Origin: Dyella sp. 2HG41-7
GTDB taxonomy: Bacteria; Pseudomonadota; Gammaproteobacteria; Xanthomonadales; Rhodanobacteraceae
NCBI RefSeq assembly: GCF_021390675.1
Contig: NZ_JAJEJV010000004.1
Coordinates: 1,550,001 to 1,614,000, forward strand
Direction: 5' to 3'
Length of the DNA stretch: 64,000 bases
Positions 1 to 64,000 of the stretch are shown piece after piece. The position numbers and the translations under genes were made by a program. Below the pieces are notes generated by a model. That model saw only the letters and a program-made list of their open reading frames with translations, was not told where the DNA came from and made no database searches. Each line of letters opens with the position of its first letter. Position 1 is the first letter of the stretch.

Positions 1-868
1 TGAAATCGGCCAGCGCACGCGTGCGGGCGTTCTGACTCTTGTTGCCGTGAATCGCCGCGGCGCGCAGGCCGAATTGTTCCAGATGACGCACGAGCTTGTC
101 GGCGCCGTGCTTGGTGCGGCTAAACACGAGCGATTGGCGGCGACTGTCCTGGCTAAGCACGTGCAGCAGCAGGTCGCGCTTGCGCGATGCGTCGACCGGA
201 TGCACCTGATGGCTCACCGTGCTTGCGACCGTGTTGGCCGGCGTGACCGATACTTCATGCGGCGATTGCATGAACTGCATGGCCAGCGATTTGATTTCCG
301 GCGCGAAGGTGGCCGAAAACAGCAGCGTCTGACGTTTTTTCGGCAGCGCGCCGACGATGCGCTTGAGCGACGGCAGAAAGCCCATGTCGAGCATGCGGTC
401 GGCTTCGTCCAGCACCAGTACGTCGATCTGGGAAAGATCGATCGTGCGCTGCTGCATGTGATCCACCAATCGACCCGGCGTGGCGATGACGATATCGGTG
501 CCGCGACGCAGCGCCTGAATTTGCGGGCCCATGCCGACGCCGCCGAAGATCGTGGTGCTGCTCACGTGCAAGTGTTTGCCGTAGTCGCGCACGTTGTCGT
601 TAATTTGCGCGGCGAGTTCGCGCGTGGGCGTGAGCACCAGCGCACGCGGCTTGCGCGGACCCTTGGTTTGCACACTCGACAAACGCTGCAGCAAGGGCAG
701 CGAAAAGGCGGCCGTCTTGCCGGTGCCGGTTTGCGCGGCAGCCATAAGATCGTGGCCTTCCAGCACCACCGGAATGGCGCCGGCCTGGATCGGAGTGGGT
801 TCGGCGTAGCCCTGTTCGGCAAGCGCGCGCAACAACGCAGGGGCTAAGCCCAGCGATTCGAAAGACAT
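1..868 (-). CDS. rhlE: DEAD-box RNA helicase, RhlE type (3' end beyond window)
   Basis: The reverse strand encodes the first 289 residues of an ATP-dependent RNA helicase that continues past base 1. Visible motifs in order: Q motif (EPTPIQ) near residue 25, Walker A AQTGTGKT near 46, PTRELA, the DEAD box (VLDEADRML), and SAT (LLFSATF), followed by the start of the second RecA domain. These define a DEAD-box protein. The short N-terminus (MSFESLGL) and overall spacing fit the RhlE group, which acts in rRNA maturation and RNA turnover. The start at 868 has an AGGAG about 8 nt upstream. The C-terminal tail that would separate RhlE from other paralogues is not visible. Confidence 0.9.
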
Positions 869-960
869 GAAATTGCTCCTGTGCAACCCGGAGCTTTCAT
901 GCAGAACCGCGTTGCTGTTGAGAAGTGAAAGTGCGCCATGTGGGCGCGGTCAACTTGCTA

Positions 961-966
961 AGTATA
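961..966 (-). promoter_or_regulatory. Possible -10 element for the helicase gene
   Basis: On the minus strand these bases read TATACT, a good sigma-70 -10 hexamer, about 90 nt upstream of the helicase start at 868. No convincing -35 is seen at 17 bp. The rest of the 211-bp gap (869-1079) between the divergent helicase and MFS genes shows no gene. Confidence 0.3.
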
Positions 967-1079
967 CATGAAGAAAGCGCTCGTCGCCTCGGTGTTTGCG
1001 GGTCGTATGCCGGGAATTCAGCCCTTTTTGGCCTACCGCCCCGTGTTAGCCTCCCGCAGTCGCCAACCGGGAGTGCTGC

Positions 1080-2300
1080 ATGTCCGTTCTGTCCGCCTTG
1101 CGTGAGTTGAATCACGAGCAACGGCATACCGTGCTGGCGAGCTTCCTGGGATGGACGCTGGACGCGTTCGATTATTTCCTCTTTACCTTCGTCATCGTCG
1201 GCATTGCGAAGGAATTTCATGTCGACCGCACCGAAGTGACGCTAGGTGTGTTTCTCACCCTGGCGGCGCGCCCCGTAGGCGCTTTGCTGTTCGGTCGATT
1301 GGCAGATCGCTTCGGTCGTCGTCCAATCCTGATGATCGATGTGATTCTGTTTTCGCTGTTCGAATTGACCACGGCGTTTGCGCCCACGATTACGTTGTTG
1401 TTGGCGTCGCGCTTTTTGTTTGGCGTGGCGATGGGCGGCGAGTGGGGCATCGGCGCGTCGTTGGCGATGGAGTCGATTCCGCCGAAATCGCGCGGGCTGG
1501 TGTCGGGGTTATTGCAGAGCGGCTATCCCTGCGGGTTTTTCCTGGGCGCGCTGGTGAATTGGTTGCTGATCGATCACATCGGTTGGCGCGGTTTGTTCGT
1601 AGTGGGCGCGCTGCCGGCGTTGATGGTGTTGTACATCCGTCGCAACGTGCCCGAATCGCCGGCGTGGGAAGCCACGCAAGCCACGCATGGCAAACGCAGC
1701 CTCGGCGAGGCGATGCGCGGTCACTGGAAGCTCGCGATTTATCTGATGTGCCTGATGGCGGCATTCAATATGTTCAGCCACGGCTCGCAGGACATGTATC
1801 ACACGTTCGAAGAAGTGAATCTGCATTTGCCGACCGGATCGGGCGCGGCGTTTGTGCTGGTGGCGATGCTCAATCTGGGCGCATTGGTGGGCGGGATCTA
1901 TTTCGGTGCATGGTCGGAGCGTATCGGTCGTCGTCGCGCGATGATCATCGCCGCCTTGCTGGCCATTCCGGTGATTCCGCTATGGACGTATGGCGGCTCG
2001 TTGCTGTTGCTGGGCATCGGCGCGTTCTTGATCCAGGTGATGGTGCAGGGCGCCTGGGGCGTGGTGCCGACGCATCTGAACGAGCTTTCGCCGGACGCCG
2101 TGCGCGGCACCTTGCCCGGATTTGCCTATCAGATGGGCAATCTGCTCGCCGCCGGCACTGCCACCGCGCAATCCTGGCTGGCCTCGCAGGGCGCCGGCTT
2201 GCCGCTGGTGATGTCGCTGTGGATCGCCGGCGTAGCGATGTTGCTGGCGCTGCTCGTCTGGCTGGGGCCCGAGGCGCGTGGGGTGCGCTTCGGTAGCTGA
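1080..2300 (+). CDS. MFS transporter, SHS/MHS-like organic acid:proton symporter
   Basis: A 406-residue inner-membrane carrier with about 12 hydrophobic segments. The loop 2-3 motif GRLADRFGRRP and the equivalent loop 8-9 motif (GAWSERIGRRR) mark the major facilitator superfamily. The opening GWTLDAFDYFLFTFV resembles the SHS group (sialate/lactate permeases such as NanT and Jen1) and related metabolite:H+ symporters. The substrate cannot be read from sequence; a carboxylate is the best guess from family knowledge. The start at 1080 has GGGAG about 6 nt upstream. It diverges from the helicase gene and is followed closely by slyD, with which it may share a transcript. Confidence 0.85.
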   Translation: MSVLSALRELNHEQRHTVLASFLGWTLDAFDYFLFTFVIVGIAKEFHVDRTEVTLGVFLTLAARPVGALLFGRLADRFGRRPILMIDVILFSLFELTTAFAPTITLLLASRFLFGVAMGGEWGIGASLAMESIPPKSRGLVSGLLQSGYPCGFFLGALVNWLLIDHIGWRGLFVVGALPALMVLYIRRNVPESPAWEATQATHGKRSLGEAMRGHWKLAIYLMCLMAAFNMFSHGSQDMYHTFEEVNLHLPTGSGAAFVLVAMLNLGALVGGIYFGAWSERIGRRRAMIIAALLAIPVIPLWTYGGSLLLLGIGAFLIQVMVQGAWGVVPTHLNELSPDAVRGTLPGFAYQMGNLLAAGTATAQSWLASQGAGLPLVMSLWIAGVAMLLALLVWLGPEARGVRFGS

Positions 2301-2337
2301 TAGAATGGCTTCTTTGACTTCGATCGAGAGACAGGCA

Positions 2338-2823
2338 ATGAAGGCTGGGAAGGACAAGGTCATCGCGTTCCACTACACGCTTACCGTGGACGGCGAGAAG
2401 GTTGAAAGCTCGCACGAGAGCGGGCAGCCGTTGTGGATACTGCTTGGCCACGGCCAGCTCATCCCGGGCCTGGAAAAGGCGCTGGAAGAACACGGCGCCG
2501 GCGATACGCTGCAGGTGGAGATTCCGCCTTCCGAAGGCTATGGCGAGCGCCAGGACGGTCAGATCCAGCGCGTGCCGAAGAAGTATTTCCAACAGGGCAA
2601 TCGCTTGAAGCCGGGCATGGTCACAGTGTTGTCGCTCAAGCAGGGCGGCCAGCGCGCGGTGACGGTGCACAAAGTTGGCATGAGCACGGTCGACGTGGAT
2701 CTTAACCATCCGATGGCCGGCAAGACGCTGAGCTTCGACGTTGCAATTCAAGAAGTGCGCGACGCGACGGAAGAAGAAATTCAGCACGGTCATGCGCATC
2801 CGCCGGGTGCGGAAGCGCACTAA
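2338..2823 (+). CDS. slyD: FKBP-type peptidyl-prolyl isomerase, SlyD-like
   Basis: A 161-residue cytoplasmic FKBP with an IF (insert-in-flap) domain. It catalyses cis-trans isomerisation of X-Pro bonds and acts as a folding chaperone. Diagnostic segments are FHYTLTVDGEKVESS near the N-terminus, GHGQLIPGLEKALE, and the closing strand LNHPMAGKTLSFDV. The C-terminal tail contains only a few His (HGHAHPP) and lacks the long metal-binding His/Cys tail of E. coli SlyD, so a role in nickel delivery is less likely. I chose the ATG at 2338, preceded by GAGAGACAGG, because homologues begin just before KDKVIAFHY; an upstream in-frame ATG at 2278 lies inside the end of the MFS gene. Confidence 0.88.
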   Translation: MKAGKDKVIAFHYTLTVDGEKVESSHESGQPLWILLGHGQLIPGLEKALEEHGAGDTLQVEIPPSEGYGERQDGQIQRVPKKYFQQGNRLKPGMVTVLSLKQGGQRAVTVHKVGMSTVDVDLNHPMAGKTLSFDVAIQEVRDATEEEIQHGHAHPPGAEAH

Positions 2824-2844
2824 GCGCGAACGAATTGGCTTAAA

Positions 2845-2870
2845 ACAACGGCGCCTTGTGGCGCCGTTGT
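2845..2870. terminator. Bidirectional terminator between slyD and ohr
   Basis: A perfect 11-bp inverted repeat (ACAACGGCGCC / GGCGCCGTTGT) with a 4-nt loop lies between two convergent genes. A-rich flank on the left and T-rich flank on the right let it serve either strand. Confidence 0.8.
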
Positions 2871-2885
2871 CGTTTCAAGCCTCGA

Positions 2886-3317
2886 TCAAACCAGGCTGAT
2901 CTGCACATCCACATTGCCGCGCGTAGCGTGCGAATACGGGCAGATGTCGCGATGCGCGATATCGACCAGTTCTTGCGCCACGGCGTGATCGATGCCGGGC
3001 AAGCTCACTTCCAACTTCACTGCGATGGCGAAACCGGCGGGATCGCGCGGACCGATGCCGACGTGGCCGGTGACCGATGCATCCTTCAACGCAACCTTCT
3101 TTTCGCGTGCGACGTAACGCACCGCGCCTTCGAAGCAGGCTGCGTAGCCGGCCGCGAACAATTGCTCCGGATTGCTGCCGTGGCCGCCCGGGCCGCCGAG
3201 TTCCTTCGGCACTTTCAGATCGAAATCCAGCACGCCGTCGCTGCTGTGGATGTGGCCTTCGCGGCCGCCCTTGGCGGTGGCTGTGGCGGTATAGAGAACT
3301 TTGGTGGGGTTGCTCAT
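2886..3317 (-). CDS. ohr: Organic hydroperoxide resistance protein Ohr
   Basis: A 143-residue thiol peroxidase of the OsmC/Ohr superfamily that reduces organic (lipid) hydroperoxides using lipoylated proteins. The two catalytic cysteines are seen as AAGYAAC at about residue 61 and DICPYS at about 126. SNPEQL is the conserved stretch before the first Cys. The start at 3317 (MSNPTKVL) fits the family length of about 142; the longer open frame upstream runs back into ohrR and is rejected. It lies 5 bp downstream of ohrR on the same strand, so the two should be co-transcribed from the OhrR-controlled promoter. Confidence 0.95.
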
Positions 3318-3322
3318 GGCTT

Positions 3323-3781
3323 TTACTCTCGTGGGTCGTTGGGGGAGGCGAGTCGATTCGCCAGGGTTTTGAGTTCGTCGCGCAGACGCGTAAAGGCGTC
3401 GACGGACATGCAAAGTCGATCGGCGAGGCAGCGCGGCACTTCGGCGGCGCGCTCGCGCAGGTTATGGCCCGCTTGGGTCAGCGTGATTTCCACTTCGCGC
3501 TCGTCGCTTTGGCGACGACGGCGACCGACCAGGCCGGCTTGCTCAAGCCGCTTCAGCAGCGGCGTGAGCGTGCCCGAATCCAATTGCAGGCGGTCGCCGA
3601 GTTCGCGCACGGTTAGCGCGTCCCGTTCCCACAACACCAGCATCACCAGGTATTGCGGGTAGGTGAGCTCCAATGCGTCCAGCAACGGGCGATACACCGC
3701 GGTCATGCGGCGCGACGCGGCGTACAGCGCGAAGCAAAGCTGTTCGTCGAGGAGCAGGGACGGGTCGGTGGTTTTCTTCAT
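3323..3781 (-). CDS. ohrR: MarR-family organic peroxide sensor OhrR
   Basis: A 152-residue winged-helix repressor. Cys16 in the segment [10 protein letters not shown] is the reactive sensing cysteine typical of OhrR; its oxidation by organic hydroperoxide releases the DNA. The wing/recognition region ([20 protein letters not shown], then [11 protein letters not shown]) matches MarR proteins. The chosen start (MKKTTDPSL, 3781) matches OhrR length; an upstream ATG would put the operator inside the coding region. It precedes ohr by 5 bp and sits just downstream of the palindromic site at 3800-3825, so autoregulation of the ohrR-ohr pair is expected. Confidence 0.93.
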
Positions 3782-3799
3782 GGCGAAAAAGATAGCATC

Positions 3800-3825
3800 A
3801 AATTTAATTGTGCACAATATAATTT
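3800..3825. promoter_or_regulatory. OhrR operator
   Basis: An AT-rich near-palindrome with a perfect 12-bp core, ATTGTGCACAAT (3807-3818), flanked by AAATTT-like arms. It stands out in GC-rich DNA, lies 19-44 bp upstream of the ohrR start, and resembles the AT-rich OhrR boxes known from Xanthomonas. It probably overlaps the ohrR-ohr promoter. The remaining bases up to 3896 contain no gene. Confidence 0.8.
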
Positions 3826-3896
3826 CTGTGAAGATGGCCCGGAAAGATCGTTAAGAGGAGTCGCCCGCCGTATCGGGGGCTTTTCGCGGAGTGCTT

Positions 3897-4463
3897 TTAG
3901 TCCAGCAATCGCTTGCCGTAGGCGAAATGATCGCGCCAGTAGGGGCCGTCGATATCGTCCAGGCGCACCGTCCCGCCGCTGTTTGGCGCGTGCACGAAAC
4001 GGCCCTTGCCGACGTAGACGCCGACGTGGCTGATGCCGCCATCGATGGAGAAGAACACCAGATCACCGCTGATCAGATCGTCCATGTGTCGGACTTTCTC
4101 GCCGCTGACCGAGGCCATCTCGCGCGAGCTGTGCGGCAGTTGGATATTGGCGGCATTTCGATAGATGTAGCCCACCAGGCCGCTGCAATCGAAGCCACCG
4201 CTCGGCGTATTACCGCCCCAGTGATACGGCGTGCCGACCAGCGCCATCGCGCGGAACAGCACGTCGTTGGCGGTGCCGATGGAGTTCTCGGGCGCGCGTG
4301 CTGGCTCGTTGGCGAGCGCCGATTCCGATGCTTTGTAAGTTGCCTCGCGCCGCGGCGCGGTGCCGCAAGCGGCCAAACTCAGCACAATAAACACCACGCT
4401 CAGCCGCAAAGCGTGAGCGAACAGACTGTGTTTATGCCAATCCCCTGTACTGGCCAGGCTCAT
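3897..4463 (-). CDS. NlpC/P60 (C40) peptidoglycan endopeptidase, lipoprotein
   Basis: A 188-residue predicted lipoprotein: a hydrophobic segment ends in the lipobox LSLAAC (Cys at about 33), followed by a Pro/Ala linker and an NlpC/P60 domain. The catalytic Cys is in GGFDCSGLVGY, the His in ISHVGVYVG, and a third polar residue in FVHAPNSGG. The family cleaves the D-Glu-mDAP bond in muropeptides, as in E. coli Spr/MepS. The start is uncertain. The ATG at 4463 abuts the T-tract of the terminator at 4464-4495 and has no Shine-Dalgarno, while a TTG at 4409 would give a minimal lipoprotein signal (MRLSVVFIVLSLAAC). No operon partner is apparent. Confidence 0.88.
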   Translation of the reverse strand: MSLASTGDWHKHSLFAHALRLSVVFIVLSLAACGTAPRREATYKASESALANEPARAPENSIGTANDVLFRAMALVGTPYHWGGNTPSGGFDCSGLVGYIYRNAANIQLPHSSREMASVSGEKVRHMDDLISGDLVFFSIDGGISHVGVYVGKGRFVHAPNSGGTVRLDDIDGPYWRDHFAYGKRLLD

Positions 4464-4495
4464 AAAAAAACCTCGGCGATGTTTGCGCCGAGGTT
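4464..4495 (-). terminator. Intrinsic terminator after the BlaR1-like gene
   Basis: On the minus strand a 10-bp GC-rich stem (AACCTCGGCG / CGCCGAGGTT) with a 7-nt loop is followed by seven T. It ends the BlaI/BlaR1-like operon 30 bp beyond its stop codon, and its T-tract runs directly into the annotated ATG of the NlpC gene. Confidence 0.85.
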
Positions 4496-4525
4496 ATAGC
4501 AAATCAATAGCTTGCAGGGAAGTTT

Positions 4526-5836
4526 TTAGGAGTTGGAAGAACTTGGCCCTCCCGGCGGCGGGGGCGGCGGCGGAGGCAGCATGCCCGGCGGCGGAGGCGG
4601 TGGCGGCACGGTACCTGGACGCGGCGGCGGTCCGGGCGGATGCGGCGGCAACGGCGCAAGGCTGAACATCACGGGCACGGTGACCCAACTTTCCACCGCT
4701 TTGCCGCCTTCGATCTTCGGGTTGTAACGCCATTTCATAGCCGCGTCGCTAGCGGCTTTGGTCAGTTCGGGCGAGGCCTGGGTTTTGGGATCGACGTTGA
4801 TTTGGCGCGCAACCCCGTCCGCGCCCACCAGCACTTTCAACAGCACCATGCCTTGCTCACGGTTTTTAATAGCGTCCTGCGGATACATCGGGCGTTGTGC
4901 TGCGTTGTAATCGATGTCCTGAGCAGCGGTGCGATCGACCGGTGGCGCGGTGCTGGTTTGGGCCAAGAGGGCGCTGCTGGCAAAAAGAGAAGCCAGCGTC
5001 ACGTAGCCGATTCGGCGGCGCCAACTGCTGCGTGGAGGACGGCTGATCATGGTGAGGCGCTCCTTCAATTGTGACTCTGCGAGCCAAGGGATCATCGCGG
5101 GTTGCGCATCGACGCCGGTACTGCGCATCAGCGTTCGCGCGTAAGGTGCTTCGTAACGAGGCGAGGCGCGCAGCACGTTTTCGTCGCAGGCAAGCTCCTG
5201 GTCGAGTTGGAAACGTGGTAACGCAAACCAAGCCAGGGGATGGAACCAAAGCAGGATCAGCAAGCATTCGCTCAGCAGGCTCCACCACGCATCGCCGCGA
5301 CGCAGATGCGTGCATTCGTGGCGCAACACCATCTCGCGCGCCTCGGCATCCTGACGTTCGAAGAAATCCGCAGGTAGCAGAAGACGTGCGCGCGGCGCCC
5401 ACATCACTGCGGGACCCGCAACGTGCAGACACACGCGGCGCATCGGTAGCGATGGGTATTCGCGTGTGAGTCGGCGCTGCATGATTTCGGGCATCGGCCC
5501 GCATGCGCGCGCCAGGCGTACATATCGAAATGTCAGATTGACGATCCCGTATGCCACGCCGAGCAACCACACGGCAATCAGCCACGCATAGATTACGGAA
5601 GGCGCATCGTCCGGCGTGATGTAGGTCTGTGAAGGCAGTGCAGCGATGATGGGCTGCAGTGCGGGCGTTTCGAAGGACGCCGGGATCCATGGCATGGCAG
5701 CGAGGAGCAGCGGCAAGCACCACAACGTAAACGCCGGCCCTGCGCCAAAGATGCGGCGCATCGGCTTGCGCAACAGCAACGCGAGCGCCAAGCCGAACGA
5801 AGCGGTGAGCAGCATTCGCAGCAACATCATGTTCAT
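4526..5836 (-). CDS. BlaR1-like M56 metallopeptidase with TonB C-terminal domain and poly-proline tail
   Basis: A 436-residue membrane protein. N-terminal membrane helices (about residues 8-22, 36-50 and 82-100) enclose an M56 peptidase domain with zinc site HECTH (173-177) and downstream glutamate in ELACDE (214-219). One more membrane helix lies near 278-292. A TonB C-terminal fold (about 314-392; YPQDAIKNREQG and a closing VTVPVMFSL strand) follows, then a proline-rich tail (397-430) with runs of seven and eight prolines. In BlaR1/MecR1 the M56 domain cleaves the BlaI repressor; here the sensor domain is replaced by the TonB fold, so the signal is unknown. The start lies 1 nt after the blaI stop with AAGGAG upstream, so the pair is coupled. 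Confidence 0.85.
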   Translation of the reverse strand: MNMMLLRMLLTASFGLALALLLRKPMRRIFGAGPAFTLWCLPLLLAAMPWIPASFETPALQPIIAALPSQTYITPDDAPSVIYAWLIAVWLLGVAYGIVNLTFRYVRLARACGPMPEIMQRRLTREYPSLPMRRVCLHVAGPAVMWAPRARLLLPADFFERQDAEAREMVLRHECTHLRRGDAWWSLLSECLLILLWFHPLAWFALPRFQLDQELACDENVLRASPRYEAPYARTLMRSTGVDAQPAMIPWLAESQLKERLTMISRPPRSSWRRRIGYVTLASLFASSALLAQTSTAPPVDRTAAQDIDYNAAQRPMYPQDAIKNREQGMVLLKVLVGADGVARQINVDPKTQASPELTKAASDAAMKWRYNPKIEGGKAVESWVTVPVMFSLAPLPPHPPGPPPRPGTVPPPPPPPGMLPPPPPPPPGGPSSSNS

Positions 5837-5837
5837 G

Positions 5838-6224
5838 TCAGCGCTCCTTTCGCTCGATGGCGTCGAGCATCTTGCGCAGCTCGGCGACATCCTTGGCGGA
5901 AAGTTTTTCGTGCTGGCTGAAGTGCGCGAGCAACGGCGCGACGCGACCGCCAAACACGCGATCGAGCAGGCTATGGCTTTCTTGCGACTGCCATTGCGCG
6001 CGCGTCAGCAAGGGTTGGTAGAGATAACGCCGTCCGTCGCGCGTCGCTTCCACCGCGCCCTTGCCGAGCAGACGGTTGAGCAGGGTACGGATGGTTTTTT
6101 CGTGCCAGTCGCTGCTGGATTGGATGGCGGCGACGATTTGCTCGGACGTCAGCGGCGCCTGCTGCCACAGCGCTTCCATGACGCGGCTTTCGGCATCGCT
6201 GATGGCGATGATGGGGGGAGACAT
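5838..6224 (-). CDS. blaI: BlaI/MecI/CopY-family repressor
   Basis: A 128-residue winged-helix repressor. The N-terminal half (ISDAESRVMEALW, then KTIRTLLNRLLGKG and RRYLYQPL) is the Penicillinase_R DNA-binding fold; the C-terminal helices (SLLDRVFGG, LSAKDVAELRKMLDAI) form the dimer region. In this family, induction occurs when the partner M56 membrane protein triggers repressor cleavage, and that partner is encoded immediately downstream. Two palindromic sites matching the BlaI TACAnnTGTA core lie 15-55 bp upstream of the start, so the operon is probably autoregulated. No beta-lactamase is encoded nearby, so the stimulus need not be a beta-lactam. Confidence 0.92.
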   Translation of the reverse strand: MSPPIIAISDAESRVMEALWQQAPLTSEQIVAAIQSSSDWHEKTIRTLLNRLLGKGAVEATRDGRRYLYQPLLTRAQWQSQESHSLLDRVFGGRVAPLLAHFSQHEKLSAKDVAELRKMLDAIERKER

Positions 6225-6238
6225 GGCGGCCTCGTTGG

Positions 6239-6279
6239 ATTACACATGTAGTCTGAAACAGAAATTACACGTGTAATTT
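6239..6279. promoter_or_regulatory. Two BlaI-type operators
   Basis: Two copies of the dyad core TACAnnTGTA sit in tandem. 6239-6252 (ATTACACATGTAGT) is imperfect outside the core; 6262-6279 is a perfect 18-bp palindrome, AAATTACACGTGTAATTT. They lie between blaI and the gene upstream, in the expected promoter position, and match the known recognition core of BlaI/MecI repressors. Confidence 0.85.
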
Positions 6280-6317
6280 TAAATGCGCAAGAGCCGAAGC
6301 GGGCCAATCGGGCTCCA

Positions 6318-7664
6318 TCAGCGTTTGGCGACGTCGATTTCCTGCTGAGACAAAGTCTTGCCGCTCGCATCCCAGGCGCGCAATCGATAGTGGCCTGGGT
6401 AGAGAAAGAGATCGTTGTGCTGGCCGTTCCTCAAAAAGGTGTATCGGTCGGCCGGCGTGGCGTCGTCGGGCTCGTTCGCATAGTGCGCCTCGATCGAGCA
6501 GGGAATATGGTCTTGGCAAGCGTCTGTGCTGATCCGGTAAGGGATGCGCTGACCTTCGAGAGTCAGCCATGACGGCCTTTGATCGATGTCGAACGGCGGA
6601 CGCGGTAGCACAACGACATGATGCAACGCGTCGCTGGTCATCATGCCCACCTCGTCGAGATCGCGTTCGGCCGCTGGCGGAAGTATGACGGTGACATCCA
6701 CGCGCTTCGGATCGGAACTCCAAACGACATTGTCGCTTCGATCGCGCAGCACATATGGTTTGTTCAGCCGAAAATGGCTTGCGACGGTGTTGTAGAAACC
6801 GTAGTCGATGCCGCCCACCGCAACATCGCGAAATTGCGTTTGATCCACGCAAAGCGGATCTTCGCCCGTCAAACGCGCTAGCTGCATCGCCATAGGCTGG
6901 ATGCCGCTACCCAAGTTGCCCGGTGTCTTGTCGATGTGGGAATAACCGACGTGGACGAACAGTTTGGCGTGAGGATCTTTGGCGAATATCTTTTCGTAGA
7001 GTCCTTGCGCCTGTGCCGCATCGCGATCTGCGAAGGCTGTGTTGTCCGCGTCGTAGGGCACGACGGTGAAGCCAAGCCGTATCGCTTGACGGACGATTTC
7101 CCCATACAGCGGCTCGAGCAAATACTCGCTGCCCGACGTATCGGTCACATAACCTCGATGCATCAGCTCGGTGTCTTTCGGACTTAGCGCTTCCACAGCA
7201 AAGTATTGGAAGCCGAGCGCGCGCATCCGAGGCAGCAGCGCCAAGGTCAATTCACGAGTGTGCGCGTCATGATGTGCTTCGTTGATCATGACGATGTTGC
7301 GCTTGGCGGCAAGTTCCACGACCGCGTCGGCCGCGTCCGCTGCTTCCCATACGTCGGTGTGCGGAATTAGCGCGCCTTTTGGCGGGGCGATGCGATTGTC
7401 GAAGGGAAACGTCATCAAGGCTTCGTTGTACAAGCCAAGCTCGCTTTCGACGGTTGCGAGCAGCTGTTGAGCCAGCGTTTTGTCCTCGTTGCTGAGCGAG
7501 GGCATCACCGACACAAGATAGTTGTAGCGCGCCAGACCATTTGGCGCGGAGCCGAATTTAGTAACCACTTCCCGCGCAGTTGGCGCGGACGTTTGCCCGC
7601 GTGCGTCGGTGGAGGCCAACAGCACGATCGTGCAAAGCAGGCACATCACATTCATTGGGCGCAT
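6318..7664 (-). CDS. Secreted ChaN/erythromycin-esterase-like protein of unknown function
   Basis: A 448-residue protein with an N-terminal signal peptide (cleavage likely after TDARG, about residue 23). The middle carries INEAHHDAHTR, a motif like the Glu/His cluster of the ChaN-EreA-TIKI superfamily, then FQYFAVEAL and VHVGYSHIDK, which could supply further metal or catalytic residues. The C-terminal 150 residues are beta-rich and unrecognised. The superfamily includes haem-binding lipoproteins and hydrolases, so the substrate is open. It lies upstream of the BlaI operators on the same strand but is separated by them, so it probably has its own promoter in the 91-bp gap shared with the divergent oxidoreductase gene. 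Confidence 0.7.
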   Translation of the reverse strand: MRPMNVMCLLCTIVLLASTDARGQTSAPTAREVVTKFGSAPNGLARYNYLVSVMPSLSNEDKTLAQQLLATVESELGLYNEALMTFPFDNRIAPPKGALIPHTDVWEAADAADAVVELAAKRNIVMINEAHHDAHTRELTLALLPRMRALGFQYFAVEALSPKDTELMHRGYVTDTSGSEYLLEPLYGEIVRQAIRLGFTVVPYDADNTAFADRDAAQAQGLYEKIFAKDPHAKLFVHVGYSHIDKTPGNLGSGIQPMAMQLARLTGEDPLCVDQTQFRDVAVGGIDYGFYNTVASHFRLNKPYVLRDRSDNVVWSSDPKRVDVTVILPPAAERDLDEVGMMTSDALHHVVVLPRPPFDIDQRPSWLTLEGQRIPYRISTDACQDHIPCSIEAHYANEPDDATPADRYTFLRNGQHNDLFLYPGHYRLRAWDASGKTLSQQEIDVAKR

Positions 7665-7755
7665 GGGCTTGGGCGGACGATGGGGGTCGCGGCATCAGCC
7701 TGCGACGAAGTTCGAACCCACGCAAGTACCAATTTGTGCCAGCTACAATGACCTG

Positions 7756-9015
7756 ATGACGACCTCTCGTAGCGACGTATTGATTCTTGGCGGCGGCGTG
7801 ATAGGCCTTTCCTGCGCATGGCATCTGCTCAAAGGCGGAGCCCGCGTGCGGGTACTGGAGCAGGGCACGCCCGGTTGCGGCAGCTCGCACGGCAACTGCG
7901 GCACCATCACCCCGAGCCACGCTGCGCCTCTGACCATGCCGGGCACGCTGGGCGTGGCCTTGCGTTCTGTGCTCCGCGCCGACGCGCCGCTGTACCTCAA
8001 CCCCCGCTTCGACGGGCCGCGCTTTCGTTGGCTCATGGGGTTCGCCCGACATTGCAATTGGTCCGACTTCGAGCGCGCTACCCAGGCGAGGCTGGCGATT
8101 CTGCAGCGGTCGCGGCAGCTATTGACCGAGTTTGTAGGCAACGAAAAACTCGACTGCGAGTTTGAAGAAGCCGGTTTGTTGTACGTCTATCGCAGTGCGG
8201 CGCAAAGGGACGACGACGAGCAGCATCACGCGCAGGTGCTGGATCGTTTGGGCATTGCGGTGCAGCGATTGCGCGGCGACGAAGTCGAAGCGATGGAGCC
8301 GGCGCTCAAGCCAGGCGTGCTGGGTGGCTTGTTTCACCCGGACGATGCGCGTTTGCGCCCCGATCGCTACGTCGCGGAATTGGCGCGGCTGGTGCGCGAA
8401 CAAGGCGGCATGATCGAGACCGGCGCAAAAATCGAACGCTTGGAAACCAACGGGCGACAGATCGTGGGCGTCAGTACGTCTCTGGGCGATTTTACCGGCG
8501 ACCGCGTCGTGCTGGCGCTTGGCGCCTGGTCGCCGCTGCTCGGCAAACAACTGGGCCTGCGTATTCCGATGCAACCGGGCAAAGGCTATTCGCTGACGTA
8601 TACGCGCCCGGCACGCGCGCCGCGCCATGCCATGGTGCTGCGCGAAGCGAAGGTCTGCGTCACCACTTGGGATAGTGGCTTTCGATTGGGCAGCACGATG
8701 GAGTTCTCCGGTTATTCGGAGGGACTCAATCGCGCGCGCGTCGACGCGTTGCGTCGTGGCGCGGCTCAGGGCTTGCACGATCCGGAAGGTCCGCAATTGC
8801 AGGAATCCTGGTGGGGATGGCGCCCAATGAGCGTCGACGAAGTGCCGATCATCGGGTCGAGCACGCGTTGGTCCAATCTGCATCTGGCCACGGGACACGG
8901 CATGCTCGGCGTCAGCATGTCGACAGCGACGGGCGAATTGGTCGCCGCACAAATCCAAGGCAACACGCCTGTTATCGATCCGACCCCTTACGCACCAGCG
9001 CGCTTTCATCTGTAG
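7756..9015 (+). CDS. FAD-dependent D-amino-acid dehydrogenase-like oxidoreductase
   Basis: A 419-residue flavoprotein of the DAO family. The N-terminal FAD-binding Rossmann motif is seen as ILGGGVIGLSCAWHL, and the C-terminal flavin contact as GHGMLGVSMSTATGEL. Overall it resembles DadA and the D-hydroxyproline dehydrogenases, which oxidise D-amino acids and pass electrons to the respiratory chain. The exact substrate cannot be read. I took the ATG at 7756 because the Rossmann motif follows within eight residues; the open frame extends upstream but that part overlaps the divergent gene. It is followed by gor after 21 bp, so the two may share a transcript. Confidence 0.85.
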   Translation: MTTSRSDVLILGGGVIGLSCAWHLLKGGARVRVLEQGTPGCGSSHGNCGTITPSHAAPLTMPGTLGVALRSVLRADAPLYLNPRFDGPRFRWLMGFARHCNWSDFERATQARLAILQRSRQLLTEFVGNEKLDCEFEEAGLLYVYRSAAQRDDDEQHHAQVLDRLGIAVQRLRGDEVEAMEPALKPGVLGGLFHPDDARLRPDRYVAELARLVREQGGMIETGAKIERLETNGRQIVGVSTSLGDFTGDRVVLALGAWSPLLGKQLGLRIPMQPGKGYSLTYTRPARAPRHAMVLREAKVCVTTWDSGFRLGSTMEFSGYSEGLNRARVDALRRGAAQGLHDPEGPQLQESWWGWRPMSVDEVPIIGSSTRWSNLHLATGHGMLGVSMSTATGELVAAQIQGNTPVIDPTPYAPARFHL

Positions 9016-9036
9016 CGCGTCACATCAGGAGCACGC

Positions 9037-10383
9037 ATGAGCGAACGTTTCGATCTGATCGTTCTGGGAGCAGGTTCTGGCGGATTGAGCGTCGCGCAGC
9101 ATGCGGCGCGATTGGGCGCGAGCGTTGCGTTGTTCGATCCGGATGCACTCGGCGGCACCTGCGTGAATCGCGGTTGCGTGCCGAAGAAGGCGATGTGGTA
9201 TGCGGCGCAAATCGCCGACATGCATCGCCTCGGTGCGGAAATCGGTTTCAGTGCAACGCCGATGCAGTTGGATTGGGCGCGCTTTCGCGCTTTGCGCGAT
9301 CGGTATATCGCCGGCATTCGTTCGCGTTATGCGACGCGCCTGGATACGGCGGGTATTCATGTAGTGACGGAAGCAGCGCGTCTGACCTCCAACGACTCCG
9401 TTGTCACAGCCAACGGGTTTCAGGCCAGCGCTGCGCACATGGTGATAGCGACTGGTTCGCGTCCGCGCCGACTCGCTATTCCAGGCGTCGAACTGGGCAT
9501 CGTGTCGGACGATATTTTTGCGCTCGATGCGCCGCCGCGACGCGTCGCGGTGGTTGGCGGCGGATACGTGGCGGTGGAATTCGCAGGCGTGTTGAACGGT
9601 CTGGGCTGCGAGGTCGATTTGCTGGTGCGCGGAAATCTATTGGCGGATTTCGATCGCGAACTCGTCGAAGCACTGGCGACGCACATGCATGCGCACGGCA
9701 TTCGTATCGTACGCGACATTCATATCCGAGCAGCGCACGGCGAACCCGGACAGATCACACTGGAAACAACGGATGGTGCTCAGCACGGCCTTTACGACAC
9801 CGTGTTGTGGGCGGTGGGGCGCGCGCCAAACAGCGAAGGTTTTGGCCTCGAAGTCCTCGGCGTGGAGCGCGACGAACAGGGACATGTGCGGGTGGATGCG
9901 TTTCAGAACACCAACGTGCCCGGCCTCTACGCCGTCGGCGATGTCACGGATCGGCGCGCACTGACGCCGGTGGCTGTTGCAGCCGGGCGTGCCTTGGTCG
10001 ATCGGTTGATCGGCGGCCATGCCGATGCAAGATTCGACGATAGCGCCATACCCAGCGTGGTTTTTTCCGAACCGCCGTTGGGCACGGTGGGCCTTACCGA
10101 ACAGCAAGCGCGGGCGCGTTACGGCAGCGCGGTGAGCGTGCACAGCGGTCGCTACACACCTTTGCTTTGGATGGTGGCAGGACGTTCGGAACAGAGCGTC
10201 GTGAAGCTGGTATGTGTGGGCGACGACCGCCGCGTCGTCGGCATCCACGTGCTGGGGCCGGGTAGCGACGAATTGCTGCAAGGTTTTGCGGTGGCGCTGC
10301 AAAAAGGACTTTATTGGCGCGATCTGAAAGCGGCTATCGCGATTCATCCCACGGCCGCCGAGGAATTGCTGTTGCTGCATTGA
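9037..10383 (+). CDS. gor: Glutathione-disulfide reductase
   Basis: A 448-residue class I pyridine nucleotide-disulfide oxidoreductase that reduces GSSG with NADPH in the cytoplasm. The FAD motif GAGSGGLSVAQHAA opens the protein; the redox-active pair is GGTCVNRGCVPKK; the NADPH Rossmann fold is GGGYVAVEFAGVLNGLG; a second FAD contact is TNVPGLYAVGDVT; the proton-donor His is in AIHPTAAEE at the C-terminus. Length and motif order match glutathione reductase rather than lipoamide dehydrogenase or mercuric reductase. A start-proximal AGGAG lies before the ATG. Together with ohr and the OsmC protein in this window it contributes to thiol and peroxide defence. Confidence 0.93.
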   Translation: MSERFDLIVLGAGSGGLSVAQHAARLGASVALFDPDALGGTCVNRGCVPKKAMWYAAQIADMHRLGAEIGFSATPMQLDWARFRALRDRYIAGIRSRYATRLDTAGIHVVTEAARLTSNDSVVTANGFQASAAHMVIATGSRPRRLAIPGVELGIVSDDIFALDAPPRRVAVVGGGYVAVEFAGVLNGLGCEVDLLVRGNLLADFDRELVEALATHMHAHGIRIVRDIHIRAAHGEPGQITLETTDGAQHGLYDTVLWAVGRAPNSEGFGLEVLGVERDEQGHVRVDAFQNTNVPGLYAVGDVTDRRALTPVAVAAGRALVDRLIGGHADARFDDSAIPSVVFSEPPLGTVGLTEQQARARYGSAVSVHSGRYTPLLWMVAGRSEQSVVKLVCVGDDRRVVGIHVLGPGSDELLQGFAVALQKGLYWRDLKAAIAIHPTAAEELLLLH

Positions 10384-10407
10384 ACGCGAACGGGTCAAAC
10401 TCCGTGG

Positions 10408-11187
10408 ATGGAGACCTTTACGCTTACCCGCGGCTACGCGCCGTTGCTGATCAGTTTGCCGCATGACGGCACCTACATCCCCGACGAATTGGCCGCGCGG
10501 CTGCATCCGCAAGCGCGCCGTGCGCCCGATACCGATTGGCACGTTGCGCGCCTGTACGAATCGTTGGCCGATGAACTGGGCGCCAGCGTGATCAAGCCGG
10601 TCGCATCGCGTTATGTCATCGACCTCAATCGTCCTGCCGACGGTCACGCCTTGTATCCGGGGCGACGCGAAACAGGGCTTGCACCTACCATCGGATTCGA
10701 TGGCGAGCCGCTCTATTTGGAAGGACAAGAGCCAACGGCGGAGGAAATCCGTCAGCGCATCGAGACCTGGTGGCGGCCTTATCACCAGGCGCTGGCAGGG
10801 GAGTTAGCTCGCCTCAAGGATGAATTTGGATCCGTCGTGTTGTGGGATGGCCACTCGATCCGTAGTCGGGTGCCGATGCTTTTCGAAGGTCGGTTGCCGG
10901 ATTTCAATCTGGGCACCGCCGATGGCGAGAGCTGCAGCGCGGACCTCCAATGGGACCTCACTAGCGTGATGGAAGCCCAGGAGCGTTACGATTTTGTCGT
11001 CAACGGACGTTTCAAGGGCGGCTACATCACCCGGCATTACGGACAGCCCGCGGAACGCATCCAGGCGGTACAGCTTGAGCTGGCGCAGTGTCAGTACATG
11101 GATGAAGAGAGCTTCGCGTGGGACGGCGACAAAGCGCAGATGGTGCAGCACACCATTCGTGAGTTATTGCGGCATTGTCTAGCCTGA
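10408..11187 (+). CDS. hutG: N-formylglutamate amidohydrolase (HutG-type)
   Basis: A 259-residue zinc hydrolase of the FGase family. Metal-binding and catalytic segments visible are ISLPHDGTYIPDEL, TDWHVARLY, RYVIDLNRP and LWDGHSIRSRVP, in the family's usual order and length (about 260). HutG hydrolyses N-formyl-L-glutamate to glutamate and formate at the end of histidine degradation. No other hut genes lie nearby, so histidine use is inferred only from the family. It starts 24 bp after gor. Confidence 0.85.
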   Translation: METFTLTRGYAPLLISLPHDGTYIPDELAARLHPQARRAPDTDWHVARLYESLADELGASVIKPVASRYVIDLNRPADGHALYPGRRETGLAPTIGFDGEPLYLEGQEPTAEEIRQRIETWWRPYHQALAGELARLKDEFGSVVLWDGHSIRSRVPMLFEGRLPDFNLGTADGESCSADLQWDLTSVMEAQERYDFVVNGRFKGGYITRHYGQPAERIQAVQLELAQCQYMDEESFAWDGDKAQMVQHTIRELLRHCLA

Positions 11188-11365
11188 CTGTAGGGGAAGC
11201 CGACCCCAAGCGTCGGATGATGCCCTTATTTAATTCGCTACCGATTTTCTGAACCTCGTTCAGTTCCGGTATGCCGAGAAAGTTGCATTGTTAAGCCGTC
11301 ACGCCGCCCGCGATTGCCGGGTTCCGGCCGGGTCCGTGGCGACCAAAATCTCGAGGCTCATGATC

Positions 11366-11614
11366 ATGATGCGTAAACTTGCGATCGCTTCTCTGCTCGT
11401 GGCGGGTGTCGCCCTCTCCGGTTCCGTGCTGGCTCAAGACCAGTCGTCGGCTGCCCCGGCCGCAGCGTCGAGCTCCGCTTCGACCACCACCAAGCACGCC
11501 GCTCACCACAAGTCGAGCAGCAGCCACAAGTCGCACAAGTCGAAGAAGGCGAGCAGCGAATCGGGTTCCAGCGACAGCAGCGCTCCGGCCTCCAGCAGCA
11601 CCGCTGGCAAGTAA
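11366..11614 (+). CDS. Small secreted Ser/Ala/Lys/His-rich protein
   Basis: An 82-residue protein with a signal peptide (MMRKLAIASLLVAGVALSGSVLA, cleaved before QDQ) and a mature part of low complexity: serine, alanine, then histidine/lysine clusters (HKSHKSKK), then serine-rich to the end. It is unrecognised, and such composition suggests a disordered periplasmic protein, possibly binding anions or nucleic acid. ATGs at 11360, 11366 and 11369 are in frame; 11366 has the best spacing from CGAGG. The 178-bp region upstream contains a small hairpin (CTGAAC/GTTCAG near 11250) and probably the promoter. A strong terminator follows, so it is likely a single-gene transcript. Confidence 0.7.
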   Translation: MMRKLAIASLLVAGVALSGSVLAQDQSSAAPAAASSSASTTTKHAAHHKSSSSHKSHKSKKASSESGSSDSSAPASSSTAGK

Positions 11615-11641
11615 TCGTTACAGCTCCAATCAGTAGGCACG

Positions 11642-11674
11642 AAACCCGGTGGGCTCCGCCCTCCGGGTTTTTTT
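11642..11674 (+). terminator. Intrinsic terminator
   Basis: A GC-rich inverted repeat (AAACCCGG ... CCGGGTTT with inner GGC/GCC pairs) followed by a run of T, 28 bp after the small secreted protein gene and just before the convergent ridA stop. Confidence 0.85.
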
Positions 11675-11677
11675 ATG

Positions 11678-12106
11678 TCAGTTCGTCGCTGGTGGCAGGG
11701 CGGCGATGCATTTGAGCTCGATCGCGATGGGTGTCGGCAGCGATGTGATGCCGAGCGTGGTGCGGCATGCATCCACGCCTTTGAAGTAATCGGCGTAAAG
11801 GCGGTTGTAGGTCGGGAAGTCGTGCGACATGTCGGTCAGGAACACGGTGACATCGACCAGATCTTCCCAGCGCGCGCCACTCGCTTCGAGCACAGCGCGC
11901 ACGTTGGCGAATACTTGTCGGCACTGTTGCTCGATGTCGTAGCTCATCAAGCGGCCTTCGACGTCGTAGACATTGCCGGGAATGCGATTCGTATGCGGTT
12001 CGCGCGGACCCACGCCGGACAGGAACAACAAGTTGCCGACCCGTCGTGCGTGCGGATACGCGCCGACCGGAGCCGGCGCCGTCTGCGTGCGAACCACGTC
12101 GCTCAT
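11678..12106 (-). CDS. RidA-family deaminase, probable 2-aminomuconate deaminase
   Basis: A 142-residue YjgF/YER057c/UK114 protein. The family fold is marked by GNLLFLSGVGP, QQCRQVFANVRAVLEASG and VTVFLTDMSHDF. Length and these segments resemble the aminomuconate deaminases of the nitrobenzoate and kynurenine pathways more than general RidA (about 128 residues). Those enzymes convert 2-aminomuconate to 4-oxalocrotonate. Context supports this: it ends a minus-strand run with a muconic-semialdehyde-type dehydrogenase, and KynU and ACMSD genes are elsewhere in the window. Its ATG overlaps the carbonic anhydrase stop (ATGA). A generic enamine deaminase remains possible. Confidence 0.75.
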   Translation of the reverse strand: MSDVVRTQTAPAPVGAYPHARRVGNLLFLSGVGPREPHTNRIPGNVYDVEGRLMSYDIEQQCRQVFANVRAVLEASGARWEDLVDVTVFLTDMSHDFPTYNRLYADYFKGVDACRTTLGITSLPTPIAIELKCIAALPPATN

Positions 12107-12771
12107 CGCAATTCTCCCGCGCGGCGCATCAGCAACTGCAAGGCTCCCTCGTAGTTGGGGCGCAGCGATTCGCGGGAAGAAACATGCATGCCCAGATCGT
12201 GCATATGACCGTTGGAAAGGCTGTAACACCACGCATGCACGGAAAGACCCTGGCCGCGTTCCCACGCATCCATCACGACGGTGGTCTGGCAAACATTCAT
12301 CACCTGCTCGATGGCGTTGAGTTCGCACAGGCGCGTGTTGCGAAGAGGCATCGAGCTCAGCGACGCGAGCGTGTCGTTATGCTTGTGCGCCACGTCGCCG
12401 ACATGACGCAGCCAATTGTCGACCAGGCCCAGTCGGCGTTCGTCCAGCACAGCTTGCACGCCGCCGCAACCGTAGTGCCCGACCACGATGATGTGCTCGA
12501 CCTTCAGCACGTCCACCGCGAACTGAATGGCGCTCAGGCAATTCAGGTCGGTATGCGACACCACATTGGCGACATTGCGTTGCACGAAGATTTCGCCCGG
12601 CGGCAAATCCACGATTTGCGTAGCGGGAACGCGCGAATCGGAACAACCGATCCACAAATACTTCGGCGATTGCTGCGTGGCGAGCCGCTCGAAAAATTTC
12701 GGATCGGCTTGCGTCATGCTGGCGGACCAGCGGCGGTTGCTGTCGATCAGGTCTTGCAGTGGGCTGCTCAA
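12103..12771 (-). CDS. can: Beta-class carbonic anhydrase
   Basis: A 222-residue zinc enzyme that interconverts CO2 and bicarbonate in the cytoplasm. Zinc ligands and catalytic dyad are seen in IGCSDSRVPATQ and GHYGCGGVQ. I chose the TTG at 12771, preceded by GAGGAA at suitable distance, because no ATG gives a family-length protein; the longer open frame upstream overlaps the dehydrogenase gene. It begins 10 bp after that gene and overlaps ridA by 4 bp, so it belongs to the same operon. In that setting it may handle CO2 released in the ACMSD step or simply supply bicarbonate. Confidence 0.92.
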   Translation of the reverse strand: MSSPLQDLIDSNRRWSASMTQADPKFFERLATQQSPKYLWIGCSDSRVPATQIVDLPPGEIFVQRNVANVVSHTDLNCLSAIQFAVDVLKVEHIIVVGHYGCGGVQAVLDERRLGLVDNWLRHVGDVAHKHNDTLASLSSMPLRNTRLCELNAIEQVMNVCQTTVVMDAWERGQGLSVHAWCYSLSNGHMHDLGMHVSSRESLRPNYEGALQLLMRRAGELR

Positions 12772-12781
12772 GGCACGTTCC

Positions 12782-14233
12782 TCAATAACGAATACAAATA
12801 TTGCGTGGCTCGGTGAAGAAGCGCAGCGCTTCGCCGCCGCCCTCCCGGCCGATGCCGGATTGTTTGCTGCCGCCGAACGGCGTGCGCAGATCGCGCAGCA
12901 GCCAGCAGTTGATCCAGACGATGCCGAATTCCAAGTGCGCACCCATGCGATGCGCGCGCGATAGATCGCGCGTCCACAGCGATGCGGCGAGACCGTAGCC
13001 GGTACCGTTGGCCAGGGCGATCGCTTCCGCTTCGTCGTCGAACGGAATCAGCGTAACGACAGGGCCGAAAATTTCCTGCTGATTAGTTTGCGTGTCATTC
13101 GACAAGCTTTCGACGACCGTGGGCGCGATAAACCAGCCGTCCGTGCATCGTCCGTTGAGTTTCACGGCATCGCCGCCGCAAAGAATTTGTCCACCTTCTT
13201 CGCGTGCTTGTGCGATGCAGCGCATCACTTTGTCGAAATGTTCGCTCGACACCATCGCGCCGAGGTCGCTCGATGCGTCTTGCGGATCGCCAACGCGCAA
13301 CGCTTTCACCTTTGCCAGATAGCGCTCGCGAAACTGGTCGTAGATGGATCGTTGTACCAGCAGACGCGATCCGCAAAGACAGATCTCGCCTTGATTGGCG
13401 AAGCCCGAGCGGACGATGGTGTCCAGATGTTCGTCGGTGAGTTCGGCATCGGCGAACACGATGGCGGGATTTTTACCGCCGAGTTCAAGCGACAGCTTTT
13501 TAAATTGCGGTGCAGCCGTCGCGGCGATGCTCGCGCCTGTACGTGTGCTGCCGGTAAAGGAGACGGCTTTGATGGCGGGGTGCTCGACGATCGCTTGACC
13601 GGTCCCGGCGCCACGCCCTTGCACGATATTCAACACGCCGGGTGGAAAGCCTGCCTCGATACTCAATGCACCGAGCAACGCAGCCGTACACGGTGTGACT
13701 TCAGATGGTTTGGCGATCACCGCATTGCCGCTGGCAAGCGCGGGCGCGATCTTCCATGTGAACAAATACAGCGGAAGATTCCACGGGCTGATGCAGCCGA
13801 CAACGCCCAACGGCCGGCGCAGCGTGTAGTTGATCGCCCCGGTTTCCATCGCGTGCGATTCGCTTTCCCAACCGACCACCGCCGAAGCAAAAAAACGGAG
13901 ATTGGAAACGGCGCGCGGAATATCCAGGCGCTTGGCGAGCGCAACCGGTTTGCCGCTGTCGCGCGATTCAAGCTCCGCGAATTCATCGAGTCGCGCTTCG
14001 ATCAAATCGGCGAGACGATGCAGAAGTCGTGCGCGTTCTTCGACAGGCGTGGCAGCCCAGCCGGGTGCGGCTTTTTGCGCAGCATGGACGGCGGCATCGA
14101 CATCCGCCGCGCTCGAATCAGGACACTGTGCGAAAACTGCGCCGGTTGCCGGCTCGTGGACGTCGAGCCAGCGATCGTCCAAAGGCGCCTGCAGGCGACC
14201 GTCAATCAGATTGGCGAGGCGTGTGCTTGGCAT
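12782..14233 (-). CDS. Aldehyde dehydrogenase, 2-aminomuconate/2-hydroxymuconate semialdehyde type
   Basis: A 483-residue NAD-dependent aldehyde dehydrogenase. Visible: the Asn site in CISPWNLPLYLFTWK, cofactor lysine in AKPSEVTP, FTGSTRTG, catalytic Glu in LELGGKNPAI, catalytic Cys in NQGEICLCGSR, and EIFGPVV. The segment QGEICLCGSRLLV and the length match the muconic semialdehyde dehydrogenases (AmnC/XylG-like), which convert 2-aminomuconate semialdehyde to 2-aminomuconate. The start at 14233 (MPSTRLANLIDG) is preceded by AAGG. It lies between the SDR (71-bp gap) and carbonic anhydrase (10-bp gap), with the RidA-type deaminase two genes on. Confidence 0.85.
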   Translation of the reverse strand: MPSTRLANLIDGRLQAPLDDRWLDVHEPATGAVFAQCPDSSAADVDAAVHAAQKAAPGWAATPVEERARLLHRLADLIEARLDEFAELESRDSGKPVALAKRLDIPRAVSNLRFFASAVVGWESESHAMETGAINYTLRRPLGVVGCISPWNLPLYLFTWKIAPALASGNAVIAKPSEVTPCTAALLGALSIEAGFPPGVLNIVQGRGAGTGQAIVEHPAIKAVSFTGSTRTGASIAATAAPQFKKLSLELGGKNPAIVFADAELTDEHLDTIVRSGFANQGEICLCGSRLLVQRSIYDQFRERYLAKVKALRVGDPQDASSDLGAMVSSEHFDKVMRCIAQAREEGGQILCGGDAVKLNGRCTDGWFIAPTVVESLSNDTQTNQQEIFGPVVTLIPFDDEAEAIALANGTGYGLAASLWTRDLSRAHRMGAHLEFGIVWINCWLLRDLRTPFGGSKQSGIGREGGGEALRFFTEPRNICIRY

Positions 14234-14304
14234 CCTTGCAAGCTTAGAACGTGAGCGCCCGAATTGCACCGGACGCTTCCGTATGCGCGCACCGCCGCGC
14301 ATTG

Positions 14305-15096
14305 TCAGCTTAGTGCTTTGGTGCGTCCGCCATCCACGGCAATACTCACGCCATTGACGTACGCCGCTGCGGGCGTACAGAGAAAGGCGATGACCGAGGC
14401 GATTTCGCCGGGCTCGCCAAAGCGACGCGCAGGCACGGCCGCCGCCATTTCCTTGGCCAGTTCCTGTTCGCTACGTCCGCTTTTTTGCGCTTGCGCCGCG
14501 AGCAAGCCGTCCAGTCGGGCGGTGCGGGTATAGCCAGGCAACACGTTGTTGACGGTGATGCCGTCCGCGGCCAATTCGCCAGCCAGCGTCTTGGCCCAGG
14601 CGGCCATCGCGGCGCGCACAGTGTTGGACACGCCAAGGCCCGGGATGGGCTCTTTCACCGATGTCGAAATGACATTGACGATGCGGCCGTAACCGCTATC
14701 GCGCATGCCTGTTAGCACGATTTGCAGCAGCGTCTGACCCGCCAGTACGTGCTGGCGAAACGTGCTCTCGAACGCGCTCGGCTCGGCGGTATGAACGGGG
14801 CCGCCCGGCGGTCCGCCGGTGTTGTTGATCAGGATGTGCACGGGATTTTCTTCGACCACACTGGAAGCCGCATCACGCAGCGCATCCGAATCTTGCATAT
14901 CGACACTGCGCCAACCATGGCGCTGCGCGGCGTGCGTGCGCGGCAGGCTGTCGGCGAGCGCGGCGAGGCGATCGGCGGAACGCGCCAACAAGGTCACGTC
15001 GGCGCCGAGTTCGGCCAGCTCGATGGCTGTTGCGCGACCGATGCCTTGCGACGCGCCACACACCAGCGCGTGACGTCCACTCAGATTCAAATCCAT
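14305..15096 (-). CDS. Short-chain dehydrogenase/reductase with atypical active site
   Basis: A 263-residue SDR. The nucleotide site VCGASQGIGRAT (12-23) and LINNTGGP (89-96) are intact. The catalytic Ser144 is present, but the usual Tyr-x-x-x-Lys is replaced by Ser157-Asn-Thr-Val-Arg161. The C-terminus (YVNGVSIAVDGG) is typical of SDRs. This SNTxR variant occurs in a subgroup of bacterial SDRs annotated as reductases; whether it is active as an oxidoreductase is unclear. It sits between a small membrane protein gene (12-bp gap) and the semialdehyde dehydrogenase gene, suggesting a part in the same aromatic pathway or an accessory role. Confidence 0.8.
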   Translation of the reverse strand: MDLNLSGRHALVCGASQGIGRATAIELAELGADVTLLARSADRLAALADSLPRTHAAQRHGWRSVDMQDSDALRDAASSVVEENPVHILINNTGGPPGGPVHTAEPSAFESTFRQHVLAGQTLLQIVLTGMRDSGYGRIVNVISTSVKEPIPGLGVSNTVRAAMAAWAKTLAGELAADGITVNNVLPGYTRTARLDGLLAAQAQKSGRSEQELAKEMAAAVPARRFGEPGEIASVIAFLCTPAAAYVNGVSIAVDGGRTKALS

Positions 15097-15108
15097 GTGA
15101 TCTCCCGA

Positions 15109-15441
15109 TTAAGGATGAACGCGGCTATGCCATTGCAAGGCGAGCGCGGCAATCCAGCATGCCCACGCCAGCCATTGACTGTATCGCCACGTGCGCCACA
15201 GACGCGTGATCGCCGCATCGTCAATCGCGGCAATCGCCGGCGAGCGCAGCACATGTTGCATGCGTAGCCACAATTGCGGGCCACGCGCGGCTTGCGCGCT
15301 GCCAGTGTCGACGATCACTTTCCAGTGTTGGGGGTAATCGTCGCGCAGATGCTTGGCGATACGAAACGGCAGCGCCGCATGCGTGATAAAGCAGACGAGA
15401 CCCACTAACAGCAAACCGATGTAGGCCACGACGAGACTCAA
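15109..15441 (-). CDS. Small inner-membrane protein, possibly UspB-like
   Basis: A 110-residue protein with an N-terminal membrane helix (residues 3-23) and a C-terminal one (about 88-104) separated by a basic, Trp-rich region (LWLRMQHVLRSPA, LWRTWRYSQW). This two-helix layout and length resemble universal stress protein B, but the similarity is by eye only. The start is a TTG at 15441 with GGAG 6 nt upstream; it overlaps the upstream lipoprotein stop as TTGA, indicating translational coupling. Function unknown. Confidence 0.55.
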   Translation of the reverse strand: MSLVVAYIGLLLVGLVCFITHAALPFRIAKHLRDDYPQHWKVIVDTGSAQAARGPQLWLRMQHVLRSPAIAAIDDAAITRLWRTWRYSQWLAWACWIAALALQWHSRVHP

Positions 15442-16238
15442 GGACTGCTCCGACTGGCTTTAGTGAGGTCTGCGCGCAACGAGTTGAGCAGGCCGTCGCC
15501 TTGCGGAGCTTTGCCGCAAACGGCCTTGTTCACCGCCGCTGAATAGCTCTTGTCCATCAGCCCTACCCAGACTACGCCATCGGGGCCGTGCTGGATCTTA
15601 TAGCTGCCGCCCACGGTCGTTGCTGCGGGGGTGGTGCTGCTGCTGGTTGAGAACGTGCTGGCAGATTGTTCCCAGTAGGTGTTGCTGTTTTGCTGCTTAT
15701 CGGAGCTGTAGACCACCAGGTAACGCGCCCGCTTGTCGGTCACTTCCACGCTGCCGAACGCGCCACTGTCGCTATTGCTCCAGCCCATGTATTCGCACAG
15801 CTTGACGTCTTGCGAATCGATCGGCTGAAACGCTTCGTCCAACTGCACGATGGTTGGCGCGAACAAGTAGCTGGCGCCCGTGACCGAACGTCCAATGAGT
15901 TCGGATTTCACGCCGATTTTGTAAGGCAGTTTTACATCCGGCGGTAGTACGAAGGCCAGGAAATAACTGCGCGAACCGTTGATCGCCACGACCGGGCTGC
16001 CGACGCCAAGTGGGTATTGCTGCGGACGCCAGGGCAACTGATTCTGGTACGAGAAATCCGCAAACGTCGTACAGCACGGCGTTGCGCCTTGGAGCGCTTT
16101 CTTCGCATCGGCCAGCGTTTTGGGCGGCGGCCCTTGCGACAGCAAGTCGGTCGGCAGCGGAATCGTGGGCAGCTTGACGCTGTGACACGCCGCAAGCGGC
16201 AGAAGAAACAGGAATGTGAGTAGCAGTTTGAGACGCAT
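15438..16238 (-). CDS. MalM-like periplasmic lipoprotein
   Basis: A 266-residue lipoprotein: signal MRLKLLLTFLFLLPLAAC with Cys18 as the lipidation site. Two features suggest the MalM family (maltose-operon periplasmic protein): a PCCTTFADFSY segment near residue 54 and SPVVAINGSRSYFLAFVLP, followed by beta-strands. A serine/threonine-rich stretch interrupts the domain near 200. There are no maltose genes nearby, so no transport role can be claimed. The gene starts 13 bp after asnS and overlaps the next gene by 4 bp. Confidence 0.6.
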   Translation of the reverse strand: MRLKLLLTFLFLLPLAACHSVKLPTIPLPTDLLSQGPPPKTLADAKKALQGATPCCTTFADFSYQNQLPWRPQQYPLGVGSPVVAINGSRSYFLAFVLPPDVKLPYKIGVKSELIGRSVTGASYLFAPTIVQLDEAFQPIDSQDVKLCEYMGWSNSDSGAFGSVEVTDKRARYLVVYSSDKQQNSNTYWEQSASTFSTSSSTTPAATTVGGSYKIQHGPDGVVWVGLMDKSYSAAVNKAVCGKAPQGDGLLNSLRADLTKASRSSP

Positions 16239-16251
16239 AGGCAAAAAGTAT

Positions 16252-17652
<1,401 letters not shown>

Positions 17653-17782
17653 GTATTGAAACTCCTGAGGAATGCGCCCATTTGTTAAGGCACGTGAGGG
17701 CAAGCGGGCATGATAATGTAGCCATTGCCTGCACTGCGACCTTCAAGCCGTGCATAAGTGCCCAAATAGAAACGCTGTCGAT

Positions 17783-18109
17783 ATGAGTATTTCGATTACC
17801 CCCGCCGCCAACCAACGCATGCGTCAGTTCCTGGCCCAATCGCCAGCCGCTGCGGGCGTGCGCTTTGGCGTGAAGCGCACTGGCTGCTCCGGCTTCGCCT
17901 ACGTGGTGGATTTGGCCGAGACCGCCGACGCCGACGATCAGACCTTCCAGATCGATGGCGTGCCGGTGATCGTGGACACCAAAAGCCTGCCGATGGTCGA
18001 CGGTACGGTGATCGATTTTCAGCGCCAGGGCCTCAACGCCAGCTTCGTGTTTCACAACCCCAACGCCACCGGCGAATGCGGGTGCGGCGAGAGCTTCACG
18101 GTCAGCTGA
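17783..18109 (+). CDS. iscA: A-type iron-sulfur carrier, IscA/SufA family
   Basis: A 108-residue A-type carrier that delivers Fe-S clusters to apoproteins. The three invariant cysteines are present: one in KRTGCSGFAYVV and two in ECGCGESF near the C-terminus. The sequence KSLPMVDGTVIDF is closer to IscA/SufA than to ErpA. The start at 17783 gives the family length; an upstream in-frame ATG at 17750 adds 11 non-conserved residues. It diverges from asnS across a 130-bp gap containing GATAAT near 17712, a possible -10. sufE lies 25 kb away in the window. Confidence 0.88.
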   Translation: MSISITPAANQRMRQFLAQSPAAAGVRFGVKRTGCSGFAYVVDLAETADADDQTFQIDGVPVIVDTKSLPMVDGTVIDFQRQGLNASFVFHNPNATGECGCGESFTVS

Positions 18110-18209
18110 AGCCGGTCTTTCCGGCTCCCTAAACCAATGCTATTCAGATCAGCTAGTTGCGCTGACTGATTGATCCCGCTTACACTTCCGCTTCTGTCTT
18201 CGCCAAACA

Positions 18210-18274
18210 GGTGCGGACAGTCCCTTGCCTCACCGCATCGGCGGGAGGCTGCGATGGCCCGTAAGGGTCGCACC
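18210..18274 (+). promoter_or_regulatory. Structured 5' leader of rpsF, candidate S6:S18 autoregulatory RNA
   Basis: Nested complementary segments lie in the rpsF untranslated region: outer GGTGCG/CGCACC (18210-15 / 18269-74), CCCTT/AAGGG (18222-26 / 18263-67), and an inner hairpin GCCTC-A-CCGC/GCGG-GAGGC (18227-18249) with an ATCG loop and one bulged A. The order fits a long imperfect stem just upstream of the AAGGAG of rpsF. An RNA motif bound by the S6:S18 dimer is known from this position in many bacteria. The fold here is drawn by hand and not aligned to the known motif. Confidence 0.55.
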
Positions 18275-18291
18275 CATAAGGAGTTTCTCCA

Positions 18292-18717
18292 ATGACCTTG
18301 CGTCATTACGAAGTTGTATTCCTGGTCCATCCGGATCAGAGCGAACAGGTTCCGGCGATGATCGAGCGTTACAAGGCGCTGATCACGGCCGACGGCGGCA
18401 AGATCCACCGCCTGGAAGACTGGGGCCGCCGTCAGTTGGCGTACCCGATCGTGAACCTGGCCAAGGCTCACTACGTCATGCTCAACATCGAAGTGAATCA
18501 GACCGCGTTGAACGAATTGGAGTCGGGCTTCCGCTTCAACGACGCCGTGCTGCGTCATCTCGTCATCAAGCGCGACGAGGCCGACACCGAGCAGTCCTTC
18601 ATCCTTAAGAGCAAGGAAAAGGACGACGCGAAGTCTTCCCGCCGCCGTGACGACGACGATGGCGACGACCGCCGCGTAGGTCGCGCCGATAGCGACGACG
18701 TCGATAACGAAGACTGA
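18292..18717 (+). CDS. rpsF: 30S ribosomal protein S6
   Basis: A 141-residue S6 protein: the ferredoxin-like fold begins [20 protein letters not shown] and contains the S18-contact segment [15 protein letters not shown]. The C-terminal 35 residues are a highly charged, acidic/basic tail ([15 protein letters not shown]), longer than in E. coli before processing. In E. coli this end receives extra glutamates through RimK. AAGGAG precedes the start. First gene of rpsF-rpsR-rplI, with the structured leader upstream. Confidence 0.97.
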
Positions 18718-18734
18718 TCCAGGAGCCCAGACCC

Positions 18735-18965
18735 ATGTCCAAGTTCTTCCGCCGCCGCAAGTTCTGCCGCTTTACGGCCGAAAACGTCAAAGAGATCGAC
18801 TACAAGGATCTCAACACGCTGCGCCAGTACATCACTGAGAACGGCAAGATCGTTCCCAGCCGCATCACCGGCACCAAGGCTCGCTACCAGCGTCAGCTGG
18901 CCACGGCCATCAAGCGCGCCCGCTTCCTGGCGCTGCTGCCGTACACCGACAACCACGACGTCTAA
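18735..18965 (+). CDS. rpsR: 30S ribosomal protein S18
   Basis: A 76-residue basic protein with the family signature ([20 protein letters not shown], then [20 protein letters not shown]). It binds S6 and the 16S central domain in the small subunit. It starts 17 bp after rpsF, with an AGGAG before the ATG, and is expected to be co-transcribed and co-regulated with it. Confidence 0.98.
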
Positions 18966-19009
18966 TCGCGTCGCGGGTTCTTCTCCAAAAAGGGAAGAAC
19001 AAGCTTCAA

Positions 19010-19044
19010 CCTTCTCTCCATCGCGAAATCGATTGGAGAGAAGG
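19010..19044. other. Stable hairpin between rpsR and rplI
   Basis: A perfect 11-bp stem (CCTTCTCTCCA / TGGAGAGAAGG), extendable by TCG/CGA around a single bulge, occupies the middle of the 149-bp gap between rpsR and rplI. There is no T-run, so it is not an obvious terminator. It may be an RNA processing or stabilising element that sets the ratio of L9 to S6/S18, or a chance repeat. Confidence 0.6.
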
Positions 19045-19114
19045 CGCAACACTTCGGACAACCGTCCACGGCTGCATCGGGCCACACCGGTGCTAACGAA
19101 TTGAGGAACAACCC

Positions 19115-19564
19115 ATGGAACTTATCCTTCTTGAGAAGGTGCGCAACCTCGGCAACCTCGGCGACAAGGTCAAGGTGAAGCCGGGCTACGGCCGCAACTA
19201 CCTGCTGCCGCAGGGCAAGGCCGTGCGCGTGAACGCCGACAACCTCGCCGCGTTCGAAGCTCGCCGCGCCGAATACGAAGCCAAGGCCAACAAGCTGTTC
19301 TCCGACGCCGAAGCGCGCAAGAACAAGCTGACCGACGTGACGGTGACCATCGCCGCCAACGCCAGCCCCGAAGGCAAGCTGTATGGTTCGGTCGGTCCGC
19401 GCGAGATCGCCGACGCACTGCAGGCTGCCGGTCACGACATCCACAAGGGTGAAGTGATTCAGGGCGAAGGCCCGATCCGCCACATCGGCGAATTCGACGT
19501 CGTGATCAGCATGCACGCCGACGTGCAGGGCTCGGTCAAGGTGATCGTGGTCGGCGAAAAGTAA
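19115..19564 (+). CDS. rplI: 50S ribosomal protein L9
   Basis: A 149-residue L9: the N-terminal rRNA-binding domain has the signature [20 protein letters not shown] and YLLPQGKA, a long helix connects (about 45-75), and the C-terminal domain ends in [18 protein letters not shown]. Length equals E. coli L9. AGGA precedes the ATG. A strong terminator follows 23 bp after the stop, ending the ribosomal protein operon before dnaB. Confidence 0.97.
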
Positions 19565-19587
19565 GCCGATCCGCCATCTGGCATCAG

Positions 19588-19619
19588 AAAACGGGCGCCG
19601 CAGGGCGCTCGTTTTTTTT
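19588..19619 (+). terminator. Intrinsic terminator after rplI
   Basis: Stem AACGGGCGCC / GGCGCTCGTT (one G-U pair) followed by eight T; it separates rplI from the dnaB promoter region. Confidence 0.88.
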
Positions 19620-19638
19620 GGGGACGAAGCGCTTTCGC

Positions 19639-19668
19639 TTATCCCCAATACATCACAGCTTATCCACA
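19639..19668 (+). promoter_or_regulatory. Two DnaA-box-like sites upstream of dnaB
   Basis: TTATCCACA at 19660-19668 is an exact match to the high-affinity DnaA box, and TTATCCCCA at 19639-19647 differs at one base. Both have the same orientation, 21 bp apart, about 100-130 bp upstream of the dnaB start and downstream of the rplI terminator. They could let DnaA act at the dnaB promoter. A chance occurrence of a 9-mer in 64 kb is not excluded, but the pairing and position are suggestive. Confidence 0.55.
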
Positions 19669-19765
19669 GACTTATTGTCTCGAACTGTGAGACGCCGCCG
19701 CGTATCCTCCTGGTTCGTGTCTGCCTGCGTGGCTTTGCGCGATTTCCTTGCTACAGGGAAGGTCC

Positions 19766-21163
<1,398 letters not shown>

Positions 21164-21306
21164 GCCGGTGTTGCCCGCGCATTGCCATATTCTTGCCCCG
21201 ATCCGGGGCGCGGCCATCGATAACCTAAGCGCTGTGCCCACGGGGCGAACGCGCTCTGGGCGCGCTTCCCTTTGCATGATTCGGCCAACTTCACTCTAAT
21301 CGGGCT

Positions 21307-22395
21307 ATGAGCAGAACGACGGTTGCCACCATCCATCTCGGCGCGCTGCGCCACAATCTTGCGCGCATCCGCGAGATGGCCGCTCCTGCGAAAGTCATGG
21401 CGGTGGTCAAAGCCGATGCCTACGGACACGGCCTGGAACGCGTCGCGCGTGCGATGGATGGCGCCGCCGATGCGTTTGCTGTGGCGTCGATGGGCGATGG
21501 TTTGCGCTTGCGCGCGGCGGGTCATCGTCAGCGCATCGTCGTGCTGTCCGGTCCCGATCAGGCCGGCGATATCTCCGAAATGCAGCGCCTTGGACTGGAC
21601 GCAGCCATCCATCACGAAAGTCAGCTGCGATGGTTGTCCGAGGCGTCGCCAACACGCGGGCGCTTGCGTGTTTGGCTAAAAGTCGACAGCGGCATGCATC
21701 GACTTGGTTTTGCGCCTGAGCGTGCCGCGGCGGTACATGCGCAACTCGCGACGATGCCGGGTATCGATCCGGACATCGGCCTGATGACGCATTTCGCCGA
21801 ATCGGAAGTTTTCGATGGCGATCGAACGCGTCTGCAAATCGAGCGTTTTCAAGCGGCGACACGCGATCTTTCTGGCCCGCGTTCGCTTTCCAATTCTGCC
21901 GCGGTGTTGGGTTGGCCCGATGCCCGCGGCGATTGGGTGCGTACCGGAGGTTTGCTGTATGGCCTCTCAGTGGTGGATGGCAAAAGCGGCGCCGACTTCG
22001 GTTTTCGTGCGGCGATGACGCTCTCCACACGCTTGATCGCCATCAATCACATCAAACGGGGTGAACGCATCGGCTACAACGGCTTGTGGGAATGCCCCGA
22101 AGACATGCCCGTCGGCGTGGCGGCGGTGGGTTACGGCGACGGTTATCCGCGCAGCGCGGCAGCCGGCACGCCGGTGCTGGTTGGCGATCGGCTCGTGCCG
22201 CTGGTTGGCCGCGTATCGATGGATCTGATTACCTTGGATCTGCGCGATGCGCCGAACGTCAAAGTGGGCGATCGCGTGACCTTGTGGGGAGCGGAGTTGC
22301 CCGTGGAGATCGTCGCGGCGCAATCGGGCACGATTAGCTACGACCTGACATGCGGCATGACGCGTCGCGTACTGTTCGTCGAGGATGATCAGTAA
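21307..22395 (+). CDS. alr: Alanine racemase
   Basis: A 362-residue PLP enzyme that makes D-alanine for peptidoglycan. The PLP-binding lysine is in AVVKADAYGHG near residue 38; the opposing catalytic Tyr is in the RIGYNGLWEC region near residue 256. GYGDGYPR and GRVSMDLITLD are the usual C-terminal domain signatures. Length matches Alr/DadX. It stands 143 bp after dnaB and 69 bp before radA. A D-amino-acid dehydrogenase-like gene lies 12 kb upstream, but not in a dad operon, so this is likely the biosynthetic enzyme. Confidence 0.96.
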   Translation: MSRTTVATIHLGALRHNLARIREMAAPAKVMAVVKADAYGHGLERVARAMDGAADAFAVASMGDGLRLRAAGHRQRIVVLSGPDQAGDISEMQRLGLDAAIHHESQLRWLSEASPTRGRLRVWLKVDSGMHRLGFAPERAAAVHAQLATMPGIDPDIGLMTHFAESEVFDGDRTRLQIERFQAATRDLSGPRSLSNSAAVLGWPDARGDWVRTGGLLYGLSVVDGKSGADFGFRAAMTLSTRLIAINHIKRGERIGYNGLWECPEDMPVGVAAVGYGDGYPRSAAAGTPVLVGDRLVPLVGRVSMDLITLDLRDAPNVKVGDRVTLWGAELPVEIVAAQSGTISYDLTCGMTRRVLFVEDDQ

Positions 22396-22464
22396 CGTCA
22401 CGTCTCGCGGCGTGCGACCGCTGCACGTTAAGCTCCGTCTATCGATTCCACGCGTGTAACTCTC

Positions 22465-23844
22465 ATGGCCAAAGCCAAGACCGCCTACGTTTGCGCCGAC
22501 TGCGGCGCCGAGCACAACAAGTGGCAGGGCCAGTGCGTGGAATGCGGGGCGTGGAACACGCTTTCGGAATTCGTGGTGCAACCGGCGCAAAAATCCATCG
22601 CCGCCGCAAGACAGAGCGGTTATGCGGGCGCAGCTAATAGCGTGCCGCGCGTCACGCCGCTTACGGAAGTTCTCGTTACAGCCGAATCGCGCACGCTGAC
22701 GGGTATCGGCGAATTGGACCGCGTACTTGGCGGCGGTCTGGTCGACGGCTCGGTGGTCTTGATCGGCGGCGATCCCGGCATCGGCAAATCGACCTTGCTG
22801 CTGCAGATGCTGGGCAAGCTCGGCGAAAAACTTTCCAGTGTGTACGTCACCGGCGAAGAATCGTTGGCGCAAGTCGCGGCGCGAGCTCAGCGACTCGATC
22901 TCCCGCTGCAACCGCTGCATGCACTGGCCGAAACCGGTATCGAGCGCATTCTCGATCAAGTGGCTGCGACGCGGCCTCGCGTGCTGGTGATCGACTCCAT
23001 TCAAACGATCTGGACCGAGCTGCTGACGGCGGCGCCCGGTTCGGTGAGCCAGGTGCGCGAATCGGCGGCCAAGTTGACGCGCTTCGCGAAGGAAAGCGGA
23101 ACATCCGTTTTCCTCGTCGGTCACGTCACCAAAGAAGGCGGCATCGCGGGTCCGCGCGTGCTTGAACATATGGTCGACGCCGTGCTGTATTTCGAAGGCG
23201 AGTCCGGCAGCCGTTTTCGAGTGTTGCGCGCGTTCAAGAATCGCTTTGGCGCCGTCAATGAACTCGGTGTATTCGCTATGTCCGAAAAGGGCCTGCGCGA
23301 AGTGCCCAATCCTTCAGCGATTTTTCTTTCCGCGCACAGCGGTCCGACGTCGGGCAGCGCCGTGATGGTGACGCGCGAAGGTACGCGCCCGTTGCTCGTG
23401 GAAGTGCAGGCGCTGGTTGATCAATCATCGTTGGGAAATCCACGACGCGTTGCGCTGGGACTTGAGCAAAATCGTTTGGCCATGTTGCTGGCGGTGCTGC
23501 ATCGACATGGTGGTGTCGCTGCGTACGATCAGGACGTTTTCGTGAACGTCGTCGGCGGCATTCGCGTGCAGGAAACCGCGGCAGATTTGCCGGTGCTGCT
23601 CGCGGTGCTTTCGTCTTTGCGCGATAGGCCGTTGCCGGAAAAAACCATCGCGTTCGGCGAAGTGGGGCTATCTGGCGAAATACGCCCCGTGCCCAATGGC
23701 GACGAGCGCATGAAAGAAGCTGCGCATCACGGGTTTCAACGCGCCATCGTGCCGAAAGCCAACGCGCCGAAGAAGGGAAAGGTGGGCGATATGGAAGTGA
23801 TCGGCGTGGAGCGTTTGTCGCAAGCGATCGACGCCTGCCGCTAA
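22465..23844 (+). CDS. radA: DNA repair protein RadA
   Basis: A 459-residue RecA-like branch-migration ATPase that processes recombination intermediates. Features in order: a C4 zinc finger (CADCGAEHNKWQGQCVECG, residues 9-27), Walker A GGDPGIGKSTL (about 95-105), the RadA-specific KNRFG motif (RAFKNRFGAVNE), and a C-terminal Lon-protease-like domain with no catalytic Ser/Lys dyad apparent. Full family length. Its stop lies 7 bp before the convergent ypjD-like gene, with no room for a separate terminator. Confidence 0.96.
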   Translation: MAKAKTAYVCADCGAEHNKWQGQCVECGAWNTLSEFVVQPAQKSIAAARQSGYAGAANSVPRVTPLTEVLVTAESRTLTGIGELDRVLGGGLVDGSVVLIGGDPGIGKSTLLLQMLGKLGEKLSSVYVTGEESLAQVAARAQRLDLPLQPLHALAETGIERILDQVAATRPRVLVIDSIQTIWTELLTAAPGSVSQVRESAAKLTRFAKESGTSVFLVGHVTKEGGIAGPRVLEHMVDAVLYFEGESGSRFRVLRAFKNRFGAVNELGVFAMSEKGLREVPNPSAIFLSAHSGPTSGSAVMVTREGTRPLLVEVQALVDQSSLGNPRRVALGLEQNRLAMLLAVLHRHGGVAAYDQDVFVNVVGGIRVQETAADLPVLLAVLSSLRDRPLPEKTIAFGEVGLSGEIRPVPNGDERMKEAAHHGFQRAIVPKANAPKKGKVGDMEVIGVERLSQAIDACR

Positions 23845-23851
23845 AAGCTTT

Positions 23852-24661
23852 TCAATCCACCGCGCGGTGCAAGATCACTTCCAGCACAAACTTCGAACCG
23901 AAGAACGCCAGCACCAACACGCTCATGCCGATCAGCGTGAGATTGACCGCGCTGCGCCCGCGCCAGCCGTGGCGCCAGCGACCGTAGAGCAGGGCGCCGA
24001 ATACCAGCCACGCGATAATCGACAGCACTGTTTTATGCACAAGATGCTGGCCGAACAGGTTGTCCACGAACAGAATGCCCGTAAGCAACGTCAACGTGAG
24101 CAGCGCGAAACCGGCGCCGATCAAACGGAAAAGCAAAGATTCGGTCAGCGTAAGCGGCGGCAGCGCGCTCAACCACGGACCCAATTGACGATGCCGCAAT
24201 GCGCGCTCCTGGATAGCGAGCAGGATGGCCATCGCCGCTGCAATCGACAACACGCCGAACGCCAGTAGCGCCACGGTCACGTGCAGTTTGATGTGCCAAT
24301 CCATCGTGATGGGCGCGGTGGGCGGCGCAAGAAAGCTATCGACAAACAACAGCAAGGCGCTAAGCGGAAAAACGATCACGCCAAGCGCTGCTACCGGGCG
24401 GGTGAGATTTACGGCCAACGTCAGCGCCGACACCATGCACGCCACCAACGACAGCGCCGCGAAGAAATGCAGATCCAGTGCGCCGCGATGCGTGGCCAGC
24501 AACCACGTCGCATGCGCGAGCACAGCAACCGTGGCGATCGCCAACGCCGGGCGCGCGTATTTGGCCGGCGCAATCGCATTGCCGCCAAACAGCGGACGCG
24601 TCACCAACCCGCTGGCGAGCAGGTAGCAAACGATGGCGAAGATGGACAGGGCGGGCAGCAT
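23852..24661 (-). CDS. ypjD: YpjD/CcsA-like inner-membrane protein (cytochrome c assembly family)
   Basis: A 269-residue protein with about eight membrane helices and family segments MDWHIKLHVTVALLAFG and LFGQHLVHKTVLSIIAW, which place conserved His residues (HIKLH, HLVHK) at membrane edges as in the CcmC/CcsA haem-handling family. Those proteins move haem, but E. coli YpjD (CorE) has been linked to divalent-cation export, so the role is open. The start at 24661 (MLPALSIF) removes a polar extension. In enterobacteria it is divergent from ffh; here an ArsR-SdpI-hydrolase module lies between them. Confidence 0.8.
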   Translation of the reverse strand: MLPALSIFAIVCYLLASGLVTRPLFGGNAIAPAKYARPALAIATVAVLAHATWLLATHRGALDLHFFAALSLVACMVSALTLAVNLTRPVAALGVIVFPLSALLLFVDSFLAPPTAPITMDWHIKLHVTVALLAFGVLSIAAAMAILLAIQERALRHRQLGPWLSALPPLTLTESLLFRLIGAGFALLTLTLLTGILFVDNLFGQHLVHKTVLSIIAWLVFGALLYGRWRHGWRGRSAVNLTLIGMSVLVLAFFGSKFVLEVILHRAVD

Positions 24662-24723
24662 GGCGTGCAAGTGTGGCACAGGCCGGGTAGGGGGTGAACG
24701 CGGCAAATCGACCGGCACTTGCA

Positions 24724-24747
24724 ATATTTAGAAAAATATCTAAATAT
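24724..24747. promoter_or_regulatory. Palindromic operator upstream of the arsR-type gene
   Basis: A perfect 9-bp inverted repeat, ATATTTAGA and TCTAAATAT, separated by 6 nt. It is extremely AT-rich against its surroundings and lies 29 bp upstream of the ArsR-family start. This is the expected place and symmetry for an autoregulatory ArsR/SdpR-type operator. A partial repeat (ATCTATCTAT) follows. Confidence 0.78.
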
Positions 24748-24775
24748 CTATCTATCCAAAGGAACTGACCCCGTG

Positions 24776-25063
24776 ATGAAGCAGCAAGCCGTCTTTCGAG
24801 CACTCGCCGATCCAACGCGTCGCGCCATCCTCAAGCAATTGCAGAGCGGGCCGATGAGCGCGGGCGAAATTGGCGAGGCCTTCGACATCACCGGCGCTTC
24901 GCTGTCGCACCACTTCACCGTGCTTAAGCACGCCGATCTGGTTCGTACGGAGCGGCGCGGTCAATTCATTGTGTATTCGCTCAACAGCACCGTGATGGAA
25001 GACCTGACCCGCATGGTGCTCGATCTGTTTCCAGCCGCCGGGACGCGAGGAGGTAAACGATGA
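24776..25063 (+). CDS. ArsR-family repressor, SdpR-like
   Basis: A 95-residue winged-helix protein: RALADPTRRAILKQLQSG, GEIGEAFDITGASLSHHFTVLK (recognition helix) and RRGQFIVYSLN are typical of ArsR proteins. No metal-binding cysteine pair (ELCVCDL type) is present, which points to the SdpR/autorepressor group. Its TGA overlaps the ATG of the SdpI-like gene (ATGA), the same order as sdpR-sdpI in Bacillus. An in-frame GTG one codon upstream (24773) is an alternative start, closer to the AAGGA. The palindrome at 24724-24747 is the likely operator. Confidence 0.88.
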   Translation: MKQQAVFRALADPTRRAILKQLQSGPMSAGEIGEAFDITGASLSHHFTVLKHADLVRTERRGQFIVYSLNSTVMEDLTRMVLDLFPAAGTRGGKR

Positions 25064-25707
25064 CACCCGTACGCACGCTCTTGTTATCCACGCTTTTTCT
25101 AGTGGTTTTGCTCGCCGCATTCCTGTGGCTGTATCCGCATATGCCGGCGCGCGTTCCCACGCATTGGAACGCGCAAGGTCAGATCAACGGCTATATGTCG
25201 CCGCAATGGGCGGTCGGCACGCCGATGATCATCATCGCTCTGATTGCCGTGTTGGCCGTGTTGTTGCCAGTCATTTCGCCGCGCGGCTACGACATAAAAC
25301 CGTTTGTCGCGGTGTACAGCACCATCATGTTGGCGACGCAAGTGGTCGTACTTGTCGCCGGATTGGGCGTCTTATTGAACGCGGCCGGTCATACGGTGCG
25401 GATGCCTTTGGTAGGCATGCTCGCGGCGGGCGCGTTGCTCATGGTGATGGGCAATTACATGGGAAAATTGCGCAAAAACTTCTTCATCGGCATCCGCACG
25501 CCGTGGACGCTCGCTAGCGACGCGGTGTGGGAGCGCACGCATCGCATGGGCGGATGGCTTTTCATGTTGGCCGGACTGGCGATGGTCGCCATGGCGTTCG
25601 CGGGCAGCTCACTCACGTTGCTGATTGTGGTGGTCGCATCGATCGTTCTTATCCCGCCCGCGTACTCGTATGTCGTGTACAGGCGTATCGAAAAGAAAAA
25701 CCCATGA
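25060..25707 (+). CDS. sdpI: SdpI-family membrane protein
   Basis: A 215-residue protein with six hydrophobic segments. The N-terminal DUF1648-like part contains ARVPTHWNAQGQINGY, and the C-terminal SdpI part contains GNYMGKLRKNFFIGIRTPWTL. In Bacillus, SdpI gives immunity to the SDP toxin and sequesters its repressor SdpR at the membrane. No toxin genes are seen here, so immunity to a self-made toxin is not supported; signalling to the neighbouring repressor is plausible. Its stop overlaps an ATG at 25704 that is in frame with the hydrolase gene. Confidence 0.87.
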   Translation: MTPVRTLLLSTLFLVVLLAAFLWLYPHMPARVPTHWNAQGQINGYMSPQWAVGTPMIIIALIAVLAVLLPVISPRGYDIKPFVAVYSTIMLATQVVVLVAGLGVLLNAAGHTVRMPLVGMLAAGALLMVMGNYMGKLRKNFFIGIRTPWTLASDAVWERTHRMGGWLFMLAGLAMVAMAFAGSSLTLLIVVVASIVLIPPAYSYVVYRRIEKKNP

Positions 25708-25721
25708 CCAAGGAGCGAATC

Positions 25722-26738
25722 ATGTCGAAGTTCAATTGGATGATGTGTGCGGTCGCAATCGGTGTGGCGAGTGTTTTCGCTACGTCTGCAACGGAGCTGA
25801 ACATGGCAACGAATTCATCAGCAAGCTTCGCGTCGCGCGACATGGAAATCCCGTCGCCACTCGGCCCGTTGCCGGCGACATTGACCCTGCCTAAAGGCGC
25901 GGGGCCCTTTCCGGTGGTATTGCTGGTAGCCGGCTCCGGTCCCAATGACCGCGATGAGACCATCGGTCCGAACAAGCCGTTCCTTGATGTGGCGCAGGGA
26001 TTGGCCGCCGAGGGCATCGCGTCGCTTCGCTACGACAAACGCACGCGTGTCTATGGCAAGGAAATCGTCGGCAAGTCGATCACGGTGGATGACGAAGTGA
26101 CCGACGATGCGTTGACTGCGTTGCATGCGCTCGGCCAGCAACCTGCTATCGATTCGCATCGTGTGTTCGTCGTCGGCCACAGCTTGGGCGCGGTGATGGC
26201 GCCGCGCATCGGTCAGCGCGATCCGCAGTTGGCTGGAATCGTTTTGATGTCCGCTGCCGCAAAGTTCGACATGGATACGATCATTCGGCAGGCACGGTAT
26301 ATCGGTGCGCAGCAAGGAGCGTCGCCGGAATTGCTGAACGAAAAACTCGCGCCGCTCGTGCAGGCGCGCGACACGCTCGCGCACGCGGACGCCAAGCATC
26401 CGCCGTCCGGCGATTTCTTTCATGCGCCAGCCAGTTATTGGTTGAGCCTGCGCGACTACGATCCGGTTGCGACGGCGCAGGGATTGCATCAGCCGATGCT
26501 GATCATGCAAGGCACGAACGACTATCAAGTCACGCCGAAGGACGATTTCAGTCGTTGGCAAGCCGCCTTTGCGCACGATCCGCGCGTGAAGTTGGTCGAA
26601 TACCCGGGGCTGGGCCATATCTACATGCAGGCGGGGAATCCGCCGTCGCCCGCCGACTACGCCAAGGCGGGACACGTCGATGAGCGGGTCATTCACGACA
26701 TGGCGGCGTGGATCAAGGCACAACCGGCGTCCCGCTAA
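25722..26738 (+). CDS. Secreted alpha/beta hydrolase
   Basis: A 338-residue hydrolase with an N-terminal hydrophobic signal (MSKFNWMMCAVAIGVASVFA). The nucleophile elbow is VVGHSLGAV (Ser near residue 156); an oxyanion stretch is VAGSGPNDRDE; acid and His are likely DYQVTPKDD and GLGHIYMQ. The fold is that of prolyl-oligopeptidase/dienelactone-hydrolase-like enzymes, often annotated as peptidases or esterases; substrate unknown. The ATG at 25722 is chosen for its AAGGAG 6 nt upstream; one at 25704 overlaps the SdpI stop. It ends the arsR-sdpI-hydrolase operon, 57 bp before ffh. Confidence 0.82.
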   Translation: MSKFNWMMCAVAIGVASVFATSATELNMATNSSASFASRDMEIPSPLGPLPATLTLPKGAGPFPVVLLVAGSGPNDRDETIGPNKPFLDVAQGLAAEGIASLRYDKRTRVYGKEIVGKSITVDDEVTDDALTALHALGQQPAIDSHRVFVVGHSLGAVMAPRIGQRDPQLAGIVLMSAAAKFDMDTIIRQARYIGAQQGASPELLNEKLAPLVQARDTLAHADAKHPPSGDFFHAPASYWLSLRDYDPVATAQGLHQPMLIMQGTNDYQVTPKDDFSRWQAAFAHDPRVKLVEYPGLGHIYMQAGNPPSPADYAKAGHVDERVIHDMAAWIKAQPASR

Positions 26739-26795
26739 GCCAAGGGGCGGGTCTGGTATATTTGTCAGTCCAATTGCTTTATCCATGTCGCCGCC

Positions 26796-28178
26796 ATGTT
26801 CGAATCGCTCAGCCAACGCCTTTCCACCACCGTCAACCGCTTGCGCGGCCGCGGTCGGTTGACCGAGGAAAACATTCGCGAATCGCTGCGCGAAGTGCGT
26901 ATCGCCCTGCTAGAGGCCGACGTCGCTTTGCCGGTGGTGCAGGCGTTGATCGAACGCGTGAAGGTGCGCGCTGTCGGCCAGGAAGTGCTCAAGAGCCTTT
27001 CTCCGGGTCAGGCGCTGGTGAAGGTCGTCAGCGATGAGCTGACGGCCTTGATGGGCACCTCGAACACCGAATTGAATCTGGCGCAGCAGCCGCCTGCCGT
27101 GGTGCTGATGGCGGGTCTGCAGGGCGCGGGTAAAACCACCACCGTCGCCAAGCTGGCGCGCTTCCTCACCGAGCGCAAAAAGAAACGCGTGATGGTGGTG
27201 AGCTGCGACGTCTATCGTCCGGCCGCTATCGAACAGTTGCGCACGCTGGCCGAGCAGGTCGGCGTGTCGTTCTTCCCGTCGCAAGGCGGTCAGAATCCGG
27301 TCGACATCGCCAAGGCCGCGATCGCGGCGGCGCGCAAGGAAGTGATCGACGTGTTGCTGGTGGATACGGCCGGCCGCTTGCACGTCGACGAAGCGATGAT
27401 GGCGGAAATCAAGGCGCTGCACGCTGCCGTAACGCCGATCGAAACGCTGTTCGTCGTCGACTCGATGACGGGCCAGGACGCCGCGAACACCGCGAAAGCT
27501 TTTTCCGAAGCGCTGCCGCTCACCGGCGTGGTGCTTACCAAAACCGATGGCGATGCGCGCGGCGGCGCGGCGTTGTCGGTGCGTTATGTCACCGGCCGGC
27601 CGATCAAGTTCCTTGGCGCGGGCGAGAAGACCGACGCGCTGGAACCGTTTCATCCGGACCGCGTGGCGCAGCGCATTCTCGGCATGGGCGACGTGCTGTC
27701 GCTGGTCGAAGAGGTGGAGCGCAAGGTCGACCAGGAAAAAGCGCAGAAGCTCGCGCAGAAGGTCATCAAGGGCAAGCGCTTCGACCTCAACGACATGCGC
27801 GACCAGCTCGAGCAGATGAACAATATGGGCGGCTTGGCCGGCCTGATGGACAAGCTGCCGGGCGTCGCCGGTTTGCCGGACAACGTCAAATCCAAGGTCA
27901 ACGACGGCGAAATTAAGCGCATGATCGCCATCATCAGTTCGATGACCAAGAAAGAACGCCGCCATCCGGACCTGCTCAACGGCTCGCGTCGCGCCCGCGT
28001 GGCGCGTGGTTCGGGCACGCAGCCGGCGGACGTCAATCGCCTGCTGAAGCAGTACATGCAGATGGAAAAGATGATGTCCAAGCTCTCCAAGGGCGGCTCG
28101 AAGGGCTTGCTGCGGCAGATGCGCGGCGCCATGAAGGGCATGGGCGGCATGGGTGGTGGTTTACCGCCGATGCGCTGA
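26796..28178 (+). CDS. ffh: Signal recognition particle protein Ffh
   Basis: A 460-residue SRP GTPase that binds 4.5S RNA and signal sequences and docks at FtsY. N domain (about 1-88), G domain with GLQGAGKTTTVAKLA (G1), VDTAGRLHVDE (G3), TKTDGDARGG (G4) and FLGAGEKTDALEPFHP, then a methionine-rich M domain (RQMRGAMKGMGGMGGG at the end; RNA-binding SRRARVARGSG). Full length. It heads the ffh-rpsP-rimM-trmD-rplS block in the usual gammaproteobacterial order. Confidence 0.97.
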   Translation: MFESLSQRLSTTVNRLRGRGRLTEENIRESLREVRIALLEADVALPVVQALIERVKVRAVGQEVLKSLSPGQALVKVVSDELTALMGTSNTELNLAQQPPAVVLMAGLQGAGKTTTVAKLARFLTERKKKRVMVVSCDVYRPAAIEQLRTLAEQVGVSFFPSQGGQNPVDIAKAAIAAARKEVIDVLLVDTAGRLHVDEAMMAEIKALHAAVTPIETLFVVDSMTGQDAANTAKAFSEALPLTGVVLTKTDGDARGGAALSVRYVTGRPIKFLGAGEKTDALEPFHPDRVAQRILGMGDVLSLVEEVERKVDQEKAQKLAQKVIKGKRFDLNDMRDQLEQMNNMGGLAGLMDKLPGVAGLPDNVKSKVNDGEIKRMIAIISSMTKKERRHPDLLNGSRRARVARGSGTQPADVNRLLKQYMQMEKMMSKLSKGGSKGLLRQMRGAMKGMGGMGGGLPPMR

Positions 28179-28271
28179 GCCGGGGACATCGGTTCCTGAA
28201 CCGCTAACCCCTTCCTTTTTCCACGAATTTCATTAAAATGTCGCGTTTACCGCGTCCAGCATAGGGCGTGC

Positions 28272-28290
28272 TTGCCGGACACGCCGGCAA
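28272..28290 (+). promoter_or_regulatory. Hairpin in the rpsP leader
   Basis: A perfect 7-bp GC-rich stem (TTGCCGG / CCGGCAA, loop ACACG) just upstream of the GGAG of rpsP. A TAAAAT at 28234-28239 looks like a -10, giving a leader of roughly 65 nt. It could be a regulatory or stabilising element for the ribosomal operon; no known motif is claimed. Nothing else is seen in the 129-bp ffh-rpsP gap. Confidence 0.4.
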
Positions 28291-28307
28291 TTCTGGAGCT
28301 TTTTACT

Positions 28308-28559
28308 ATGGTTAAGATTCGTCTTTCGCGCGGCGGCGCCAAGGGCCGTCCGTTCTACCACGTCGTCGTGACCGACTCGCGCAGCGCGCGTGACGGCCGC
28401 AATATCGAGAGCGTGGGCTTCTACAACCCCGTCGCTTCGGGCAAGGACAAGCGCCTTGAGCTGAACGTCGTGCGCGTGCAGGAGTGGGTGGCCAAGGGTG
28501 CTCAGCTGAGCGACAAGGTTGCTTCCCTGTTGAAGGAAGCCGCCAAGCAGGCTGCCTGA
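28308..28559 (+). CDS. rpsP: 30S ribosomal protein S16
   Basis: An 83-residue S16: [20 protein letters not shown] and [16 protein letters not shown] are invariant family segments; the C-terminal helix ([11 protein letters not shown]) closes the protein. It binds the 5' domain of 16S rRNA during assembly. GGAG lies 9 nt before the ATG. First of four genes (rpsP-rimM-trmD-rplS), all closely spaced. Confidence 0.98.
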
Positions 28560-28561
28560 GC

Positions 28562-29077
28562 ATGACGGCATCCGGCCGGCGCGTTCTGGTCGGACGCATC
28601 GTCGGGTTGTACGGCGTGCAAGGCTGGTTGAAGGTCGAATCCTGGACCGAGCCGCGCACGCAGATCTTCCAGTACCAGCCCTGGCTGCTTTCAACGGCGC
28701 CGGGTCAGGAAACGGAGATCGAAGGTGTCAAAGGTCGGCCTCAAGGCAAAGGGCTTATCGCCAAATTGCCGGAGGTGGACGATCGTGATGGCGCTGCAGC
28801 GCTGGTCGGGCAAGACATCTATGTCGCCCGCGAGCTGCTGCCGCCGCCCGGCAAGGATGAGTATTACTGGGTCGATCTCGAAGGCCTCGAGGTCGTCACC
28901 ACGGAAGGCGTAGCGTTAGGACGCGTCAGTCACCTGTTCGCGACCGGCGCCAACGACGTAGTGGTGGTGAGGGACGGCGAGCGCGAGCGGCTGGTTCCTT
29001 TCGTCCAGGGTGTTTACGTGCGTTCGGTGGATATTTCCAGTGGACGCATGGTGGTGGACTGGGACCCTGAATTCTGA
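28562..29077 (+). CDS. rimM: Ribosome maturation factor RimM
   Basis: A 171-residue two-domain protein. The N-terminal RimM barrel has [20 protein letters not shown]; the PRC-barrel half has [13 protein letters not shown] and [11 protein letters not shown], ending in MVVDWDPEF. It assists 16S 3'-domain folding with S19/S13. The ATG at 28562 lies 2 bp after the rpsP stop, so coupling is likely. Full family length. Confidence 0.96.
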
Positions 29078-29098
29078 TCAGTGGGATTTGAGGGTCCG

Positions 29099-29884
29099 AT
29101 GCGCATCGATGTCGTCACGCTGTTTCCGGACTTCATGCGCCAGTGCGCCGCGGTGGGTGTCGTAGGACGCGCGCAGCAACGCGAGCTGCTGCAGGTGGAA
29201 GCCTGGAACCCGCGCGATTACGCCACCGACAATTACCGTACCGTGGATGGCCGCACCTGCGGCGGTGGTCCCGGCATGGTGATGCTGATCGAGCCTTTGC
29301 GCGCGGCCCTCAAGGCCATGCGCGAGGCGGCGCCGGAACCGGTGCATGTGATTTACCTCAGTCCGCAAGGAGCGCGGCTGACGCAGGGCCGGGTGGAAGC
29401 GCTGGCGAAGATGCCGCGCATCGCTTTGCTTTGTGGACGTTACGAAGGTGTGGACGAGCGTCTGCTGGCGCACGAGGTCGACGAGGAGCTTTCCATCGGC
29501 GATTATGTGCTGTCCGGCGGCGAGCTGGGCGCCGCGGTGATCATCGACGCGGTCGGCCGCTTGCAAGACGGCGCGTTGAACGACGCGCAATCGGCCGAGC
29601 AGGATTCGTTCTCGAACGGTTTGCTCGACTGTCCGCACTATGCAAAACCGGTGCACGACGCACTGGGCGATGTACCGGAAGTGCTGCTTTCCGGCGATCA
29701 CGCGGCCATCCGCCGCTGGCGTCTGAAGCAGTCGCTGGGACGAACCTGGTTGAGGCGTCCCGATTTATTGGCGCAGCGCGCGCTGGATAAGGAATCCCGA
29801 GCGCTGTTGGATGAATTCCGCCGTGAGCATGCTCAAACGCAGCGACGGCAAAACGATGCGACCGATGACGGTCGCAATCATTGA
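29099..29884 (+). CDS. trmD: tRNA (guanine-37-N1)-methyltransferase TrmD
   Basis: A 261-residue SPOUT methyltransferase that makes m1G37 in tRNAs reading CNN/proline codons and prevents frameshifting. Key segments: [46 protein letters not shown], and [14 protein letters not shown] (trefoil-knot SAM site); the C-terminal domain has LDCPHYAKP and the knot-proximal [23 protein letters not shown] precedes the ATG at 29099. It lies between rimM (21-bp gap) and rplS. Confidence 0.96.
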
Positions 29885-29902
29885 GAAAAGACAGGTGTTG
29901 TC

Positions 29903-30271
29903 ATGAACAAGATCATCGAACAGTTCGAAGCCGAGCAGATCACCCGCCAGCTGCCGGAGTTCGGCCCTGGCGACACCGTGGTGGTCAACGTCAAGGTGAA
30001 AGAAGGCAACCGCGAGCGCGTTCAGGCGTTCGAGGGCGTCGTCATCGCCAAGCGCAGCCGCGGCCTGCATTCGGCCTTCACCGTGCGCAAGATCTCGCAC
30101 GGTACCGGCGTGGAGCGCGTGTTCCAGGCGCACAGCCCGACCATCGAGTCGGTGCAGGTGAAGCGCAAGGGTAAGGTTCGCGGCGCCAAGCTGTACTACC
30201 TGCGCAACTTGGAAGGCAAAGCAGCGCGCATCAAGGAAGACATCGGCGCTTCCGCTTCCAGCGCCGACTAA
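29903..30271 (+). CDS. rplS: 50S ribosomal protein L19
   Basis: A 122-residue L19 with family signature [20 protein letters not shown] and RIQ-type core seen as [20 protein letters not shown]. It sits at the 30S-50S interface. It begins 18 bp after trmD and ends the operon; a strong terminator follows after 22 bp. The alanine/serine tail (SASSAD) is slightly longer than in E. coli. Confidence 0.98.
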
Positions 30272-30293
30272 TCCGGCGTATAGCGAGATGCAA

Positions 30294-30325
30294 CAAAAAG
30301 CCCCGCGAATGCGGGGCTTTTTTGT
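30294..30325 (+). terminator. Intrinsic terminator after rplS
   Basis: An 11-bp stem (AAAAGCCCCGC / GCGGGGCTTTT) with a GAAT loop and T-run; also placed to serve the convergent c-di-GMP protein gene. Confidence 0.9.
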
Positions 30326-30349
30326 TTCGCCGATGGCGCGAGCGTAGCG

Positions 30350-32404
30350 CTAAATATTCACCACCAGCGGCTGCGGTTCCTGCAAGAAATTGCCTTGCAC
30401 GAAATCCACGCCGCACGCGAACAGCAGCGATGTGCTGGCGGCGTCTTCCACCCATTCGGCCACCGTCAGGCGCTTCATCTCGTGCGACTGCGAGCAGATC
30501 TCGGTGATCTTTTTCTGGTTTTCCGGATGCTGCGGAAGATCGGCCATAAAGCTGCGATCGATCTTCAAATAGTCCGCATGGATGTGATTGAGCAGCTGGA
30601 AGGAATTAAGGCCCGAGCCGAATTGCTCCAGCGCAAAGAAACCGCCGAGCTTTTTCCACGCCGTGATGAATTCCTGCGCGGGACGCAGCATGGTCACGAC
30701 TTTGCTCTCGGTCATCTCCAACACCAGGCGACCGTGCTTGAGGTTGGCTTGCTTGAGCGTTTGATCCAGCCACGGCAACAGATTGGCCTGCTGCTGCATG
30801 GAGTCGGGCGTGAGCTTGACGAAGAACGTGGTGGGAATGTTCAACCGATCGCGCGCTTTCAGCGCATTGATCGCCTGGTTGAGCACCCAGCGATCGATCT
30901 CGGCGTTGAGGCCGTATTTTTCGGCGATCGGCATGAAGAAGCCGGGCGATACCTCGCCTTGCGGGCCGTTCATGCGCAGCAGGATTTCCGAATAGTCGCC
31001 CTCGGCGTCCTGCAGGCTGATGGTTTGTTGGTGATACAGCACGAATTCGTTTTGCGCGAGCGCCTGACGCAACAGGTTCAGCCAGTTGCGTTCGCGTTCG
31101 GCGTCGGCCTTTTCGCGCGCGGCCGGATCGTGCAGTTCGTTGCGGTTGCCGCCCTGGCTCTGCGCGCTGCGCAACGCCTGGCTCGCTTGGTTGAGCAGCA
31201 TGTCGGTGTTGGCGTTCTTTTCGCCGAGCAGGCTGCCGCCGATGCTTGCGGACAACGTGATGGATTGCGTGCCGAGATCGAAAATCTCGCTTGATATCGC
31301 GCGGCGCAAGCCATCGATCCAGGTGCGGATTGCGTCGTCGTTTTCGGTGTGCAGAATCACGCCGATCGTATGTTCGGCCAACAGACCGGCGATATCTTCC
31401 GAACCCAGCTGCATGCTCACGCGGTGCGCGAATGCGGCCAGCAATTCATCCGCCTTGCCTAGGCCGATGCCGTTGACGATCGGCGCCCAGTTATCCGGCT
31501 CGACCAGCAACAAGGTCTGGCCTTTGCGGCCTTCGCTGGCGGCGGCTACCGCGTTGTCGATGCTCTCCAGCGTGCGCGCGCGATTGTACAATCCCGTGAC
31601 GGCGTCGCGCTGCAACTGCTCCACCAGCGTCGGATCGATATGCTGGCGACGAAACACGATCTGCAGGCAAGGCTCGCTTTCGAACGTGGCGTGCGCAAAT
31701 TCGGCTGTCGCCGGAAACGTGCTGCTGTCGGCGCGGCGTGCGTGCAATTCGAGTCGGTATTCGGCTTTCTCGCCGCGCGAAAGCGCCCGCAGCAAATTCT
31801 TGAAGGCTTCCGAGTCGGAAGGACCGATGAGATCGAGCACTGGCAAACCGAGCAGATCGTCGAAGTCGGCGTAGCCAAACGTATCCAGGTAGGAGCGATT
31901 GGCGCGCACGTGCATGCCTTCGTGCACGTATGCGATGGGATCGTTGGAGGAATCCAGTAGTGCGTCGCAGCGGCGCTCCGATTCGCGCAGCGCCGCTTCC
32001 AGTCGACGCACCTGGCGGCGGGTATTCAGCGCATCGAACTCGCGCTTGATCACGGTGATGAGTTGTTTGGGCTGACTGCGCGAGCCGACGCCCTGCACGC
32101 CGTCCTGGAACATCTCCGCCACGCTTTGATCGTCGATCTTGGGCACGCAGGCGACCAGCGCGATATCGCGGGAGCTGGCGTCGATCTGCTGGGCGACGCT
32201 GCGCAGGGCCAGGCCGTTGACGGTGGGGTTGTAAAGGACCACGTCGGGGCTGAGTTCTTCCAGCGCAGCGTGGATCTGTTCCAGCGTGGTGGCGCGAGCG
32301 GGCCGAACGGCGGTGCCCGCGTTGCGCAATAACGTGACGATGTGTTCCGCGTCCTCGACAGAATTTTCGATGAAGAGAATCTTGATAACGGAGTCTGTCT
32401 TCAT
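30350..32404 (-). CDS. FimX-like REC-PAS-GGDEF-EAL protein with degenerate active sites
   Basis: A 684-residue cytoplasmic protein: receiver-like domain (about 5-125; the phosphoacceptor region is poorly conserved), PAS (about 145-255), GGDEF-like (about 262-425) and EAL-like (about 440-684). The GGDEF site reads AEHTIG (343-348), so no cyclase is expected. The EAL motif is EIL (473-475) and the metal-binding DDFG is EQFG (593-596), so no phosphodiesterase activity is expected. This architecture and the TESKVV/KIDRSF/QGNFLQ core match FimX, a c-di-GMP receptor controlling type IV pili in Pseudomonas and Xanthomonas. AAGGAAG lies upstream of the ATG. It is transcribed alone. Confidence 0.85.
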   Translation of the reverse strand: MKTDSVIKILFIENSVEDAEHIVTLLRNAGTAVRPARATTLEQIHAALEELSPDVVLYNPTVNGLALRSVAQQIDASSRDIALVACVPKIDDQSVAEMFQDGVQGVGSRSQPKQLITVIKREFDALNTRRQVRRLEAALRESERRCDALLDSSNDPIAYVHEGMHVRANRSYLDTFGYADFDDLLGLPVLDLIGPSDSEAFKNLLRALSRGEKAEYRLELHARRADSSTFPATAEFAHATFESEPCLQIVFRRQHIDPTLVEQLQRDAVTGLYNRARTLESIDNAVAAASEGRKGQTLLLVEPDNWAPIVNGIGLGKADELLAAFAHRVSMQLGSEDIAGLLAEHTIGVILHTENDDAIRTWIDGLRRAISSEIFDLGTQSITLSASIGGSLLGEKNANTDMLLNQASQALRSAQSQGGNRNELHDPAAREKADAERERNWLNLLRQALAQNEFVLYHQQTISLQDAEGDYSEILLRMNGPQGEVSPGFFMPIAEKYGLNAEIDRWVLNQAINALKARDRLNIPTTFFVKLTPDSMQQQANLLPWLDQTLKQANLKHGRLVLEMTESKVVTMLRPAQEFITAWKKLGGFFALEQFGSGLNSFQLLNHIHADYLKIDRSFMADLPQHPENQKKITEICSQSHEMKRLTVAEWVEDAASTSLLFACGVDFVQGNFLQEPQPLVVNI

Positions 32405-32633
32405 GGGTGCGCGGTGCTTCCTTTTATTAGGCTGCTCGCACGGAAGGCGTCCGAGGGCAAGCCAGCACTATCGAACTGTTTTAACGGATTCCGTTCAGGC
32501 TCGCTAGCGGCAATTTGTGCATTGGTGACGAAGTGCATGGGTGGACAACGACTTAGGTTCGACCCAGGTGTTTGAAAGGCCTTTGTAGACAAGCAGCGTA
32601 GACCTTATCGCTTGGAAAGCCCAAGGCGCGCGT
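32405..32633. other. Intergenic region without a recognised gene
   Basis: A 229-bp gap between the fimX-like gene and the end of epmB. It should hold the fimX-like promoter (minus strand). I see no RNA gene, no convincing ORF, and no strong terminator for epmB. Confidence 0.5.
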
Positions 32634-33647
32634 TTACACCGGGCGCTTGGAGGGATCGCCGCCGACCTCACGGACCAGCTTGGGCACAAGGTAACCGGGG
32701 AGGCGGCCGCGCATTGTCTCGATCAATGATTGCGCGCGGATGTCCGTTACCTCGAAATGCGCGGCTCCCTGCACGCGATCGAGCTGATGCAGGTAGTAGG
32801 GCAGTACGCCAGCGGCGAACATGCGCTCCGACAGGGCGGTCAACGCATCGGCGTCATCGTTGATCCCGCGCAGCAGCACGGATTGATTGAGCATCGTGGC
32901 GCCCGCGTCCCGCAGGCGCATGCAGGCGGCGTCGACCGTGCCGTCGAATTCGTTCGCATGATTGGCGTGCAGTACGACTACTTTTTGCAGAGGCAGCGCC
33001 TGCAGCCATTCGATAAAGGCTGCGTCGATGCGCTCGGGCAGCACCACGGGCAGGCGGGTGTGAATGCGCAGGCGGGTGATATGAGGGATATCCGCCAGGC
33101 CGCGCGTCAGTTCTTCCAGCTTGGCGGTCGCCAACGAAAGAGGGTCGCCGCCCGACAGGATAAGTTCGTTGATCGAGGCGTCGCGGCGAACGTGTTCCAG
33201 CGCCTCGCGCCATTGCCCCGCTGCCGCCATCTCGTCGCCGTAGGGAAAATGTCGACGGAAGCAATATCGGCAATTGACCGCGCAGCTTCCGCTCGCAATC
33301 AGCAAGGCGCGCCCTTCGTACTTGTGCAGTACGCCTTGGGCCTCACGAGCCGCCATGTCGCCGACCGCATCCTTCGCGAAACCCGCCACCTCATCCAACT
33401 CGGCGAGCTGAGGAAGCACCTGCAACAACAGCGGATCCCGGGCATTGCCCGGCTGCATGCGCGCAACGAAGCCCTTCGGCACGCGCAACGCAAAGCCGGC
33501 GTCCTCAGCAGGTAGCCGATCGGCCAAGTGGTTCAAGCCAAGTAGATCCAGCAGCTCGCGGCCGTCGGTGACGGCGTCGCGCCATAGCTGACGCCAATCG
33601 GCGTGGGCAGGCGATGTAATGCGGGCGCCAGGGCTTCCGGTTATCAT
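32634..33647 (-). CDS. epmB: EF-P lysine aminomutase EpmB
   Basis: A 337-residue radical SAM enzyme of the lysine-2,3-aminomutase family. The iron-sulfur motif is CAVNCRYCFRRHF (CxxxCxxC, near residue 121); other family segments are LILSGGDPLS, RLRIHTRLPVVLP and YYLHQLDRVQGAAHF. EpmB makes (R)-beta-lysine, which EpmA attaches to EF-P Lys34. It diverges from efp across an 85-bp gap, and EF-P here has the target lysine, so the assignment is firm. The partner epmA is not in the window. The start lacks a clear Shine-Dalgarno. Confidence 0.94.
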   Translation of the reverse strand: MITGSPGARITSPAHADWRQLWRDAVTDGRELLDLLGLNHLADRLPAEDAGFALRVPKGFVARMQPGNARDPLLLQVLPQLAELDEVAGFAKDAVGDMAAREAQGVLHKYEGRALLIASGSCAVNCRYCFRRHFPYGDEMAAAGQWREALEHVRRDASINELILSGGDPLSLATAKLEELTRGLADIPHITRLRIHTRLPVVLPERIDAAFIEWLQALPLQKVVVLHANHANEFDGTVDAACMRLRDAGATMLNQSVLLRGINDDADALTALSERMFAAGVLPYYLHQLDRVQGAAHFEVTDIRAQSLIETMRGRLPGYLVPKLVREVGGDPSKRPV

Positions 33648-33732
33648 AGGGGGCTCAATACGGGCCGATCGGCCTTGAAACGACTTATTTTAGCCGCTGA
33701 TGGCAGCGGTTTCCTTATTTGGAGTGAAGTGC

Positions 33733-34299
33733 ATGGCCAGTTATGGTCTTAACGACGTCAGAAACGGTTTGAAGATCATCGTCGACGGTGATCCTTGGAT
33801 CATCACTGACGCCGAATTCGTCAAGCCGGGCAAGGGCCAGGCCTTCACCCGCATCAAGATCCGCAACCTGTTGAACGGCCGCACCACCGAAAAGACGCTC
33901 AAGTCCAGCGACTCGTACGAAGGCGCCGACGTGGTCGATACCGACATGCAGTTCCTCTACAACGACGGCGAGTTCTGGCACTTCATGCACCAGGAGTCGT
34001 TCGAGCAGCACCAGGCCGATGCGGCCGCGATGTCCGATGCGTCCAAGTGGCTGAAGGGCGAAGAAGAGTGCGTGGTGACGCTGTGGAACGGCCGTCCCAT
34101 TTCCGTGCAGGCGCCGAACTTCGTCGAACTGAAGATCGTCGAGACCGACCCGGGTCTGCGTGGCGATACCTCCGGCGGCGGCGGTAAGCCGGCCAAGCTG
34201 GAAACGGGCGCCGTGGTTCGCGTCCCGTTGTTCGTCAATCAAGACGAAACCGTCAAGGTCGATACCCGCTCGGGCGAATACGTCAGCCGCGTGAAATAA
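33733..34299 (+). CDS. efp: Elongation factor P
   Basis: A 188-residue three-domain translation factor that relieves ribosome stalling at consecutive prolines. The modification loop reads [10 protein letters not shown] with Lys34 present, the site of beta-lysylation. C-terminal domains contain [15 protein letters not shown] and [21 protein letters not shown]. The start MASYGLNDV at 33733 has GGAG upstream; the open frame extends upstream but without conservation. Divergent from epmB. A second, lysine-less paralogue (EfpL/YeiP) is encoded at 61689-62255. Confidence 0.97.
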
Positions 34300-34396
34300 C
34301 GCGTCGGCTTTCGCCGCAGCGACGGGCGAGCACATCGGGGCGGGCATCGTAAGATGTGCCGCCCCGCTTCATATCCTCCTCCCACAGAACGCCATC

Positions 34397-35740
34397 ATGA
34401 CGAGCCAGAACGCGCCGCAGTCCGTCGATTTACTTATCGAAGCCCGCTGGGTCGTGCCGGTCGAGCCGCATGGGGTGGTGCTGGAGCATCATGCGGTGGC
34501 GGTCGATGCGCATCGCATCGTGGCCATCTTGCCGACCGAACAAGCCCGCAGCGCTTATGCGCCGCGCGAGCATGTGACGTTGGGCGAACACGTGCTGATT
34601 CCCGGCCTGATCAATACGCACACGCACAATCCCATGTCGTTGATGCGTGGCCTAGCGGACGATCTTCCGTTGATGGTCTGGCTGCAGCAACACATCTGGC
34701 CGGTCGAGGCGCAGGTGATCGGGCCCGAATTCGTGCGCGACGGCGTGGAGCTGGCGATTGCCGAGATGTTGCGCGGCGGCACCACCTGCACCAACGAAAA
34801 TTATTTCTTTCCCGATGCGATGGGCGCCACCTATCGCAAGCATGGGTTTCGCGCGGTGGTGGGATTGCCGGTCATTCAATTCCCGACCGCCTGGGCGCGC
34901 ACGCAAGACGAATATTTCGAACGCGCCGGCGAAACGCACGATTCCTTCCGCAACGACGCTTTGATTCGCACCGCGTTTGCGCCGCATGCGCCGTACACGG
35001 TGTCCGACGAATCGTTCGAGCGCATTCGTGTGCTGGCCGACCAGCTCGATATTCCCGTGCACCTGCATTTGCACGAGACCGCGCACGAGGTGGAAGACGA
35101 GCGCAAGAACACCGGCCTGCGTCCATTCCAACGTCTGCAAAAACTCGGCTTGATCAACGACCGTTTGATCGCCGTGCATATGACGCAGCTTACCGATGGC
35201 GAAATTGCCGCGTGCGCCGAAGCGGGCGTGTCGGTGGTGCATTGCCCCGAATCCAATTTGAAGCTCGCATCCGGTTTTTGTCCCACCGAAAAACTTCGCA
35301 AGGCCGGCGTAAACGTTGCGCTCGGCACGGATGGTTGCGCCTCCAACAACGATCTGGACATGTTCGGCGAAATGCGCACAGCAGCGCTGTTGGCCAAAGC
35401 GGTCGCTGAAGATGCCGCCGCGTTCGATGCGGGTTATGCGCTGCGCACGGCGACCATCCAAGCAGCGAAGGCCTTGGGTCTGGATGCGGATATCGGCTCG
35501 ATCGAGGTCGGCAAGCAAGCCGACCTGACCGCCGTGCGGCTCAGCGATCTGGAAACTCAGCCGCTATTCCACGTGGTATCGCAATTGATCTACGCCACCG
35601 GCCGTCATCAAGTCACCGATGTGTGGGTGGCCGGCAAGCGCAAGCTGGCCGATCGCGAACTGGTGGATATGGATATGACCGGCATTTTGGCGCGTACCCA
35701 CGCGTGGCGCGAACGCATCGCGGCGTTGGATCCGGCATGA
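34397..35740 (+). CDS. mtaD: TRZ/ATZ amidohydrolase, 5-methylthioadenosine/S-adenosylhomocysteine deaminase type
   Basis: A 447-residue metal-dependent deaminase. The metal site is INTHTHNPMSLMRGLADDLP (HxH, residues 74-76 region), then HLHLHETAHEV, an additional His in AVHMTQL, and the Asp in LGTDGCASNNDLDMFGE. These fit the MtaD/SsnA-like deaminases acting on adenosine derivatives (MTA, SAH) to give inosine derivatives. It heads a chain of overlapping genes ending beyond gph; the next four genes include ubiG, an SAM-dependent methyltransferase, so removal of SAH would make sense. Confidence 0.87.
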   Translation: MTSQNAPQSVDLLIEARWVVPVEPHGVVLEHHAVAVDAHRIVAILPTEQARSAYAPREHVTLGEHVLIPGLINTHTHNPMSLMRGLADDLPLMVWLQQHIWPVEAQVIGPEFVRDGVELAIAEMLRGGTTCTNENYFFPDAMGATYRKHGFRAVVGLPVIQFPTAWARTQDEYFERAGETHDSFRNDALIRTAFAPHAPYTVSDESFERIRVLADQLDIPVHLHLHETAHEVEDERKNTGLRPFQRLQKLGLINDRLIAVHMTQLTDGEIAACAEAGVSVVHCPESNLKLASGFCPTEKLRKAGVNVALGTDGCASNNDLDMFGEMRTAALLAKAVAEDAAAFDAGYALRTATIQAAKALGLDADIGSIEVGKQADLTAVRLSDLETQPLFHVVSQLIYATGRHQVTDVWVAGKRKLADRELVDMDMTGILARTHAWRERIAALDPA

Positions 35741-35991
35741 ATCGCTATCTCGTCATGATGATGCGCAGGCCACAATGCGATCCTGCGGTCGTTCCGCAAC
35801 ACCGCGAGTTTTTGCAGTCGCTACGAGACGACGGGAGCCTCGAAATGACCGGCGGCTTCAGCGATAAATCGGGCGGCGCTTATCTGTTGCGCGCCGAATC
35901 GATGGACGCGGCGCGGGAGATCGTACATCGCGATCCGGCGCATACTAGCGGCGGCTGGGACGTCACGGTTTACGAATGGAACACCTATTAA
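35737..35991 (+). CDS. YciI-like protein
   Basis: An 84-residue protein of the YCII/dimeric ferredoxin-like family: MNRYLVMMMRRP, VPQHREFLQSLRDDGSLEMTGGF and DPAHTSGGWDVTVYEW fit that fold, where a conserved His/Asp pair is found. Biochemical function of the family is poorly defined. Its ATG overlaps the mtaD stop (ATGA), so translation is coupled. Confidence 0.8.
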   Translation: MNRYLVMMMRRPQCDPAVVPQHREFLQSLRDDGSLEMTGGFSDKSGGAYLLRAESMDAAREIVHRDPAHTSGGWDVTVYEWNTY

Positions 35992-36020
35992 ATTCGGCTG
36001 ATTCCCCGGAGTTTTTCGCC

Positions 36021-36728
36021 ATGCATGCCACTGAAAACGTCAGCCACAAAGAAATCGCGCGCTTCGACAAACTCGCTTCGCGCTGGTGGGATCCGGATGG
36101 CGAGTCGCGTCCGTTGCACGATCTCAATCCCGTGCGTGCGGAATATGTCGCAGCTCGTGTCACATTGCGCGGTGCGCGCGTGGCCGATGTGGGTTGCGGC
36201 GGCGGTCTGCTGAGCGAAGCCCTGGCGCGTGCCGGCGCCGATGTCGTCGGCATCGATCTTGGTTTGAAAGTGATCGAGATCGCGCGACTGCATTTGCATG
36301 AATCCAATCTTAAGGTCGATTACCGCAAGCAATCCTCCGCCGAACTTGCCGAAACGGAACCGGCCAGCTTCGATGCCGTGTGCTGTATGGAAATGATCGA
36401 GCACGTGCCCGATCCTGCGGCGTTGGTGCACGATCTCGCGGCGATGCTCAAGCCGGGTGCGCGTCTTTTCATGTCCACGCTCAACCGCACGCCCGCGGCA
36501 TTCGGTGCGGCCATTCTCGGCGCCGAATACATCGCCGGATTGCTGCCACGCGGTACCCATCACTACGCGCAATTCCTCAAACCTTCCGAACTCGCGCGCT
36601 TGCTGCGCAACGAAGGTTTGGAGTTGGAAGACATCAGCGGCCTCGGCTACAACCCGCTCAACCGCAAAGCTTGGTTGAGCCGTATTACCGCCATCAATTA
36701 CTTACTCTGCGCACGTAAACCTGCATGA
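36021..36728 (+). CDS. ubiG: Ubiquinone biosynthesis O-methyltransferase UbiG
   Basis: A 235-residue SAM-dependent methyltransferase that carries out both O-methylations in ubiquinone synthesis. The family N-terminus (EIARFDKLASRWWDPDGES) precedes the SAM motif VADVGCGGGLLSEALARAG, then VCCMEMIEHVPDP and the UbiG-specific NRTPAAFGAAILGAEY. The ATG at 36021 has GGAG 9 nt upstream; an in-frame ATG at 35976 lies inside the yciI gene. The gph gene overlaps its stop. Confidence 0.95.
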   Translation: MHATENVSHKEIARFDKLASRWWDPDGESRPLHDLNPVRAEYVAARVTLRGARVADVGCGGGLLSEALARAGADVVGIDLGLKVIEIARLHLHESNLKVDYRKQSSAELAETEPASFDAVCCMEMIEHVPDPAALVHDLAAMLKPGARLFMSTLNRTPAAFGAAILGAEYIAGLLPRGTHHYAQFLKPSELARLLRNEGLELEDISGLGYNPLNRKAWLSRITAINYLLCARKPA

Positions 36729-37399
36729 AGCCGTTACCCGAATCGATTCAAGGTGTGTTGTTCGACTTGGACGGCACGTTGCTGGATAGCGCGCCGGATC
36801 TGCATGCGGCGCTTGCCGTTTACTGCGGCGAAGTCGGCGCAGCGGTACCTTCGTATGCTGCCGTGCGAACGGTCGTATCGCGCGGTTCGCGCGCTATCTT
36901 GCGCTGCGCATTCGATGAAACGGACGAGTCGCTGTTTGAGCGCATGCCGCGTTATCTCGAGCTTTATCACAGCATGATGTCGCGTCACACGCGTCCGTTC
37001 GAGGGCGTCGACGCGATGCTGGAGGCGCTCGAAAGCAACGGTATCGCCTGGGGCATCGTCACCAACAAGCCGGGCTATCTCACCGACGATCTGGTGAAGC
37101 AGATCGGCTGGGCCGATCGCGTTTGCGCTGTCGTGTCGGGCGATACGCTGCCGGTGCGCAAGCCTGATCCCGCGCCAGTTTTGCTGGCGTGCGAACGCGC
37201 CGGGCTCGATCCTGCGCGCTGTGTATTTGTGGGTGATGATCGACGCGACATTCAAGCCGGCGATGCCGCTGGGCTGTACACCGTCGCCGTGCAGTGGGGC
37301 TATCTCGATGGCGGCGATCCGCATGCATGGGACGCAGACATCGTTATTGCGCATCCGCGCGAATTGATCGACTTGCTGAAGTTGAAGGTTCCCGCGTGA
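36725..37399 (+). CDS. gph: Phosphoglycolate phosphatase (HAD family)
   Basis: A 224-residue HAD hydrolase: motif I LFDLDGTLLDSAPDL, motif II VTNKPGYL, motif III Lys in RKPDPAP, and motif IV FVGDDRRDIQAG. This arrangement with a helical cap (residues 18-80) matches Gph, which removes phosphate from 2-phosphoglycolate formed in DNA repair. It overlaps ubiG (ATGA) and the next gene (GTGA). In many Xanthomonadales gph follows ubiG, supporting the name; other small HAD substrates cannot be excluded. Confidence 0.9.
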   Translation: MKPLPESIQGVLFDLDGTLLDSAPDLHAALAVYCGEVGAAVPSYAAVRTVVSRGSRAILRCAFDETDESLFERMPRYLELYHSMMSRHTRPFEGVDAMLEALESNGIAWGIVTNKPGYLTDDLVKQIGWADRVCAVVSGDTLPVRKPDPAPVLLACERAGLDPARCVFVGDDRRDIQAGDAAGLYTVAVQWGYLDGGDPHAWDADIVIAHPRELIDLLKLKVPA

Positions 37400-38253
37400 G
37401 CGACGAAGTAACCGGCCACGGCGCGCTGCAAAGCTACATCGACAAATGGCTGGCCGTGCAACCGCAACAGCGCATGGCGCTGACGTTTGTCGAACCGAAC
37501 AAATATCCCGGGCATGTCGCGCTCGCCGCGCTGGAGCAGGAGCTGCTTTCGGCGGCCTACGGCATTCGCGAGCCGCACGTCGCCGCCACGAAACTCAATT
37601 GGTGGGCGGAGGAACTGAACGGTGCGGCCGAGACCGGCGGTCGGCATCCGCTGACGCGCGTTCTGTTCGACGACGAACGTGCGCACGCGATTTCCAAGGT
37701 GCGCTGGCTGGCTCCCGTGCTGGCCGCCATGGCGCAGTTGGAAGAAGGCACCGCCGTCGATTTCAGCGCGCAGCTCAACGCCGCGTCGGTCCTGCATGGC
37801 GCGTTGGCGGTGCTGGAAACCGCATGGTGGTACGGGGAGGATGCGTCGCCGATGCGTGCCGAGCGTGTCGCCACGTTGAACCATCTCTTGTACGCATTGC
37901 GTCGCCTGGAAGACGACGCAGAACGGGATCGTTTGCCGCTGCCGATGTCGCGCCTGGCCCGATTCGGTCTCAGCCGCGCAAACCTGCGTGTGCCGAGCTC
38001 TGCCCGCGATCAAGCCATCAAGGCCCAGTTGGACGACTTGCAAACGGCCTGGGCCGAGGCGCCTCTGCTCGGCGGGCCGCTCAGCGTGTTCCGGTCGTTG
38101 GAGGCAGGACAGGGGCAGCGCCTGATGCGCAAAGCCGCACGCGCTGGCGCGCCATTGGGCGTCCTGCAACAGGGCGCATCGGGTACCGGCTTTTTTGCCA
38201 CGCTTCGCGCCTGGCGGGCTGCCCAGCGTTGGCAGCAACAGATCGCCGCGTGA
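37396..38253 (+). CDS. Squalene/phytoene synthase-like protein, divergent
   Basis: A 285-residue all-helical protein related to trans-isoprenyl (squalene/phytoene) synthases: PNKYPGHVALAALEQELLSAAYGIREPHVAATKLNWWAEEL corresponds to the N-terminal helices, and LLYALRRLEDDAERDRLPLP to the second helix pair. The paired DxxxD metal motifs of true synthases are not convincingly present, so catalysis is doubtful; mitochondrial NDUFAF6 is a comparable non-catalytic relative. The GTG start overlaps the gph stop. Adjacent to ubiG, a quinone-related role is possible but unproved. Confidence 0.7.
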   Translation: MSDEVTGHGALQSYIDKWLAVQPQQRMALTFVEPNKYPGHVALAALEQELLSAAYGIREPHVAATKLNWWAEELNGAAETGGRHPLTRVLFDDERAHAISKVRWLAPVLAAMAQLEEGTAVDFSAQLNAASVLHGALAVLETAWWYGEDASPMRAERVATLNHLLYALRRLEDDAERDRLPLPMSRLARFGLSRANLRVPSSARDQAIKAQLDDLQTAWAEAPLLGGPLSVFRSLEAGQGQRLMRKAARAGAPLGVLQQGASGTGFFATLRAWRAAQRWQQQIAA

Positions 38254-38399
38254 CGGGCGATACACATTGTTTCTTGGATGGTACCTGTTGCGACGCGGCA
38301 AGCTGCCCCAACATAGGCGTTAATCTGGTCGCGGTATACCCGCACAACGCTTTGAGCCTTCCCTGACACTAAGGGGGAGGAGCGATCTAAGGAACACCC

Positions 38400-39350
38400 A
38401 TGCATACCCACGAAAACACCGTTCGCCTGATGCCCGATGTCGCCACCCAGGCACAGCCGCATCTGGCCGGAGCCTTGGATTGGGTCGGCATGGACGGCAT
38501 CGAAGTGCCGGTGCTGTTTGACGCGGGCGACGGCACCGTGCAACGCGCCAGCGCGCAGGTCGGCGCCTTTGTGAACCTCACTCGGCCCGATCGGCGTGGC
38601 ATCCATATGTCGCGTCTGTATCTGCTGGTCGACGAATATCTCAGTTCGCGTCCGGTGGATGCGAACACGCTACAAGACTTGTTGCACGCCTTTCTCGATT
38701 CGCACAAAGAGCTGTCGGATCGCGCACGCCTCAGCATTCGTTTCGATCAACTGGTGCGTCGCGCGGCCTTACGCAGCGACAACAGCGGTTGGCGCGCGTA
38801 CCCGGTCTCGCTCGAAGCGAGCCTGTGCGAAGACGGCTTCCGGCTCGAACTCGGCACCGAGGTGGTTTATTCCTCCACGTGTCCGGCGTCGGCGGCGTTG
38901 TCGCGCCAATTGATTCAAGAACAGTTCGCCAAAGATTTCGACGCCAAGCAGCCGTTGGATCATTCCGCCGTGCTGGCCTGGCTTGGCAGCGAGAAAGGCA
39001 TCGTGGCCACTCCGCATGCGCAGCGCAGCGTGGCGCGTCTGCTGGTGCGGTTTGTCGACGGCGCGCCGCTCGATCTGATTCATGTGCTCAATCAAGTCGA
39101 GCAAGCGCTCGGCACGCCGGTGCAAACCGCGGTGAAGCGCGAAGACGAGCAGGCTTTTGCGTTGGCCAACGGCAGCAACTTGATGTTTTGCGAAGACGCC
39201 GCGCGACGCATTCAACGCGTGCTCGATGCGGACAATCGCATCGCCGATTTCCATGTGCGCCTGGAGCACCAGGAAAGTTTGCATCCGCACGACGCCGTGG
39301 CGTACGCCAGCAAAGGCGTGCCTGGCGGCTACGGTGACGGGCGCGCCTAA
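38400..39350 (+). CDS. folE2: GTP cyclohydrolase FolE2 (type IB)
   Basis: A 316-residue enzyme making 7,8-dihydroneopterin triphosphate from GTP for folate or queuosine synthesis. FolE2 signatures: LDWVGMDGIEVPV, VNLTRPDRRGIHMSRLY, the catalytic Cys in STCPASAALSRQ, and ATPHAQRS. FolE2 uses varied metals and in many bacteria is induced by zinc limitation; I do not see a clear Zur box in the 146-bp upstream gap. GGAG/AAGGA elements lie just before the ATG. Confidence 0.93.
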   Translation: MHTHENTVRLMPDVATQAQPHLAGALDWVGMDGIEVPVLFDAGDGTVQRASAQVGAFVNLTRPDRRGIHMSRLYLLVDEYLSSRPVDANTLQDLLHAFLDSHKELSDRARLSIRFDQLVRRAALRSDNSGWRAYPVSLEASLCEDGFRLELGTEVVYSSTCPASAALSRQLIQEQFAKDFDAKQPLDHSAVLAWLGSEKGIVATPHAQRSVARLLVRFVDGAPLDLIHVLNQVEQALGTPVQTAVKREDEQAFALANGSNLMFCEDAARRIQRVLDADNRIADFHVRLEHQESLHPHDAVAYASKGVPGGYGDGRA

Positions 39351-39409
39351 TTCGACGCCGCTGCATCGTCGGTTGCTATGATCCGCACGATGGCAGAACA
39401 GGAGTACCC

Positions 39410-39844
39410 ATGAAGATTCGCTACGGAGCGCTCATGCTGAGCGCGCTGCTGCTTGCCGGCTGCAGTTGGATGCCGCACTTTGGCAAACATGCGCCGGCGC
39501 AAGCGCAAACGCTGATGAAATCGCTGAGCGGAGAAGTGGACTTTCGTCTCGCGCAGGAACCGCCTTCCGATGCCTATCTGGAAGTCACCCTGTCCGACGT
39601 CAGCAAAAAGGATGCGCCGGCTCGCGTGATCGCGACCGATCGCATTTCGCCGGTCGGTGTGTCGCCCGTGCCGTTTGTGTTGAGTTACGAGCCGGCCGAT
39701 CTGGCCGGCGGCGTGGATTTCGCCGTTTCGGCGCGCATCAAGCAGGGCGACCGCACGCTGGCCGCCAATGACACGCAAGTGATGGTGTTAGGACGCTCCG
39801 GCAACGACGGTCCCGTGCGCGTGGCCATTGCCGAATTGCACTGA
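39410..39844 (+). CDS. YbaY-family lipoprotein
   Basis: A 144-residue lipoprotein: signal MKIRYGALMLSALLLAGC with Cys18, then one YbaY/YscW-type beta-sandwich domain (LSGEVDFRLAQEPPSDAYLEV, FVLSYEPADL, YSVSARI-like FAVSARIKQGDR). Family members act as outer-membrane lipoprotein pilots or stabilisers; the precise role here is unknown. It follows folE2 by 59 bp and ends at a convergent terminator before dihydroorotase. Confidence 0.8.
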   Translation: MKIRYGALMLSALLLAGCSWMPHFGKHAPAQAQTLMKSLSGEVDFRLAQEPPSDAYLEVTLSDVSKKDAPARVIATDRISPVGVSPVPFVLSYEPADLAGGVDFAVSARIKQGDRTLAANDTQVMVLGRSGNDGPVRVAIAELH

Positions 39845-39848
39845 GCGT

Positions 39849-39878
39849 TTCGCGCCGGCCGAATGCGGCCGGCGCGAA
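39849..39878. terminator. Convergent hairpin terminator
   Basis: A perfect 11-bp stem (CGCGCCGGCCG / CGGCCGGCGCG), extended by two A-T pairs, loop AATG, between the lipoprotein and dihydroorotase genes. There is no long T-run, so termination may be only partly intrinsic. Confidence 0.65.
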
Positions 39879-39887
39879 CGTTGAACC

Positions 39888-41225
39888 CTAGCGATTGAAC
39901 GCCAGGCGTTCGCCACGAACCGCATCGTTCACGTGTGAGCCATCCCACACGCGCTGTCCATTGACGAACGTAGCCGCGATGGAGCTGCTGAACGTATAAC
40001 CTTCGAATGGCGACCAGCCGCATTTGGACAGCACTTCTTCGCGACGCACGGTATGCGGCTTGCGCGGATCGACCAGCACGAGATCCGCCGCATAACCCTC
40101 ACGCAGAAAACCGCGGTCCTTGACGTCGAATAACGTGGCCGGCGCATGGCACACGGCTTCCACGACGCGCTCCAGCGTCAGCTTACCTTCGGTGACGCGT
40201 TGCAACGCCGCTTGCAGCGCAAACTGCACCAGCGGTAGGCCGGACGGCGCCTTGTCGTAGAGCTCGGCTTTTTCTTCCAGCAGATGCGGCGCGTGGTCGG
40301 TGGCCAGCACATCGATCCGGCTTTCCGCTACGGCCTTGATAATGGCTTCGCGATCGGCGGCCGTTTTGATCGCCGGGTTGCACTTGATCAGAAAGCCGAG
40401 GCGTTCGTAGTCCTCGTCGCTGAAGTGCAAAAAGTGCACGCAGGTTTCGGCGGTGATCTTTTTGCCTTTGAGCGGGCCGGGCTGGAACAGCGCGAGTTCG
40501 TCGGCGGTGGAAATATGCAGTACGTGCAAACGGGTGCCGTGTTTTTGCGCGAGCGAGATCGCCAGTCGCGTCGACTTAATGCACGCTTCGCGCGAACGGA
40601 TCAGCGGATGTTCGCGCGCGGGAATGTTCTCGCCGTATTTTTCGCGCGCCTTGGCGTGTAGCGCGTCGATCATCGGCGTGTCTTCGCAGTGCGTGATGAT
40701 CGGCGTGGGGCACTCGCGGAAAATGCCGTCCAAGGTTTCGGGATTGTCCACCAGCATATTGCCGGTCGACGCGCCCATAAAAACCTTTACGCCAGGTGCG
40801 CTTTTGGGGTCCAGCGCACGGATGGCGTCGAGGTTGTTGTTGCTGGCGCCCATATAGAAGGCGTAGTTCACGGCCGAGACTTCCGCCGCGCGCGCGTACT
40901 TGGCCTCCAGCGAATCCCGATCCAGCGCCGGCGGCTTAGTGTTGGGCATCTCCATAAAGCTGGTGATGCCGCCTGCCGCGCACGCGCGCGACTCGTGTGC
41001 GATGTCCGCCTTGTGGGTCAGGCCCGGTTCGCGGAAATGCACCTGGTCGTCGATCATGCCCGGCAACAACCACAGGCCGGTGGCGTCGACCACCTGCTCG
41101 CCCGGGCGGGCGTCCAGGCTGTCGGCGATGGTTTCGATGCGACCGTGCTTCACGCGCAGATCGGCGTGGAATCGACGCCCTTCGTTGACCAGTTCGGCGT
41201 TCTTGATCAGCCAATCGTTCGACAT
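39888..41225 (-). CDS. pyrC: Dihydroorotase (class I-like, QxH variant)
   Basis: A 445-residue amidohydrolase that cyclises carbamoyl-aspartate to dihydroorotate in pyrimidine synthesis. Segments: GMIDDQVHFREPGLTHKADI, FMEMPNTKPPALD, the carboxylated-Lys region GVKVFMGASTGNM, HCED, HVLHIST and ATDHAPH. The first metal motif is Q61-V-H63 rather than HxH, a variant I recall from a dihydroorotase branch in Bacteroidetes and xanthomonads. AGGAG precedes the ATG. No other pyr genes lie nearby; yidD is upstream on the same strand (46-bp gap). Confidence 0.9.
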   Translation of the reverse strand: MSNDWLIKNAELVNEGRRFHADLRVKHGRIETIADSLDARPGEQVVDATGLWLLPGMIDDQVHFREPGLTHKADIAHESRACAAGGITSFMEMPNTKPPALDRDSLEAKYARAAEVSAVNYAFYMGASNNNLDAIRALDPKSAPGVKVFMGASTGNMLVDNPETLDGIFRECPTPIITHCEDTPMIDALHAKAREKYGENIPAREHPLIRSREACIKSTRLAISLAQKHGTRLHVLHISTADELALFQPGPLKGKKITAETCVHFLHFSDEDYERLGFLIKCNPAIKTAADREAIIKAVAESRIDVLATDHAPHLLEEKAELYDKAPSGLPLVQFALQAALQRVTEGKLTLERVVEAVCHAPATLFDVKDRGFLREGYAADLVLVDPRKPHTVRREEVLSKCGWSPFEGYTFSSSIAATFVNGQRVWDGSHVNDAVRGERLAFNR

Positions 41226-41271
41226 GTGAAGCTCCTGGTGGAATGGGGAAATAACATGGACAACAACGCGC

Positions 41272-41541
41272 TCATTCTTCCCTGTCTACAGTTTCCCTGG
41301 CGTGTGCGCGGCAGGAAGAAAAGTGGAAGTGCTCAGGGACCGGGTCGTTGCCGCCGGTACACAACGGTTGGCAGCGTAGTATCCGCCATCCGGCCAGCAG
41401 GCTGCCGCGCCAGGGACCGAAGCGAGTGACCGCAACGCGTGCATAATCGGAGCAACTGGGGTAAAAGCGACAACGCTGTCCTAATAGAGGGCTCACGAAG
41501 CGCTTGTACAGATTGAGCAAGGAAATAATCAATCGACTCAC
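41272..41541 (-). CDS. yidD: Membrane protein insertion efficiency factor YidD
   Basis: A small protein (89 residues from the GTG at 41541) with the YidD core: [36 protein letters not shown] and [18 protein letters not shown]. It has a short hydrophobic N-terminus and assists YidC-dependent insertion. An ATG at 41583 gives 103 residues; neither start has a good Shine-Dalgarno, and the GTG is chosen because homologues begin near SRLIISLL. It is usually found between rnpA and yidC, but here stands alone upstream of dihydroorotase. Confidence 0.88.
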
Positions 41542-41665
41542 GGCATTCACGTCGCCGAAACCGCCTGTGGCAGCCAAAGCCATAAGTATTCCAGAAGGGC
41601 GGTTGCCGATGTGAAGGGTATTGGGCTATAACACCCGGCCGCCAAGGCCAAAATGGTGAAGGTAA

Positions 41666-42727
41666 ATGGCGAAAACCACGCGTAATTCGTCCGCCGCCAA
41701 GAAAGCTGCACACGGAAAGGCTGCGGGTAAGGGTAGTGAAGCCAAGGCTGGCAAGGCCAAGGTTGTCGCCGCCAAGTCTGCAAAGAAGGCCCCGCCCGTC
41801 AAAAAGGCGGCGGTGAAGAAAGCGCCGGTCAAAGCGGTCGCCAAAAAGGCGCCTGCCAAGAAACCTGTCGCCAAGCCCGTCGCGAAGCCTGCGCCGAAGA
41901 AGGTCGAGCCGGTCAAGAAGGTTGCCAAGCCGGAGCCCAAGAAGCCTGAGCCCAAGCACGCCACTCCTGCCGCCAAACCCGCGCCGGTCAAAAAAGTTGC
42001 CGAGAAGAAATCTGCTGCCAAGCCCGCACTGCAACCGGCTCCCGCGCCGGCCAAGTCCGCGGCGTCAAACAAACAGCCCACGCCGGCTACACAAACTGCA
42101 ACACCGAAACACGTATCATCACCCGCCTCCCGGCCCATTGTGGGCAAGGTAGCGAGCGCCGTCGGACCGACGGCACCGCGTGTTGCGAACGCCACCGCGC
42201 AACATTCCCCGACCAAGAAACAGAAAACCTCGCAGTCCTCAATGAATAGTTCCGTTACAACGCTCGACAATGGCATAACCCGCGAAGACGGCCGCTACGC
42301 GCTGCCGCTCACCACGAATATCGACCTGCCGCCCGGTTATCGTCCTGCAGCCGGCGAGGAGTACATGAATCCTCGTCACCTCGCGTACTTCCGCAACAAG
42401 CTGCGCATCTGGCGCGAGCAGTTGGTGGAGGAGTCGCGTCAGACCATGGAAAACCTGCGCGACGAAGTTCGCGACGTGGGCGACGAAGCCGAGCGCGCAA
42501 CCCGCGAAACGGAAAATTCGCTGGAACTGCGTACCCGCGATCGTTACCGCAAGCTGATCTCCAAGATCGACAAAGCGCTGCGTCGTATCGAGGAAGGTCG
42601 CTACGGTTTCTGCGAAGAAACCGACGAGGAAATCGGTCTGGAGCGTCTGGACGCCCGCCCGATCGCCACCTTGTCGCTCGATGCGCAGGAGCGTCGCGAA
42701 CATCTGCAGAAGCAGATGGGCGATTGA
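41666..42727 (+). CDS. dksA: DksA-family regulator with histone H1-like N-terminal extension
   Basis: A 353-residue protein. Residues 1-190 are an Ala/Lys/Pro-rich tail built of KK-A-P-V-K-like repeats, resembling histone H1 or AlgP-type proteins. Residues about 193-353 are DksA: PRHLAYFRNKLRIWREQLVEE, the coiled-coil with DEAERATRETE, and GRYGFCEETDEEIGLERLDARP. Of the four zinc-finger cysteines only the first remains; the others are Thr, Ser and Ala, so a zinc-free form is expected. DksA binds the RNA polymerase secondary channel with ppGpp; the acidic tip residues are present. An in-frame ATG at 42242 could start a short form, but it has no clear Shine-Dalgarno. Confidence 0.9.
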   Translation: MAKTTRNSSAAKKAAHGKAAGKGSEAKAGKAKVVAAKSAKKAPPVKKAAVKKAPVKAVAKKAPAKKPVAKPVAKPAPKKVEPVKKVAKPEPKKPEPKHATPAAKPAPVKKVAEKKSAAKPALQPAPAPAKSAASNKQPTPATQTATPKHVSSPASRPIVGKVASAVGPTAPRVANATAQHSPTKKQKTSQSSMNSSVTTLDNGITREDGRYALPLTTNIDLPPGYRPAAGEEYMNPRHLAYFRNKLRIWREQLVEESRQTMENLRDEVRDVGDEAERATRETENSLELRTRDRYRKLISKIDKALRRIEEGRYGFCEETDEEIGLERLDARPIATLSLDAQERREHLQKQMGD

Positions 42728-42750
42728 TGCGCGTCTGGCGTTAGCCGGAT

Positions 42751-42781
42751 AAAAAAAGCCCCGCCTGGTGCGGGGCTTTTT
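42751..42781. terminator. Bidirectional terminator between dksA and sufE
   Basis: An 11-bp stem (AAAAGCCCCGC / GCGGGGCTTTT, loop CTGGT) with A- and T-runs on the two sides, between convergent genes. Confidence 0.9.
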
Positions 42782-42792
42782 GTTGATGCGTT

Positions 42793-43233
42793 TTATTTCT
42801 GCTTTTCCAGTTCCGCTGCGGCGTATGCCTTCAATCTCGCCAACATCGCCGCCAAGCCGTTCGAACGCGTGGGCGACAAATGTTTGGCAAGGCCGATCTG
42901 CTGGATAAACGCAGGTTCCGTGGCGACGATCTCGGCGGCCGAGCGATCCGAATACACGCGCAATACCAGGGCGATCAAGCCGGAGACGATGGCCGAATCG
43001 CTGGTGGCGTCGAAGTGCATGTTCGATGCATCGCCGCTCGGTACCAGCCACACCATCGACTGGCAGCCGTGCACGCGATAATCCTCGGTCTTCCATTCGT
43101 CGCGAAACGGCGGCAACTGTTTGCCGAGATCGATCAGGTATTGGTAGCGCTCCGTCCAGTCACCGAAGAAAGCGAATTCGTCGGCAATTTCCTGCTGAGC
43201 CTGGGCGGCGCTGGCTTGGGTGGTCGTATTCAT
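42793..43233 (-). CDS. sufE: Sulfur acceptor protein SufE
   Basis: A 146-residue SufE that takes persulfide sulfur from SufS during Fe-S cluster assembly. The acceptor Cys lies in YRVHGCQSMVWLV; other family segments are RYQYLIDLGKQLPPF and the C-terminal SPTRSNGLAAMLARLKAYA. No sufBCDS genes are adjacent. It starts 46 bp after cysS on the same strand, a link between cysteine use and sulfur transfer that could be coincidental. Confidence 0.94.
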   Translation of the reverse strand: MNTTTQASAAQAQQEIADEFAFFGDWTERYQYLIDLGKQLPPFRDEWKTEDYRVHGCQSMVWLVPSGDASNMHFDATSDSAIVSGLIALVLRVYSDRSAAEIVATEPAFIQQIGLAKHLSPTRSNGLAAMLARLKAYAAAELEKQK

Positions 43234-43279
43234 AGGTTCATTATCGCGCGTTCGGGCTTACTCGGCCCGAACCGCGCTA

Positions 43280-44656
43280 TCAGTGCTTGGAAACGCTCCA
43301 GCGCGTGCCCTGGGCGCCATCTTCGATCACCACGCCCAAGGCGCTGAGTTCGTCGCGGATCGCGTCTGCGCGTGCGAAATCGCGCGAGGCGCGCGCAGCG
43401 CGGCGTTCTTCCAACAGAGCTTCGACATGCGCGGCATCCACCGTGCTGCCTCCGGCTTGCTTGAACCAGGTCTCCGGATCTTGCTGCAACAAGCCGAGCA
43501 CGGCGCCGCCGCCAAGCAGGGCGGCTTTGGTGGAAGCATTTGGTGTCTGTCGCGCCGCATCGGCGAGTATCGCCAGTTCGGCCAGCGCTTGCGGCGTGTT
43601 GAGATCGTCGCTTAGCGCGGCTTCCACGCCTTCGGGCACCGCCAGAGGCTGGGTCGTATCGATCTCGATATCGCTCAGCTCGCGCAGCACGCGATACCAA
43701 CCGTCGAGCGTGCTGATCGATTGCGTCAGCACGGCGTCCGACCAATCCAGGGGCTGACGGTAATGCCCGCGCATCAAGAGCAAACGCAACGCTTCGTGCG
43801 GGTGCTTCTTCAGCAGTTCATGCACATGCAGAACGTTGCCTAGCGACTTGGACATCTTGCGTCCGTCGAAAGTGAGCATGCCGTTATGTAGCCACCAGCG
43901 CGCGAACACTTTGCCGCCGTGCGCGCAGGTCGACTGCGCGATTTCGTTTTCGTGATGCGGGAACAACAAATCCACGCCACCGGCATGGATGTCGATGGTC
44001 GGGCCCAGATGCGCCTCGCTCATGGCTGAGCACTCGATATGCCAGCCGGGGCGACCGCGACCCCAGGGGCTGTCCCAGCCGGGAAGTTCCGGCGTCGACG
44101 GCTTCCACAGCACGAAGTCGGTGGGGTTTTTCTTGTAGGGCGCCACCTCCACGCGCGCACCGGCGATCAGCTCGTCGGTATCGCGACCGGACAATTCGCC
44201 ATAAGCCGAGTAGGAACCTACGTCGAACAACACGTGGCCTTCCGCTTCGTACGCGTGGCCGTTGCGGATCAGCGTCTGGATCATCTCGATGATCTGACCG
44301 ATATGCGCCGTGGCGTGGGGTTCGATGTCCGGCGGCGCAATCCCAAGCTCGCTCATATCTTGGCGATACGCCTCGGTGAAACGGTTGGTGATGGTGCCGA
44401 TCGGCACGCCTTGTTCGATCGCGGCGGTGTTGATCTTGTCGTCCACGTCCGTGATGTTGCGGGCGTAGACCACGTTTGAGTAATGCCGGCGCAACAGTTT
44501 GACCAGTACATCGAACACCACCGGACCGCGCGCATTGCCGATATGCACATAGTTGTAGACCGTAGGCCCGCACAGATACACCGTCACCCGGTTCGGATCG
44601 AGCGGCGAAAAAGGCTCGATGCGGCGGCTGAGGCTGTTGTAGAGCGAGATCGGCAT
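43280..44656 (-). CDS. cysS: Cysteinyl-tRNA synthetase
   Basis: A 458-residue class I aminoacyl-tRNA synthetase. [16 protein letters not shown] carries the zinc Cys and HIGN signature, [12 protein letters not shown] supplies further zinc ligands, [11 protein letters not shown] the last His, and KMSKSLGN the nucleotide loop; the C-terminal anticodon domain contains [17 protein letters not shown]. Length matches. No clear Shine-Dalgarno was assigned. Transcribed towards sufE. Confidence 0.97.
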
Positions 44657-44925
44657 GGTGGGTGTTTCCGGGTGGTCGCAATCGGGTCAATAAGCCCCCC
44701 ATCTTATCAAGGTCGAGGGCGCCCAGATTCGAGGGCGCCGACGTGATTGAATCGGATGTCCTGATGAACGGCCTGTAGACAATTCGACCCCAACCTAAAG
44801 GTTTCCCTAAGGGCCCTGATTCACGGCACTAAGTTACGGCGGTTCTAAGCGTGGATTCAGCGTGAATTTGTTGGAATTTCGCTATGCGCCCCAAAGCGCC
44901 CTCGTTCCTCGCTTGGAGGTTGTCC
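44657..44925. other. Intergenic region between divergent cysS and glycine-zipper genes
   Basis: A 269-bp gap with no gene that I can support. It contains an 11-bp direct repeat (TCGAGGGCGCC at 44713-44723 and 44729-44739), each copy with a GGCGCC palindrome, and a small AACCT/AGGTT dyad near 44795. Promoters for both flanking genes are expected here. Confidence 0.5.
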
Positions 44926-45483
44926 ATGAACAAAAAAATGCTGTTGATCCCTATGTTGGCGCTGATCATGACGTCCACGGGCGCGATGGCGCAGCAAGGG
45001 GGTTATCCGCCTCCGGTGCCTCCGCCTGGCTCTGCCGGGCCGGACAATGCGCACTATGCGTGGGCCGACGTGTTGCGCGTGGATCCGGTTTACGGCGTCG
45101 CCCGCACGGCGACGCCGAGCCAGCAGTGCTACGACCAGCAGGTGGTGCAGCAGACGCCGAGCAACAAGGGCATCGGCACCGTGCTGGGCGCGGTGGTCGG
45201 CGGTGTGCTGGGTAGCACCATCGGTCACGGTCGCGGCAATACCGCGGCGACCGTGGGCGGTGCGGTGGTCGGCGGCGCGGTCGGCAATTCGGTCGCCAGC
45301 GGCGGCCAGACGTATACCAGCGACCAAACGGTGTGCCAGCCGGTCACCCAGGTTGCAGAACAGCGTCAGATCATCGGTTACGACGTGGAGTATCGCTATC
45401 ACGGCGACGTCTATATGTCGCGCCTGAGCTACGACCCGGGCGAGCGCCTGCGGGTGCGGGTGAGCGTGTCGCCCGCCGACTAA
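44926..45483 (+). CDS. Secreted glycine-zipper 2TM-domain protein
   Basis: A 185-residue envelope protein. A signal peptide (MNKKMLLIPMLALIMTSTGAMA) is followed by a Pro/Gly-rich stretch and a glycine-zipper segment (IGTVLGAVVGGVLGSTIGHGRGN and a second TVGGAVVGGAVGNSVA, residues about 84-122), as in Rickettsia 17-kDa antigen-like proteins. Two cysteines flank the zipper (SQQCYDQ and TVCQPV). The C-terminus is a short beta region. The family is linked to outer-membrane integrity, with no defined activity. The ATG at 44926 has GGAGG; a longer frame from 44884 is rejected because the signal peptide begins here. Confidence 0.82.
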   Translation: MNKKMLLIPMLALIMTSTGAMAQQGGYPPPVPPPGSAGPDNAHYAWADVLRVDPVYGVARTATPSQQCYDQQVVQQTPSNKGIGTVLGAVVGGVLGSTIGHGRGNTAATVGGAVVGGAVGNSVASGGQTYTSDQTVCQPVTQVAEQRQIIGYDVEYRYHGDVYMSRLSYDPGERLRVRVSVSPAD

Positions 45484-45504
45484 TCGGTCTGAGGTTGATC
45501 TCGA

Positions 45505-45541
45505 AGCGACCGTCGCTGCTGGCGCGGTCGCTTTTTCTTTT
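45505..45541 (+). terminator. Intrinsic terminator after the glycine-zipper gene
   Basis: Stem AGCGACCG / CGGTCGCT with a 12-nt loop and a T-rich tail. Because it ends the upstream transcript, the second terminator at 45757 must belong to a separate transcript starting in between. Confidence 0.82.
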
Positions 45542-45618
45542 TTGTCAGATGCGTTCCTTTCCTGTTGCATAGCAGCGAAAATCCAGTCATGATGAACGTT
45601 CAACCGCCCGGAACCCTC

Positions 45619-45723
45619 ATGTCTTCAGCCGTCTATACCGCCACTGTACTCACCAGCGCCCGCATGGCCGCTGGCATGACGTCGCGTGCGCGCCGACCGC
45701 TGGACCGACATCTGGCCGGGTAG
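45619..45723 (+). CDS. Putative Arg-rich leader peptide of the arginine operon
   Basis: A 34-codon ORF (ATG 45619, TAG 45721) upstream of argF. Five codons specify Arg, four of them within eight residues near the end (RARRPLDR; CGT 45685, CGC 45691, CGA 45694, CGA 45706). GGAA lies 5 nt upstream of the ATG; an in-frame ATG at 45589 would lengthen it by 10 codons. A perfect dyad TGAACGTTCA (45593-45602) lies just upstream. Its last codons can pair with the downstream terminator arm (see the attenuator entry). Coding status is inferred from architecture; no homologue is known to me. Confidence 0.6.
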   Translation: MSSAVYTATVLTSARMAAGMTSRARRPLDRHLAG

Positions 45724-45784
45724 GCTGTCGCCACGTTGCATGTGTAGTACGACGACAAAACCCGGCCTTTGCGCCGGGTTTTTT
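45714..45784 (+). promoter_or_regulatory. Candidate transcription attenuator controlling argF and the arg-pro cluster
   Basis: The terminator is AAAACCCGGC / GCCGGGTTTT (45757-66 / 45773-82, loop CTTTGC) with a T-run, ending 22 nt before argF. An alternative 8-bp helix pairs GGCCGGGT (45714-45721, the last leader codons) with ACCCGGCC (45760-45767), which includes the terminator's left arm, so the two structures exclude each other. A ribosome reaching the leader stop would cover 45714-45721 and favour termination; one stalled at the first clustered Arg codons would leave it free and favour read-through. This fits classical amino-acid attenuation. Confidence 0.65.
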
Positions 45785-45806
45785 GCTTTTCTGACTGGAG
45801 TCAACG

Positions 45807-46814
45807 ATGTCGCTTCGTCATTTTCTCACCACCCAGGATTACAGCCGCGCCGAAATCGACGCGCTGCTTGAACAAGCGGCCGCGTTCAAGCGTTCGCCGC
45901 GCGGTCAGCAGCTTGCTGGCAAATCGGTGGCGCTGCTGTTCTTCAATCCTTCGATGCGTACGCGTACGAGTTTCGAATTGGGCGCGTTCCATCTCGGCGG
46001 TCACGCGATCGTGCTGTCGCCAGGCAAAGATGCATGGCCGATCGAATTTCGCCCCGGCGTGGTGATGGACGGCGAAGCGGAAGAACACATCGCCGAAGTG
46101 GCGCGTGTGCTGAGCCGCTATGTCGATCTGATCGCCGTGCGCGCGTTTCCGAAATTCCAGGATTGGTCGGTCGATCGCGAAGACGCCGTTATCAAGGCAT
46201 TCGCGCAATACGCCACCGTGCCGGTGATCAATATGGAAACGATCACGCATCCGTGTCAGGAACTTGCGCACGCGCTGGCGTTGAAAGAGCGCTTCGGCGA
46301 TCTCACTGGTCGCAAATACGTGCTCACGTGGACCTATCATCCCAAGCCGCTGAACACCGCCGTCGCCAATTCGGCGCTGCTGATCGCCACGAAAATGGGC
46401 ATGGATGTGACGCTGCTTTGCCCGACGCCGGATTACGTCTTGGACGAGCGCTATATGGCCTTCGGCGAGCAGAATGCGAAGGAAAACGGCGGCTCGCTCA
46501 AAGTCAGCCACAACATCGAAGAAGCGTATCGCGGCGCCGATGTGGTCTACGCCAAGAGCTGGGGCGCGCTGCCGTTCTTTGGTCGTTGGGAAGGCGAAAA
46601 GCCGATTCGCGATGCGCACAAGCATTTCATCGTCGACGAAGCGAAGATGGCGCTCACCAACAATGGCGTTTTCAGTCATTGCCTGCCGTTGCGCCGTAAC
46701 ATCAAAGCCACCGATGCCGTGATGGATTCGCCTGCATGCATCGCCATCGACGAAGCCGAAAACCGCCTGCACGTGCAGAAGGCGGTGATGGCGTCGTTGC
46801 TCGGTCAGCGCTGA
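45807..46814 (+). CDS. argF': N-acetylornithine carbamoyltransferase (ArgF')
   Basis: A 335-residue transcarbamylase. The carbamoyl-phosphate loop is FFNPSMRTRTSFELGA; HPCQELAHALAL and HCLPLRR follow. Glu92 and a lysine at about 300 (carboxylated in the Xanthomonas enzyme) match the N-acetyl-L-ornithine transcarbamylase of Xanthomonas campestris, which makes N-acetylcitrulline, rather than classical ornithine transcarbamylase. GGAG lies 6 nt before the ATG. First structural gene after the putative attenuator. It implies a route in which the acetyl group is removed after carbamoylation, by the ArgE-type enzyme three genes on. Confidence 0.93.
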   Translation: MSLRHFLTTQDYSRAEIDALLEQAAAFKRSPRGQQLAGKSVALLFFNPSMRTRTSFELGAFHLGGHAIVLSPGKDAWPIEFRPGVVMDGEAEEHIAEVARVLSRYVDLIAVRAFPKFQDWSVDREDAVIKAFAQYATVPVINMETITHPCQELAHALALKERFGDLTGRKYVLTWTYHPKPLNTAVANSALLIATKMGMDVTLLCPTPDYVLDERYMAFGEQNAKENGGSLKVSHNIEEAYRGADVVYAKSWGALPFFGRWEGEKPIRDAHKHFIVDEAKMALTNNGVFSHCLPLRRNIKATDAVMDSPACIAIDEAENRLHVQKAVMASLLGQR

Positions 46815-46827
46815 GTCGGGGCGCGCG

Positions 46828-47460
46828 ATGTATCTGCCCAAGTCTTTCCACGAAACGCGCGCCGACGTGTTGCACGCGCTAATGCGCGACTATCCGTTCG
46901 GAACCGTTGTTATGCACGGCGCAGACGGATTCGTTGCGAACCATCTGCCATTCGAATTGATCGGCGATGGTTCGTTGCACGGGCACGTCGCGCGCGGCAA
47001 CGAATTGGCGAACGCCGATGGCGCGGAAGTATTGGTGATTTTTCAGGGCGCAGACGGTTACATCAGTCCCAACTGGTATCCCAGCAAACACGAAACCGGT
47101 CGCGAAGTGCCCACGTGGAATTACGCGGTGGTGCATGTGCATGGTCGTCTTCGCGTCGTGAACGACAAAGCGTGGTTGCGGCAGTTGCTGGAACGGCTGA
47201 CCGATCGTCACGAAGCCTCGCAACCCAAGCCATGGCATGTCGGCGATGCGCCGGACGATCACATCGAAAAGATGCTGCAGATGATCGTGGGCATCGAGAT
47301 CGACATCGAGCGCATCGTAGGGAAATTCAAGCTGAGCCAGAACCATCCCGACGCCAATCGCGCAGGCGTTCTGAAGGGATTGGCTGATCGCGGCGGCCGT
47401 CGCGACAAGGAATTGGCCGAACTGATGCAAGAAGCGGAGGAGCGTCGACATGGCGGGTAA
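46828..47460 (+). CDS. PaiB-family FMN-binding protein
   Basis: A 210-residue protein with a split-barrel fold as in PaiB: MYLPKSFHETR at the start, GFVANHLPFEL, GADGYISPNWYPSKHETGREVPTWNY (flavin-site region, shown in part), and KLSQNHPDANRAGVLKGL near the end. Bacillus PaiB was described as a negative regulator of sporulation and degradative enzymes; members bind FMN. It starts 13 bp after argF and overlaps the OsmC gene by 11 bp, so it is part of the arginine cluster, which is not typical for arginine metabolism. Confidence 0.85.
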   Translation: MYLPKSFHETRADVLHALMRDYPFGTVVMHGADGFVANHLPFELIGDGSLHGHVARGNELANADGAEVLVIFQGADGYISPNWYPSKHETGREVPTWNYAVVHVHGRLRVVNDKAWLRQLLERLTDRHEASQPKPWHVGDAPDDHIEKMLQMIVGIEIDIERIVGKFKLSQNHPDANRAGVLKGLADRGGRRDKELAELMQEAEERRHGG

Positions 47461-47926
47461 GCAGCACCAGTATCCGGTCGAAGTGGTGTGGACCGGCAAC
47501 CACGGCACGGGCACCAAAACCTATCAAGGCTATGGTCGCGAGCATGAGGTTCGCGTCGCGGGCAAGCCTGTGATCGCTGGTTCGTCCGATGCCGCGTTTC
47601 GCGGCGATGGCGCGAAACACAATCCGGAAGATTTTCTGGTTGCCGCGTTATCGAGCTGCCACATGCTCTGGTATCTGCATCTTGCAGCAGCGGCGGGCGT
47701 TGTCGTGACCGCTTATGTCGACGAGGCCGTCGGCAACTTGCTCGACGAAGGTCAGGTCGGGCGCTTTACCGAAGTGGTGCTTCGTCCGCGCGTCACTGTC
47801 AGCGCGGACAGCGATGCCGACGTCGCCAAGCGCGTGCACGACGATGCGCATCACGCCTGCTTTATTGCCAACTCCGTCAATTTCCCCGTGCGCTGCGAAC
47901 CGCGCATTGTCATCGAATCCGTGTAA
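47450..47926 (+). CDS. OsmC/Ohr-family peroxide-detoxifying protein
   Basis: A 158-residue OsmC-superfamily protein. The first catalytic Cys is in FLVAALSSCHMLWYLHLAA; the second in DDAHHACFIANSV. N-terminal VVWTGNHGTGTKTY differs from Ohr, so it belongs to a third OsmC-like subgroup rather than to Ohr itself (encoded at 2886-3317). It probably reduces organic hydroperoxides. It overlaps the PaiB-like gene and precedes argG by 27 bp. Confidence 0.87.
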   Translation: MAGKQHQYPVEVVWTGNHGTGTKTYQGYGREHEVRVAGKPVIAGSSDAAFRGDGAKHNPEDFLVAALSSCHMLWYLHLAAAAGVVVTAYVDEAVGNLLDEGQVGRFTEVVLRPRVTVSADSDADVAKRVHDDAHHACFIANSVNFPVRCEPRIVIESV

Positions 47927-47953
47927 ACAACCTTTCTTTTGGATCCAAGCATC

Positions 47954-49144
47954 ATGAGCAAAGATATCGTTTTGGCTTTCTCCGGTGGTCTCGACACCAG
48001 CTTCTGCATCCCCTACCTGCAGGAGCGTGGCTGGGCCGTGCATACCGTGTTCGCCGATACCGGCGGTGTCGATGCCGAAGAGCGCGCTTTTATCGAAGCG
48101 CGCGCCAAAGAACTCAATGCGGCCAGCCATGTCACGGTGGACGGCGGTCCGGCGATCTGGAACGGCTTCGTCAAGCCGTTCGTGTGGGCGGGCGAGGGCT
48201 ATCAGGGTCAGTATCCGCTGCTGGTTTCCGATCGCTACCTCATCGTGGATGCGGCGCTCAAGCGCTGCGCGCAGCTCGGCACCAAAGCGATTGCGCACGG
48301 TTGCACCGGCATGGGCAACGATCAGGTGCGTTTCGATCTGGCCGTGAAGGCCCAGGGCGATTACGAAATCGTGGCGCCGATCCGCGAGATCCAGAAAGAA
48401 CACACCGAAGTGCGCGCGTACGAACAGAAATATTTGGAAGCCAAAGGCTTCGGCGTGCGCGCCAAGCAGAAGGCCTACACCATCAACGAAAACCTGCTGG
48501 GCGTCACCATGTCCGGCGGTGAAATCGATCGCTGGCAAGCGCCCGGCGAGGGCGCCGTGGCGTGGTGCAAACCGCGTTCCGAATGGCCGTCCAAATCGCT
48601 GCGCTTGAAGATCAGCTTCGTCAACGGCGAAGCGGTGGCGCTGGACGGCGAGAAGATGGATGGTCACAAGCTGCTCGCCAAACTCAACAGTCTGCTGGCG
48701 CAGTACGGCGTGGGTCGCGGCCTTTACACGGGCGACACCACTATCGGCTTGAAAGGCCGCATCATTTTTGAAGCGCCCGGTCTTACCGCATTGCTTGTCG
48801 CGCACCGCGCGCTGGAAGAAGCGGTGCTCACCAAGCAGCAAAATCGCTTCAAGCCCGACGTGGCGCGCAAGTGGGTGGAGTTGGTTTACGAAGGTTTCTT
48901 CCACGATCCGTTGAAGACCGATCTGGAAGCCTTCCTCGCATCCAGCCAATCGACCGTCAACGGCGACGTGACGCTGGAAACCAGCGGCGCGATCGTCTCC
49001 GCCGTGGCGATCGAATCCAAGCACATCCTCAACGCCAAGGGCGCCACCTATGCGCAGGCGGCCGACTGGGGCGTCGAGGAAGCGGAAGGTTTCATCAAGT
49101 TGTTTGGTATGAGCAGCACCTTGTGGGCCGAGGTCAACCGATGA
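47954..49144 (+). CDS. argG: Argininosuccinate synthase
   Basis: A 396-residue ATP-dependent ligase joining citrulline and aspartate. The ATP site is [13 protein letters not shown] (SGGxDTS P-loop); other segments are [27 protein letters not shown] and [14 protein letters not shown] at the C-terminus. It differs from the E. coli type and resembles the shorter xanthomonad form. In this pathway citrulline comes from acetylcitrulline through the next gene product. Its stop overlaps the ArgE-type start (ATGA). Confidence 0.95.
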
Positions 49145-50280
49145 GTAACCCTTTGGGAACTCAAAGTTCGGAGTTGAAAGGCTCGGCGTTGCTCGACGCA
49201 ACGCTCGAGCATTTGCGCGCGCTTGTGTCGTTCGACACACGCAACCCGCCACGCGCGATCGACACGGGCGGCATCTTCGATTATCTGCGCGATCATCTGC
49301 ACGGATTTTTCGTCAAGGTGACCGATCACGGCGCTGGCGCAGTCACGCTGTACGCCGTGCGCGGCAAGCCGAAGTATTTGTTCAACGTGCATCTGGATAC
49401 CGTGCCGGATTCGCCGCATTGGACACGCAATCCGCACGTGCTTGAAGTGACGGAAGATCGCGCGATCGGCCTAGGCGCTTGCGATATCAAAGGCGCAGCG
49501 GCCGCGCTCGTTGCGGTGGCGAACGCGTGCGATGGCGATCTGGCGTTGCTGTTTTCGACCGACGAAGAAGCCAACGATCCGCGTTGCATCGCCGCGTTCC
49601 TGCATGAAGGCCACACGTACGAGGCGGTGATCGTTGCCGAGCCGACGCGCGGCGAAGCGGTGCTCGCGCATCGCGGCATCCATTCGGTGCAGATGAGTTT
49701 CGCGGGGCAGGCCGGTCATGCCTCGGGCGAGCAGCGTCCGAGCGACAGCGCCGTGCATCAAGCGATACGTTGGGGCGCTGCGGCGCTCGATTACGTCGAT
49801 CGCCAGGCGCACGAGCGTTTCGGCGGACTCACCGGTTTGCGCTTCAATATCGGTCGCGTCGAAGGCGGCATCAAAGCCAACATGATTGCTCCCAGCGCCG
49901 ATGTGAGATTCGGTTATCGTCCGTTGCCAAGCATGGATCCGGATACGTTGCTGGAAAATTTCCGCACGCTGGTCGAGCCGAAGCCTGTCACGTACACGGA
50001 ACTGTTTCGCGGCGTTTCGCTGCCGGCTGGTGATACCGCCACGGCCGAAACGCGTCGCCTTGCGGCCCGCGATATCGCCGACGAGCTCGGCATTCCCGTC
50101 GGCAACGCCGTGAATTTCTGGACCGAAGCGGCGCTGTTTTCGCAGGGCGGATTTATTTCGTTCGTCTACGGCCCCGGCGATATCGCGCAGGCCCACACCG
50201 CCGACGAATGGGTCGCCCTGGATCAACTACAAAAGTACGCAGAAACCATCTACGAGATCGTGAACCGTGGAAGCGCATAA
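49141..50280 (+). CDS. argE': M20 deacetylase, probable N-acetyl-L-citrulline deacetylase (ArgE')
   Basis: A 379-residue metallopeptidase of the M20/ArgE family. Metal ligands: His in [10 protein letters not shown], Asp in [12 protein letters not shown], Glu pair in STDEEANDP, Glu in IVAEPTRGE, and a late His in [12 protein letters not shown]. In Xanthomonas campestris the equivalent gene product deacetylates N-acetylcitrulline, consistent with the ArgF' type here. Ordinary acetylornithine deacetylase activity is the alternative. Overlaps argG by 4 bp and the ArgB gene by 14 bp. Confidence 0.9.
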
Positions 50281-51583
50281 AACCACTCGTCAGACCATCG
50301 TGCGTCTGCTCTCCGCCATGGGCAGCGCCAAGGAAATCCAGCAGTACCTGAAGCGTTTTTCTCAACTTGACGCCAAACGCTTTGCGGTGGTGAAAGTGGG
50401 CGGCGCCGTGCTGCGCGACGAATTGGCGGATTTGACGTCGTCGCTGACGTTTTTGCAGCAGGTTGGCTTGACGCCCATCGTTCTGCACGGCGCAGGTCCG
50501 CAGCTCGATGTGGAACTGGAAGCCGCCGGCATCACCAAGCAGACCGTCAACGGTTTGCGCGTAACCTCGCCGCAGGCGCTCGGTATCGTGCGCCGCGTTT
50601 TTCAGCAGGAAAACCTTCGCCTGGTGGAAGCCTTGCAGGCGATGAATACGCGCGCCACGTCGGTTCCGTCCGGCGTATTTATGTCCGGCTATCTGGATAA
50701 AGACGTGTACGGCATGGTCGGCAAGGTTGACAGCATCAATCTGGCGCCGATCGACGCCAGCTTGCGCGCCGGCTCCATCCCCGTCATCGCCAGCCTCGGC
50801 GAAACGAACGAAGGTCAGTTCCTCAATATCAATGCCGACTTCGCCGCCAACGAACTGGTGCGTGTGTTGCAGCCGTACAAGATTATTTTCCTTACCGGCA
50901 CGGGCGGCTTGCTCGACGACAAGGGCAATATCATCGACTCCATCAACCTGAGCACGGAGTACGAGCATCTGAAAGATCAGCCGTGGATCAACGGCGGCAT
51001 GCGCGTCAAGATCGATCAGATTGCCGATCTGCTGCAGAGTTTGCCGTTGACGTCGTCGGTATCAATCACGCGCCCGTCGGAGCTGGCTAAAGAACTTTTC
51101 ACGCACAAAGGCTCCGGAACGCTGGTGCGCCGAGGCGAGAAAGTGTTTCGCTTCGAGAGCTGGGACGGCGTGGATCAGGCGCGCATGCGCGAACTGATCG
51201 AATCGAGTTTTGGCCGCAAATTGGTGGACGATTATTTCTCGCGCACTATGCCGTACCGCATTTACGTGAGCGAAAACTATCGCGCCGCCATGATCCTCAC
51301 CCAGGCGGAAGGCATGGTCTATCTCGATAAATTCGCCGTGCTCGACGATGCGCAAGGTGAAGGTCTCGGTCGCGCCGTTTGGTTGGTGATGCGCGAGGAA
51401 AATCCAAGCCTGTTCTGGCGCTCGAGGCACGGCAATCAGATCAACCAGTTCTACTACGCGGAATCGGACGGTTGTTACAAGCAGGAACGCTGGAAAGTGT
51501 TCTGGTACGGCCTGGACGGTTTCGACACGATCGCACGCTGCGTCGCGCATTGCGCCGTGCGTCAACCGACTTTGGTGGATTAG
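50267..51583 (+). CDS. argB: Bifunctional acetylglutamate kinase/N-acetylglutamate synthase
   Basis: A 438-residue fusion. Residues about 20-285 are an amino-acid kinase domain ([52 protein letters not shown]); residues about 290-438 are a GNAT acetyltransferase domain ([29 protein letters not shown]). This matches the vertebrate-like NAGS/K of xanthomonads, which performs the first two steps of arginine synthesis and is arginine-inhibited. The GTG start at 50267 overlaps the preceding gene by 14 bp. No separate argA is needed. Confidence 0.95.
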
Positions 51584-51588
51584 CAGCT

Positions 51589-52545
51589 ATGTCGACATCG
51601 AAAAAACGCATCGGCATCGTCGGCGCTCGCGGTCATACCGGCGCCGAATTGATTCGCCTGGTGGTGGCGCATCCGGCGCTTGAGCTTGCTTATGTTTCGT
51701 CGCGCGAACTGGATGGACAGCGCGTCGATGCGCATGTCGACGGCTACCAGGGCGATCTGCGTTACAGTTCGCCCGCGCATGAAGATTTGCCGGCGCTGGA
51801 TGCCGATATCGTCGTGCTGGCGTTGCCCAACGGCAAAGCATCGGTATGTGTGGAAGCGTTCGACGCCGCCGGCAAAGATCCGGTGATCGTGGATCTTTCC
51901 GCGGATTATCGGTTCAACGATGCGTGGTATTACGGGTTGCCGGAACTCACGCGCGGGAAATGGCGCGGCGAAAAGCGCATCAGCAATCCAGGCTGTTATG
52001 CCACCGCGATCCAGCTTTCCATTGCGCCGCTGAAAGATCTGCTGGCCGCACCGCCCGTTTGTTTCGGCGTTTCGGGTTATTCGGGCGCGGGCACTACGCC
52101 GTCCGACAAAAACAATCCAGAGAAGCTGCGCGACAACTTGATGCCGTATTCGCTCACTGGGCATATGCATGAAAAGGAAGCCAGCCGTCATCTCGGCATT
52201 CCTGTGGAATTTATGCCGCATGTCGCGCCGCACTTCCGCGGTTTGACGGTAACGACCAACCTCTATCTGTCGCGTGCGCTCAAGCGCGAGGAGGTCCTAG
52301 CGCGTTTCCACCATGCGTACGACAACGAAAAACTCGTGCGCGTACTCGACGAAGCGCCTTGGGTGAGCCAGATCGCTCGCAAGCATCACGCTGAAATCGG
52401 TGGCTTCGCCATGTCCGCCGACGGCAAGCGCGTCGTGGTCGTCGCGACGCTCGACAACCTTCTCAAGGGTGCGGCGACGCAGGCCATGCAAAACATCAAT
52501 CGCGCTATCAGCGTGGACGAATACACCGCAATACCGACGTCGTAA
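51589..52545 (+). CDS. argC: N-acetyl-gamma-glutamyl-phosphate reductase
   Basis: A 318-residue NADP-dependent dehydrogenase. Rossmann segment [19 protein letters not shown] at the N-terminus; catalytic Cys in [10 protein letters not shown]; substrate region GYSGAGTT and [13 protein letters not shown]. Third step of the acetylated arginine route. It starts 5 bp after the argB stop and ends just before the inverted repeat element at 52548. Length is typical of the type 1 family. Confidence 0.95.
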
Positions 52546-52547
52546 CT

Positions 52548-52704
52548 CCCTCTCCCCGCCGGGGAGAGGGCTGGGGTGAGGGGCTGAGCTTGCCTCGAAT
52601 CTCCGGAATATCTCGAGGCAATCCTTTAGATCACTTCAGCTTTTTACCCAATAACGCGGCAAGATTGACCCCTCACCCCAACCCTCTCCCCGGAGGGGAG
52701 AGGG
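52548..52704. repeat. Pair of inverted REP-like palindromic units between argC and argH
   Basis: Two 36-bp units in opposite orientation, 52548-52583 and 52669-52704, match at 34 of 36 positions. Each has a 10-bp perfect stem (CCCTCTCCCC / GGGGAGAGGG) with a 3-nt loop, followed by CTGGGGTGAGGGG or its TTGGGG version. An 85-bp unrelated spacer lies between them. The pair can also fold into one large structure. Such units are common dispersed repeats in Xanthomonadales and pseudomonads (REP/BIME type). It interrupts the otherwise tight arginine cluster, with a 184-bp gap. Confidence 0.85.
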
Positions 52705-52729
52705 GGCTTAAAAAACGAGACTATTCACT

Positions 52730-54025
52730 ATGAGCGACCTCCTTTGGCAAAAAGCCGGCGTCGAAACCAACGCGAAGATCATGAAGTTTCTCGCGGGCGA
52801 CGACGTGCTGCTGGATCGGGAATTTTTCTTGCATGACATCTGCGCCAGCAAGGCGCACGTGGAAGGTCTCGCCAATATCGGCGTGGTCAGCGCGAAAGAG
52901 ATGGACGATCTCAAGCGCGAATTGGATGCGCTTGCGGAGGATTTTCGCGCCGGCCGATTCGTGCTCGACGAACACTACGAAGACGGCCATTCCGCCATCG
53001 AAGCGCGACTCACCGAGCGTCTTGGCGACGCAGGTCGCCGCGTGCACACGGGGCGCAGCCGCAACGACCAGATTCTGGTGGCGACGCGCTTGTGGTTGAA
53101 GGAAAAGGTCGCGTTGCTGGAAGCTCATTGCCGCGCCGTCGCCGCGGTTTGTTTGCAGCGCGCTGCACAGCCGGCGCTGCCCATGCCAGGCTACACGCAT
53201 TTGCAGCGCGCGGTGGTGTCGTCCACGGCGATGTGGTTTGCGGGTTTTGCGGAAGGTTTTATCGATAACGCCTGGCGCGCACGACAAACTGCCGCTTGGA
53301 TCGACGCCAATCCGCTCGGCACGGCGGCGGGTTATGGCGTAAATCTACCGCTCGACCGCACGCATACCACGCAAGCGCTGGGTTTCGGTCGCATGCAGGT
53401 TTCGCCGATTTATGCGCAGCTATCGCGCGGAAAATTCGAAATGGCTGCGATGGAGGCATTGAGCAGCGCATTGCTCGATACGCGCCGCCTGGCTTGGGAT
53501 CTTTCGTTGTTCACCACGGCTGAGTTCAATTTCGTCGCGCTGCCGTCGGAGTACACCACGGGCAGTTCGATCATGCCGAACAAGCGCAATCCGGATGTCG
53601 TGGAATTGCTGCGCGCTTCCTACGCCACTGTGGCGGCGGCGCGTTGCGAGATCGAGCAGTTACTGTCGCTGCCTTCCGGTTATCAGCGCGATCTGCAGTT
53701 TTCGAAAGGCTCGCTTTACCACGGCGTCACCCACGGTCTTGCAGCGCTGGAGTTGTTACCGGATCTGCTTGCGCGCATGCAGTGGAACGAACCGGTCATG
53801 CGCGCCGCGATTGAGCCGGCGATGTATGCCACCGATGTCGCCATCGAGCAGGCGGCGGCGGGTGTTCCGTTCCGCGACGCGTATCGTGCGGCCGCGCAAG
53901 CGGCCTCCGAAGCGGGGCACGGGCGCACGCCGGAATCGAGCCTGTCCGCGCGTACGTCGCCGGGCGCAGGCAACGATGTGCGGCTGGACGAATTGAAGCG
54001 TCGCCTGGATACCTTGTCGTCATAG
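52730..54025 (+). CDS. argH: Argininosuccinate lyase
   Basis: A 431-residue fumarase-superfamily lyase releasing arginine and fumarate. Family segments: [40 protein letters not shown] and the signature [15 protein letters not shown] with the catalytic Ser. This form is shorter than E. coli ArgH (457), the difference being mainly C-terminal. It is separated from argC by the inverted repeat element and followed by proB after 19 bp. Confidence 0.95.
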
Positions 54026-54044
54026 CGGAGGACGGTGCGTCGGT

Positions 54045-55196
54045 ATGACAACTCACGTGCTGCCCGAACATGCATTGCCAACTTGGCGACGCGCCGTATT
54101 GAAAGTCGGCAGCAATCTGCTTGCCGCCGACGGTGCCGGATTGACGCCGCGCTATGCCGAAGCGCTTGCCGCGTTCATAACAGCCAGTCATCAGATGGGG
54201 CGCGAAGTCGTATTGGTTTCGTCGGGCGCGGTGGCGGCGGGTCGTGCGCTATTGCGCGAGCGTGCGGCGTTGGGTCCCGATCTTGCCGCACGACAAGCCC
54301 TCGCTGCGCTTGGTCAGGCGCCGATGATCGCCTTATGGCAAAACCTGTCGGAACGCCCCGTGGCGCAGGTGTTGCTGACGCACGACGACTTGCGCAATCG
54401 ACGTCGGTATCTCAATGCGCGCGCAACTTTGCGCGAGCTGTTGATGCTGGGCGTATTGCCTGTCGTTAACGAAAACGACACCGTGGCGGTGGACGAACTC
54501 AAGCTCGGTGATAACGACAACCTCGCCGCCATCGTCGCAGCGTTGGTCGATGCGGATCTGTTGTTGATCGCCTCGGATGTAGATGCACTCTACAACGCCG
54601 ACCCGCGGCGTGATCCGACAGCTGAGCCCATCGGCCACGTACCGCAACTGACACCACAGATCGTCGCGATGGCGGGCGGCAGCGGAACCGGCGTGGGAAC
54701 CGGCGGCATGCGCACCAAGTTGCAGGCGGCGGAGAAGGCGGCAGCAGCGGGTATTCCCACCGCGCTGTTCAGCGGTCGCGACGCTGTTACCGTCAAAGCG
54801 CTGGAAACCGGGCGATTGCGCGGCACCTTGATCGATGTCGCTGGCAATCGCATGCAGGCGCGCAAATACTGGCTGCGTCACGCGCCGGCTGGTGGCGGGC
54901 GCGTCAGCGTCGATGCCGGCGCGGTGCGCGCGCTGGCAGGTGGTCGCGCGTCGCTGCTGCCCGGGGGTATTCTCGATGTGGCAGGCGAATTCCATCGAGG
55001 CGATCTAATCGATATTGTCGATGCGAACGATCGGCCGGTTGCGCGAGGCTTGTGCCAATACGGTGCGGCCGAAGTACGCCGTTTGGTGGGACGACACAGC
55101 CGCGATATCGCATCGCTGCTCGGCTACAGCTACGGTGCGGAGGTCGTGCATCGCGACGACCTCGCCACACTTTCGACAGGAGAATCGGAAGCATGA
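54045..55196 (+). CDS. proB: Glutamate 5-kinase
   Basis: A 383-residue kinase for the first step of proline synthesis. Amino-acid kinase domain: [68 protein letters not shown]; the C-terminal about 100 residues form a PUA domain ([24 protein letters not shown]). GGAGGA lies upstream of the ATG. Its TGA overlaps the proA start (ATGA). Linked to the arginine genes as in xanthomonads. Confidence 0.95.
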
Positions 55197-56455
55197 GTGA
55201 TATTCGTACCCAGGCCTTGGCCTGCAAGGATGCAGCGCAGGCGATGTTCGCGCTCGACAGCGATACCAAGCGCAAGCTATTGCACGACATGGCGTCAGCG
55301 CTGGAAACGCATCGCGACGAAATACTTGCGGCCAACGCGCGCGACTTGCAGCAAGCCGCTGCGAAAGGCGTGCAGGGCGCCATGTTGGATCGTCTTCGCC
55401 TGGATGAGTCGCGCGTGGCAGGCATTGCCAACGCGGTACGCGAGATCGCCGCGCTACCCGACCCGGTCGGGTTGGTGACGCGCCGTGAAACAAGACCCAA
55501 TGGTTTGGAAGTGGAACGCGTGCGCATACCGCTCGGCGTGATCGCGATGATCTACGAAGCGCGCCCCAATGTAACGGCCGACGCTGCGGCCTTATGCTTG
55601 ATGGCCGGAAATGCGGTGATTCTGCGTGGCGGCTCTGAAGCGCTGCATTCCAATATGGCCATTGCGTCCGCATTGCACAGCGCGTTGGAGAAGCACGATA
55701 TTCCTGCCGCCGCGTTGACGTTGATCGAAGACCTTCGTCGCGAAACCATGGTGGAACTGCTGCAACTCAGCGACATCATCGATCTCGCCATTCCGCGCGG
55801 CGGCGAGGGCTTGATTCGCTTTGTCGCCGAGCACGCGCGCGTACCGGTAATCAAGCATTACAAAGGCGTCTGCCATTTGTATGTCGACGCATCGGCGGAC
55901 GAGGCGCTCGCACTGAACCTGTTGATCGATGGAAAAACCTCGCGTCCCGGTGTTTGCAATGCATTGGAGACGTTGCTGGTGCATCGCGATGTTGCGACGT
56001 CGTTTCTCCCCAAAGCGGTGACCGCATTGCGGGATCGCGGGGTGGAAGTGCGCGGTTGCGAGCGATCGCGTGCGTTGATCGAAGGGATGCGCGCCGCGAC
56101 CGATGAAGATTACGCCGCCGAATTTCTCGATTTGATTATCGCTGTACGCGTGGTCGACGATCTGGGCATGGCGATCGGCCATATTCAGCGATTCGGTTCC
56201 GATCACACGGAAGTCATCGCCACCCGCGACGATCATGCGGCGCGGCGCTTTATGCAAGCGATTCGTTCCGCTGTCGTGATGGTGAACGCATCGTCGCGTT
56301 TTTCCGACGGTGGCGAACTGGGGCTTGGCGCGGAGATCGGCATTTCCACCACGCGTCTCCACGCTTACGGGCCGATGGGCGCCGAGGCGCTGACGGTGGA
56401 GCGCTTTGTAGTGAAGGGCGACGGGCAGGTCAGGCACCCGCAAAGCCGGTTGTAA
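55193..56455 (+). CDS. proA: Gamma-glutamyl phosphate reductase
   Basis: A 420-residue ALDH-superfamily reductase making glutamate-5-semialdehyde. [17 protein letters not shown] is the family signature; the catalytic Cys is in [33 protein letters not shown] closes the active site. Overlaps proB. Last gene of the cluster, followed by a hairpin that includes its final codons. Full length. Confidence 0.95.
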
Positions 56456-56472
56456 AAATACGTGCCGGCTTT
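56442..56472. terminator. Weak convergent terminator after proA
   Basis: Stem AAAGCCGG / CCGGCTTT with a 15-nt loop that contains the proA stop. There is no long T-run; it lies between convergent proA and kynU. Confidence 0.5.
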
Positions 56473-56489
56473 CGTTTACGACCTCTGTT

Positions 56490-57773
56490 TTACGCCGTTT
56501 CGCGATGCCACGCGCGCACCGCCTCGGCAAACGCCAAACAATCCGCAAAGCGGTTATAGAGTGGCGCCGGCGAAATGCGAATGACGTCGGGTTCGCGCCA
56601 GTCGCCAATGATGCCGCGGTCGATCAGGTAGTCGAACAGCGCACGACCCTGTGTACGGCCGCCAAGCACGCGAATGGAAAGTTGCGATCCGCGACGGGAA
56701 GGGTCCTTCGGCGTCACGATGTCCAGCACATCGTGCAATTGGGTTTGCACCAGCCATTCCAGATAACCGGTTAGTTGCAGCGATTTTTCGCGCAGGCGTT
56801 GTATGCCGGCGCGATGGAAAATCTCCAGCGATACGCGCAGCGGCGCCAGCGCGAGAATCGGCGGGTTGGAAAGCTGCCAACCGTCCGCGCCCGACGTGGG
56901 CACGAATTCGGGGCCCATCTGGAAACGCGTGCTCTTATCGTGACCCCACCAGCCCGCGAAACGCGGCAGCGTGGCGCGTGCGTGGCGTGCGTGAACGAAG
57001 GCGCCGCCGACTGCGCCTGGGCCTGAATTGAGATATTTGTAGCTGCACCAGATCGCGAAATCCATGCCGCTGTCGTGCAGACGCAACGGCAGATTGCCGA
57101 CGGCGTGCGCCAGATCGAAACCTACCGTGCAACCTTGCGCATGCGCGAGATCGGTAATCTTCTTCAGATCAAAGAATTGACCAGTGCGATATTGCACGCC
57201 CGGCAACAACACCAAGGCAATGCGCGAACCGTGCTCGGCGAGCGTGCGTTCGATCGCTTCCATCGAGATGGTGCCGTTGGGTTCGTCGCCGGCCAATTCG
57301 ATCAGCGACAAGTTCGGACTGAACCCGTGATAGCGGATTTGCGATTCCACCGCATAACGGTCGGTGGGAAACGCGCCGGCTTCCATCAAGATCGCGTGGC
57401 GGTCGGGCGTGGGGCGATAGAAGCTCACCATCATCAGATGCAAGTTCACGCCCAGCGTGTTCATGGCGACTACTTCGTCGGGCTGCGCGCCGACGAGTTC
57501 GGCCAAATGATCGCGCACGAATTCGTGGTAATCCATCCACGGCAAGCGGCCTTTGAAATGGCCCTCTACGCCAAGTTCGCCCCAATAGTCGAGTTCCGCG
57601 TTGACGGCGTCGCGCGCGGCGCGCGGCTGCAGCCCCAATGAATTGCCGCAGAAATATTGACTGTCCCCATGTTCGTGCGGCGGTATCAGAAATTCATCGC
57701 GGAACGCGCGCAGCGGATCGGCAGCGTCGCGGGCCTGGGCCCATTCAATGGTGGCTTCGTAAGGTGTGGACAT
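56490..57773 (-). CDS. kynU: Kynureninase
   Basis: A 427-residue PLP enzyme cleaving kynurenine or 3-hydroxykynurenine to anthranilate or 3-hydroxyanthranilate plus alanine. Family segments: YFCGNSLGLQPR, VVAMNTLGVNLHLMM, the PLP aspartate in FDLAHAVGN, and the PLP lysine in WCSYKYLNSGPGA; GWWGHDKSTRFQM follows. Length matches. I chose the ATG at 57773 (MSTPYEAT). It is last in a minus-strand run FUSC-ACMSD-secreted protein-kynU, supporting tryptophan/kynurenine degradation. The tryptophan dioxygenase, kynurenine monooxygenase and 3-hydroxyanthranilate dioxygenase genes are not in the window. Confidence 0.95.
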   Translation of the reverse strand: MSTPYEATIEWAQARDAADPLRAFRDEFLIPPHEHGDSQYFCGNSLGLQPRAARDAVNAELDYWGELGVEGHFKGRLPWMDYHEFVRDHLAELVGAQPDEVVAMNTLGVNLHLMMVSFYRPTPDRHAILMEAGAFPTDRYAVESQIRYHGFSPNLSLIELAGDEPNGTISMEAIERTLAEHGSRIALVLLPGVQYRTGQFFDLKKITDLAHAQGCTVGFDLAHAVGNLPLRLHDSGMDFAIWCSYKYLNSGPGAVGGAFVHARHARATLPRFAGWWGHDKSTRFQMGPEFVPTSGADGWQLSNPPILALAPLRVSLEIFHRAGIQRLREKSLQLTGYLEWLVQTQLHDVLDIVTPKDPSRRGSQLSIRVLGGRTQGRALFDYLIDRGIIGDWREPDVIRISPAPLYNRFADCLAFAEAVRAWHRETA

Positions 57774-57843
57774 CGGAGCATTCCAACGTGATGCGTGTGT
57801 CGTCGTGCGAGTGTGGTGATGGCCGCGGACGGCACACGTCAAT

Positions 57844-58365
57844 TTAGCTGTTCAAAGTAGAGGCGATCTGGCTGCAATTCTTGTCGAAGCTCGCCGCCCA
57901 GGTTTGCCCCGCCTGACTGGTAGTGGGGCGCGCGCAACGCAATTGAATAGCGCGACCGTCGCGGAACCAGTAGCGTTCGACATAGGTGTACGACGCACCG
58001 GTTTCGTCGGCCGTGTAAACAAAGCTGTTTTGATCGTCCTGCGACTTGGTGCTGGCCTGATAATTTTTAAGGCTCTTGGCCTTGGCGACCCCGTTGCTCA
58101 CGTACTGATTGAAGTCTTCCATGTTCGCCACCTGTTTTACCGTCACGCTGACGCGCGCCAGCGTGGAGCTTGCGCTAGGGGACGGATCGGGTACCTGGAA
58201 CACGCGCACTTCGGGATCGCCATCGACCTGCATGATCCCCACCCAATTGGATGGCGTGCTGAAGTGCACGCTGCCGGACGCCATGGTGACGTCGTCGGCG
58301 TGCGCCACGGCGATGCTGGCCACTGCGAGCAACGCGATTACCGACATGTTGCGCATGAATCTCAT
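57844..58365 (-). CDS. Secreted protein of unknown function coupled to ACMSD
   Basis: A 173-residue protein with a signal peptide (MRFMRNMSVIALLAVASIAVAHA, cleaved before DD). The mature part (VHFSTPSNWVGIM ... YVERYWFRDGRAIQLRCARP) looks like a small beta-rich domain with two cysteines (CARP and NCSQI) that may bond. I do not recognise the family. Its ATG overlaps the ACMSD stop (ATGA) and GAGGAAC within ACMSD serves as ribosome binding site, so the two are translationally coupled. A second ATG at 58356 is possible. Confidence 0.75.
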   Translation of the reverse strand: MRFMRNMSVIALLAVASIAVAHADDVTMASGSVHFSTPSNWVGIMQVDGDPEVRVFQVPDPSPSASSTLARVSVTVKQVANMEDFNQYVSNGVAKAKSLKNYQASTKSQDDQNSFVYTADETGASYTYVERYWFRDGRAIQLRCARPTTSQAGQTWAASFDKNCSQIASTLNS

Positions 58366-59396
58366 GCATGTTCCTCAGGATGAAGGTTTTGAACGAATCG
58401 ATGCAGCGGCAGCCCCAGCCATTCCAAAGCGGTGCCGTGAAACAGACGGGCGCGGTCCGTATCGTCCAGTCGCAACGACTCGATACCGCTGCCCGGTTCC
58501 TGCTCGCCCAGCGGGAAAGGATAGTCGGTACCCAGCATCACGCGGTCGACGCCGGTCACATCCAGCAGATAGCGCAAGGCTTGCGGGTCGTGCACGCAGG
58601 AGTCGAAGAACAGACGCTTGAGGTATTCGCGCGGATTGCGCGGGTTGTCGGTGGCGACCAGATCCGGGCGCATGCGGAAGCCGTGCTCGATGCGGCCGAT
58701 GGTCCACGGAAAGCTGCCGCCGCCATGAGCGAGCATCACGCGCAACTTGGGCAAGCGTTCCAACACGCCGCCAAAGGCGAGGCAACACGCGGCGCGCGAT
58801 TGCTCGGCAGGCATGCCCACCAGCCACGGCATCCAATACTTGGGCATGGTGGCGGCGCCCATCATGTCCCACGGATGCACCATGATCGCCGCGCCCAGAT
58901 CCGCCGCGGCTTCGAAGAACGGAAACAGTTCCGGCGCGTCGAGATTCCATTCATTGCAGTGCGATCCGATCTGCACGCCGCACAAACCGAGTTCGTCGAT
59001 GCAGCGTTCCAATTCGCGTATCGCCAAATCCGGCGCTTGCAGCGGCACGGTACCGATGCCGGCATAGTGCTTGGGATAATCCTGGCAGATGCCGCCCATG
59101 TGGTCGTTGAGGTGCCGGTGCAATTCCAGCGCTTGATAGCCCGGCGCCCAATACGAGAACAGCACCGGTACGGTGGAGATCACCTGTACATTCACACCGA
59201 AACGCGCGTAGTCGTTGATGCGGTGTTGCGGATCGAACGACGAATCCCATACCTCGCGGAAGAACTTGCCATCCTTGTAGATGCGATGCCGGCCATCGGT
59301 GTGCGTCATCACCGGAAAGGCGTCGTTGCCGTACTTCGCGGCCAGGTTGGGCCAGTCCCGCGGCAGGATATGGGCGTGGGTATCGATCTTTAGCAT
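58362..59396 (-). CDS. 2-amino-3-carboxymuconate-6-semialdehyde decarboxylase (ACMSD)
   Basis: A 344-residue zinc amidohydrolase-type decarboxylase. The metal motif is MLKIDTHAHILPRDWP (HxH), with further His in HPWDMMGAA (metal) and HGGGSFPW, and Asp in MLGTDYPFPLGE. WDSSFDPQHRINDYARFGV is typical of ACMSD. It turns ACMS into 2-aminomuconate semialdehyde and CO2, steering kynurenine carbon to catabolism rather than quinolinate/NAD. It lies 40 bp after the FUSC gene and overlaps the secreted-protein gene. The following steps are encoded at 12-14 kb. Confidence 0.93.
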   Translation of the reverse strand: MLKIDTHAHILPRDWPNLAAKYGNDAFPVMTHTDGRHRIYKDGKFFREVWDSSFDPQHRINDYARFGVNVQVISTVPVLFSYWAPGYQALELHRHLNDHMGGICQDYPKHYAGIGTVPLQAPDLAIRELERCIDELGLCGVQIGSHCNEWNLDAPELFPFFEAAADLGAAIMVHPWDMMGAATMPKYWMPWLVGMPAEQSRAACCLAFGGVLERLPKLRVMLAHGGGSFPWTIGRIEHGFRMRPDLVATDNPRNPREYLKRLFFDSCVHDPQALRYLLDVTGVDRVMLGTDYPFPLGEQEPGSGIESLRLDDTDRARLFHGTALEWLGLPLHRFVQNLHPEEHA

Positions 59397-59436
59397 GCCC
59401 CAAGTGTAACGCTTGCGGGCGATATCGACCGTAATC

Positions 59437-61542
59437 CTAGGGATGAACGCGCCGGTCGTCCGGGGTGGCGGTGGATTCCTGCGGGCCGCGTCGCACGACA
59501 TAGGCCAGCGTATTGATGTTGTCGACCAGGCGGTCGCTGATGCGAACAAGCTGCTCCGCGCGGGGGCGGTCTTCGGCCATGGCCAATAGCGAGGAAAGGC
59601 TGCGCTGTAGGGGGCGAAGCTCTGGGGCTGGCGGCGGTACCTGATTGTTGCGCAGCGCAACGCTCAGTACGTGTAGATGGGATGCGGCGCGTTCCACGAA
59701 ATGGGTCACCTCCGCCTGCTCGGGCAAAACGTCGCAGTCGTGCAACAGCGCTTCCAACGTCATGGCCGTGCGTGCCAAACGGTTCGCATTGAGGAAAAGT
59801 GCGTTGGCCAATTCCAGCAAATGCGGTGGCGTAGCCGGTTCGGCTTGCATGCGATCGAGCGATGCCTGCGCATTCGTGCGTACGGTGCGCACCGCAGTGC
59901 GCGCTTCGCGATGCGCGTGGCGCTGATCCGGGCGCGCCAATGCGACTAGGTATTGCGCATAGGCATCCAGCATGTCCGACAACGCAGCGCGCGCGCGTCC
60001 GCGCTCCCAAGTCGGCCATGCTACATATGCGAGCAGCGCCATGCCGCTGCCAAGCACGGTGTTGACGACGCGATCCATCACGGCCGTGCCGGAATTCACG
60101 CCTTCGAACGACAACAGAATCACGACCGTACCGGTAAGCGTCGCGACCGCGATGCCGTAATGCGCGGTGGCGAGATAGCGAAAGGACATGCAAAGCACGG
60201 CCATCAAGGCCAGATGCGCCCATACATCGTGCGGTGTGACGTGCAGCAACGCGGTGGTCAGCACCAGGCCGAGAATGGTGCCCACCACGCGCAACAAACC
60301 GAAGTTGAAGGTCGCGGCGAAATCCGGGCGCAGCACAATGGCGGCCGTCATCGGCAGCCAGTAGCCGTGCGGCAAGTGCCATACGCGCGACACCAGCAAG
60401 GCGATGCTCAAACAGATCGCGCAGCGCATCGCATGCCGAAACGCCACCGAGTGCACGGTGAGACTCGCACGCAACGTGCCGAGCGCCGAGTTGCCGCGCA
60501 GCGCGCGCGGCAAACGTGTTTCCGCCGTTTCCGCGCGCTGTTCGCCGCGCGAGCCGGCCCAGTTCGCATTGCGCACGGCGGCGGCGAGCTGGCCGGAAAG
60601 CGCATGGATATGCGCCGCAATGCTGTCATCGCGCGCATGGCTGTCCAGCAGCGCGGTCTCGCTGGCTTGCAAGGTTTGCAAGGCGCGCGCGGCCTGTTCC
60701 GGCGATTCGCCGTTTTCCAGCGCGTCGGCAATGGCCGTCAGTACGCGCGCGGCGTCGTTACGAAACATCGCCAGGATATTCGCGGCGCCGTGCAGTTCGT
60801 CCATGGCGACCAATTCCAGGCGCAAGCGCTCGGCCAATTCCAGCAACGCGGCGAAGGCTTCCATCGCGCGCCCTCGCGCGTGATGACGGCCGAGCAGCGT
60901 GCGTTGCAGCGCGGTCATCGCGTCGGTGAGCGCAGGGACATCTTCCTGGTTCGGCTTGTGTTCTTGCGCCAGCGCGGCCAGTCCGCGGTAAACGACGGCC
61001 AGCGCGTCACGTTCGGGGCGATAACGTTGCAGCGGCCACGCCGCGATGGAGAACAGCGCAAGCAGCAATCCGCCGGAGAAAATCAGCAGCGCGCCGTTCA
61101 ACGCGTTGCCGAGCGTGGTAGGCGATGCGGCGGTGATGACAAGCAGAATCATGCTGGTCATGCCGACGCGCGCGATATCCGCACCGAACACCACCAGCAA
61201 GCCGCCGAAGAAACCGAACACCGCCGTGGCCAGCAGAATCAGCGCCAAATCTCCGCCGATCAGAAAACCGCAAAACGAAGCGAGTCCTGCGGCCAGCGAA
61301 GCCAAAAAAAGCTGCCAAAGCCGCTGGCGATAGGGGCCGGGCTGATCGGAAAACATCGTATCGAGCGCGCCGGCGCCGATCGCCAGTCCCGCTTCTTCGT
61401 GGCCGGTGAGAATGCCGACGATCAACGGAAGCACCACGGCGGCGGTGTTGCGTATCACCACCCAAGCCGGCACGTCCGGACGCTTGGTCGCAGTCAGGCT
61501 TTGCAGCACGCTGGCGCGTAGCGAGTAGGTTTGAGCGGACAT
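59437..61542 (-). CDS. FUSC-family inner-membrane transporter
   Basis: A 701-residue protein with two membrane blocks (about 30-175 and 385-515) each followed by a cytoplasmic helical region, the layout of FUSC/AaeB/YccS proteins. Segments: GILTGHEEAGLAIGAGALD, FSDQPGPYRQR, GYWLPMTAAIVLRPDF (the FUSC core) and STFQRVVGT-like NFGLLRVVGTILG. AaeB exports aromatic carboxylic acids; its position upstream of ACMSD and kynU suggests efflux of aromatic kynurenine intermediates. An in-frame ATG at 61566 is an alternative start. Confidence 0.85.
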   Translation of the reverse strand: MSAQTYSLRASVLQSLTATKRPDVPAWVVIRNTAAVVLPLIVGILTGHEEAGLAIGAGALDTMFSDQPGPYRQRLWQLFLASLAAGLASFCGFLIGGDLALILLATAVFGFFGGLLVVFGADIARVGMTSMILLVITAASPTTLGNALNGALLIFSGGLLLALFSIAAWPLQRYRPERDALAVVYRGLAALAQEHKPNQEDVPALTDAMTALQRTLLGRHHARGRAMEAFAALLELAERLRLELVAMDELHGAANILAMFRNDAARVLTAIADALENGESPEQAARALQTLQASETALLDSHARDDSIAAHIHALSGQLAAAVRNANWAGSRGEQRAETAETRLPRALRGNSALGTLRASLTVHSVAFRHAMRCAICLSIALLVSRVWHLPHGYWLPMTAAIVLRPDFAATFNFGLLRVVGTILGLVLTTALLHVTPHDVWAHLALMAVLCMSFRYLATAHYGIAVATLTGTVVILLSFEGVNSGTAVMDRVVNTVLGSGMALLAYVAWPTWERGRARAALSDMLDAYAQYLVALARPDQRHAHREARTAVRTVRTNAQASLDRMQAEPATPPHLLELANALFLNANRLARTAMTLEALLHDCDVLPEQAEVTHFVERAASHLHVLSVALRNNQVPPPAPELRPLQRSLSSLLAMAEDRPRAEQLVRISDRLVDNINTLAYVVRRGPQESTATPDDRRVHP

Positions 61543-61611
61543 GGTGGGAACGATGCCGGGATGCATCGATTCTGCCTGACCATTGTGCTGATGTCGCGTG
61601 CGTGCCGCACG

Positions 61612-61638
61612 AAAAAACGGCGCCGCGAGGGCGCCGTT
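61612..61638 (-). terminator. Intrinsic terminator after efpL
   Basis: On the minus strand the stem AACGGCGCC / GGCGCCGTT is followed by a T-run (A-run on plus at 61612-61617). It separates efpL from the FUSC gene. Confidence 0.85.
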
Positions 61639-61688
61639 CCGTGTTGGTTCAAACCGGCCGCAACGATGCAGCCGGTTGTCTCGACAAC

Positions 61689-62255
61689 TTACGAAGCGCG
61701 TCCGGCGAATTCGCCCGTCACCGTATTGACCCAAACCTTCTCATCGTTGGTGATGTATTCCGGCACCTGGATTTCGATGCCGGTATTGAGCTTGGCCGGC
61801 TTGGTGCGCTTGGTGGCGCTGGCGCCTTTGAGTTCCGGCGCGGTATCGGTCACGGTAAGAATCACGCTGGTCGGCACTTGCAAACCCACCGGCGCGTCGT
61901 CGATGACTTGCACGTAATAACCTTCCACGCCTTCGACGATGTAACCGCCGTTGTCGCCGATCAAGTCCGCGTCGAGCGTGTACTGCGTGTAATCCTCGTT
62001 ATCCATGAACACGTAGGTCTCGCCGTCCATGTACGAGAAATTCGCGGCGCGGCGAACCAGATCCATTTCTTTCAGATCGTCGTCGGCGCGCAGGCTCAGG
62101 TCGAATTTGCGACCGCCCGGAATGGAATACAGCGTGAAACGGAACGTAACGTTGCCGCCACGTGCTGTCGGCGAGCTGCGTTCGATATCGCGCACCTGAT
62201 ACACGGTGCCTTCGTGTTCGATTACGTTGCCTTTCTTGACGTCGGAAGCTTTCAT
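61689..62255 (-). CDS. yeiP: EF-P-like protein EfpL (YeiP)
   Basis: A 188-residue EF-P paralogue of the YeiP/EfpL group. The loop that carries Lys34 in EF-P here reads SSPTARGGN, with Arg at the tip, typical of the subgroup that is not lysylated. Other segments: [20 protein letters not shown] and the C-terminal [22 protein letters not shown]. EfpL helps ribosomes through proline-containing stall motifs. The start at 62255 is set by the [10 protein letters not shown] opening. Monocistronic, ended by the terminator at 61612-61638. Canonical efp is at 33733. Confidence 0.93.
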
Positions 62256-62353
62256 GGGAAGTGTGCGATCAAAGGGTTTGGAGAAAAGGGTGTAACGCTG
62301 GCGCGAGCATGCGAAGGCGCGAATGGCCAACGTTGCTCGCGCTGCGTATTGGA

Positions 62354-63121
62354 TTACTTCGGCTGCAACCGCACCGCGCCATCGAGGCGAATGGTTTCGC
62401 CGTTGATATAGCGATTGCCGAGAATAAACGCCACCGTCGACGCAAATTCGTCCGGCTTGCCCAGGCGCGAAGGGAAGGGGATGGAGGCGGACAGCGATTC
62501 CTGCACCTGCGGCGGCATGCCATCCACCATTGGCGTCCAGAAGATGCCCGGCGCGATGGTCGCCACGCGGATACCGAAACGCGACAATTCGCGCGCCATC
62601 GGCAAGGTCATGCCGACGACACCGCCTTTCGAGGCGGAATATGCGGCCTGGCCGATCTGGCCTTCATAGGCTGCAACGCTGGCAGTGTTGATGATCACGC
62701 CGCGCTCGCCGTCTTCGCCGGCGTCGTTGCTTTGCATCAGCGCTGCGCCGGCCTTGGCCACGTTGAAGCTGCCCACCAGGTTCACCATGACCGTGGTGGC
62801 AAAGGTGTTCAAGGGCATCGCGCCTTCTTTGCCAAGCACGCGGCCGGCGCCCAGGATGCCCGCGCAATTGATCACCACGTTCAACCCGCCCATCGCTTCG
62901 CGCGCGGCGGCGACATTGGCGACCACGCCTTCTTCCGACGTCACGTCGGTGCGGAAAAAGCGCGCGTTGTCGCCCAGCGCCTTGGCCGCTTCCTGACCCT
63001 TTTCTTCATTGACATCGAACAGGGCGACACGGCCGCCGTTCGCCACCAGATGCTGGGCGACCGCGTGACCGAGACCGGAAGCGCCGCCCGTGATGACGGC
63101 TTTGACTTGATTGAGCTGCAT
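62354..63121 (-). CDS. SDR, probable 3-hydroxyacyl-CoA dehydrogenase type-2-like
   Basis: A 255-residue classical SDR with NAD site [22 protein letters not shown], catalytic Ser in [11 protein letters not shown], and Tyr/Lys in [11 protein letters not shown]. The sequence [23 protein letters not shown] and overall length match HSD17B10-type (3-hydroxy-2-methylbutyryl-CoA) dehydrogenases of fatty acid or isoleucine degradation. It lies 98 bp before efpL; that gap contains a GCGCGAGCA/TGCTCGCGC dyad. No other beta-oxidation genes are nearby. Confidence 0.87.
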
Positions 63122-63374
63122 GGTGCGTCCCGTAAAACGAAAAGCGCAATGGTAGCGCACCGGCTCCCTGATCAGCCGGGCAGGCTGAACGGTGGCCGAG
63201 CCCCGAACGGAACATTCACGCAGCGTTCGTAAGGTTGACGCAATCTTTGTACATCGTATCGACAGCGCGGTTTCGTTCGATGCGATGTCAGTCAAATCAA
63301 TGGATTGCGACATCGCCACCGGAGCGCGAACCCGTGCGATTCCCGTGCAGCGCCACGTTTACAAGGAGTACGCC

Positions 63375-63710
63375 ATGAAGAAGCAGTTAGCAGCCATCGC
63401 CTTCTGCAGTGCGATGCTGATGTCGTCGCAATTTGCGATGGCGCAGGCTTATCGCCCCGGACCGCCGCCGCCGCAACAGCAACGCTATCGCGGCATGTAC
63501 GACCAGGGTCGACACGAAGGTTGGTACAAGCGGGGCGGACGCATTCCGCCGTCGTATCGCGGCAGCAGGTACGTGGTGACCGACTACCGTCGCTATCGCC
63601 TGCGTCCGCCGCCGCGCGGATACCAGTACATCCGCAGCGACAACGGTGACTTCCTGTTGGCGGCTGTCGCCACTGGGGCGATCCTCAGCATCATTGCGGC
63701 CAGTCACTGA
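63375..63710 (+). CDS. RcnB-family periplasmic protein
   Basis: A 111-residue protein with signal MKKQLAAIAFCSAMLMSSQFAMA, then a Pro/Gln stretch (PGPPPPQQQ), Arg/Tyr-rich mature domain (RYVVTDYRRYRLRPPPRGYQYI) and a hydrophobic end (LLAAVATGAILSII). The YRGSRYVV-D-Y-L-P-GY pattern is that of RcnB, implicated in nickel/cobalt homeostasis, but many RcnB-like proteins have no known metal role. AAGGAG precedes the ATG. The 253-bp upstream region holds TTGACG at 63235-63240 as a possible -35. Confidence 0.75.
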   Translation: MKKQLAAIAFCSAMLMSSQFAMAQAYRPGPPPPQQQRYRGMYDQGRHEGWYKRGGRIPPSYRGSRYVVTDYRRYRLRPPPRGYQYIRSDNGDFLLAAVATGAILSIIAASH

Positions 63711-63724
63711 AAAGCCGGATCGAG

Positions 63725-63756
63725 AAAACCCCTCTCTCATGCGGAGAGGGGTTTTT
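63725..63756. terminator. Bidirectional terminator after the RcnB-like gene
   Basis: A perfect 12-bp stem (AAAACCCCTCTC / GAGAGGGGTTTT), loop TCATGCG, with A/T runs on both sides, between convergent genes. Confidence 0.9.
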
Positions 63757-63783
63757 CGTATTCGACATCGAGGGCGACGCGCC

Positions 63784-64000
63784 TTATGGCTTGGCCTGCA
63801 TGATGCGCAACTGCGGCTTTCCCGCCAGATTCTTCAGCGGGAAATAGGCGTAGTGCGAAGCGGAGTCGACAGCCACCACATGCGCATTGGGGCCCAGCAC
63901 GGCGGTGCCGAGCAAAGTTATGGCGTGGCCTTGCACTTTGAACATCGAAACCTGGTCGGATTCGCCCGCCACATAGAGCCAATCGAGCGCGGTGTCGAAG
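63784..64000 (-). CDS. C-terminal part of a probable YncE-like beta-propeller protein (5' end beyond window)
   Basis: The reverse strand is open from the window end to a stop at 63784, giving the last 72 residues of a protein. Repeated short beta-strand patterns (DWLYVAGESDQVSMFKVQG, then VVAVDSASHYAYFPL) look like blades of a YVTN/NHL-type propeller ending with PQLRIMQAKP. Such proteins are often secreted and of unknown function. With only this fragment the family is tentative. Confidence 0.55.
   Translation of the reverse strand, partial: FDTALDWLYVAGESDQVSMFKVQGHAITLLGTAVLGPNAHVVAVDSASHYAYFPLKNLAGKPQLRIMQAKP

What the first reader, a model, noticed from the sequence alone, without database searches (positions are those of the whole stretch)
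45589..45806. Putative ribosome-mediated attenuator with an Arg-rich leader peptide ahead of the arg-pro operon
The sequence shows a 34-codon ORF with five Arg codons (four within eight codons), then a 10-bp intrinsic terminator ending 22 nt before argF. The last leader codons (GGCCGGGT, 45714-45721) are complementary over 8 bp to ACCCGGCC (45760-45767), which contains the terminator's left arm, so antiterminator and terminator exclude each other. The upstream gene has its own terminator at 45505-45541, so this one can only act on a transcript that begins in between. Attenuation of this kind is established for his, trp, ilv, thr and phe operons; arginine biosynthesis is usually controlled by ArgR. 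I do not know of an Arg leader of this kind in Xanthomonadales.
Basis: partly seen in the sequence, partly recalled or inferred. Interest (0 to 1): 0.85.

Follow-up and report, generated by a model that had tools for sequence, protein, structure and literature searches.

The report
Arginine attenuator ahead of argF operon
A short arginine-rich leader gene and two mutually exclusive RNA hairpins sit in front of the arginine operon and very probably let the ribosome's speed at arginine codons decide whether the operon is transcribed; relatives in several families of the same bacterial order carry the same layout and lack the usual arginine repressor.

Summary
The window (Dyella-like) has a 34-codon leader ORF (45619-45723), an intrinsic terminator (45757-45782) before argF (N-acetylornithine carbamoyltransferase), and an 8-nt antiterminator segment at the ORF's end.

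The peptide core MTSRARR lies upstream of argF in 80 of 80 named relatives found by ArgF alone, and in 116 of 118 sampled genomes of four families; the other two lack assembled upstream DNA. On the argF tree it shows no amino-acid change but many synonymous ones. The antiterminator covaries with the terminator arm and starts 16-21 nt after the last core Arg codon in 156 of 162 leaders, although the stop codon moves. Deeper families have different Arg-cluster peptides with the same geometry (22 of 36 loci; 0.3% of shuffles). ArgR was found in one family only (8 of 151 genomes).

Rfam's "sRNA Xoo5" is the same leader in the Xanthomonas branch; its mapped 5' end lies 2 nt before the leader AUG.

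Best explanation: ribosome-mediated, arginine-specific transcription attenuation (0.92). Not shown: response to arginine. Open and more novel: the frozen peptide may itself help to stall the ribosome.

The parts
45505..45541 (+). terminator-like stem-loop and T-run of the upstream gene (gene ends 45483)
   Evidence: scan lists 45512-45528 plus tail; sequence
45565..45593 (+). predicted promoter: TTGCAT (45565-45570), 17-nt spacer, CATGAT (45588-45593)
   Evidence: arrangement TTGC..-17-.....T recurs in relatives by a best-score search without shuffle control; below the threshold of the strict scan; not mapped in this organism
45619..45723 (+). leader peptide ORF, 34 codons plus TAG
45676..45696 (+). 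core M-T-S-R-A-R-R; three Arg codons CGT, CGC, CGA read as the sensor
45694..45708 (+). segment 1 (approximate): R-P codons CGA CCG onward, predicted to pair with segment 2 when no ribosome is there
   Evidence: folds of relatives; inferred, no covariation test
45714..45721 (+). segment 2, antiterminator 5' strand GGCCGGGT, starts 20 nt after the first base of the CGA codon
45760..45767 (+). segment 3, ACCCGGCC: pairs with segment 2 (antiterminator) or segment 4 (terminator)
45757..45782 (+). intrinsic terminator hairpin; segment 4 is its right arm; T-rich tail follows
45807..46814 (+). argF, N-acetylornithine carbamoyltransferase, first gene of the controlled operon
   Evidence: NF003384, 611 bits against a cut-off of 288

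Best explanation
The 5' leader of the arginine operon is a ribosome-mediated transcription attenuator that senses charged arginyl-tRNA, most likely the tRNA-Arg that reads CGU, CGC and CGA. A promoter between the upstream gene's terminator and the ORF starts transcription (inferred here; the 5' end was mapped in Xanthomonas). A ribosome translates the leader peptide behind the polymerase. With ample arginine it runs to the stop codon and covers segment 2, so segments 3 and 4 form the terminator and transcription ends before argF. With little charged tRNA-Arg it halts at the CGU-GCN-CGC-CGA cluster; segment 2, 16-21 nt further on, is free and pairs with segment 3 before segment 4 is made, the terminator cannot form and the operon is transcribed. 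Without translation segment 2 is expected to be held by segment 1, giving termination. Shown: ORF, coding selection, terminator, 2:3 and 3:4 covariation, spacing, codon bias, absence of ArgR. Inferred: ribosome position, direction of the response, segment 1, kinetic order of folding.
For: Coding: core codons A(-6), A(-3), M, T, S, R, A, R, R have 0 amino-acid changes; synonymous changes are 34 (A-3), 37 (T), 20 (R), 15 (A), 19 (R) on a tree of 158 leaders; argF averages 7.6 and 20.6 per codon. Distribution: 80 of 80 ArgF-selected named loci; 116 of 118 sampled genomes of families f1-f4, 3 of 132 elsewhere, where the sites lie over other genes.
Structure: 51-row alignment, 2:3 pairs 94.6% of cells with 22 doubly changed cells (0 of 500 shuffles; slid controls at most 2), 3:4 pairs 100%. 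Within single loci the 2:3 duplex beats 95% of 60 shuffles in 139 of 162. Geometry: antiterminator starts 16-21 nt after the first base of the last core Arg codon in 156 of 162; stop codon at +6 to +30.
Deeper families with unrelated peptides: 22 of 36 loci pass the Arg-cluster + terminator + antiterminator test, mononucleotide shuffles 0.3%.
Codons: 486 core Arg codons of 162 leaders are all CGT/CGC/CGA; CGA is about 1% of argF Arg codons yet stands at the last core Arg in 159 of 162. In deep-family clusters 86 of 87 are CGA/CGC/CGT, none CGG, against 32 CGG of 167 in argF of 8 deep-family loci.
ArgR domains absent in the own genome and in 143 of 151 sampled order genomes; the 8 positives are family f12, whose one examined argF upstream region shows no such leader.
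RNA: sRNA-Xoo5 lies just upstream of N-acetylornithine carbamoyltransferase, 5' end by RACE (PMC3039613).
Against: No expression data against arginine supply exist here. The predicted terminated RNA in the Xanthomonas branch is about 163 nt; Xoo5 was 124 nt by RACE/clone, with bands of about 130 and 100, and its cloned 3' end lies 7 nt before the terminator stem, so it is not simply the terminated product. Whole-leader folds are not more stable than shuffles. With the ribosome placed at the last core Arg and segment 4 present, the consensus fold of f1, f2 and f4 is the terminator; the antiterminator appears only before segment 4 is made, and only in f2, so the model needs folding during transcription. 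2:3 covariation rests mainly on one column pair; the counts of pairs with double changes (210 of 500 shuffles) and of pair types (347 of 500) are not above shuffles. 23 of 162 loci do not beat 95% of their shuffles (f1 5, f2 12, f3 3, f4 3). 14 of 36 deep-family loci fail the strict test and family f9 was not examined. In the window's own operon genes CGA is 8% and CGG 4% of 163 Arg codons, so the codon contrast is weaker there than in argF across relatives. Pure codon sensing does not explain why M, T, S and neighbouring A and G are conserved.
Confidence: 0.92

Rival explanations
1. A trans-acting sRNA (Xoo5 type) made from this place and ended by its own terminator; the ORF is incidental.
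For: Rfam lists the Xanthomonas homologue as an sRNA (RF02242) and Northern bands were reported.
Against: Synonymous-only change in the core, an antiterminator that covaries with the terminator, fixed position before argF. An additional role in trans is not excluded.
Confidence: 0.05
2. An arginine-induced arrest peptide: free arginine, not uncharged tRNA, halts the ribosome, as tryptophan does on TnaC (abstract seen in the listing) or arginine on the fungal attenuator peptide (recalled).
For: A stretch of about 13 residues ending at the putative stall site is largely conserved at the amino-acid level.
Against: A halt at the Arg cluster exposes segment 2 and so would turn a biosynthetic operon ON at high arginine, the wrong sign. 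Deep families keep the Arg cluster with unrelated peptides.
Confidence: 0.05
3. A constitutive partial terminator that sets operon level; Arg codons reflect GC-rich DNA.
For: High GC makes Arg codons common; the single-sequence fold is not exceptional.
Against: Shuffles reach the arrangement in 0.3%; CGG is absent from 486 core codons; the antiterminator is conserved.
Confidence: 0.02
4. Control by a DNA-binding repressor, with the leader as a minor addition.
For: Other regulators could exist; only ArgR was searched.
Against: Both ArgR domains were found only in family f12 among 151 sampled genomes.
Confidence: 0.08

Closest known systems
Classical amino-acid leader-peptide attenuators (his, trp, thr, ilv, leu, phe operons; recalled)
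   Same: short ORF with product codons, segments 2:3 against 3:4, intrinsic terminator before the first gene
   Different: senses arginine; core peptide conserved beyond the sensing residue; in families f2, f3 and f4 the start codon lies 6-10 nt after the predicted -10 box in 56 of 58 leaders
orf34 / SpeFL leader of speF in Salmonella (PMC6386406: abstract and passages seen; the name SpeFL is recalled)
   Same: small leader ORF of 34 codons with adjacent Arg codons that sense arginine supply; conserved peptide domain
   Different: controls ornithine decarboxylase by Rho-dependent termination, RBS masking and RNase G decay, not an intrinsic terminator of an arginine biosynthesis operon
Rfam RF02242 sRNA-Xoo5 (PMC3039613: section 6 and passages seen)
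   Same: same place, same strand, homologous RNA in the Xanthomonas branch; the ORF starts at model position 3
   Different: described as a non-coding sRNA; the main text has no occurrence of the words argF, leader or attenuator
carA leader of Pseudomonas (PMC4997734 passages)
   Same: leader peptide reported in P. aeruginosa, attenuation proposed, gene of carbamoyl phosphate supply
   Different: the attenuation is ascribed to pyrimidines; ArgR acts at that promoter
Fungal arginine attenuator peptide (recalled)
   Same: arginine-related upstream peptide
   Different: translational, free-arginine arrest, eukaryotic

Membership tests
Ribosome-mediated transcription attenuator (leader-peptide type) | short ORF with clustered codons for the pathway's product | tested here: met
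Ribosome-mediated transcription attenuator (leader-peptide type) | the ORF is under coding selection | tested here: met
Ribosome-mediated transcription attenuator (leader-peptide type) | intrinsic terminator between the ORF and the first gene | tested here: met
   162 of 162 leaders by my detector; 3:4 covariation
Ribosome-mediated transcription attenuator (leader-peptide type) | antiterminator that excludes the terminator | tested here: met
   weaker in f3 (0 of 3 beat 95% of shuffles) and f4 (5 of 8), 6-8 pairs there; full-length consensus folds favour the terminator
Ribosome-mediated transcription attenuator (leader-peptide type) | spacing such that a ribosome at the cluster frees segment 2 | tested here: met
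   16-21 nt in 156 of 162; the ribosome footprint used in the argument is recalled
Ribosome-mediated transcription attenuator (leader-peptide type) | segment 1:2 hairpin that gives termination without translation | tested here: inconclusive
   predicted in single folds and in the f1 and f2 alifold; no covariation count made
Ribosome-mediated transcription attenuator (leader-peptide type) | transcription starts upstream of the ORF | tested here: inconclusive
   5' end by RACE in X. oryzae; only predicted in Dyella
Ribosome-mediated transcription attenuator (leader-peptide type) | read-through rises when the amino acid is scarce | not testable with these tools
   needs experiment
Rfam RF02242 Xoo5 | score at or above gathering score 50 | tested here: not met
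   window 28.7 bits. Of 18 loci searched, the 14 of family f2 score 62.8-144.2; the 4 of f1, f3 and f4 are not listed
Nascent-chain arrest peptide | conserved residues just before the stall site | tested here: met
   the stall site itself is inferred
Nascent-chain arrest peptide | sequence-dependent stall of the ribosome | not testable with these tools
   needs toeprinting

The most novel reading that the evidence does not exclude
In the Dyella-Xanthomonas branch the attenuator is a hybrid: the nascent chain A-x-x-A-x-G-M-T-S-R-A-R-R acts from the exit tunnel and, with the rare CGA codon, slows the ribosome so that only three Arg codons suffice as a sensor, replacing the longer Arg runs of deeper families. 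It would be a codon sensor with a built-in arrest peptide, in most of its families started from a nearly leaderless mRNA.
Probability: 0.3. Interest if true: 0.85.

Novelty: new variant of a known kind. Interest (0 to 1): 0.7.

Why it matters
It offers an answer to how families of an order in which ArgR was not found (relatives of Xanthomonas and Rhodanobacter among them) may control arginine synthesis, extends leader-peptide attenuation to arginine, and turns a catalogued sRNA into the 5' part of an attenuator. The repeated use of CGA/CGC/CGU makes a sharp prediction (one tRNA is read), and the frozen peptide makes it testable whether a codon sensor can also be an arrest peptide.

Tried and rejected
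Whole-leader folding as evidence: no signal above shuffles. The other sub-threshold Rfam matches at the site (rnk_pseudo, Glutamine, AaHKsRNA41, Hrs13) lie below their gathering scores and were treated as chance. NCBIfam and Pfam have no match for the peptide. The stricter pattern in 369 genomes of the class found 6, five of them of this order; the sixth (G626, L223) lies in a stretch of long reading frames and was not identified further. Extra pattern sites outside argF leaders (L119, L120, L122, L165, L166, L197, L206 among those fetched) were rejected as chance; L119, L165 and L166 lie over long frames of other genes. ArgR control was rejected.

In the tree count of the C-G/T-A switch five double changes and two one-sided ones are listed. 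One double change (L168) rests on a differently placed duplex and one (L188) on 5 pairs that do not beat shuffles; I rely on the other three.

Literature: ten searches of the open-access library showed, in the rows listed, no arginine leader-peptide attenuator of an arginine biosynthesis operon. Most subscription papers are not held, some lists were cut, and supplementary files (for example the attenuator lists of PMC2965389, whose main text does not mention arginine) could not be read, so absence in print is not established.

Dropped rows: 174 leader loci reduced to 162 by removing identical stretches, which leaves 73 of the 80 named loci; 4 of 162 without a long argF reading were left out of the tree; the pair-count alignment holds the window plus 50 sequences picked by me from 133 distinct combinations. 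In one search, 13 of the 30 unnamed loci were reported missing because they were read on the wrong strand; only the 80 named loci are counted from it. The deep-family test used 36 loci of 132 sampled genomes, taken from rows that the cut list showed; family f9 is not among them. L266-L268 were fetched and not examined. The genome tallies by family (116 of 118; 3 of 132) were added up by hand, and positions next to argF of leaders not fetched were checked by eye from the coordinates.

Full report
WHAT IS THERE. The window lies in a near-complete Dyella-like genome (4 contigs, completeness 99.99; best named ArgF match Dyella flava, 99%). ArgF is N-acetylornithine carbamoyltransferase (NF003384). 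Behind it come an FMN-binding and an OsmC gene, argG, a fused acetylglutamate kinase/synthase, argH and a proB-like kinase (domains); further frames between them were not searched against families.

THE LEADER IS A CODING SEQUENCE. Relatives were first collected with ArgF alone, so the leader did not select them. All 80 named loci (Dyella, Rhodanobacter, Frateuria, Luteibacter, Fulvimonas and MAGs) have an ORF with GMTSRARR before argF. A DNA pattern for the core then hit 119 of 250 sampled genomes of the order: 116 of 118 in families f1-f4 and 3 of 132 in f5-f12 (tallied by hand). The two misses in f1-f4 have no assembled DNA upstream of argF. The three others lie over other genes. All 162 distinct leaders have an in-frame ATG/GTG 14-26 codons before the core Met. 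On an argF tree of 158 leaders the core shows no amino-acid change and many synonymous ones: Ala(-3) 34, Thr 37, Arg 20, Ala 15, Arg 19. Codons -14 to -7 change residue 17-48 times and codons +7 to +11 8-55 times; inside the conserved stretch, positions -5, -4 and -2 change 12-17 times and Gly(-1) twice. The patterns themselves demanded M, T, R, A, R, R and also Ser, so for loci found by them this count is partly circular; for the 80 ArgF-selected loci it is not. Three codons are frozen at the nucleotide level too: Ser TCG, the last Arg CGA and Pro CCG (1-2 synonymous changes each; invariant Ser, Arg and Pro codons of argF have 4-46).

THE RNA SWITCH. By my detector all 162 leaders have a terminator. 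The best partner of its left arm starts 16-21 nt after the first base of the last core Arg codon in 156 of 162 (s.d. 1.2), while the stop codon lies at +6 to +30 (s.d. 4.0). Against 60 shuffles of its own leader stretch the duplex beats 95% in 139 of 162: f1 99 of 104, f2 35 of 47, f3 0 of 3, f4 5 of 8. In family f1 the pair is mostly GGCCGGGT/ACCCGGCC, in f2 mostly GCTGGGT/ACCCAGC. On a 51-row alignment the 2:3 helix pairs in 94.6% of cells with 22 doubly changed cells, above all 500 shuffles and all slid versions; the terminator pairs in 100%. The weak sides: only two column pairs change on both sides, and neither that measure (210 of 500) nor the number of pair types (347 of 500) beats the shuffles. 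Parsimony lists five C-G/T-A double switches and two G-U states, of which I trust three double switches. Alifold with a ribosome at the last Arg codon gives 2:3 in f2 while segment 4 is absent, but not in f1 or f4; once segment 4 is included the terminator wins in all three. Mean 2:3 duplex energies, which leave out the loop cost, are -17.6 (f1), -13.1 (f2), -12.7 (f3) and -12.1 (f4) kcal/mol against -15.3, -16.5, -16.5 and -18.0 for the terminator hairpin. So the antiterminator must win by forming first, as in classical attenuation. Segment 1:2 is seen in folds of single leaders and in the f1 and f2 alifold and is inferred.

DEEPER FAMILIES. Families f5, f7, f8, f11 and part of f10 have other leader peptides in front of argF, rich in Arg runs such as IRRLRRPG, LRRRRT or NPRRRRV, followed by terminators mostly of the type ACCCAGCC...GGCTGGGT. 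A fixed test (Arg cluster, terminator, antiterminator within reach) is passed by 22 of 36 loci (f5 3 of 3, f7 2 of 2, f8 15 of 20, f10 1 of 8, f11 1 of 1, f6 0 of 1, f12 0 of 1) and by 0.3% of mononucleotide-shuffled ones, with the antiterminator 12-23 nt after the last Arg of the cluster. The five failing f8 loci do have an Arg-rich ORF and a terminator but miss a threshold. Family f9 was not examined. So the arrangement seems older than the MTSRARR peptide, and what its carriers share is Arg codons plus the switch.

CODONS. Core Arg codons in 162 leaders are 175 CGT, 160 CGA and 151 CGC, no CGG; the last core Arg is CGA in 159. In argF of the same loci CGG is about 8-13% and CGA about 0-1% of Arg codons; in seven operon genes of the window itself CGG is 4% and CGA 8% of 163. 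The pattern excluded AGA/AGG but not CGG. In the deeper families, whose leaders were found without a codon pattern, 86 of 87 cluster codons in 22 leaders are CGA, CGC or CGT and CGA makes 36 of 87, against 32 CGG and 15 CGA of 167 in argF of eight deep-family loci, a different set. All three are read by one tRNA-Arg (anticodon ICG; recalled), so the likely signal is the charging of that tRNA. In yeast CGA-CCG is an inhibitory codon pair (PMC6379720, two passages seen); whether it slows bacterial ribosomes is not known to me. The freezing of CGA-CCG could equally come from segment 1.

CONTEXT AND TRANSCRIPT. ArgR N- and C-terminal domains are absent from the own genome and present only in the same 8 of 151 sampled order genomes, all of family f12. 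Rfam's RF02242 Xoo5 matches the 14 f2 loci among 18 searched above threshold, 13 of them over the full model, and not the 4 loci of f1, f3 and f4. The discovery paper places sRNA-Xoo5 between PXO_00354 and PXO_00353 and elsewhere names PXO_00353 as N-acetylornithine carbamoyltransferase (PMC3039613, section 6 and passages). In the Rfam alignment the leader AUG begins at position 3; taking model position 1 as the RACE-mapped 5' end (both are 124 nt long) leaves a 2-nt 5' UTR. A weak -10 box, GAGGAT, lies at the right distance. In f2, f3 and f4 the leader start lies 6-10 nt after the predicted -10 box in 56 of 58, in f1 24-25 nt in 69 of 104; these boxes come from a best-score search without a shuffle control. 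Xoo5 (124 nt; bands of about 130 and 100) is shorter than the predicted terminated RNA (163-164 nt) and ends 7 nt before the terminator stem, so it may be a processed 5' part. Growth-phase dependence of the bands was reported; arginine was not varied in the passages I read.

MECHANISM AND COMPARISON. The anatomy is that of his- or trp-type attenuation (recalled) with arginine as the sensed residue. The closest bacterial arginine sensor that I found is orf34 of speF, which works through Rho and RNA decay (PMC6386406, abstract and passages). Ten literature searches showed no arginine attenuator of an arginine biosynthesis operon in the rows listed (see Tried and rejected for their limits). Codon sensing does not explain the conserved M, T, S and neighbouring Ala and Gly. 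Their conservation ends at the putative stall site, as a tunnel-acting arrest segment would; a role of the peptide in trans, as reported for peTrpL (PMC7298713, start of abstract seen in the listing), is another possibility.

VERDICT.

Noticed in passing
L263 / L218 (family f8, G031), ORF ends -276 and -90 before argF: The whole Arg leader ORF occurs twice in tandem before argF; one base just after the first copy is N in the record.
   Followed up: no
window 46828-47923: An FMN-binding-domain gene and an OsmC gene lie between argF and argG in this operon.
   Followed up: no
PMC3039613 Table 4: N-acetylornithine carbamoyltransferase and argininosuccinate synthase are among the proteins lowered in a mutant of another sRNA, Xoo1.
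   Followed up: no
G035:C17 (family f12), 19494-19841 and 21061: In an ArgR-bearing genome the ArgR gene lies about 1.2 kb upstream of argF, on the other strand, with no Arg leader found before argF.
   Followed up: partly
L026, L049, L064 upstream of argF: A second terminator-like copy follows the attenuator terminator in some Rhodanobacter or related loci (seen by eye).
   Followed up: no
G626:C219:332-354 (L223): One strict core-pattern match outside the order; it lies in a stretch of long reading frames, gene not identified.
   Followed up: partly
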